A DNA stretch of 32,798 bases. It comes from Eggerthia catenaformis OT 569 = DSM 20559 (GTDB lineage Bacteria; Bacillota_I; Bacilli_A; Erysipelotrichales; Coprobacillaceae). The stretch is taken from positions 283,604-316,401 of the forward strand of contig NZ_KB446648.1 of the NCBI RefSeq assembly GCF_000340375.1, in the 5' to 3' direction. Made by a program: the position numbers and the translations under genes. Below the pieces are notes generated by a model that saw only the letters and a list, made by a program, of their open reading frames with translations, had not been told where the DNA came from and ran no database searches. The first letter of the stretch is position 1. Every line of letters begins with the position of its first letter. This document shows positions 1 through 32,798 of this stretch, one piece after another.

Positions 1-465
1 GAAAAGGTAGAGGGCTACGAAACAAAAGTAGAAGGCTACAACATCAAGAATACGCATACACTTGAAAAGACGGAGCTTAAGGTCACAAAGACATGGGATG
101 ATGAAAACGATAAGGATAAGATCAGACCTGCAAGCATTACTGTTCGCTTATATGCTAACGGAAAAGAGAAGGAAAGCATCGTGCTTGACAAGAGCAACGG
201 ATGGACATATGCATGGAAGAACCTTGACAAGTATGAGAACGGTAAGGAGATCAGGTATACGGTTACTGAGGATAAGGTCAAGGGCTATGAGAGTGAGATT
301 GACAGCAGCAATGCAAAGGATATTAAGATCAAGAACACGCATAAGCCGGAGAAGCCTAAGACTCCAGACACGGGAGATCATTCAGACATCATGATGCAGA
401 TGATCATGATGATGGGATCACTTCTTGGAATAGCTCTTATCACAAGAAAGAAAATTAAAGCTTAA
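1..465 (+). CDS. Cna-B repeat surface protein with cell-wall sorting signal (3' end only)
   Basis: The reading frame is open from base 1, so the N-terminus lies outside the window; 154 codons are present. It holds the end of one Cna-B-type repeat and one complete repeat. The complete repeat begins with LKVTKTWDDENDKDK and contains a RPASITVRLYANG strand, a WTYAWKNLDKYENG segment and a YTVTEDKVKGYE end, the usual layout of these collagen-binding-protein B-type stalk domains. It ends in a sorting signal: KTPDTGD, then a hydrophobic stretch (MMQMIMMMGSLLGIALI) and the basic tail TRKKIKA. The motif is TPDTG, not canonical LPXTG. The protein should be anchored to the wall by a sortase as a stalk or adhesin. 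Its codons (AAG, ATC, AAC, CTT) are richer in G and C at third positions than those of the neighbouring genes. A terminator follows directly. Confidence 0.88.
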   Translation, partial: EKVEGYETKVEGYNIKNTHTLEKTELKVTKTWDDENDKDKIRPASITVRLYANGKEKESIVLDKSNGWTYAWKNLDKYENGKEIRYTVTEDKVKGYESEIDSSNAKDIKIKNTHKPEKPKTPDTGDHSDIMMQMIMMMGSLLGIALITRKKIKA

Positions 466-472
466 TATTATT

Positions 473-511
473 AAAAACATAGTTGAACATATTGTTCTTC
501 TATGTTTTTTT
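473..511 (+). terminator. Rho-independent terminator after the Cna-B gene
   Basis: The 10-bp stem AAAAACATAG / CTATGTTTTT encloses a second small stem (GAACA/TGTTC) and is followed by a T-run. It starts 7 nt after the stop codon. Confidence 0.85.
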
Positions 512-864
512 AATTGAGTAAATGTAATGGACTATGGTCAGTAATAAGGAACAGATTTATAAAATATTACTATATTCTTATAAGAGAATGATGTGTATGG
601 TATGTTCTATTCCTAATGACTTTATTGAAACTATTATAGAAATAGCCTCTTATCATCAATACTATTACTTTAATTGTTTTTATTAGATTAGTTTTTCATT
701 AAATTTATCATTTATATATTTTTAAAATACGGGTGTACTATACATAGCTTAATTATTAACATTCTTTTTATCTATTTCTCTCAATTGAATATAGGCATAT
801 TTGATGAGTTCTTATTAATAGTTTTTTTATTTTAAAGCTATAAAAAATAATCATTTATTTTTAC
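512..864. other. AT-rich intergenic stretch with no gene
   Basis: Very AT-rich DNA between the surface-protein terminator and the marR promoter. I see no ORF with a ribosome site, no tRNA and no convincing hairpin terminator in it. Confidence 0.6.
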
Positions 865-892
865 TTGAATTGATATTTAAAACAATTATAAT
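865..892 (+). promoter_or_regulatory. Promoter of the marR-ABC exporter operon
   Basis: A -35 TTGAAT (865-870), a 16-bp spacer and a perfect -10 TATAAT (887-892). The predicted start of transcription is near 899, the first base of the palindrome described next. Confidence 0.75.
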
Positions 893-898
893 GTAAGG

Positions 899-915
899 TA
901 CCTAAATATTAGGTA
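899..915. promoter_or_regulatory. Palindromic operator, probable MarR binding site
   Basis: A perfect 17-bp inverted repeat, TACCTAA-ATA-TTAGGTA, begins 7 nt after the -10 box and ends 19 nt before the marR start codon. MarR dimers normally bind palindromes of this size, and a site over the transcription start would block initiation. That the adjacent MarR protein binds it is inferred from position. Confidence 0.75.
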
Positions 916-934
916 GCTAACAAAGAGGTGCATT

Positions 935-1381
935 ATGAAAATAGATATTAAGCTGACAGAGTATATTAGAAGTGCGGGGCGCTTTATATATGACAATACC
1001 GGAAGAAAAGCAGGTCAAAAGCGTGCTTTATATATGCTTGCTAAACACTCTATGATGACACAGAGAGAATTACAGGACTATCTTGATATTAAAGCAAGTT
1101 CAATGAGTGAAATTCTATGTAAGCTGGAAGCAGAAGATTTTTTAGTTAGAAAAAGATCAAAAAATGATCTGAGACAAATTAATCTGACACTTACCGAATC
1201 AGGTATAAATCAGATGATGAATAATAAAAAGAATTATGAAAAGATGATTGCATATTTATATAAGGACTTTAGTAAGGAAGAGAAAGAAACTTTATGTAAG
1301 TTATTAGAAAAGCTTAATAATAACTGGAATGAATTAAAAGATGATGTTAAGTTTCGGAAAATGACAGAAAGGAAAGAATGA
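935..1381 (+). CDS. MarR-family transcriptional regulator
   Basis: A 148-residue winged-helix repressor, the usual MarR length. The helix-turn-helix spans about residues 42-66 (TQRELQDYLDIKASSMSEIL, then CKLEAE) and the wing about 69-87, with the charged RKRSKNDLRQ tip and LTLTESG strand typical of MarR proteins. The start is fixed by the ribosome site AGAGGTG, 5 nt upstream of ATG. The ABC transporter gene begins 4 nt after the stop, so the three genes form one operon. The perfect palindrome over the transcription start points to autorepression and control of the exporter. The ligand cannot be told from sequence; drugs, bile acids or metabolites are all possible for such operons. Confidence 0.93.
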   Translation: MKIDIKLTEYIRSAGRFIYDNTGRKAGQKRALYMLAKHSMMTQRELQDYLDIKASSMSEILCKLEAEDFLVRKRSKNDLRQINLTLTESGINQMMNNKKNYEKMIAYLYKDFSKEEKETLCKLLEKLNNNWNELKDDVKFRKMTERKE

Positions 1382-1385
1382 TATA

Positions 1386-3134
1386 ATGATTAAAACATTG
1401 GTAAAAAGTTTACGTGAATTTAAAAAAGATTCTATTAAAACACCGCTTATTGTATCAGGAGAGGTTGTTATGGAATGTCTTATTCCTTTTGTGATTGCCA
1501 GACTCGTTAATTTGTTACAACGCGGTCAGGCAACTATGGATGTATTGATCAAATATGGTGGGATATTATTATTACTGGCTTTATTATCATTATTCTTTGG
1601 GGCATGGGCCGGTATTACAGCAGCTAATGCCAGTGCCGGGTTCGGTAAAAATCTGAGAAGAGATTTATTTGAATCAGTAAGTAATTTTTCATTTGAAAAT
1701 ATTGATAAATTTTCAGCTTCTTCTTTGGTTACCAGAATGACTACCGATATTACTAATGTACAGATGGCTTTTATGATGGTTATCAGAGTAGCTGTCAGAG
1801 CACCGTTAATGATTATATTTTCATTTACAATGGCAGTGCTTATGGGAGGAAGACTGGCACTTATATTCTTATTCAGTATTCCTTTTTTAGGGATTGGCTT
1901 AGCTATTATTATTAGGAAATCCTTACCTCTGTTCAGGGCAGTATTTAATAAATATGATACGCTTAATGCTTCTGTTCAGGAGAATATTAACGGAATTAGA
2001 GTTGTAAAGTCTTTTGTAAGAGAAAAATATGAAATTGATAAATTTGATCGGGCAGTAGAGGATGTGAGACAGGATTTTACAAAGGCTGAAAAAATATTAG
2101 CTTTAAATACACCTATGATGCAATTTGCATTATATACGGTTATGGTATTCACGTTGTCATTCGGGTCATATCTTGTGATCACAACTCGAGGGATCGATTT
2201 AAATGTCGGACAATTATCTTCGCTGCTTACTTATTCATTTCAGGTTTTAATATCATTAATGATGCTTTCTATGGTTTTTGTTATGATAACAATATCTACA
2301 GAATCAGCAGAACGTATAGTTGCCGTATTGATTGAAAAGAGCTCCATAGTGAACCCTGAGTATCCGATTTATGAGGTAGCTAATGGTGATATTTCATTTA
2401 AGAATGTATCCTTTAAATATTCCAGGAAGGCGGAGCGTTATGCCTTGGAAAATATAAATATAGATATTAAAAGCGGGCAAACTATCGGCATTGTTGGAGG
2501 AACAGGGTCTTCTAAATCATCACTAATTCAGCTTATTTCTCGTTTGTATGACACAACTGAAGGAGATGTTTATGTAGGAGACAGAAATGTTAAAGAGTAT
2601 GATCTGGTCACATTAAGAGATCAGGTGGCTGTTGTTTTACAGAAAAATGTTTTATTCTCAGGAACTATTAAGGATAACCTTAGATGGGGAAATAAAGAGG
2701 CTACTGATGAGGAAATCAGAGAAGCATGTCATTTAGCCTGTGCTGATGAGTTTATTGATTTAATGCCTAAGGGCTACGATACGTATATAGAGCAGGGAGG
2801 AAGTAATGTATCAGGAGGACAGAAGCAACGGTTATGTATTGCCAGAGCATTATTAAAGAAACCTAAAATCTTAATCTTAGATGATTCAACAAGTGCTGTT
2901 GATACAAAAACGGATGCAAAAATAAGAGATGGTCTTAGAAGGTTTATTCCTGCAACAACAAAGATTATTATTGCTCAAAGAATAGCATCAGTAGAGGATG
3001 CTGATCAGATTATTGTTATGAGTAAGGGAACAATTAATGCAATAGGGACACATGAAGAATTATTAAAAACAAATGAGATATATAAAGAAGTCTATACTTC
3101 ACAAAACAAGGTTGGTGATAATGATGGCAAGTAA
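1386..3134 (+). CDS. ABC exporter half-transporter A (degenerate ATPase site)
   Basis: A 582-residue fusion of an ABC type-I exporter membrane domain (about residues 15-305, six helices) and an ATPase domain (about 335-575). Several ATPase motifs are altered. Walker A is GGTGSSKSS (371-379), with Ser in place of the Gly before the lysine. Walker B is ILDDSTSAVD, with Asp500 where the catalytic Glu normally sits. The switch loop is AQR, with Gln531 in place of His. The signature VSGGQ is intact. This is the pattern of the weak-site partner in heterodimeric exporters of the LmrCD/BmrCD/TM287-288 kind. Half B follows with a 14-bp overlap, so the two are translationally coupled and should form the heterodimer. 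The exported substrate is unknown; multidrug export is the usual annotation. Confidence 0.93.
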   Translation: MIKTLVKSLREFKKDSIKTPLIVSGEVVMECLIPFVIARLVNLLQRGQATMDVLIKYGGILLLLALLSLFFGAWAGITAANASAGFGKNLRRDLFESVSNFSFENIDKFSASSLVTRMTTDITNVQMAFMMVIRVAVRAPLMIIFSFTMAVLMGGRLALIFLFSIPFLGIGLAIIIRKSLPLFRAVFNKYDTLNASVQENINGIRVVKSFVREKYEIDKFDRAVEDVRQDFTKAEKILALNTPMMQFALYTVMVFTLSFGSYLVITTRGIDLNVGQLSSLLTYSFQVLISLMMLSMVFVMITISTESAERIVAVLIEKSSIVNPEYPIYEVANGDISFKNVSFKYSRKAERYALENINIDIKSGQTIGIVGGTGSSKSSLIQLISRLYDTTEGDVYVGDRNVKEYDLVTLRDQVAVVLQKNVLFSGTIKDNLRWGNKEATDEEIREACHLACADEFIDLMPKGYDTYIEQGGSNVSGGQKQRLCIARALLKKPKILILDDSTSAVDTKTDAKIRDGLRRFIPATTKIIIAQRIASVEDADQIIVMSKGTINAIGTHEELLKTNEIYKEVYTSQNKVGDNDGK

Positions 3135-5031
3135 TAAATCAAAGCTTTCTTTAGTTAAGAAAGGAACATTTAAAAGATTACTGAAAATGATGCTCTCATT
3201 CTTTCCGATTCTTATTCCTTCAGTATTATTATTAATATTAATTAATGCGGTTATTTCAGCAATACCGGCTGTTTTTCAGCAAAATATTATTGCAATCATT
3301 GAACAGACTTTAAAGACTCATGGCTCATGGGCTACTGCTTCCGGTAAAATATTTGGTTATTTGGCAGTTCTTATATTATTGTATGTACTGTCATTACTGG
3401 CATCATTTGGCTACACCAGATTAATGGCTGTTATTACTCAGGGAGCACTTGCTAAATTTAGAAAAGTTATTTTTGAGAAGATGGAAACTCTACCTATCAG
3501 ATATTTTGATACCAATGCTCATGGGGATATCATGTCTACCTATACAAATGATATAGATGCCTTACGACAGATGGTTTCTCAGTCATTCCCACAGCTAACA
3601 TCAACATTTATCGTTTTAATAACACTGGCATGTATTATGATGTATTATTCCTTTAATCTCTTTATGGTTGTTGTCTTAGGACTTATTCTAATGCTTATTG
3701 TAACAAAGGAATTAGGTGAACGTTCAGCAAAGTACTTTGTAAAGCAGCAGGTGACCCTGGGAGAAACAGAAGGGTATATAGAAGAAATGATGAACGGACA
3801 GAAGGTTATTAAAGTTTTTAATCATGAGCAGGAATCTTTAGAGGGCTTTGATAAGGTGAATGATGCATGGTTTGAATCAAGCAGAAGAGCGAATACCTAT
3901 TCTAATATATTAGGTCCTATTCTTCATAATATGTCTAATATTTTATATGTTATTGTGGCTATTACGGGAGGAATCTTATTATTAGTAAAAGCTCCTAATA
4001 TGTCTATTTCGGGAATGGCTTTAAGTATTTCTATCGTTGTACCATTCCTAAATATGACAAAGCAGTTTACCGGCAGTATTGGACAAGTTTCTCAACAGAT
4101 TAATTCAGTTATTATGGGACTTGCCGGAGCGACCCGTATTTTTAATTTGCTTGATCAGGAAAGTGAAGAAGATAACGGCTATGTAACGTTGGTCAATGTA
4201 AGGGAAGAAAACGGCAAGCTTGTAGAAACGAGTGAAAGAACTGAAAAATGGGCATGGAAGTATCCTCATGCTGACGGCACAATAACTCTTTCTAAAATGG
4301 AAGGAGATGTTCAGTTGGAACATGTAGATTTTGCTTATAATCCGGATAAGATGATTCTTCATGATATATCTGTTTTTGCTAAGCCTGGACAGAAAGTTGC
4401 TTTTGTAGGTGCAACGGGAGCAGGTAAAACAACTATTACTAATTTAATTAATAGATTTTATGATATTAAAGATGGCAAGATCAGATATGATGGTATTAAT
4501 ATAGATAAGATTAAAAAATCGGATTTAAGAAGATCATTAGGTATTGTTTTACAGGATACTAATCTGTTCACAGGAACTGTCATGGATAATATTAGATATG
4601 GATATTTAGAAGCTGGTGATGCAGAATGTCAGGCGGCTGCCAAACTGGTAGGAGCTCATGATTTTATTACTAGACTTCCTGAAGGATATAATACAAAACT
4701 TGATAATAATGGTTCTAACTTATCTCAGGGGCAGCGTCAGCTGATTGCGATTGCCAGAGCAGCAGTTGCAAATCCTCCGGTGATGATCTTAGATGAAGCA
4801 ACTTCATCTATTGATACAAGAACAGAAGCTATTGTACAAAGAGGTATGGATGCTTTAATGTATGGACGTACAGTCTTTGTGATTGCACATAGATTATCTA
4901 CTGTTCAAAACAGTGATGTTATTATGGTTTTAGATCAGGGAAGAATTATTGAAAGAGGAAATCATAAGGATCTTATCAAACAAAAAGGACAGTATTATCA
5001 GTTATATACCGGAGCTTTTGAATTAGAATAA
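3121..5031 (+). CDS. ABC exporter half-transporter B (catalytic ATPase site)
   Basis: The frame is open further upstream, but the ATG at 3121 (followed by a second ATG at 3124) is preceded by GGTTGGTG and gives 636 residues, normal for this subunit. A six-helix exporter domain lies at about residues 25-340. A charged insert (EENGKLVETSERTEKWAWKY) precedes the ATPase domain, as is common in the longer partner. Walker A is GATGAGKTT (430-438), Walker B is MILDEATSS with catalytic Glu559, and the H-loop is AHR with His590. The signature is LSQGQ (534-538), not LSGGQ. Combined with half A this gives one intact and one degenerate ATP site. Last gene of the MarR operon. Confidence 0.93.
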   Translation: MMASNKSKLSLVKKGTFKRLLKMMLSFFPILIPSVLLLILINAVISAIPAVFQQNIIAIIEQTLKTHGSWATASGKIFGYLAVLILLYVLSLLASFGYTRLMAVITQGALAKFRKVIFEKMETLPIRYFDTNAHGDIMSTYTNDIDALRQMVSQSFPQLTSTFIVLITLACIMMYYSFNLFMVVVLGLILMLIVTKELGERSAKYFVKQQVTLGETEGYIEEMMNGQKVIKVFNHEQESLEGFDKVNDAWFESSRRANTYSNILGPILHNMSNILYVIVAITGGILLLVKAPNMSISGMALSISIVVPFLNMTKQFTGSIGQVSQQINSVIMGLAGATRIFNLLDQESEEDNGYVTLVNVREENGKLVETSERTEKWAWKYPHADGTITLSKMEGDVQLEHVDFAYNPDKMILHDISVFAKPGQKVAFVGATGAGKTTITNLINRFYDIKDGKIRYDGINIDKIKKSDLRRSLGIVLQDTNLFTGTVMDNIRYGYLEAGDAECQAAAKLVGAHDFITRLPEGYNTKLDNNGSNLSQGQRQLIAIARAAVANPPVMILDEATSSIDTRTEAIVQRGMDALMYGRTVFVIAHRLSTVQNSDVIMVLDQGRIIERGNHKDLIKQKGQYYQLYTGAFELE

Positions 5032-5035
5032 TGAG

Positions 5036-5070
5036 AATCCCTTTATCAAATGATAAAGGGATTTGGTCTT
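5036..5070 (+). terminator. Terminator of the marR-ABC operon
   Basis: The stem AATCCCTTTATC / GATAAAGGGATT has a tetraloop and begins 4 nt after the stop. It is followed by the T-rich but interrupted tail TGGTCTTTCTTT. Confidence 0.75.
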
Positions 5071-5209
5071 TCTTTGATATAAATGTGGGATAGTCCCTTA
5101 TTATAGAGGATAAGTATTATGAAAAAATTATGATCAGTCCTTCTTGAAGGTTTATGAATGTCTGATTAATAAGATATTATATAAAATCAGAAAGAAAGAG
5201 GAGATTAAT

Positions 5210-5339
5210 ATGCTTATTTTCTGACTAACAGGATATAAGCATATTTCTTATGATAAAACATTGACTTATGATGATTTTTTTTAAAAACATTCCTCATTTT
5301 AAGCCTAATAGAAAATTAGTGAGAGGGAAAACATATTGA
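5210..5339 (+). pseudogene. Possible gene remnant, family not recognised
   Basis: The ribosome site AGAGGAG (5197-5203) precedes an ATG at 5210, but the frame stops after MLIF. Reading on past that stop gives LTGYKHISYDKTLTYDDFF. If one T is dropped from the T-run near 5275-5282, it continues as KNIPHFKPNRKLVRGKTY to a stop at 5337-5339. The mixed hydrophobic and charged pattern looks protein-like, but I do not recognise a family. It could be chance. Confidence 0.3.
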
Positions 5340-5647
5340 AAAGACATTAAGAACTCCACAGACTCTTGAAGAGTATATCTATCTTTGTGATGATTCTCTT
5401 CACTCTGTTTTAAAAGAAGTTTACCAAGTGATTTCAGATAAGATGAATGGAGCAGCAGAAAAAATATCATGGGGTATGTCAACATGAATATCATTCATTT
5501 TGTTGCTAAAAACATTTAGGTATTTATCTCGGAGTGAAAGCGATTGATCATTTTTCTTTGAAATTAAAAAAATATTGCTTCAGTAAGGGAGCTATACAGT
5601 TTCCCTATCATAAAATATCTTTAGATTTGATTAAAGAGAATAATTAA
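5335..5647 (+). pseudogene. Frameshifted DUF1801 (YdhG-like) gene
   Basis: Three reading-frame pieces together spell a nearly complete DUF1801 protein. Piece 1 runs from 5335 and reads TPQTLEEYI (from 5353) through EKISWGMST to a TGA. A shifted frame then reads NIIHFVAKN. A further shift gives HLGIYLGVKAIDHF, then KYCFSKGAIQFPYHKISLDL and a stop at 5645-5647. The conserved blocks KISWGM, IIHF, LGIY and FSKGAIQFP are the hallmark order of this small family (frataxin-like fold, about 110 residues). The expected start codon reads ATT, 7 nt after GAGAGGG, so the start may be lost as well. The gene is inactive as it stands. Confidence 0.8.
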
Positions 5648-5676
5648 AATCCTTGTACTAGTACAAGGATTTTAAT
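5643..5676. terminator. Bidirectional terminator, perfect 34-bp palindrome
   Basis: A perfect palindrome centred on CTAG (5658-5661), with arms of the form TTAAAATCCTTGTA, flanked by A-rich and T-rich sides. It lies between the stop of the DUF1801 remnant and the stop of the convergent lipoprotein gene at 5681. Confidence 0.85.
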
Positions 5677-5680
5677 TTGT

Positions 5681-6595
5681 TTATTCAGTGGACAGTGTTT
5701 TATCTTTCAGAAAATAGTAGTGATATCGTCTGTTTCTACAATAAGTACGCACAACAGCCTGCCAGTCAGAATGTCTTGTAAATTCAACAATATAAATTTC
5801 TAAGCCATTATTCTTGGCATTCTGGAAATAGTTCTTATAATTAGCTGAAACAGCTGTATCCTGTTTAATGGTTTTATGATTCTTTTCATCAAAAATAGTA
5901 AATACTTCTTCTTTAAAAATACCATGAATTAATTCATGAACTTCAATAGGTTGGCTAGAAGGATCAGATTTTGTTCCTTCTGCTTTTTTTTGACCTTCTT
6001 CTTCAGCTTTGATTTTCTGCTGCTTTAAGCGAGTCAGATAAGTTTCTACATATGTCTGTCCATCAGTCACAATAACTTCTAGATTGTTTTGATAGAATAT
6101 TTCTAATAGATTGGTAATAGAATTATAAATAGTTTCATTGTTTTTAACTTTATAAAGATCTAAACCGGATAAATAGACTCCAAAGAAACCTTTATCTTTT
6201 AGCATATAAGCATCTTTTGTAATATGTTGAATCCATTGTTTATGAGTAATATCTATATAATTTGTTCCTTTAATTTTTGTATATTTCTTATCTGAACTTT
6301 TTGAAAGAGAATAGGCAGTATAAAGCTTTTTTGTATTCTTATTATAGAGCTGCTGAGTTTCTTCTTTTGTGAGTGAAGTCCCTTTAGAAATAATAAGTGT
6401 ATTATAATGATATTTAAGATTTAAGACTTGTTTTAAAGGCATTCCTGTTAATAAGCCATAATTTTTTTTATCTAGAGTCTTTGTTTTTTTAGTTACTTCT
6501 TTTTTGACTGTTTCTTTTGTTTTCTTAACTGACTGACATCCCGTGAGCAGTAAGAGTAACACTAAGCATAGAGATAAAATTTGATTTTTTTTCAT
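5681..6595 (-). CDS. Lipoprotein with GH114-like (TM1410-type) TIM-barrel domain
   Basis: 304 residues. An N-terminal signal peptide ends in the lipobox LLTGC (Cys20), followed by a Lys-rich linker, so the protein should be lipid-anchored outside the membrane. The rest follows the order of the GH114/DUF297 family (endo-alpha-1,4-polygalactosaminidase relatives): YIDITHKQW (113-121), KGFFGVYLSGLDLY (135-148), an LEVIVTDG strand (172-179), an IFKEEVFTIFDEK segment (226-238) and LEIYIVEF (265-272). The usual GxFLDxxD block here reads VYLSGLD: Ser143 replaces the first Asp and Asp146 remains. Residues 190-215 are a charged insert. The match is by pattern only; an alternative is a non-catalytic carbohydrate-binding barrel. 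Confidence 0.6.
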   Translation of the reverse strand: MKKNQILSLCLVLLLLLTGCQSVKKTKETVKKEVTKKTKTLDKKNYGLLTGMPLKQVLNLKYHYNTLIISKGTSLTKEETQQLYNKNTKKLYTAYSLSKSSDKKYTKIKGTNYIDITHKQWIQHITKDAYMLKDKGFFGVYLSGLDLYKVKNNETIYNSITNLLEIFYQNNLEVIVTDGQTYVETYLTRLKQQKIKAEEEGQKKAEGTKSDPSSQPIEVHELIHGIFKEEVFTIFDEKNHKTIKQDTAVSANYKNYFQNAKNNGLEIYIVEFTRHSDWQAVVRTYCRNRRYHYYFLKDKTLSTE

Positions 6596-6618
6596 ATCTT
6601 TGCCTCACTTCAACCACA

Positions 6619-6646
6619 AGAATACCATAAAATAATAAAAATGCAA
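6619..6646 (-). promoter_or_regulatory. Promoter of the GH114-like lipoprotein gene
   Basis: On the minus strand: TTGCAT (6646-6641), a 16-bp spacer, then TATTCT (6624-6619). It sits 24 nt upstream of the start codon and is divergent from the signal peptidase promoter. Confidence 0.5.
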
Positions 6647-6661
6647 ATAAGATAATAGATG

Positions 6662-6670
6662 TGATATAAT
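6662..6670 (+). promoter_or_regulatory. Extended -10 promoter of the signal peptidase gene
   Basis: TGATATAAT is an extended -10 element (TGnTATAAT) with no good -35. The predicted transcription start near 6677 leaves a leader of only about 10 nt before the ATG at 6687. Confidence 0.6.
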
Positions 6671-6686
6671 AAGACAGGTGATTAAA

Positions 6687-7193
6687 ATGAAAGAAAAGAA
6701 AAAAATAGATATTAAGAAAGAATTATTAGACTACTTAAAAGTTATTCTTATTACTGTAGTAATTACTTATTCAATATTATACTTTATTCAAATCTCTAGA
6801 GTAGTAGGAGATTCTATGGAACCTAATTATCACAACAATAATATTGTTTTAGTAAATAAGAAGTTCTATAGCTATAGTAATGTTAAATATGGAGATGTTG
6901 TTGTTGCGGAAACTGCTTTTGGTGATAAAAAGGAACAAATCATTAAAAGAGTTATTGGTAAAGAAGGAGATACTATTGCCTGTGTTAAAGGATATATCTA
7001 TCGTAATAAACAGAAGCTTAATGAGACATATATTAAAGAGAAGATGGAAGATAATGACTGGAGTTATAAAGTAGGTAAAGGTCAAGTATTTGTAATGGGT
7101 GATAATCGTAATAATTCTTCTGACTCTAGAGTATTGGGAGCTTTAGATTTTAAGGAAGCAATTGTTGGCAAAGTCTTTTTTAAATTTTTTTAA
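6687..7193 (+). CDS. lepB: Type I signal peptidase
   Basis: A 168-residue S26 protease that removes signal peptides from exported proteins at the outer face of the membrane. One N-terminal membrane helix (about residues 18-37) is followed by box B GDSMEPN, with catalytic Ser43. Box D is IIKRVIGKEGD, with general base Lys87, and box E is MGDNRNNSSDSR (137-148). The small size and single helix match the SipS-type enzymes of Gram-positive bacteria. A GTG at 6678 is in frame, but it lies inside the ribosome site AGGTG (6676-6680), so the ATG at 6687, 6 nt after that site, is the start. The gene stands alone; there is no clear terminator after it. Confidence 0.95.
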   Translation: MKEKKKIDIKKELLDYLKVILITVVITYSILYFIQISRVVGDSMEPNYHNNNIVLVNKKFYSYSNVKYGDVVVAETAFGDKKEQIIKRVIGKEGDTIACVKGYIYRNKQKLNETYIKEKMEDNDWSYKVGKGQVFVMGDNRNNSSDSRVLGALDFKEAIVGKVFFKFF

Positions 7194-7499
7194 TGATTTA
7201 GAATGTTTGTAAGAAAACAAGCCGCATTTACTGCTTTTAAGCAAAGAACTTTGATATACTATATAAACTCTTGCAGCCGGAAGTTTTACTGTAAGGAATG
7301 TGTGAGTAGTAAAATAGTAGTATTTTATACTAAATATTTTAGTGACTAAAGATTGAATTATTGAATACAGGGATATAAAATAAATGCTGAACTCTTTATA
7401 ACAAAAACCTTATTGCAGACAAAAAAGTACTTGACAAAACGCTTCATCGTATAAAAAGCAAGAGGTCTTAAAATAAAAGGGCTTACAAATGAAATTATT
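7194..7499. other. Intergenic leader region with no recognised gene
   Basis: About 300 AT-rich bases between the signal peptidase and the PEPCK-like gene. TGATATACT at 7253-7261 resembles an extended -10. TTGACA at 7431 is followed by TATAAA with only 13 bp between. Short self-complementary pieces occur around 7312-7350. I see no ORF, tRNA or known riboswitch. Confidence 0.5.
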
Positions 7500-7529
7500 T
7501 TGCATTATATATTTATTTATGCTTATAAT
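7500..7529 (+). promoter_or_regulatory. Promoter of the PEPCK-like gene
   Basis: TTGCAT (7500-7505), an 18-bp spacer and TATAAT (7524-7529). The predicted start near 7536 leaves a 20-nt leader carrying the strong ribosome site GAGGAGG. Confidence 0.65.
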
Positions 7530-7555
7530 AAGCTACAGGAAGAGGAGGCGAACCT

Positions 7556-9328
7556 ATGGCTTATAAATTTATTATGACTAGAGGAAATGCTATTTTAAAT
7601 TTCTCTGAAGAATATTGTCAAAGCAGATGTGAATTGATTGAAAGTGAATCTTTTTTTAGGGTATTACGTAAGTTTGTGAGAGATAATGCCAGAAGAGAGA
7701 CTAGACTTTATACTTATTTGCATAATGTACAGAGTGATGATATTACAGTGGCAAATGATTTAAGAGATATCTTTAGACTGTTATTGATTATGACACCAAA
7801 GGAAGTATCAGTAACTAAGCCTGAATTAAAAGAATATTTACAAGATGATGAGATGATTGAAAAGATGGTAGAAGATCTTTATGCTTTCTGGCGAAAGCTG
7901 CAAAGATATGCTATTGTCTTTAATGATAGAAGAAGAGAAGGCGGTTATCAGAATGTAGGGTTTGTAGAAGCTCAGACTAAATTTGAAGCTCTGGTTTTAA
8001 AGACATATCGATCTATTGAAGAAACAGCACTTGGAAAGAGAAACAAGGTTTATCGACAGACAACATTGGGTGTTAATGCCGGCTTAGCTGTTACTCAGAT
8101 ACGTTCTACTTTACCTTATGAATATAGATGTCTTGATAATATTCCTTTTATTCAGAATGTTGTGATTCATCCGCCTTTCATTGCTTATTCAAAGAGAAAT
8201 AAACGTGATGGAGTATTTCCTGAGATTAATTATAATCCTATTGAAGATATGCGTTTTGAAGCAGAACAATGGTTCTGTTATCCGGCTAAAATAGGTGATC
8301 AGTTATGCTTTGTTTATTTTAATAGAAAATATATGGCACAGGGAGTTACTTTATGTAACTTGTTTGATTTAGCTGATGAAGAAGAATATAGAAATAGAAA
8401 ACCGGATTTAATTTATGTGTATGGCTATGAAGATGGACAGAAGAATCAGTCATTCTATCAAGACGACAAGAATGATATGATGGTTGCTTTATTATCTTCA
8501 AATGATGAATTTGATTATTTTGGATATATGAAAAAAATGTGTCTGACTCTCCATAATGTTAGACAGATTAATAAAGGGAATCTTCCTATTCATGGAGCTA
8601 TGGTACAGATGAAACTTCATAATAGAGATAATATGAATATTGTAGTTATGGGAGATAGCGGAGCAGGAAAGAGTGAAACAATTGAGCAGATTAAATCACT
8701 TGGTGCTGCTTATATTGAGGATATTAAAACAATTTATGATGATATGGGGTTATTATCTTATGATCCGGATACGAAAGAGGTTAAATCATCAGGAACTGAA
8801 ATAGGTGCTTTTGTCAGGTTAGATGATTTAGATGCCGGCTATTCATTTAAAGAATTAGACAGATCAGTATTTATGAATCCTGATAAAAAGAATGCCAGAG
8901 TTGTTATTCCAATCACCAACTATGAAGATGTTGTTGCTAAGCATCATGTAGATATGTTCTTGTATGCTAATAACTATGAAGATACCGGTGAGGCAGTTGA
9001 ATTTTTTGATAATGCAGATGATGCCTTAAAAGTATTTAGAGCAGGTCAGAGAATGGCTAAAGGAACAACAACTGAACTTGGTTTGGTAGGATCTTATTTT
9101 GCAAATCCATTTGGACCGGTACAAAGACAGGAACAGACTGAACCATTGTTGCAAAGCTATTTTAAATCAATGTTTGAACAAGGAATTAAGGTAGGACAGC
9201 TACATACAAGATTAGGTATACCCGGTAATGAACATACCGGACCTAAAGAAGCGGCACTTGCTATATTAAAGCTTATCACCGGTGATACTCAGTTAAAAGA
9301 ATTTCACTTAGTTGATGATGAGGGATAA
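7556..9328 (+). CDS. PEPCK/HPr-kinase-superfamily P-loop protein, function unknown
   Basis: A 590-residue soluble protein. The C-terminal half has P-loop GDSGAGKSET (366-375), the form seen in HPr kinase (GDSGIGKSE) and close to the PEPCK loop. After it come IEDIKTIYDD (387-396), EIGAFVR, ARVVIPITNYEDV, HVDMFLYANNY, and TTELGLVGSYFANPFGPVQ, the same order of elements as in ATP-dependent PEP carboxykinase. The N-terminal half (1-340) matches nothing I recognise. It may be a PEPCK-like metabolic kinase or carboxykinase, or a protein kinase; canonical PEPCK and the HprK signature GRGLLNIR are both absent in recognisable form. It is transcribed alone from its own promoter, with strong ribosome site GAGGAGG 7 nt before ATG. 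Confidence 0.7.
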   Translation: MAYKFIMTRGNAILNFSEEYCQSRCELIESESFFRVLRKFVRDNARRETRLYTYLHNVQSDDITVANDLRDIFRLLLIMTPKEVSVTKPELKEYLQDDEMIEKMVEDLYAFWRKLQRYAIVFNDRRREGGYQNVGFVEAQTKFEALVLKTYRSIEETALGKRNKVYRQTTLGVNAGLAVTQIRSTLPYEYRCLDNIPFIQNVVIHPPFIAYSKRNKRDGVFPEINYNPIEDMRFEAEQWFCYPAKIGDQLCFVYFNRKYMAQGVTLCNLFDLADEEEYRNRKPDLIYVYGYEDGQKNQSFYQDDKNDMMVALLSSNDEFDYFGYMKKMCLTLHNVRQINKGNLPIHGAMVQMKLHNRDNMNIVVMGDSGAGKSETIEQIKSLGAAYIEDIKTIYDDMGLLSYDPDTKEVKSSGTEIGAFVRLDDLDAGYSFKELDRSVFMNPDKKNARVVIPITNYEDVVAKHHVDMFLYANNYEDTGEAVEFFDNADDALKVFRAGQRMAKGTTTELGLVGSYFANPFGPVQRQEQTEPLLQSYFKSMFEQGIKVGQLHTRLGIPGNEHTGPKEAALAILKLITGDTQLKEFHLVDDEG

Positions 9329-9417
9329 AGAAATCTTATAATTTATTAAAAAAAGATAATCAGATAAATAATATGTACCTTAAATTCCGGATATATATTA
9401 TAAATTAAACGGGATAC

Positions 9418-9458
9418 ATGGATGTTTCTCTGTATTTTACAGGAGGCATCCATTTTTT
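9418..9458 (+). terminator. Terminator downstream of the PEPCK-like gene
   Basis: The outer stem ATGGATG / CATCCAT encloses an inner stem CTCTGTA / TACA(G)GAG and is followed by six Ts. It lies about 90 nt after the stop codon. Confidence 0.8.
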
Positions 9459-9668
9459 GTATGAGTTTTCTTGCTATTATGATGATTTATAACCTTTATC
9501 AAGCAGTTTTTTCTGAATAATACCTTGTTTTTTATCTATCCTAAGTTTAAGCTTAGTGTAAAGCTATACGAAAAGATTCTTTTCCTATCTATTTCTATAA
9601 AAGATTTGGAGGAAGTTTGACAGTAGAAAATATCTTAAAAGTGGTATCGTAAGAAATTCGTTATATGA
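9459..9668. other. Non-coding, probably decayed stretch
   Basis: No intact gene is visible. A GGAGGA sequence near 9610 precedes only an 11-codon frame. The sequence leads straight into the coding fragment at 9669, so it may be the eroded 5' part of that gene. Confidence 0.4.
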
Positions 9669-9749
9669 TACAATAGTGAAAAGAATGTAGTATGGTTTAA
9701 TTCAGAAGAAGAGGCTAAAAAAGCCGGATACAGACGTGCTAAAAGATAA
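9669..9749 (+). pseudogene. C-terminal fragment with Ada-type tail (VWFNSEEEAKKAGYRRAKR)
   Basis: After an in-frame TGA the sequence reads YNSEKNVVWFNSEEEA, then KKAGYRRAKR and a stop. The FxSEEEAxxAGYRxxKR pattern is the end of the small Ada-like metal-binding module found at the C-terminus of nucleases and hydrolases in Firmicutes. The Cys residues and everything upstream are missing, so this is a 3' remnant. It has its own terminator. Confidence 0.6.
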
Positions 9750-9758
9750 AAAATGATT

Positions 9759-9786
9759 AAAAGATGATAGAAATATCATCTTTTTT
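9759..9786 (+). terminator. Terminator after the Ada-type fragment
   Basis: The 11-bp stem AAAAGATGATA / TATCATCTTTT has a GAAA tetraloop and a T-run. Confidence 0.85.
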
Positions 9787-9880
9787 ATTTCATCATTGGA
9801 AAATGACTTGAGTAATGAAAATATTATTTTGGTAATATTTATATTATATAATTAGTTATAAAGATAATGAGTGTAGAATT

Positions 9881-10057
9881 ATGAGTTATGAAAAACTGTT
9901 TGGACCTATGAAAATAGGAAAGATGGAAGTAAAGATTAGCCATGTCTCCAATGGGGATAAATTCAGCATTTACGAATAAACGTAAGGATGAGCAGGAGAT
10001 TTATTTAAGTTGGATACAATTAAAGAAGGATATTATGCTGCCAGCAGTATAGATTAA
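9881..10057 (+). pseudogene. Old-yellow-enzyme (NADH:flavin oxidoreductase) gene with internal deletion
   Basis: The start ATG at 9881 opens MSYEKLFGPMKIGKMEVK, the typical N-terminus of 2,4-dienoyl-CoA-reductase/OYE-like flavoenzymes. About 5 nt are then missing where the family has NR. The frame shifts to LAMSPMGINSAFTNKRKDEQE, broken here as LAMSPMGINSAF and TNKRKDEQE, which is the flavin-binding strand after the start. Soon after, a third frame (from 10007) reads KLDTIKEGYYAASSID and a stop, which matches the extreme C-terminal end of these enzymes. Several hundred codons between the two ends are gone, leaving 177 bp of a gene that is normally 1-2 kb. Confidence 0.75.
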
Positions 10058-10084
10058 AAAGGTGTGGATATTATCCACACCTTT
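10058..10084 (-). terminator. Terminator of gdhA, shared with the upstream pseudogene
   Basis: The perfect 13-bp stem AAAGGTGTGGATA / TATCCACACCTTT touches the gdhA stop codon. On the minus strand it is followed by five Ts. Confidence 0.85.
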
Positions 10085-11429
10085 AATATAATCCTTGAGC
10101 AATCATTGCCGCCGCAACTTTTTCAAAGCCGGCAATATTACCGCCTTTAATTAAGTCATAGCCTAAGCCGTATTTTTTAGCTGCAGCTACTGAAGAAGCA
10201 ACAATATCTTTCATAATCTGATGTAATTTAGTATCAACTTCTTCTTCTGTCCAGTTATATCGCATAGAATTTTGTGACATTTCCAAAGCACTGACAGCAA
10301 CACCTCCGGCATTGCATGCTTTGGCAGGTCCTAAAATAATTTTCTGTGATAAGAAGTAATTTACACCTTCAGGAGTTGTTGGCATATTAGCAGCTTCAAA
10401 GACATATTTAACGCCACTAGCAACTAAAGATTTTGCATCATCTTCATTGATTTCATTCTGTGTTGCTGATGGGAAAGCCATATCTGCTTTTACTTTACCC
10501 CAAGGTTTTTCATTCGGATGGAATTCTGCTCCAAATTTATCAGCATAGTCTTTGAGCTTAACTTCATTTTTATTTCTGATCTTTAATAGGAAGTTAAATT
10601 TTTCTTCTGTATTAACACCATCTTTGTCATAAACATAGCCATCTCTGCCGGAAATAGTGACAACTCTAGCACCATATTCAGTTGCTTTTTGAGCAATACC
10701 CCAAGCAACATTTCCATAACCTGACATTACAATTGTTTTTCCTTTAAATGAATCATTAAAATGTTCTAATACTTCATTAGCATAATAAACAGCTCCATAT
10801 CCGGTAGCTTCCGGTCTAATTAATGAACCGCCAAATGGCATACCTTTACCGGTTAAGACACCATTGTTCCAGCTGTTTGTAATTCTTTTATATTGACCGT
10901 AAAGATAGCCGATTTCTCTGCCGCCAACACCAATATCACCGGCAGGTACATCTATATCAGGACCAATATGACGATATAATTCAGTCATAAAACTCTGACA
11001 GAATCTCATGATTTCCGCATCACTTTTATCCTGAGGATCAAAATCAGAACCACCTTTACCTCCGCCGATTGGTAAAGTAGTTAATGAATTTTTAAAAATC
11101 TGTTCAAATCCTAAGAATTTAATAATTCCTAAGTTTACACTAGGATGGAATCTTAAACCACCCTTATAAGGACCGATAGCACTATTAAACTGTACTCTGA
11201 ATCCTCTATTTACATGTACTTTTCCATTATCATCTACCCATGGGACTCTAAACATAATCTGTCTTTCAGGTTCAGTGATTCTTTCAAGCAAAGCCATCTT
11301 TTCATATTCAGGGTGTGCTTCAAAGACAGGTTCTAAGCTTTTTAATACTTCGGTTGCAGCTTCAATAAACTCTGGCTGATCAGCATTCTTTTCTTTTAAT
11401 TCCTCTAATACTTTTTCAACGTATTTCAT
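10083..11429 (-). CDS. gdhA: NADP-type glutamate dehydrogenase
   Basis: 448 residues, the normal length of the hexameric bacterial enzyme that makes glutamate from 2-oxoglutarate, ammonia and NADPH (EC 1.4.1.4). The substrate region is clear: GPYKGGLRFH (86-95), PIGGGKGGSDF (120-130, catalytic Lys125) and PAGDIGVGGREIGYLYGQY (162-180, catalytic Asp165). A Rossmann fold follows, with the dinucleotide loop SGYGNVAWG. ATG is preceded by AGGAGGAATTCAAG. It is a single gene with its own terminator. NADP preference is judged from overall similarity to the 450-residue class and is not proven by the sequence. Confidence 0.96.
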   Translation of the reverse strand: MKYVEKVLEELKEKNADQPEFIEAATEVLKSLEPVFEAHPEYEKMALLERITEPERQIMFRVPWVDDNGKVHVNRGFRVQFNSAIGPYKGGLRFHPSVNLGIIKFLGFEQIFKNSLTTLPIGGGKGGSDFDPQDKSDAEIMRFCQSFMTELYRHIGPDIDVPAGDIGVGGREIGYLYGQYKRITNSWNNGVLTGKGMPFGGSLIRPEATGYGAVYYANEVLEHFNDSFKGKTIVMSGYGNVAWGIAQKATEYGARVVTISGRDGYVYDKDGVNTEEKFNFLLKIRNKNEVKLKDYADKFGAEFHPNEKPWGKVKADMAFPSATQNEINEDDAKSLVASGVKYVFEAANMPTTPEGVNYFLSQKIILGPAKACNAGGVAVSALEMSQNSMRYNWTEEEVDTKLHQIMKDIVASSVAAAKKYGLGYDLIKGGNIAGFEKVAAAMIAQGLY

Positions 11430-11454
11430 CTTGAATTCCTCCTATATGACCTTC

Positions 11455-11526
11455 ATTATAACCATTCTTTTTTAAAAAGAAAGAAAAAATTATTAAAAAA
11501 ATAAAAAAAAATCATACATTTGTCAA
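11455..11526 (-). promoter_or_regulatory. Promoter region of gdhA
   Basis: Two candidates lie on the minus strand. TTGACA (11526-11521) is followed after 17 bp by TATTTT (11503-11498). A perfect TATAAT lies at 11460-11455 without a good -35. Poly-A/T tracts lie between them. Either could serve; the first has the better -35. Confidence 0.45.
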
Positions 11527-11571
11527 CACTAAAATATTAAAACTGATTATCTAATAATTATAATAGAATGA

Positions 11572-11718
11572 ATAGAGAATTCTGAGAATCAAGAAGTAGT
11601 TCCTTATGATAAGTATTTACCGTCAAGACATTTTATAAAGGAGTTGAAACCTCTTGAAATTAATAGAAACAGCAAGCTTATCTATAAGAGAGAGAATCAT
11701 CTTATAAGACTTAAATAA
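11572..11718 (+). pseudogene. Possible coding remnant, family not recognised
   Basis: 48 codons are open without any ATG, including VVPYDKYLPSRHFIKELKPL and EINRNSKLIYKRENHLIRLK before TAA. The composition looks like the charged C-terminus of a protein. It lacks a start and a ribosome site. It may be chance. Confidence 0.3.
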
Positions 11719-11761
11719 GAAGCAGAATATAGAGTGATTTTTTAATGTTTTATAATAATTG

Positions 11762-11770
11762 TGATATAAT
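11762..11770 (+). promoter_or_regulatory. Extended -10 promoter
   Basis: TGATATAAT, identical to the element before the signal peptidase gene. The predicted start near 11777 is 34 nt before the ATG at 11811. Confidence 0.55.
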
Positions 11771-11810
11771 AGTAAAAATTATTTAGAACGTATTTTATGA
11801 GAATAAAGTT

Positions 11811-12815
11811 ATGATTATTAATAGGATTAGAAGACATAGTAAATATATTTTTTTATTCATCTCTGTACTTTGGATGATATTTACAGGATCACTTTTGTTT
11901 ATACAAAACAGGACTAAATATATTATCTTAATGAATTTCTTAGACTTACATTTAAGATCGGTTGATTTAGTTTATATTTTCACTATAATAATTGCTTTAT
12001 GGTGTATATATGGACTGAGAATGGCTTGGAAAAAGTATTCTAAGAAAATAATAAAAATCATTATTATAATCGGATGGATAGGTTTAATATTAGCCTTTTT
12101 ATTCGGATCATTTGTTGTGCTGTTAAATCATAGTGTTACAAGATATCATGAATTTTCTTCTCCTGATAAAAAATATACCTTAATAGTAAGAGAATCATCA
12201 TTTTTATTGCTTTCTGAGATAAGTCTTTATGAAAGAAAAAATCCGTTTTTTATAGAGAAAATAAAAAATAGTACTGTCGGAACAGATGATGGCTATACTC
12301 CTATTTCTCAGGGCAGTTATTGGATTAAGTGGAATAAAAATACAGTAACACTGGCTATCGATGGTAATTGGAATAATCAAAGCTGGACAACTATCAAAGT
12401 TATCTTTGAAAAGAATAAACATAAATCCGAAATCGGTACGATTTATCCAAAAGGAAAACCATCTTATATAACTGATGATTCCGGTAAGAAGAAAGCTAAT
12501 CAAAGCAATGCTGCTGATAAAAAAATACAAGATAAATTAAATAATCTTTCTGTAGATAACGTAATAAAAATTCCTAATTCAGAATTTGGAATTATTCAGG
12601 TTGATCAGGCAATGTCAAGAGTACAATGGTTTTTTGTGAAAATTTCTGAGAATAAAAAGGTTTTTATTTCAGAACTTCCGGATACTAAGCCAAATGTTAA
12701 TGCCAAAATGAATGTAAAAGGAGTAATATTTATAACATTTAAAGATATTAATGGGAATACAAGTAAATATAAATCTGCTGATCAAGGTAAGAGTTGGATT
12801 AAAATCAGAAACTGA
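11811..12815 (+). CDS. Three-helix membrane protein with large outer domain, unknown function
   Basis: 334 residues and not a family I recognise. Membrane helices lie at about residues 12-31, 51-70 and 80-105, separated by basic loops (RIRRHSK, KKYSKK). The remaining 225 residues are polar and probably face outward. They contain a strand-rich section starting FSSPDKKYTLIVRE, a Lys/Gln/Asn-rich linker around 220-240, and a final part ending in SADQGKSWIKIRN, which resembles a BNR/sialidase-type repeat (SxDxGxTW). No strong ribosome site precedes ATG. The next gene starts 66 nt downstream behind its own promoter, so this is probably a single-gene transcript. Confidence 0.75.
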   Translation: MIINRIRRHSKYIFLFISVLWMIFTGSLLFIQNRTKYIILMNFLDLHLRSVDLVYIFTIIIALWCIYGLRMAWKKYSKKIIKIIIIIGWIGLILAFLFGSFVVLLNHSVTRYHEFSSPDKKYTLIVRESSFLLLSEISLYERKNPFFIEKIKNSTVGTDDGYTPISQGSYWIKWNKNTVTLAIDGNWNNQSWTTIKVIFEKNKHKSEIGTIYPKGKPSYITDDSGKKKANQSNAADKKIQDKLNNLSVDNVIKIPNSEFGIIQVDQAMSRVQWFFVKISENKKVFISELPDTKPNVNAKMNVKGVIFITFKDINGNTSKYKSADQGKSWIKIRN

Positions 12816-12824
12816 CTATAAACA

Positions 12825-12861
12825 ATATCTATATTTTATGTTATAATATATCTATATTTTA
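12825..12861 (+). promoter_or_regulatory. Promoter with -10 box between two 14-bp direct repeats
   Basis: The extended -10 TGTTATAAT (12839-12847) fills exactly the gap between two copies of ATATCTATATTTTA (12825-12838 and 12848-12861). The copies start 23 bp apart, about two helical turns, which would suit a protein binding both. Confidence 0.55.
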
Positions 12862-12881
12862 ATTACAGGGGAGGATTAAAG

Positions 12882-13106
12882 ATGGCAAGAAAAAGAAGTT
12901 GGACCGGTATTATATTTGGTATTATCTGGTTTTTAATGGCTTTATTTGTGCTTATAAACTATTTATCAGGAAATCTTGGAAGCTTTTATGTTCCGAGAAT
13001 ATTAATGATATTTTATGATATTTTCGGAATAATTCCCGGAGCTATCATTCAATTAGTATTAAGCGGATTACTGGTATTCTTTAGTGCAGTACCAAGAAGA
13101 AAGTAA
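12882..13106 (+). CDS. Small two-helix membrane protein
   Basis: 74 residues, preceded by the strong ribosome site AGGGGAGG. Two hydrophobic helices (about 8-27 and 50-69) are separated by a loop (SGNLGSFYVPRI), and both ends are basic (MARKRS, PRRK). I do not recognise a family. The next gene begins 21 nt later with its own ribosome site, so the two are probably co-transcribed and may form a membrane pair. Confidence 0.75.
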   Translation: MARKRSWTGIIFGIIWFLMALFVLINYLSGNLGSFYVPRILMIFYDIFGIIPGAIIQLVLSGLLVFFSAVPRRK

Positions 13107-13127
13107 ATTTAAAAAGGGGGCGTAATT

Positions 13128-13637
13128 TTGACTGAAAAATTAGTACATCGCCTGGAGGATAGACAGCAGGTTTTTGTTTTTGTCTTAGTAGGGATATTGT
13201 GTATTATTATACCTGACGTATTAATAGATTATGTTCCCTATATTGTAGGAATATTATTTATTATAGATGCTGCTGTTAATTTATATGCTTATTATTTTAA
13301 AAAAGCCAAGGTAGCAGTAGGAAAAAGCATTATTCTGCTTATTTTATCGGTAGTCTTAATGATTCAGCAGGAAAACTCTATTACTGTATTAAGTATTATG
13401 TGGGCATTACTTACCTTAGAAGAATGTGCTCAAGGGATTGATGAATTTATTCAAAATAAATCTTTTAATCTCTTTAGAGGAGGCTGGATGATTATTTCTA
13501 TTCTACTGTCAATTGCTTTAATGTATGATCCTAATCATCATCTTACATTTCATATGATTGTATTAGGATTTGAAATGATTGCAAATGCATTTATTAAGAC
13601 TCATCATTTATATAAGATTGGTAAATATGAGATATAA
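13128..13637 (+). CDS. DUF308/HdeD-like membrane protein
   Basis: 169 residues starting with TTG, 7 nt after AAGGGGG; no ATG start is possible nearby in frame. About five or six hydrophobic segments come in pairs with small loops: FVFVLVGILCIIIPDVLI, YIVGILFIIDAAVNLYAYY, IILLILSVVLMIQ and later helices. The repeated pattern of GIL...P...helix...G-I/L-ID is typical of DUF308 (HdeD-like) proteins, in which two or three copies of a short unit form the membrane domain. Its function in Firmicutes is unknown; an envelope-stress role is known only for the enterobacterial relative HdeD. Confidence 0.65.
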   Translation: MTEKLVHRLEDRQQVFVFVLVGILCIIIPDVLIDYVPYIVGILFIIDAAVNLYAYYFKKAKVAVGKSIILLILSVVLMIQQENSITVLSIMWALLTLEECAQGIDEFIQNKSFNLFRGGWMIISILLSIALMYDPNHHLTFHMIVLGFEMIANAFIKTHHLYKIGKYEI

Positions 13638-13668
13638 AAAGGTCTGCATTAAAATAATGCAGACCTTT
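13638..13668. terminator. Bidirectional terminator between convergent genes
   Basis: The perfect 14-bp stem AAAGGTCTGCATTA / TAATGCAGACCTTT has a 3-nt loop. It lies directly after the DUF308 stop and 5 nt from the stop of the aquaporin gene. Confidence 0.88.
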
Positions 13669-13673
13669 AATTA

Positions 13674-14387
13674 TTACTTATTAGTCATTAATTTATAGAT
13701 TGTAACAGCAAGCACTGCTCCAAGCAAAGGAGCAATAATAAACAACCATACCTGATTTAGAGCAGTACCTAAGCCGGCTAATTTTAAAATAATAGCCGGA
13801 GCTAAGGAACGGGCAGGATTAACGGATGTTCCTGTGAGAGCTATGCCAAAGAAATGAACAAGCGTTAAGACGCTACCGATTGCTAATCCTCCTGTAGAAG
13901 AATAGTTTTCTTTTTTAGAAACTGATAATACTACAAATACAAAGATGCCTGTAAGGATAATTTCAGTTAAAAAAGCACCAATGAGTGTAATATTCATTAA
14001 GCTGGCTTTCTCAAAGCCATTAGCTCCAAGTCCTACAGTTTTAAGTTCAGCATTTGGAATATTACTGATTAAAGCAAATAAAAGAGCACTGGCGCTTAAT
14101 GCTCCTAATAGCTGAGAAAACATATATAAGAACATATCTTTTAAAGAAATTCTGTTGTCAAAGTACATAGCTAAAGAAACTGCCGGATTAACATGACCTC
14201 CTGAAATATGTCCAATACTATAATAAACAGCTACAATTGTTAGTCCAAAGACTATCGGTACGGTTAATATAAGTAAAGCATTGGCAGAAGCTCCTGAATA
14301 TAAGACTGCGGATCCGGTACCAAAGAATACTAGAATAAATGTACCAATAAATTCAGCTAGATAAGCTCGTAAATTAAAATCTTTCAT
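13674..14387 (-). CDS. AqpZ-like aquaporin
   Basis: A 237-residue MIP-family channel with six membrane helices and the two pore motifs GGHVNPAVS (Asn67-Pro68-Ala69) and TSVNPARS (Asn190-Pro191-Ala192). Aligning by eye to E. coli AqpZ, the selectivity filter reads Tyr56, His178, Thr187 and Arg193, against Phe43, His174, Thr183 and Arg189. The His/Arg pair predicts a narrow water-selective pore, not a glycerol facilitator of the GlpF type, which has Gly at the His position. Start ATG has AAGGAG upstream. It is a single gene with its own promoter. Confidence 0.93.
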   Translation of the reverse strand: MKDFNLRAYLAEFIGTFILVFFGTGSAVLYSGASANALLILTVPIVFGLTIVAVYYSIGHISGGHVNPAVSLAMYFDNRISLKDMFLYMFSQLLGALSASALLFALISNIPNAELKTVGLGANGFEKASLMNITLIGAFLTEIILTGIFVFVVLSVSKKENYSSTGGLAIGSVLTLVHFFGIALTGTSVNPARSLAPAIILKLAGLGTALNQVWLFIIAPLLGAVLAVTIYKLMTNK

Positions 14388-14406
14388 AATATTTCTCCTT
14401 TTTTGT

Positions 14407-14434
14407 ATTGTAACATTTCACTTTTCTTTGTCAA
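14407..14434 (-). promoter_or_regulatory. Promoter of the aquaporin gene
   Basis: On the minus strand: consensus TTGACA (14434-14429), a 16-bp spacer and TACAAT (14412-14407) with an upstream TG (extended -10). Confidence 0.75.
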
Positions 14435-14441
14435 ATAGCTA

Positions 14442-14450
14442 TGATACAAT
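14442..14450 (+). promoter_or_regulatory. Extended -10 promoter of the 128-residue membrane protein gene
   Basis: TGATACAAT, predicted start near 14457, only about 10 nt before the ATG at 14467. Confidence 0.55.
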
Positions 14451-14466
14451 TTATCCGGTGATATTT

Positions 14467-14853
14467 ATGAAGAAGAAATATAGAGAAATGCGACATACAA
14501 TAGTTATGAGTATTCTGCTTATTGCTCTTTTAAGTGCAACAGTTTATGGAGTATATGTAGGATCTAAAGCAAAACTGATAGCCGGACTGGCAGCATCAGT
14601 TATTTGTACACTTCTGTTATTGTTTGCATCACAAATTATTATAGATGATACATACTTAGTAACTTATGATTATTACATATTTATTAATATTCCTAGAATG
14701 ATTTATTATCGGGATATTAAAGAAATTAAACAAATAAATAGACATTGTTTAGATATTTATTATAAGAATAAGCATGTTAAGATGTATGTTTTTAATAGTA
14801 ATCAGGTATTAAAAGACTATAATGAAATAAGAAATAAAAAAAGCTCAGTTTGA
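14467..14853 (+). CDS. Small membrane protein with PH-like cytoplasmic domain
   Basis: 128 residues. The frame is open to an earlier ATG at 14428, but that lies upstream of the -10 box. The ATG at 14467, preceded by GGTGA, is therefore taken as the start. Two hydrophobic helices (about residues 10-30 and 33-55) precede a strand-rich domain (IIIDDTYLVTYDYYIFINIP ... MIYYRDIKEIKQINRHCLDI) whose pattern resembles the small bacterial PH-like (YcxB/DUF304) domains. That likeness is weak and its role is unknown. The stop codon lies inside a terminator hairpin shared with the convergent gene. Confidence 0.65.
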   Translation: MKKKYREMRHTIVMSILLIALLSATVYGVYVGSKAKLIAGLAASVICTLLLLFASQIIIDDTYLVTYDYYIFINIPRMIYYRDIKEIKQINRHCLDIYYKNKHVKMYVFNSNQVLKDYNEIRNKKSSV

Positions 14854-14862
14854 GCTTTTTTT
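14836..14862. terminator. Bidirectional terminator overlapping two stop codons
   Basis: The 12-bp stem of seven A plus GCTCA, loop GTT, then TGAGC plus seven T. It contains the TGA of the plus-strand gene (14851-14853) and two bases of the TAA of the minus-strand gene (14861-14863). Confidence 0.88.
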
Positions 14863-15997
14863 ATAACTCTGCTTCGGTATTCTGTTCATACATCTGTTTG
14901 AGATTCTTTCTCCAGATAAAATCTTTGTAGATAAAATCACAGATAGCGGCTGTTGGGATCGCAAGTAAGATACCCCATACGCCAAACATACGGCTGCCAA
15001 CAATAATAAAGATTAAAATCATGATAGAAGAAACTCCTAAAGTATCTCCAAATAAGACCGGCTTAATCAGATAGCCATCAAATGTTTGTAAGATAATAGT
15101 AAAGATAATAAACCAGAAAGCCATTAATGGATTGACTAAAAGAAGAATAAATCCGCCAATAATAGCACCTACTATTGGTCCGAATGTAGGTGCCAGATTT
15201 GTAACACCTACAATAACTGATACTAAAGCAGTAAAAGGCATATGCATTATTGTCATAAAGAGAAAATTAATGCAGCCAATAATAAAGCCATCTAATAAAT
15301 CACATAAGATATAGCGAATAAAGATACGATTAACTCTTCTCCAGAATTCAGCAACAGCATTATATTTATTTGGCTTTAAGACAGCTTTTAAGAATGCTCT
15401 TAAACTTCTTTGAAGATTAGAAGCATAAATTAAAAAGTAAATAGCGAGAATAAAAGCTATCACAAGATTAAATAAACTGACTCCAATATTAACGGAAGTA
15501 CTGATAATATTATTAATATTTCTAGGAATCATACCGGCAATCTGTTTTAGGGCATCTCCTCCGGCATTTGTCAGATAAGAAATATCAATATTATATTCTT
15601 TAGCGATAGAGGCAAGATTAGCTAGCCATAATTGTAAAGAATGAGAGTAGCTGTCAAAGTTAGAAAACAATCCGACAATTGATTTTACAATAGGTGGAAT
15701 TAATGCAAAGCCTAATATTGTAAGAGCCAGTATAATTAAAATAAATGTTGTAAAGACTGAGAGACTTCTACTATGTTTTCCTTTAAATACTTTTTTTTCA
15801 AAAAAAGCAACTCCGGGATCTAAGATATAGGCAATAATCAAACCATAAATAACAGGAGAAATAAACCTGAAAATATGGGATAATCCCAGTAGAATCATAT
15901 CAAAATGATTGATTATAGAATAAAATGTAATTGCGATACATAAAGCAATACTATAGCTTACCCAGTTTTTATTGAGCCATTCTTTTTTAAATTTCAT
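14861..15997 (-). CDS. AI-2E-family transporter (copy 1)
   Basis: 378 residues from the ATG at 15997, which has AAGGAG 8 nt upstream; the open frame extends further but without a ribosome site. Seven to eight membrane helices in the AI-2E/PerM layout: two N-terminal hairpins, a periplasmic-type loop, then a conserved C-terminal half with FGPIVGAIIGGFI and the family signature VSSIMILIFIIVGSRMFG, then VWGILLAIP. Some relatives export autoinducer-2 and others exchange sodium and protons, so the substrate is unknown. A second member of the family lies at 18695-19912. Confidence 0.9.
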   Translation of the reverse strand: MKFKKEWLNKNWVSYSIALCIAITFYSIINHFDMILLGLSHIFRFISPVIYGLIIAYILDPGVAFFEKKVFKGKHSRSLSVFTTFILIILALTILGFALIPPIVKSIVGLFSNFDSYSHSLQLWLANLASIAKEYNIDISYLTNAGGDALKQIAGMIPRNINNIISTSVNIGVSLFNLVIAFILAIYFLIYASNLQRSLRAFLKAVLKPNKYNAVAEFWRRVNRIFIRYILCDLLDGFIIGCINFLFMTIMHMPFTALVSVIVGVTNLAPTFGPIVGAIIGGFILLLVNPLMAFWFIIFTIILQTFDGYLIKPVLFGDTLGVSSIMILIFIIVGSRMFGVWGILLAIPTAAICDFIYKDFIWRKNLKQMYEQNTEAEL

Positions 15998-16022
15998 AAA
16001 AGACTCCTTTCTAAGTATTGGT

Positions 16023-16031
16023 ATTATAACA
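16023..16031 (-). promoter_or_regulatory. Extended -10 promoter of AI-2E copy 1
   Basis: TGTTATAAT on the minus strand. The predicted start is about 19 nt before the start codon. Confidence 0.55.
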
Positions 16032-16058
16032 TTTACAATGAATAATATACAAGAAAAT

Positions 16059-16102
16059 AAGAGTAAACCTGCCACCTAATTATCAGCAGCAGGGTTACTC
16101 TT
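16059..16102 (-). terminator. Terminator of the lysine-riboswitch ABC operon
   Basis: On the minus strand a 14-bp stem (AAGAGTAACCCTGC / GCAGGTTTACTCTT, one G-T pair) is followed by ATTTTC. It begins within the stop codon of the ATPase gene. Confidence 0.8.
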
Positions 16103-16835
16103 ATTGATTAAAGCGTGAAAGGAATTGTTTTGTACGTTCTTTCTGAGGGTGATTAAAGATCTGATCAGGTGTTCCTTTTTCACAGACATAGCCTTTATCC
16201 ATAAAATAAATGATATCACTTACTTCAGAAGCAAACTGCATTTCATGAGTAACAATGGCCATTGTCAGTCCATGTTTAGCCAGTCCTTTAATAACATCCA
16301 GAACATCACCAACCATTTCCGGATCAAGAGCACTTGTGGGTTCATCAAATAACAAGACATCAGGATTCATACATAAGCTGCGAGCAATAGCAACTCTTTG
16401 TTTTTGACCGCCTGAAAGAGTGATTACAGAAGCATTAGAAAATTGCTCCATGCCTACTTTTCTAAGATTATCTAAAGCAATTTTTTTTGCTTCATCTTTA
16501 CTTTTCTTTAAAACTTTTATTTGAGCAATGACACAGTTATCGAGAACGCTTTTATTAACAAAAAGATTGAAAGACTGAAATACCATACCTACTTTACTGC
16601 GATATTCATTGACTTTCATTGAGCTTTTTAAGATATTAGTACCACGATAAAGAATTTCGCCATCACTGGGAATCTCTAAAAGATTAATACATCTTAATAA
16701 AGTAGATTTTCCGCTGCCTGATGACCCGATAATTGTAACAACCTGTCCTTTATCAATAGTAAGATTCACATCATGAAGGACATCTAGCTGACCAAATGAT
16801 TTTTTTAAATGATTAATTTCAATAACATGTTCCAT
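16101..16835 (-). CDS. Polar amino-acid ABC importer, ATPase (predicted lysine uptake)
   Basis: A 244-residue GlnQ/HisP-type ATPase. Walker [10 protein letters not shown] (37-45), Q-loop MVFQSFNLF, signature LSGGQKQR (140-147), Walker [14 protein letters not shown] with catalytic Glu165, and H-loop VTHEM are all intact. It is the last of three genes; its start is 9 nt after the permease stop. The substrate is not visible in the ATPase itself. Lysine is inferred from the riboswitch that heads the operon. Confidence 0.95.
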
Positions 16836-16844
16836 GATTCCCTC

Positions 16845-17573
16845 CTATGCACAATGATCCATAATTGTAGCAGTATCAGTATGATTTAATTTCTTTTCAA
16901 TCCTATTTAATATAAATGTAGCAGCAGATGTTAAAAGCAGATACATAATAGCTACTAACATATAAACTTCAGTAAATCTCATTGTACTTCCGGCAATACT
17001 TGTTGCCTGGAAATAAAGTTCACTGACTGCAATCGCATTCAGCATACAGCTGTCTTTAATATTAACGATTAACTGATTGCCAATAGATGGAAAAGTATTC
17101 TTAATAGCCTGTGGAAAGATGACAGATATCAGAGTCTGAAAATTTGTCATACCTAAAGATTTTGCTGCTTCTTTTTGACCATTATCAATAGATTGAATAC
17201 CGGATCTGATGATTTCAGCCATATAGGCAGCTGTATTAATGGAAATAATAATCATACCGGCTGTTAAAGATGTCCAGTGAAAAAATGGCTTTAATAGATA
17301 ATAAAGAAAGACTGCCTGTACCATCATTGGTGTTCCTCTAAAAACCCAGACATAGAGTGAAGTGATCAGATGTCCCAGTTTTTTAAAGAATTTGACAGCC
17401 GGTGAATCAAGAGGATCAATTTCTAATGAATGAATAGCTCCGATGATAAGACCTAATATTAAACCGGCAGTTGTGCCGACAATTGCAAAAGCTAATGTCA
17501 TATAGATGCCATATGTAAATAATGGCCATGATTCTATTAAAGTTTTAAAAGCAAATTTAAAATCAATACTCAT
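16845..17573 (-). CDS. Polar amino-acid ABC importer, permease
   Basis: A 242-residue permease of the HisM/GlnP kind with about five membrane helices. RGTPMMVQ (79-86) and the EAA loop GQKEAAKSLGMTNFQTLISV (132-151), which docks on the ATPase, are both conserved, as is NTAAYMAEIIRSGI. There is no fused binding domain. It lies 10 nt after the binding-protein gene. Only one permease gene is present, so it probably acts as a homodimer. Confidence 0.95.
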   Translation of the reverse strand: MSIDFKFAFKTLIESWPLFTYGIYMTLAFAIVGTTAGLILGLIIGAIHSLEIDPLDSPAVKFFKKLGHLITSLYVWVFRGTPMMVQAVFLYYLLKPFFHWTSLTAGMIIISINTAAYMAEIIRSGIQSIDNGQKEAAKSLGMTNFQTLISVIFPQAIKNTFPSIGNQLIVNIKDSCMLNAIAVSELYFQATSIAGSTMRFTEVYMLVAIMYLLLTSAATFILNRIEKKLNHTDTATIMDHCA

Positions 17574-17583
17574 AATTTATCCT

Positions 17584-18399
17584 CTAGTTTGTTGAAGGTG
17601 CACGATTAACAGCATCTTCCATAATCTTTAAACGTTCTTTTTGAGAAATACTATCTAAAGCTTTTTGAATTTGTTTAAAATTATCAGATCCTCTTGTTCC
17701 TTCTTTTAAGCCGATAGATACTGATGTATCAATATCAAATCCTTTATTTTTATCAAAATGGACAATAGCCAGATTCTTATTAGCTTTAACAATCCCATTC
17801 GCAACAGGAAGCTCAGCAGGAACCGCATCAGCATCTTTATTCTGTAAAGCTAATACAAGTTCAGGATAAGTAGCTTTTGGAGTCTGATGCTTAACACCTT
17901 TAATCTGATCAATAACAGTATCATAATTGGTATTCTTCTGTCCCATGACTTTTTGACCTGTGAATTGCTGAATACTCTTATAAGAAGCTTGTGGACTATC
18001 TTTACGTACAATCATAACCATTTCAGACTGATAATAAGGAGTGGTAAAGTCTACACCTTTTTCTCTTTCTTTATTAGCTGTCATACCGGCAATAATAGCA
18101 TCAATTTCTCCGCTATTTAAGGCACTGGATAAACCATCCCAGCTAATTTTCTTGATAACAAGTTTTTTACCTAAAGCTTTAGCGATTTTCTGACTCATTA
18201 CAACATCATAGCCGTCAGCATACCCTGCTCCGCCTTCTAAAGGAACAGATGTATCTGTCTTTTTAGAAGTCTGCCAGTTAAAAGGCTGATAAGCTGCTTC
18301 CATACCAACCGTAAATGTTTCTTCTTTCTTATTAGCCAAACCACATCCTGCTAAGCTTAATGCCAGTAATACTGCTAAAGCCAATCTCATAAATTTCAT
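17584..18399 (-). CDS. Polar amino-acid ABC importer, substrate-binding lipoprotein
   Basis: 271 residues from the ATG at 18399, chosen because AGGAGG sits 8 nt upstream; the frame stays open further upstream only across the riboswitch. The signal peptide ends in lipobox LAGC (Cys19). The mature part follows the family 3 solute-binding (SBP_bac_3) pattern: FTVGMEAAYQPFNW, GYDVVMSQKIAKALGK, WDGLSSALNSGEIDAIIAGM, the DFTTPYY block and GQKVMGQKNTNYD. Asp and Glu residues near the ligand loop would suit a cationic amino acid. The upstream lysine riboswitch makes lysine the best substrate guess. Confidence 0.94.
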   Translation of the reverse strand: MKFMRLALAVLLALSLAGCGLANKKEETFTVGMEAAYQPFNWQTSKKTDTSVPLEGGAGYADGYDVVMSQKIAKALGKKLVIKKISWDGLSSALNSGEIDAIIAGMTANKEREKGVDFTTPYYQSEMVMIVRKDSPQASYKSIQQFTGQKVMGQKNTNYDTVIDQIKGVKHQTPKATYPELVLALQNKDADAVPAELPVANGIVKANKNLAIVHFDKNKGFDIDTSVSIGLKEGTRGSDNFKQIQKALDSISQKERLKIMEDAVNRAPSTN

Positions 18400-18418
18400 A
18401 ATTTTTCCTCCTTTAAAC

Positions 18419-18607
18419 AAAAAATAACTATGCGTTAACATAGTCAATGTTCCATGATAACGCCTCTTCTTACGAAGGAGTGAATAGGGTATTTCCCTAG
18501 ACCCCAAGAAAATAATCACCATTATTTTCTTTCGGCGATGGTTACCTTTCTCTCAGTTCATAGAATGTCTTCTCCCTAAGATACTCTGATGCATCGCTGC
18601 CTTTATC
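18419..18607 (-). ncRNA. Lysine riboswitch (L-box) with transcription terminator
   Basis: Read on the minus strand, the leader contains the L-box core in order: AGGCAGCGATG, CAGAGTA, GAGAAAGG, ATCGCCGAA, a hairpin, TTGGGGTCTAGGGAAATACC and CTATTCACTC. The lysine aptamer of Thermotoga maritima has the same series (GAGTA, CTGAAAGG, GCGCCGAAG, a GGG-AAUACCC hairpin). P1 can form from GATAA (18607-18603) and TTATC (18460-18456). Downstream, ACTATG (18444-18439) and CATAGT (18432-18427) make a terminator followed by T-rich sequence. GCGTTA can instead pair with TAACGC as an antiterminator and competes with P1. This predicts shut-off by lysine. Confidence 0.87.
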
Positions 18608-18628
18608 TTTTATTTGTTTATAGCCATG

Positions 18629-18656
18629 ATTATATACTTATCACTATTGTTGTCAA
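18629..18656 (-). promoter_or_regulatory. Consensus promoter driving the lysine riboswitch operon
   Basis: TTGACA (18656-18651), a 16-bp spacer and TATAAT (18634-18629) on the minus strand, both perfect. The start near 18622 gives a leader of about 223 nt, enough to hold the aptamer. Confidence 0.85.
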
Positions 18657-18660
18657 TAGA

Positions 18661-18693
18661 AAAAATAAAAAAGCATATGCTTAAAACATATGC
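18661..18693 (-). terminator. Terminator of AI-2E copy 2
   Basis: On the minus strand the stem GCATATG / CATATGC, then TTTTTTATTTTT. It lies 1 nt after the stop codon. Confidence 0.8.
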
Positions 18694-18694
18694 A

Positions 18695-19912
18695 CTAGAA
18701 TAAATGCTCAACTGTCTGACCATCATCATCTACTTCAAGAATTTCTGTTTCAGTGACTTCAATATGCTGTCGATAAAGAGAAATATTGATAATACGATCT
18801 AAAAAAGCATAGATAAAAGCTGTTAAAGGGACGGCAATCAAAACTCCAAAGAAACCGAATAATCGTCCAAATACAGTAATTCCCAGTAATACAAATAAGC
18901 CACTGATACCGACTGATTTACCAACTACTCTTGGATAGACAATATTTCCTTCAAACTGCTGAAGTGAAACAAAGACAATCACAAATAAGAGAAGCTTATC
19001 ATAAGCAGCGGCAGAAACTAGAATAGAGCCAATCACTAAGGTAAAAAAGCTTCCAAACATTGGTATAAAGCTAAATATAAAAGCAATTAAGCCAATGATT
19101 TCCGGGAAAGGAATACTTAGTATTCTCATAGCAATATAGACAATAGTCATAAATATTGTTGCTTCCAACAACTGTCCGCTGACAAACTTAGTAAAATAAT
19201 GATGTGCTTCAGCAGCTATCTGAAATATATGTATCGCTCTGTCTTTTTTGAAGATATACAATACTATTTTTCTTAACTGCATAGTATGCTTTTCTTTGCT
19301 TGATAATAGATATAGAGACATAAAGAATGCTGTTACACTGGTAACAATTGTATCACTGATTGAACTGATCACACCGGATAAGCTTTTAGATGTCGTTGAT
19401 GTCAGATTAAGAATATTAACAAGAAATTCATTGATATTAATAGAATTAAAGAAGTTTTGCACATCACTGTAAGTAACCTTAAAGTTTAAATTAAACCGGG
19501 TAGATATCTTATTCATAAAGCCGGCCAAACGAGAAATATAATTAGTCATATTATTAATGATCAGACCAATGCTTTCCGCAATTCTAGGAGTAATAAAAGA
19601 TGTAAAGACGATAATAATCGCAATAAAAATAATAATTGTTCCGGCTATCGCAAAGCCGCGAGAATTCTTTTTAAGAAACTTTAATTCTTTTCTATCTGAA
19701 TTTTTTAATATCAGCTCTTCTATCTTTTTCATTGGTATATTCATAATAAAACCAATTATAATTGCAATATAGAAGGGTGTACCTAGAGAAAGAATATATC
19801 CTATTACATTTAAAACGGACTGAAGATTGTAAACAACAAAAGATAATAGAACCGCAAATAGGATGTAAACAAATATCTTATCTTTAGGTAAATACTGTTT
19901 ATGTTTGTCCAT
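18695..19912 (-). CDS. AI-2E-family transporter (copy 2)
   Basis: 405 residues from the ATG at 19912, with GAGGTGA 5 nt upstream; the frame is open 18 codons further without a ribosome site. Seven to eight membrane helices and the conserved C-terminal AI-2E/PerM block (VVGKSVGISGLFVLLGITVF, then GRLFGFFGVLIAVPLTAF) identify the family. It ends in an acidic tail (EVTETEILEVDDDGQ) that copy 1 lacks. Sequence details differ widely from copy 1, so they are old paralogues and not a recent duplication. Confidence 0.9.
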   Translation of the reverse strand: MDKHKQYLPKDKIFVYILFAVLLSFVVYNLQSVLNVIGYILSLGTPFYIAIIIGFIMNIPMKKIEELILKNSDRKELKFLKKNSRGFAIAGTIIIFIAIIIVFTSFITPRIAESIGLIINNMTNYISRLAGFMNKISTRFNLNFKVTYSDVQNFFNSININEFLVNILNLTSTTSKSLSGVISSISDTIVTSVTAFFMSLYLLSSKEKHTMQLRKIVLYIFKKDRAIHIFQIAAEAHHYFTKFVSGQLLEATIFMTIVYIAMRILSIPFPEIIGLIAFIFSFIPMFGSFFTLVIGSILVSAAAYDKLLLFVIVFVSLQQFEGNIVYPRVVGKSVGISGLFVLLGITVFGRLFGFFGVLIAVPLTAFIYAFLDRIINISLYRQHIEVTETEILEVDDDGQTVEHLF

Positions 19913-19930
19913 CAGAGTCACCTCTTTATT

Positions 19931-19939
19931 ATCATAACA
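19931..19939 (-). promoter_or_regulatory. Extended -10 promoter of AI-2E copy 2
   Basis: TGTTATGAT on the minus strand. The predicted start near 19924 falls at the first base of the ribosome site, about 12 nt before ATG. Confidence 0.5.
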
Positions 19940-19988
19940 TAAAGTGAGCAATAATAAAATAATCAAGGTTTATTGAAATAAAATTGTA

Positions 19989-19997
19989 TGCTATAAT
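19989..19997 (+). promoter_or_regulatory. Extended -10 promoter of the anchored-protein gene
   Basis: TGCTATAAT, predicted start near 20004, 10-16 nt before the start codon. Divergent from AI-2E copy 2. Confidence 0.55.
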
Positions 19998-20013
19998 AAG
20001 AAAAAGGAAGGTT

Positions 20014-20601
20014 ATGAATATGAAACTGACACGAAAAGCATCTGTATTATTATTTTGCAGTGTAATAGTTTTAGTTGTTTTAATCAGTTATCTGCTGATT
20101 CCTAAAGTCACTCCTGAAAAGAAAACTGCTGAATATCAGTATGAGATGCTTTTAGAGAATATGGATATAAAAGCATCAGGGGAAATCATTACCGGCAGTA
20201 ATGCGTCAGCTAAATATATTGCTTATAAGATCACTGTCAGTCAGGGTGAATTAATGGGAGGATATAAGCTTTCTAAAACTCAGACATTTGTAAAGACAGT
20301 TCAGCTGACAGCTCCTAAGAATAATGAAATGATTGATAATAAGCAGGCTACGCATATGGCCTATTCTTTTTTGCTGACAGGTGATATTATTCAGGTTACA
20401 AATAAGGATACTAAAGAAAAGGAAATCATAATAGAGAATGGTTCTGTCAGCTTTGCTCGTATTCCTTTTATTCTTTCTGATAAACAGGATCAAGCTTTTA
20501 TTAAGGGAGCAAAGTCTTCTAAGACAAAAAAAGTCAGTTATGCACGTTTAAAACTGGCAATCAAGGATCCATTATTGCGTAAAACAATGATTGATATCTA
20601 A
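20014..20601 (+). CDS. Membrane-anchored extracellular protein of unknown function
   Basis: 195 residues from the ATG at 20014 (an in-frame ATG at 20020 is also possible; AAGGAAGG lies just upstream of both). Basic residues KLTRKA and one hydrophobic helix (about 9-28) tether it in the membrane with no Cys or cleavage site, leaving an outer domain of about 165 residues. I recognise no family in the domain. It has alternating strand-like segments (YIAYKITVSQGELMGGYKLS, THMAYSFLLTGDIIQV). The last codons form the 5' arm of a terminator. Confidence 0.7.
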   Translation: MNMKLTRKASVLLFCSVIVLVVLISYLLIPKVTPEKKTAEYQYEMLLENMDIKASGEIITGSNASAKYIAYKITVSQGELMGGYKLSKTQTFVKTVQLTAPKNNEMIDNKQATHMAYSFLLTGDIIQVTNKDTKEKEIIIENGSVSFARIPFILSDKQDQAFIKGAKSSKTKKVSYARLKLAIKDPLLRKTMIDI

Positions 20602-20613
20602 TCATTGTTTTTT
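20582..20613 (+). terminator. Terminator/attenuator between two closely spaced genes
   Basis: The 11-bp stem AAACAATGATT / AATCATTGTTT has a 7-nt loop that contains the stop codon's first bases, followed by T6. It ends directly at the ribosome site AAGGAGG of the next gene. Confidence 0.8.
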
Positions 20614-20624
20614 AAGGAGGAAAT

Positions 20625-21635
20625 ATGACAGAAATAAAAAAAATAAATACAATTATTATCAATAAGATATTAATACATATGCTTGATTTTGAGCATGATA
20701 CTATTCATTTAAGTGATGAGTTTGTTAAGTTGAATGATACAACATGGCAATATTATCATAAGAAAACAGAAAAAGCATTGTATAATACTCAGCTTAAGGA
20801 AGTTATTGTACCAAGTCTTCATGAATTATTATTAAGAGGTGCTAAAATGATGGAAAGCGAAGAAGAATTCAAGAGAGGAGCAAAGGCTATCTCGGAAAGA
20901 TTCTTTGGACTGGGAAGACATATTGAAGCGATGAGCAATGCTAATATGTTTTATGTTGATTGTTATCAGGATGGCGTTCACATGCTGGCTTGTTTAAAAG
21001 TTAATTATAAGTATGTTCCTGTTACGATTGTTGAAGATCATAATGTACGTATTTCTAAAAAACAGGTTTTACCTCCAACAGGAAATAATATTGATGAAGC
21101 TGTTCTTATTGATTTAGATCATCAGAAAATCTTTATTTTAGAAAAAAAATATCTGATTGACGGTAAGATGAGTTTTTATTTAAATGAGCAATGGATTAAG
21201 GGTGAAGAGAAATTGACTGATCGACAGAAATTTAATACGATGAAGAAAGTTGTTCAAAGAGTAGATGATGCTTACCATCCTAATAATCAGATAGAGTCAA
21301 TGCCTGTATTAAAACAAGAATTAGCTGATAGACTGATGAATCACGATCCTATTAAACCCATAGAAATTGTTAAAAAAGTCATGTCTGCAAATGAAGAGGC
21401 CAGTGAAGAATCTGAGCTGATGCTTAAAGATATGGGTATCGGTGAAGAAGATGTTATTAAGAGTATTCAGATTAATAAAATGTTTGATAAATGTAAAATA
21501 GTAACTGATAATGAGATTGAAATTACTATGCCTATAGAAGATTATATCAATGAAATGAATATTGAAAAAGTTCATAATTCTAATGGAACAATAAATATTA
21601 TTTTAAAGAATATTAATGAAATTATTATAAAATAA
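20625..21635 (+). CDS. Nucleoid-associated protein (YejK/NdpA family)
   Basis: A 336-residue protein matching PF04245, the 37-kDa nucleoid-associated family. The characteristic start is ILIHMLDFEHDTIHLSDEFV. It is followed by LKEVIVPSLHELLLRGAKMM, a helical FKRGAKAISERFFGLGRHIEAM, FYVDCYQDGVHMLACLKVNY and VLPPTGNNIDEAVLIDL. In E. coli YejK binds nucleoid DNA and interacts with topoisomerases; in Firmicutes the role is little studied. Ribosome site AAGGAGG lies 4 nt before ATG. A terminator precedes it with no room for a separate promoter, so it depends on read-through or on a promoter inside the gene before. The identification is by recalled sequence pattern. Confidence 0.75.
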   Translation: MTEIKKINTIIINKILIHMLDFEHDTIHLSDEFVKLNDTTWQYYHKKTEKALYNTQLKEVIVPSLHELLLRGAKMMESEEEFKRGAKAISERFFGLGRHIEAMSNANMFYVDCYQDGVHMLACLKVNYKYVPVTIVEDHNVRISKKQVLPPTGNNIDEAVLIDLDHQKIFILEKKYLIDGKMSFYLNEQWIKGEEKLTDRQKFNTMKKVVQRVDDAYHPNNQIESMPVLKQELADRLMNHDPIKPIEIVKKVMSANEEASEESELMLKDMGIGEEDVIKSIQINKMFDKCKIVTDNEIEITMPIEDYINEMNIEKVHNSNGTINIILKNINEIIIK

Positions 21636-21656
21636 TAAAACTTTTCTGTGAAAGCG

Positions 21657-21685
21657 GTTGAAATAGTGCAATTTCAACGTTTTTA
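21657..21685 (+). terminator. Terminator after the nucleoid-associated protein gene
   Basis: The 8-bp stem GTTGAAAT / ATTTCAAC with loop AGTGCA, then GTTTTTA. Confidence 0.75.
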
Positions 21686-21688
21686 TTG

Positions 21689-21694
21689 TATAAT
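21689..21694 (+). promoter_or_regulatory. -10 box of the glycogen gene cluster
   Basis: A perfect TATAAT, preceded by TTG but with no acceptable -35 at 16-18 bp. The predicted start near 21701 leaves a 23-nt leader with ribosome site AAAGGAG. Confidence 0.5.
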
Positions 21695-21723
21695 AGAAAA
21701 TAGGTGAAAGGAGTAACATACTT

Positions 21724-23616
21724 ATGTTAGATGATTTCTTAATTCAATTATATCATGAAGGGAATTGCTTAGAGGCTTATAAATTATTCGGTGCACATCC
21801 GGAAAATAATAATGGAGTGCCGGGAGTACGTTTTACTGTTTATGCTCCCAATGCCAGAAGTGTTCAGGTTGTTGGTGATTTTAATCAATGGAATGGTGAT
21901 AATTATTATATGGAGCGTTATTATGATGGCGGTATCTGGACCTTGTTTATTAAAGATTTAGAGGAATATGATATTTATAAGTATCGTATTGAAACACCAT
22001 CAGGGGCTAAAGTGGATAGAAGTGATCCATATGCTTTTTTCAGTGAGCTGCGTCCTGCTACAGCATCAAAGGTATTTGATCTTGACGGCTATAAATGGCA
22101 TGATAAGAGATGGATGAATAAACGTACTAAAAACTTTGATAAGAATATGAATATCTATGAAGTAAATCTTGGATCTTGGAAAATAAAAAAAGAGTTTACA
22201 GATAATGCTGATGGAGAGTTCTTTTCTTATGAAGAAATGGCGGATCAGCTGATTCCTTACGTTAAATCACTAGGATTTACTCATATTGAGCTGATGCCAT
22301 TAAATGAATTTCCATTTGATGGTTCTTGGGGTTATCAGGCGACAGGCTATTTTTCAGCAACAAGCCGCTACGGGAATCCTCATCAATTAATGTATTTTAT
22401 TGAACAATGCCATAAGAATGATATTGGTGTTATCATGGATATGGTTTTGGCTCATTTCGTAAAGGATGGTCATGGCTTACATATGTTTGATGGCGGATGT
22501 GTTTATGAATATGGTGACTTTGAAAGAAGATATTCAGAATGGGATTCCGTTTATTTTGACTGCGGGAAGGAAGAGATTCGTTCATTCTTAATGAGTGCTG
22601 TTCATTTTTGGGCGGAGATGTTCCATATAGATGGTTTCAGGTTTGATGCTGTCAGCAATATGCTTTATTGGCGAGGGAATAAGCTTATTGGTCAAAATGA
22701 TGGAGCTATTGAATTATTAAAGAGAATGAATAACCGTATGAATGAGCTTTATCCATCTGTCATGATGATTGCTGAAGATTCAACGGATTTCCCATATGTT
22801 ACTAAGCCTGTTAAAGATGGCGGTATCGGCTTTGATTATAAATGGGATATGGGATGGATGAATGATACTTTACGTTATTTTAAGGAAGATCCTGTTTATC
22901 GTCAGTATGATCATAATCTATTAACTTTCTCAATGATGTATTATTATAGTGAAAAGTTTATTTTACCTTTCTCACATGATGAAGTTGTTCATTCTAAGGG
23001 AACGATTTTAGATAAGATGTGGGGAAATAATGATCAGAAATTCGCTCAGGTTAAGGCTTTATATATTTATATGATGACTCATCCGGGTAAAAAGCTTAAT
23101 TTCATGGGAAATGAACTGGCTGAATATAAAGAATGGGATGAAAGAAAAGCTTTAGGATGGAAGATTTTAGATTATCCGCAACATAATTCTTTTCATCAAT
23201 TCTTTAAAGATTTAAATAAAATACTTGCAGAATATCCTTCTTTATGGAAATATGATTATAATCCTGATGGATTTAAATGGCTGGTTGTTGATGATAATCT
23301 GCAAAGTGTATTTTCTTATGCGAGGTTTGATGATCATGGCAATGCTATTGTGGTCGTATGTAACTTTATCGGCAATTCACATGAAGATTATACGATTCCT
23401 GTACCGTTTGCCGGCAGCTATAAAGAAATTCTTAATAGTGATAAAGATATTTATACCGGAGGAAATTATACGAATACGAGAGCTATTCGTTCTAAAAAAG
23501 GTCAATGTCTTAATGAAGAAAATAGTATTAAGATAAAACTGGCGCCTTTCTCCGCTTGTATCTTTGAATATAAGAAACCGGAGATAAAGAAAAGAATTGT
23601 AAAAAAGAAAAAATAA
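21724..23616 (+). CDS. glgB: 1,4-alpha-glucan (glycogen) branching enzyme
   Basis: A 630-residue GH13_9 enzyme that makes alpha-1,6 branches in glycogen (EC 2.4.1.18), acting in the cytoplasm. An N-terminal CBM48 domain (about 20-110, VRFTVYAPNARSVQVVGDFN) precedes the TIM barrel. Region I is DMVLAHFVKD (239-248). Region II is DGFRFDAVSNML, with nucleophile Asp308. Region III is MIAEDST, with acid/base Glu351. Region IV is FSHDEVVHSKG, with the HDE triad 418-420. A beta-sandwich and a Lys-rich tail (IKKRIVKKKK) close it. The ribosome site is 11 nt from ATG, slightly far. glgP starts 15 nt after the stop. Confidence 0.97.
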   Translation: MLDDFLIQLYHEGNCLEAYKLFGAHPENNNGVPGVRFTVYAPNARSVQVVGDFNQWNGDNYYMERYYDGGIWTLFIKDLEEYDIYKYRIETPSGAKVDRSDPYAFFSELRPATASKVFDLDGYKWHDKRWMNKRTKNFDKNMNIYEVNLGSWKIKKEFTDNADGEFFSYEEMADQLIPYVKSLGFTHIELMPLNEFPFDGSWGYQATGYFSATSRYGNPHQLMYFIEQCHKNDIGVIMDMVLAHFVKDGHGLHMFDGGCVYEYGDFERRYSEWDSVYFDCGKEEIRSFLMSAVHFWAEMFHIDGFRFDAVSNMLYWRGNKLIGQNDGAIELLKRMNNRMNELYPSVMMIAEDSTDFPYVTKPVKDGGIGFDYKWDMGWMNDTLRYFKEDPVYRQYDHNLLTFSMMYYYSEKFILPFSHDEVVHSKGTILDKMWGNNDQKFAQVKALYIYMMTHPGKKLNFMGNELAEYKEWDERKALGWKILDYPQHNSFHQFFKDLNKILAEYPSLWKYDYNPDGFKWLVVDDNLQSVFSYARFDDHGNAIVVVCNFIGNSHEDYTIPVPFAGSYKEILNSDKDIYTGGNYTNTRAIRSKKGQCLNEENSIKIKLAPFSACIFEYKKPEIKKRIVKKKK

Positions 23617-23631
23617 TTGGGGGAAATTTAG

Positions 23632-26028
23632 ATGTTTAAAACGAAAGAAGAGTTCAAATACGAGTTCTCTAAAAGGATCATCGAGCAGTATGGAAGAACA
23701 GTAGAGGAATCCCATATTACTGAAAAGATGATGATTCTTGAGTCTATGGTTAGAGATTATGCATCAGTAAACTGGGCCATGACTAAGATGCAGGTTAGAA
23801 ATAATCATCAGAAGCAGGTGCATTATTTTTCTATGGAGTTCTTGATTGGACGACTCCTTGTTAACAACATGATGAATTTAGGAATTTATGATATCGCAAA
23901 AGAGGGATTAGCTGATTATGATATTAATATTCATGAATTAGAAGAATTGGAATCTGATGCCGGATTAGGAAATGGCGGTCTGGGGAGATTGGCTGCCTGT
24001 TTTATGGATTCACTGGCTTCTTTATCTTATCCTGCTTTTGGTCATACGATTCGTTATGAATATGGATTCTTTGAACAGAAGATTGAAGATGGCTATCAGA
24101 TTGAATTACCTGATCAGTGGCTAAGATTAGGTAATATCTGGGAGGTTAGAAAGCCAAAGCATGCCTGTGAAGTTAAATTCTGGGGACGTGTTGAGTGGGA
24201 CGGTCAGAAACAGAAATGGCGTCATGTGAATGCGGAATGTATACGTGCAGTTCCTTATGATGTTCCTATTGTTGGTAACAATACTACTGTTACGAATACG
24301 TTAAGATTATGGAAGCCTGAACCAAGTGATCATTTTCCTAAGGGGAAAAATTTTAGATTATATTTACAGGAAGTCAATGATATTTGTCAGAATCTTTACC
24401 CGGATGATTCAACACCGGCAGGAAAGTTTTTAAGATTAAAACAGCAGTATTTCTTTGTGGCTGCAGGGCTAAACTCTATTGTTAGAGCACATCTAAGAAT
24501 CTATCCTGACTTATCTAATTTCCATGAAAAGAATGTTATTCAGTTAAATGATACACATCCTGTTTTAGTTATTCCTGAACTAATGAGAATACTTATTGAT
24601 GATTATAATTATGAATGGGATGATGCATGGCATATTGTTACCAATACCTGTGCCTATACAAATCATACTATTTTAGCAGAAGCATTGGAGAAATGGCCGA
24701 TTGATATGATGCAGAATTTACTGCCTCGAGTTTATCAGATTGTTGATGAAATTCATAAGAGATTTAACGGCTATGTAAAGATGCAGACAAATAATGATGA
24801 GAGAATATTAAATCGTGTTATGATCTTAAAAGATGGACAGGTGTATATGGCTCATATGGCTATTGCCGGAAGCTTTAGTGTTAATGGTGTAGCATTATTA
24901 CATAGTAATATTTTAAAAGATCGTGAGATGAAAGATTTTTCTGATATTTTTCCGGGTAAATTTAATAATAAGACGAATGGTATTACTCATCGTCGCTGGC
25001 TGGTTTATAGCAATCCGGAGTTAACTGAGTTATTAAAGAATACTATTGGGAAAGAATGGATTGCTCATCCTGAAAGATTATCAGACTTAAGAAGATATAT
25101 TGATGATTCAATTCTGCAAAACAAGTTCCTGAATGTAAAATATCAAAGAAAAATTGATTTAGCTAATTATATTAAGGAGCATAATGGGATAGAGGTAGAT
25201 GTAAACAGTATTTTTGATATTCAGGTAAAGAGACTTCATGCTTATAAGAGACAGCTGTTAAATGTTATGCATATTATTTATCTGTATCAGAGGATGAAAC
25301 AAGATCCTTCATTTAGAATTTATCCTCATACTTATATTTTTGGAGCTAAAGCCGCACCTTCTTACTATTTTGCTAAAAAAGTTATTAAGCTGATTAATAG
25401 TGTTGCTGATGTGGTTAATAATGATCCTGATACAAATAAGTATTTAAAAGTTGTATTTATTGCAAACTATGGGGTTACTATTGCTGAACATATTATTCCT
25501 GCAGCTGATGTTTCAGAACAAATTTCATTGGCAGGTAAAGAAGCATCAGGAACTTCTAATATGAAGTTTATGATGAATGGTGCTATTACATTGGGAACAT
25601 TAGATGGTGCTAATGTTGAAATAGCTGAACGTGTAGGGGATAAGAATGCTGTTATCTTTGGCTTAAAGGTTGATGAAATTAATCGAATTAAAGACAGTCA
25701 TTCGTACCATGCTTGGGATTACTATAATAATGATATGAGAATCAGAAAAGTTGTAGATTCATTAACTGATGGATCATGGGGACAGTCCAGAGAAGAATTC
25801 AGACTGATCTTTGATGAATTAATGGGTCATAATGATGAATATCTATTACTAGCCGATTTTGATAGTTATGTAAAAGCACAGGAAAGAATTAATGATCTTT
25901 ATCAAAATAAAGAACTTTGGGCACATATGTGTTTGAGGAATATTGCTGAAAGTGGCTATTTTTCAAGTGATCGAACAATTGAGGAATATGTTCAGGATAT
26001 CTGGCATTTAGAAAGGGTTAAAAAGTAA
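23632..26028 (+). CDS. glgP: Glycogen/maltodextrin phosphorylase
   Basis: A 798-residue GT35 enzyme that releases glucose-1-phosphate from glucan ends (EC 2.4.1.1). The N-terminal region has YFSMEFLIGR (64-73) and AGLGNGGLGRLAACFMDSLA, the standard family blocks. The PLP attachment site is EASGTSNMKFMMNGA, with Lys645 binding the cofactor; the usual second Gly is Ser here (SGTSN), which some Firmicutes also have. TLDGANVEI follows. Length is normal. It shares one base with the DUF1292 gene (TAATG), indicating coupled translation. It works on chains trimmed by the pullulanase encoded downstream and made by glgB upstream. Confidence 0.97.
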   Translation: MFKTKEEFKYEFSKRIIEQYGRTVEESHITEKMMILESMVRDYASVNWAMTKMQVRNNHQKQVHYFSMEFLIGRLLVNNMMNLGIYDIAKEGLADYDINIHELEELESDAGLGNGGLGRLAACFMDSLASLSYPAFGHTIRYEYGFFEQKIEDGYQIELPDQWLRLGNIWEVRKPKHACEVKFWGRVEWDGQKQKWRHVNAECIRAVPYDVPIVGNNTTVTNTLRLWKPEPSDHFPKGKNFRLYLQEVNDICQNLYPDDSTPAGKFLRLKQQYFFVAAGLNSIVRAHLRIYPDLSNFHEKNVIQLNDTHPVLVIPELMRILIDDYNYEWDDAWHIVTNTCAYTNHTILAEALEKWPIDMMQNLLPRVYQIVDEIHKRFNGYVKMQTNNDERILNRVMILKDGQVYMAHMAIAGSFSVNGVALLHSNILKDREMKDFSDIFPGKFNNKTNGITHRRWLVYSNPELTELLKNTIGKEWIAHPERLSDLRRYIDDSILQNKFLNVKYQRKIDLANYIKEHNGIEVDVNSIFDIQVKRLHAYKRQLLNVMHIIYLYQRMKQDPSFRIYPHTYIFGAKAAPSYYFAKKVIKLINSVADVVNNDPDTNKYLKVVFIANYGVTIAEHIIPAADVSEQISLAGKEASGTSNMKFMMNGAITLGTLDGANVEIAERVGDKNAVIFGLKVDEINRIKDSHSYHAWDYYNNDMRIRKVVDSLTDGSWGQSREEFRLIFDELMGHNDEYLLLADFDSYVKAQERINDLYQNKELWAHMCLRNIAESGYFSSDRTIEEYVQDIWHLERVKK

Positions 26029-26303
26029 TGGATGAATTTGATATTATTACTATTGAAGATGGACAGGGTGTTGAGAAGGATGTTGAATTGATTTTCTCAT
26101 ATACGGATGAAGAAACTGCAAGAACATATTATTTGTATGCAGATAATACAGATGATCAAAATAAGGAAGTTAATTCTTATGTCTTTTATCGTGATCCTGA
26201 TTCACCGGAGGATGAACTTTATGCGATTGAGACAGATGAAGAGTATGATCGTATTATAGAAGTCTTTGATACTGCTTTTAATAGTATTGAACAGGTTGAT
26301 TAA
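26028..26303 (+). CDS. DUF1292-family small acidic protein
   Basis: A 91-residue acidic protein of the YrzB/DUF1292 type: IITIEDGQGVEKDVELIFSY, a central strand with YYLYAD, YVFYRDP, ELYAIETDEEYDRIIEVFD. In other Firmicutes this family usually sits beside yrzL/ruvX (yrrK) and its function is unknown. Here it starts inside the stop codon of glgP and ends in a terminator, so it is the last gene of the glgB-glgP transcript. No other clue to its role is visible. Confidence 0.85.
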   Translation: MDEFDIITIEDGQGVEKDVELIFSYTDEETARTYYLYADNTDDQNKEVNSYVFYRDPDSPEDELYAIETDEEYDRIIEVFDTAFNSIEQVD

Positions 26304-26309
26304 GTATGT

Positions 26310-26342
26310 AAGAGTCCTAATAATGGGTTAGGACTCTTTTTT
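26310..26342 (+). terminator. Terminator of the glgB-glgP-DUF1292 operon
   Basis: The 11-bp stem AAGAGTCCTAA / TTAGGACTCTT with loop TAATGGG, then six Ts. Confidence 0.9.
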
Positions 26343-26434
26343 AACTGTAATCATACAGTATTTTTTGGATTTATATCAATAAATTTCAAAACATAAAAAT
26401 ATAGGGTATTAATATATAAATTTCCTGCTAATTA

Positions 26435-26443
26435 TGATAAGAT
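26435..26443 (+). promoter_or_regulatory. Extended -10 promoter of the pullulanase operon
   Basis: TGATAAGAT, predicted start near 26450, about 17 nt before ATG at 26467. The ribosome site GGAGGG (26454-26459) lies almost at the 5' end of the message. Confidence 0.55.
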
Positions 26444-26466
26444 AGTGGTGCATGGAGGGATGTAGT

Positions 26467-28551
26467 ATGCAGTCAGATTTTATACGCATGTACGCCACAG
26501 CAGTGTCCTTTGATGAAATCAAAGTATACTTATCAAGTAACTACTATAACGGTATATCAAGTAAGTTTTATATCAAAGAGCTTCATTCCAATCAATCTGC
26601 TTTATTACAGGGTGATGCCCATGATGAAGAGAATGGATTTAAAACTTATCTTTTACATACAAAAATAGAATTAGAAAAAAGATATGTAGTGACAGATGCT
26701 TATGGATTAACATGTTTTCTTGATTTAAGTCCATTAACACTAACTGAGGAATTTGATCAAAGATACTATTATGATGGTGATGATTTAGGATCACAGTATT
26801 CAAAACATTCGACAATATTTAAAGTATGGTCTCCTTTATCTACATCTGTGATTCTTAAATTAAAAAAGGGATCGGATGTACAGTTATATTCAATGACTAG
26901 AAATGATAAAGGTGTTTTTGGCTGTAAAGTAAAGAAAGATTTAGAAGGATACCGTTATGTCTATATCATAGAGAATAATACATCTATTATAGAAACCTGT
27001 GATCCTTATGCTTATGCCTCTACCAGCAATATGAAGAGTTCAATTGTTGTAGATTTAAAAAAGTTGGAAAGAAAAAAATCTTCTTTACCATTATTAAAGC
27101 ATAGTACGGATGCTATTATATATGAATTGGGAGTAAGAGACTTTTCTGTAGATGCTTATGGTAAACTAAGACATAAAGGAAAGTTTTTAGCTTTCTGTGA
27201 AGAAGGCAATGTAACAGAGATGGGATATTTAAGCGGTATTGATTATTTAAAGGACTTAGGTATTACTCATGTGCAGTTGATGCCTATTAATGATTTTGCA
27301 ACTGTCGATGAAGATCTTCCTTATGAATTATATAACTGGGGCTATGATCCGGCACAATATAATACAACTGAAGGAAGCTATGTTACGCTTCCTAATGATG
27401 GTTATAGACGTGTCAATGAATGTCAGAAAATGATTGAGAGTCTTCATAAGAATGGTTTAAGAGTTATTTTAGATGTTGTTTATAATCATATGCATGATGT
27501 TAATCAGAATGCTTTGGAAAAAACAGTTCCTTATTATTTCTTTAGAAGAGACGAGAATGGTTATCGTACTAATGGAACATGGTGTGGTAATGATTTTAAT
27601 ACAACAGCGAAGATGTGCCGTAAATATATCTTGGATATGTGTAAAAGATGGCAAGTTCTTTATGGAGCAGACGGTTTTAGAATGGATCTGATGGGTATTA
27701 TTGATATTGACACGGTTAATGCTATTTATAGACAGGGAAAAGCTATTGATCCATCATTCCTATTATATGGAGAAGGATGGAATATGGGAACATTACCTGA
27801 AAATCAGAAAGCCATTATTGAGAATAATCAGTTATTACCGGGCGTGGGCTTCTTTAATAATTATTTTAGGGATACTTTAAGAGGTAATAATCAGCTGGAA
27901 AGAAAAGGGTATATTTCCGGTGATACTTATAAGACAAATGAAGCTATTATTGCATTATGTGATTATGGGAAATTCTCTTCTATTGAACAAAATCTTAATT
28001 ATCTGGAATGTCATGATAATGCTACTAATTATGACAAACTGCTTGTGTCCAATGCTGAAGAAAATGAATTGTGTCGACAAAGGAGATGCATGATAGGAAC
28101 CGCAATGATTTTATTAGCTCAGGGAATGCCGTTTTTACATGCCGGTCAGGAATTCTTTGATACTAAAGGCGGGAATGCCAATTCATATAATGCCGGTGAT
28201 AATGTGAATAAGTTTGACTGGGGCAGAAAAGATCAGTATCTTGATCAGATTGAATTTGTAAAGATGCTTATTAGACTTAGAAAAGATAATCCATGCTTTA
28301 GACATTATGATTATCAAGAAATGAGAGATCATATTCGGATTAATAATATTAATCATCGTATGATTGAATATATTCTGACTCAGGATAATGGTCAGTATAA
28401 AGAAATAAGAGTTTATTTTAATCCTTCATATGATTATATTTCTGTTCAGATAGGTTCTGATTTTAAAGTAATGTATAGTATGGAACAGGAGGAGATTACA
28501 GATGGTTCATTAACAGTTAAAGGTGTTTCAATGGCTATCTGTGTCAGATAA
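26467..28551 (+). CDS. pulA: Type I pullulanase (glycogen debranching)
   Basis: 694 residues from the ATG at 26467; an in-frame ATG at 26452 lies before the ribosome site GGAGGG and is rejected. A GH13_14 enzyme that cuts alpha-1,6 branches (EC 3.2.1.41). The pullulanase hallmark YNWGYDP is at 289-295. Other regions are DVVYNHMHD (336-344), GFRMDLMG with nucleophile Asp407, YGEGWNMGT with Glu436, and LECHDN with His516-Asp517. There is no signal peptide, so it acts inside the cell, presumably on glycogen together with GlgP. It has no maltose-binding surface domains. The N-terminal part (1-110) probably folds as a carbohydrate-binding sandwich. pth follows after 1 nt. Confidence 0.95.
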   Translation: MQSDFIRMYATAVSFDEIKVYLSSNYYNGISSKFYIKELHSNQSALLQGDAHDEENGFKTYLLHTKIELEKRYVVTDAYGLTCFLDLSPLTLTEEFDQRYYYDGDDLGSQYSKHSTIFKVWSPLSTSVILKLKKGSDVQLYSMTRNDKGVFGCKVKKDLEGYRYVYIIENNTSIIETCDPYAYASTSNMKSSIVVDLKKLERKKSSLPLLKHSTDAIIYELGVRDFSVDAYGKLRHKGKFLAFCEEGNVTEMGYLSGIDYLKDLGITHVQLMPINDFATVDEDLPYELYNWGYDPAQYNTTEGSYVTLPNDGYRRVNECQKMIESLHKNGLRVILDVVYNHMHDVNQNALEKTVPYYFFRRDENGYRTNGTWCGNDFNTTAKMCRKYILDMCKRWQVLYGADGFRMDLMGIIDIDTVNAIYRQGKAIDPSFLLYGEGWNMGTLPENQKAIIENNQLLPGVGFFNNYFRDTLRGNNQLERKGYISGDTYKTNEAIIALCDYGKFSSIEQNLNYLECHDNATNYDKLLVSNAEENELCRQRRCMIGTAMILLAQGMPFLHAGQEFFDTKGGNANSYNAGDNVNKFDWGRKDQYLDQIEFVKMLIRLRKDNPCFRHYDYQEMRDHIRINNINHRMIEYILTQDNGQYKEIRVYFNPSYDYISVQIGSDFKVMYSMEQEEITDGSLTVKGVSMAICVR

Positions 28552-28552
28552 A

Positions 28553-29107
28553 ATGAAATTAATAGTAGGACTTGGAAATCCCGGCAGAAAATATCAGCAT
28601 ACCAGACATAATACAGGTTTTATGATTATAGATATGTTATCAGAAAAACTAAATCAGCCTATTGAGACAAAGAAGTTTCAAGGTCTGTATACAAAATTTA
28701 AATATCATGGTGAGGATATTGTTTTATTAAAACCGGAAACCTATATGAATGAATCAGGCGTATGTGTACAGGCTATGATGAATTATTTTAAGATCGATCC
28801 TGATGACTTATTAGTTATCTATGATGATTTGGATATGCTTCCGGGGTCAATCAGACTTAGAGAAAAAGGGGGATCCGGAGGTCATAATGGGATGAAGAGT
28901 ATTATTGCTCATATAGGAACTCAGGATTTTAAGCGTATTCGTATCGGTATTGGAAAAGATAAGAATTATCAGACAGCTGATTGGGTATTAGGACATTTTT
29001 CGATACCGGAAATGGAACTGATGCTTCAAAGCGGTCATAAAGCGGTAAATGCTGTGATGTGTTATTTAGATTATGATTTTTCCAAAGCTATGAATCTGTA
29101 TAATTAA
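28553..29107 (+). CDS. pth: Peptidyl-tRNA hydrolase
   Basis: 184 residues; releases tRNA from dropped peptidyl-tRNAs (EC 3.1.1.29). LIVGLGNPGRKYQHTRHNTG carries the conserved Asn9 and catalytic His19 (E. coli Asn10, His20). LLKPETYMNESG, VIYDDLDMLPGSIRLREKG and the GGHNGMKSI loop are all present. The start ATG at 28553 is 1 nt after the pullulanase stop and has no clear ribosome site, so translation is probably coupled to the pullulanase. An earlier in-frame ATG at 28523, inside pulA, is less likely because MKLIVGLG is the family's N-terminus. mfd follows 8 nt later, as is usual in Firmicutes. Confidence 0.97.
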   Translation: MKLIVGLGNPGRKYQHTRHNTGFMIIDMLSEKLNQPIETKKFQGLYTKFKYHGEDIVLLKPETYMNESGVCVQAMMNYFKIDPDDLLVIYDDLDMLPGSIRLREKGGSGGHNGMKSIIAHIGTQDFKRIRIGIGKDKNYQTADWVLGHFSIPEMELMLQSGHKAVNAVMCYLDYDFSKAMNLYN

Positions 29108-29115
29108 GAGAAGAT

Positions 29116-32100
29116 ATGAATAAAATTTTAGATGTTTTAAAAGATAATCCGGCCTTAAAACAAATGTTATCGGGTAAAGGCGAGATTGTAACAAACAATA
29201 TAAATGACGAAGCTTACCTGATTGCCGGTGCATTTATAAAAAAACCAAAACAGATTATTATTATTAAGCAGAACCAGTATCAGGCTCTGCATCTTTACTA
29301 TGCTCTTAAAGGATTGTTAAAGGATGTCTGCTACTATCCCAGTGATGAATCACTAAGAGTAGAAGCAGTCGCATATTCTTATGAATTATTAGGAGAAAGA
29401 ATGAATAGTCTCTATCTTCTTTCTCTTAATCAGCCGGTTATCTGTATTGCTCATACCCATTCAGTTATACGATATATTACTCCTCTCAATTTATTTAAAG
29501 AATCTATTATTCATCTAAAAGTTCATCAGATTATTGAACCATTAGAATTAAGACAGCAATTGCTTCGTTTAGGCTATCAGATAACTCAGCGTGTAGACTC
29601 TCCGTTCTATATGTCTAGAAGAGGCGGTGTTATTGATGTTTACTCTATTCAATACGAACATCCTGTGCGTATTGAATTCTTTGATAATGAAATTGAAACC
29701 ATTTCATTTTTTTATTCAGATACACAAAGACGTAGTGAGAAAATAGATGAAGTAACATTGCTGCCGGCTACTGAAATGCTTTATGATCATAAGAATGTTG
29801 ATTCCGTTATTAAGAAAATCAAAGAATTAAAAGAGGCTATGCATCTTGAAAAAGAATATCAGGATGAATTAGATGAAAATATTGCTTTGGATATTGAAGC
29901 ATTAAAATCACATGATTATTCTCTTCGTTTATATCAGTATCTCTCTTTATTTGAACATAAGGCGAATCTATTAGATTATGCTAAAGGAGCTATGATCATT
30001 ACTTCGGGAATAGAGACTATTCATAATGCTTTTAAAAGATTTACGGAAGAATCTTTTTTCTATTTTCATGAAATACAGGAAATAGGGGAGATGGTTAAGG
30101 GATTAGATCTTTATTATGATATTCATGAAATTACTTCTTGTAGAGATATTAATTTTACTGAATTTAAGTTAAAAGATAATCAGATAGAATTCCTGACTCA
30201 GCCTGTCACTATTTCTATGATTAATAATCATACTTTCTTAACTCAGCTAAAAGATTATGCTGTTTTTAATAAAGTTCTTATCTGTCTGAATGAAAAGAGA
30301 CATATAGATTCTTTAATTAGATTATTTGAAGAACATCAGATTAAGTATACTTTAGTTACTAATGATTCTCATATTTATAAAAATACGATTAATATCTATT
30401 TTGGGAATCTTCCTTCAGGGATACAGTTTGTTCATGAAAGATTGGTTTTACTCACAAGTCATGAATTATTTACTGCACCCATAAAGAGGAAAGGTTACAT
30501 CAAATATAAGAATGCTTCTGTTATTAAGGATTATAATGAGCTGAATATTGGAGATTATGTTGTTCATGATACCAATGGTATTGGACAGTATATGGGTATC
30601 AAGACTTTAGAAGTTCAGGGTATTCATAAAGACTTTCTTTATATTGCTTATAAAGGTAATGATGTTTTATATGTACCTGTAGAAAACTTCAGACTGATTA
30701 GAAAATATTCATCAAGAGATGGAAAAGTTCCTCATGTTCATGAATTATCCGGGACTAAATGGGCTAAAGAAAAGGCAAGAGTAAGAGCAAAGGTTGATGG
30801 CTTAGCTGATGATCTGATTGCCTTATATGCTCAAAGAATGGCTCAGCCGGGATTTGCTTTTAAAGAGGATAATGAGATTCAGATGACTTTTGAACAGCAG
30901 TTTGGCTATGAGTTGACATTAGATCAGCAAAGAGCTATTGATGAAATTAAAACAGATATGGAAAAACCAAGACCAATGGATCGCTTATTATGTGGAGATG
31001 TCGGCTTTGGAAAAACAGAAGTAGCAATTAGAGCTTGTATGAAAGCAATTCTTTCTAATAAGCAATGTGCTTTTCTATGTCCAACAACTATTCTTTCTTC
31101 TCAACATTATCGAGTTATGAAGAAGAGATTTGCAGATTTTCCTGTTACTATTGCACTACTGAACCGCTTTACTTCGTCTAAAACAAAAAAAGAAATTCTG
31201 AATGACTTAAAGAATGGGAAGATAGATCTTTTAATAGGAACGCATCGTATTCTTTCTAAAGATGTTGTATTTAAAGATTTAGGATTATTATGTATTGATG
31301 AGGAACAAAGATTCGGTGTCAGACAGAAAGAAAAGATTAAGGAATATAGAAAGACAATTGATGTATTGACATTAACGGCTACACCTATTCCTAGAACTCT
31401 TCAGATGTCATTAATGGGAATCAGAGGATTATCTCAGATAGAAACACCGCCATTAAACAGATTACCTGTTCAGACTTATGTTTCTGAATATTCACCACCA
31501 TTAGTTAAACAGGTTATTGAAAGAGAACTGGCAAGAGATGGACAGATTTTTTATCTTCATAATCGGACAGATAATATTTATGAAACAGCTTCTCAGATTC
31601 AGAGTCTTGTTCCTGATGCTCGTATCGGTGTTGGACATGGACAAATGAAAAAAGAAGAATTAGAAGATGTTATGCAGGAATTTGTAGATCATCAGTATGA
31701 TATTCTTGTTTGTACCACAATTATTGAAACAGGAATTGATATTCCTAATGCAAATACAATTCTTGTTGAAGATGCTGATCACTTTGGCTTAGCACAGCTT
31801 TATCAGATTAAAGGTCGTGTTGGAAGAAGTGAAAGATTGGCTTATGCTTATCTTCTCTATCGTAAAAATAAGATTATGAATGAAGAAGCAGTGAAGCGGT
31901 TAAAAGCAATTAAAGAATTTACGCAGTTAGGAAGCGGTTATAAGATAGCAATGAGAGACTTATCAATTAGAGGATCAGGAGATATTCTGGGAGGAGAACA
32001 GGCAGGATTTATTGACAGTGTAGGATTTGATATGTATATGAAAATATTACAGGAAGCTATCCTGGAAAAACAAGGTCAATCAATTGAAGAGGAAGACATT

Positions 32101-32538
32101 CCTGTCAGCAATGTAAAAGTTAATGGCTATATCCCAAATAATTATTTAGAAAGTGATATGGAGAAATTAGAGCTCTATCAGCGTATTTATAAAGCTAATA
32201 AAATGACTCAGATCAATCTTGTAGAAAGAGAACTTAGAGATCTTTATGGAGAACTTCCCAGAGAAATAGAGAATATTATAATTAAGAGACGCTTTGAAAT
32301 ACTTTCTCATAATAAAAAAATCAGAGCAATAGATGATAATGCTGAAGGAATGACTATTCATTTTACTCATGAATTCAGTAAGAAAACTAATGGAGAATAT
32401 CTTTTCCGATGTGCTCATAAATATTTTCATAAACCTAAATTTGCTTATGCATCAAGTGAAATATCTATAGAAATAGCTTTTTCACCTGAATATATTCATC
32501 AGATAGTCTTATTTTTACAGGATGTTTTAAAAATATAA
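29116..32538 (+). CDS. mfd: Transcription-repair coupling factor Mfd
   Basis: A 1140-residue ATPase that removes RNA polymerase stalled at DNA damage and recruits UvrA. An N-terminal UvrB-like domain lies at about 1-330. The CarD-like RNA-polymerase interaction domain is at about 475-535 (IGDYVVHDTNGIGQYMG, YVPVENFRLI). The RecG-like translocase covers about 570-960, with Walker A GDVGFGKTEVA (627-637), motif II DEEQRFG (728-734), motif III TLTATPIPRTL and the TRG-type motif RVGRS. The C-terminal TRCF domain is at about 990-1140. Normal length and organisation. The ribosome site (AGAGAAG) is weak. It shares a transcript with pth and probably with the pullulanase, and is followed by a terminator. 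Confidence 0.98.
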   Translation: MNKILDVLKDNPALKQMLSGKGEIVTNNINDEAYLIAGAFIKKPKQIIIIKQNQYQALHLYYALKGLLKDVCYYPSDESLRVEAVAYSYELLGERMNSLYLLSLNQPVICIAHTHSVIRYITPLNLFKESIIHLKVHQIIEPLELRQQLLRLGYQITQRVDSPFYMSRRGGVIDVYSIQYEHPVRIEFFDNEIETISFFYSDTQRRSEKIDEVTLLPATEMLYDHKNVDSVIKKIKELKEAMHLEKEYQDELDENIALDIEALKSHDYSLRLYQYLSLFEHKANLLDYAKGAMIITSGIETIHNAFKRFTEESFFYFHEIQEIGEMVKGLDLYYDIHEITSCRDINFTEFKLKDNQIEFLTQPVTISMINNHTFLTQLKDYAVFNKVLICLNEKRHIDSLIRLFEEHQIKYTLVTNDSHIYKNTINIYFGNLPSGIQFVHERLVLLTSHELFTAPIKRKGYIKYKNASVIKDYNELNIGDYVVHDTNGIGQYMGIKTLEVQGIHKDFLYIAYKGNDVLYVPVENFRLIRKYSSRDGKVPHVHELSGTKWAKEKARVRAKVDGLADDLIALYAQRMAQPGFAFKEDNEIQMTFEQQFGYELTLDQQRAIDEIKTDMEKPRPMDRLLCGDVGFGKTEVAIRACMKAILSNKQCAFLCPTTILSSQHYRVMKKRFADFPVTIALLNRFTSSKTKKEILNDLKNGKIDLLIGTHRILSKDVVFKDLGLLCIDEEQRFGVRQKEKIKEYRKTIDVLTLTATPIPRTLQMSLMGIRGLSQIETPPLNRLPVQTYVSEYSPPLVKQVIERELARDGQIFYLHNRTDNIYETASQIQSLVPDARIGVGHGQMKKEELEDVMQEFVDHQYDILVCTTIIETGIDIPNANTILVEDADHFGLAQLYQIKGRVGRSERLAYAYLLYRKNKIMNEEAVKRLKAIKEFTQLGSGYKIAMRDLSIRGSGDILGGEQAGFIDSVGFDMYMKILQEAILEKQGQSIEEEDIPVSNVKVNGYIPNNYLESDMEKLELYQRIYKANKMTQINLVERELRDLYGELPREIENIIIKRRFEILSHNKKIRAIDDNAEGMTIHFTHEFSKKTNGEYLFRCAHKYFHKPKFAYASSEISIEIAFSPEYIHQIVLFLQDVLKI

Positions 32539-32543
32539 GTATT

Positions 32544-32572
32544 AAGGACACGATAAAAATCGTGTCCTTTTC
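32544..32572 (+). terminator. Terminator of the pulA-pth-mfd operon
   Basis: The 11-bp stem AAGGACACGAT / ATCGTGTCCTT with loop AAAA and a T-run. The 226 bases from here to the end hold no gene that I can see. Confidence 0.9.
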
Positions 32573-32798
32573 TAATATAAGACTGATGGTAGTGTTATAT
32601 ATTTTATAAATGACAGAATAAAATAGATGCTTTATTTAAATGTTAAAAAGATAAGGAATATATCAAAATAATAAAATTTAAGCGACTGATCGTAAATAAA
32701 TGTAGACTTTAAATAACATCTTATGGTATTATGGATTAAATGAGGATATTATATTTTTTGTCGTGAAATTAAATGATTTTGGCAGATGTATAGTATTT

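Follow-up and report, generated by a model that had tools for sequence, protein, structure and literature searches.

The locus described here, a three-gene amino-acid ABC importer preceded by a minus-strand leader in a 32,798-nucleotide stretch of the Eggerthia catenaformis genome (the window), raises two linked questions: whether the leader is a working lysine riboswitch, and which substrate the importer takes up. Our computational analysis indicates, with a probability of about 0.9, that the leader is a lysine-binding riboswitch controlling a three-gene lysine importer via transcription termination. The substrate is predicted to be, most likely, lysine or basic amino acids with a preference for lysine.

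A full-length lysine riboswitch aptamer follows a consensus promoter

The sequence-only reading had placed a lysine riboswitch at 18419–18656 and named a covariance-model search as its check. This search passed strongly: cmscan identified a full-length match to the Rfam lysine riboswitch family (L-box, RF00168) at 18613–18450 on the minus strand, covering model positions 1–182 of 182 with 65.4 bits (E 4.1e-15) against a gathering score of 30 bits. The same aptamer was recovered by the whole-genome riboswitch search. In a scan against all Rfam families, RF00168 was the sole family to reach its gathering threshold across the 32.8 kb of the window. A T-box or another riboswitch class, raised earlier as a possible better match, had no match at gathering threshold in the window and was rejected for this leader; RF00230 (T-box) gave no covariance-model match in the window, though 14 matches lie elsewhere in the genome. 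Membership in RF00168 points to lysine as the probable ligand of this RNA.

The aptamer is preceded by a sigma-70-type promoter, TTGACA-16 nt-TATAAT, at 18656–18629 (minus strand), which matches the consensus at 12 of 12 positions and ranks best among 18 promoter-like sites in 4 kb. Comparable TTGACA/TATAAT pairs are located upstream of the riboswitch in two relatives (L043 and L044). Taking the transcript to start approximately 7 nt past the -10 box, the leader spans 18622–18400, which agrees with the 223-nt minus-strand leader described previously, and the interval 18419–18656 correctly covers the promoter through to the T-run. Of the L-box core motifs, GAGUA, GAAAGG, GCCGAA, UGGGG and AAUAC are present; J1/2 deviates slightly, by one base, reading UAAAGG where the consensus is UAGAGG.

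The P1 helix and the antiterminator compete for the same strand

P1 of the aptamer is formed by GAUAA and UUAUC (18460–18456). The latter strand lies within GCGUUAUC (18456–18463, minus strand), which also contains the antiterminator 5' arm GCGUUA (18463–18458), so that the stretch 18460–18456 is common to P1 and the antiterminator. The antiterminator 3' arm, UAACGC (18432–18437, minus strand), occupies the terminator loop and the first base of the terminator 3' arm. The GCGUUA/UAACGC pairing is lengthened inwards by CAUGG/CUAUG, giving a module of -12.7 kcal/mol that covers the terminator 5' arm and loop. The intrinsic terminator (18425–18446, minus strand) is composed of the arms UGACUAUG (18446–18439) and CAUAGUUA (18432–18425), with a stability of -8.4 kcal/mol, and is followed by TTTTTT. 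The mutually exclusive antiterminator and terminator pairings described by the sequence-only reading were thus confirmed, at -12.7 versus -8.4 kcal/mol for the isolated modules, and the platform is one in which P1 excludes the antiterminator. Folding energies for the entire leader favour the antiterminator state over P1 with terminator by approximately 3 kcal/mol; therefore, ligand binding would have to tip the balance.

This layout, together with the riboswitch family, suggests the expected OFF switch by transcription termination, with read-through as the default and termination upon ligand closure of P1. At low lysine, the P1 3' strand would pair with the terminator-loop sequence to form the antiterminator, RNA polymerase would read through and the importer would be produced. 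At high lysine, the bound aptamer would keep P1 shut and block the antiterminator, allowing the terminator to fold and transcription to end ahead of the first gene. Given such a lysine-dependent mechanism, the binding protein encoded downstream would most likely collect lysine and possibly other basic amino acids.

We compared this arrangement across 23 leaders, comprising 19 from the host's family (window leader counted) and those of Absicoccus, Holdemania and two uncultured Erysipelotrichales. All of these leaders (23 of 23) have a terminator and T-run 3' of the aptamer, and in nearly all of them a complement to the P1 3' strand is found in the terminator loop, its sequence varying by group. 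The changes occur on both sides of the pairing (GCGUUA/UAACGC, GCGUUAU/AUAAUGC, GCUAUUAA/UUAAUAGC and GUUAUCU/AGAUAAC); the fit between P1 3' strand and terminator loop is weaker in L009 and L010. Own partners pair at -9.6 kcal/mol versus -6.4 kcal/mol for swapped ones, an average cost of 3.2 kcal/mol per swap. None of 20,000 permutations of the 16 distinct pairs reached the observed mean, a count to be read as support and not as a strict probability or p-value because the leaders share descent, which inflates it.

The same comparison bears on whether the leader could be a decayed L-box that has lost its response to lysine. Its score of 65 bits is lower than that of many relatives (up to 113 bits), and J1/2 carries A for G. 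Against decay stand the full-length match and consensus promoter, as well as competing helices that are intact and co-vary with those of relatives. The J1/2 variant itself recurs, being present in 3 of the 19 importer leaders of the host's family (window leader counted), and two related Sharpea leaders whose platforms are intact carry the identical A-for-G change. We consider loss of the lysine response the least probable of the alternatives weighed here, and retain a functional lysine riboswitch as the preferred reading.

The leader opens a three-gene importer operon

The first gene of the operon (17584–18399, minus strand) encodes a solute-binding lipoprotein of 271 residues (Pfam SBP_bac_3, 88.5 bits), with the ribosome-binding sequence AAAGGAGG located 5' of its ATG. 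It is followed by a 242-residue permease of the polar amino-acid type (16845–17573, minus strand), which scores over the cut-off of TIGR01726 (HEQRo_perm_3TM) and matches Pfam BPD_transp_1, and by the 244-residue ATPase of the importer (16101–16835, minus strand; Pfam ABC_tran, 127.7 bits). The closest NCBIfam models to the ATPase are amino-acid importer ATPases, with scores under their equivalog cut-offs. The gaps between the three genes are approximately 10 nt, and the gene order is kept in the related loci L003–L010, where the flanks are not kept.

A strong terminator at 16056–16105 (minus strand; -26.8 kcal/mol, z -6.6, U-rich 3' side UUAUUUUCUU) closes the operon after the ATPase gene; therefore, the next gene, of the AI-2E family (14861–16075), is separate. 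We rejected it as a fourth operon gene also because its likely ATG lies approximately 100 nt past the ATPase gene and because it is not adjacent to the operon in L003–L010. A second AI-2E-family membrane protein is encoded at 18695–19966, so that the importer operon has one such gene on either side, all encoded by the same strand.

The riboswitch accompanies importer homologues across the order

Of 114 places with a binding-protein homologue, spread over two families of the order, at least 106 have a lysine riboswitch directly upstream. In the host's family this is the case in 19 of 24 places, and in the second family in at least 87 of 90, of which 51 came from the first whole-genome screen and 36 from a full scan of upstream regions. 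Counts from the fast whole-genome screen are lower bounds because this screen missed many riboswitches: the apparent absence in 39 of 90 second-family homologues was mostly fast-filter loss, with 36 of 37 rescanned regions positive, and the L010 riboswitch, also missed by the fast screen, was present on a later scan. On full upstream rescan, L113 was the sole second-family homologue without a riboswitch; of the other two, one is at a contig edge and one fell outside the rescan.

Five homologues of the host's family have no riboswitch (L054, L056, L057, L061 and L062), and the host-family regions L126–L128 were truly without one on full upstream rescan. Three of the five (L054, L056 and L057, genus g20) are 59–64% identical to the window protein; in their genomes the riboswitch precedes a fused binding protein-permease (approximately 523 residues) in two of three and an NhaC-type carrier in the third. 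The fused protein with a riboswitch was found in one genus of the host's family (g20; L058–L060, L063 and L064).

Because at least 106 of the 114 homologues across the order retain this pairing with the riboswitch, the importer most likely carries lysine, and this near-universal linkage supports, as a prediction, the substrate proposed in the sequence-only reading. Further support comes from the riboswitches of the host's family, of which we identified 68 in 43 genomes. They precede lysine biosynthesis genes (38), the window-type importer (19), NhaC-type carriers (7) and DcuC-type carriers (2), the remaining 2 being unassigned. Riboswitch-driven transporters never number more than one in any of the 43 genomes, and where an NhaC- or DcuC-type riboswitch carrier is present, the importer is absent in 8 of 9 genomes (exception, G036); other riboswitch-controlled transporters thus replace the importer where it is absent.

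The host genome has two lysine riboswitches, both linked to lysine genes: the window copy precedes the importer and the other leads ACT-dapA-dapB-lysA (with a dapB-like gene), consistent with a lysine role for the importer. The second copy could also accommodate import of a lysine precursor or analogue, such as diaminopimelate or ornithine, with lysine sensed as the end product, since lysine is the sensed end product at the dap-lysA operon too. However, the window shows no dap gene in linkage with the importer, carriers known to be under riboswitch control are regarded as carrying lysine (PMC5584792), and uptake of lysine itself is a simple explanation of the replacement pattern. We regard precursor import as very unlikely and favour lysine itself.

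Behind the biosynthesis riboswitch, the leading gene (L132:563-1024, G000:C1) encodes a free ACT-domain protein of approximately 153 residues whose match to aspartokinase is confined to the regulatory end (TIGR00657 positions 287–440), as in nearly all genomes of the family; in G017, the same slot is occupied by a protein that has both aspartokinase and ACT domains. The free protein may be a split-off lysine-sensing subunit. A T-box leader (L135, G000:C3:76473-76678) was also observed upstream of an apparent lysyl-tRNA synthetase gene.

The binding pocket has a basic-amino-acid pattern

The binding protein scores best against TIGR01096 (Lys/Arg/Orn), yet at 99.3 bits it is under the cut-off of 256.35. 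Its residues E34, Y37, W87, T107 and R112 align with D11, Y14, F52, S72 and R77 of E. coli ArgT, which, together with D161, we take to be ligand-touching positions of the Lys/Arg/Orn-binding protein. E196, one alignment column off ArgT D161, falls in line with the acid of 4ymx and 4i62. All six residues (E34, Y37, W87, T107, R112 and E196) are at or beside the ArgT-equivalent positions and are invariant in 19 homologues. The AlphaFold model of the protein (pLDDT 87) has as its best solved matches basic and other amino-acid binding proteins with closely spaced Z scores of 22–24, including lysine-bound 3k4u; several arginine-binding proteins are among the closest solved relatives. The basic-amino-acid pattern of the pocket supports the lysine assignment and is also common to arginine and ornithine binders. 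Both the pocket and the modelled structure's matches agree with lysine without separating it from arginine or ornithine.

These data leave room for a general importer of basic amino acids (arginine, ornithine, lysine and histidine) that happens to be placed under a lysine switch, as would fit the top, sub-threshold TIGR01096 score (99 of 256 bits) and the arginine and basic amino-acid binders among the closest structures. The order-wide linkage argues otherwise, being to the lysine switch and not to arginine or histidine controls. The only other SBP_bac_3 amino-acid binding protein of the host genome also speaks against a general role for the window importer: a T-box (L138:1501-1709; G000:C2:429673-429881) is located approximately 50 nt upstream of its gene, and comparison with the genome's Tyr, Phe and Leu T-boxes gives this T-box the specifier CGC (Arg) when anchored on the 3' side and GCG (Ala) when anchored on the 5' side. 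With the 3' anchoring, arginine may have its own importer in this second system. We consider a general importer a real possibility, though a lesser one, and continue to prefer a lysine importer.

Relation to known systems and significance

Compared with established RF00168 elements such as the Bacillus subtilis lysC leader, the window leader has the same full-length aptamer, exchange of a P1 strand between antiterminator and terminator, and lysine gene context; it differs by one J1/2 base and otherwise in nothing notable. According to PMC5584792, LysX-LysY ABC transporters (COG0834) under lysine riboswitches were proposed by Rodionov et al. 2003, and PMC5584792 describes these proposed lysine transporters for Firmicutes, Actinobacteria and Fusobacteria. 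Both those systems and the window locus place a lysine riboswitch directly before an ABC importer with a family-3 binding protein. The window locus, made up of three separate genes (binding protein, permease and ATPase) in an arrangement conserved in L003–L010, belongs, as judged by gene types and riboswitch, with the riboswitch-controlled LysX-LysY transporters, which have been described before in other bacteria. Erysipelotrichales are absent from the text of PMC5584792, and the literature searched yielded no paper joining "lysine riboswitch" with "Erysipelotrich...". The present analysis adds the very strong linkage across the order, together with the replacement pattern.

The E. coli ArgT-HisQMP lysine/arginine/ornithine importer shares the binding-protein and permease families, with alignable pocket positions. 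The window importer differs in having Glu for Asp11, Trp for Phe52 and an extra stretch near residues 47–60; it also has a single permease gene, against two in E. coli, and is controlled by a riboswitch. Carriers of the LysW (NhaC-type) and YfcC-type under lysine riboswitches have been described (PMC5584792, PMC11477304), with NhaC and YfcC alternatives listed for Clostridioides difficile (PMC11477304). In related genomes of the host's family such carriers fill the riboswitch-controlled transporter slot; they are unrelated secondary transporters that replace the window-type importer in 8 of 9 genomes.

Based on these comparisons, it is conceivable, at a little under even odds, that the importer represents a distinct, order-wide lysine-selective subfamily, with Glu at the side-chain ammonium site and Trp at the stacking site. 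Such a subfamily would serve Erysipelotrichales as their standard system for lysine uptake, in alternation with carriers of the NhaC and DcuC types that the same switch controls. The analysis provides a predicted substrate for an importer whose name otherwise says no more than polar amino-acid transport; homology extends this prediction to more than 100 genes in the order. The leaders and transporters of these genomes also form a natural series for asking whether NhaC-type and YfcC-type carriers carry lysine.
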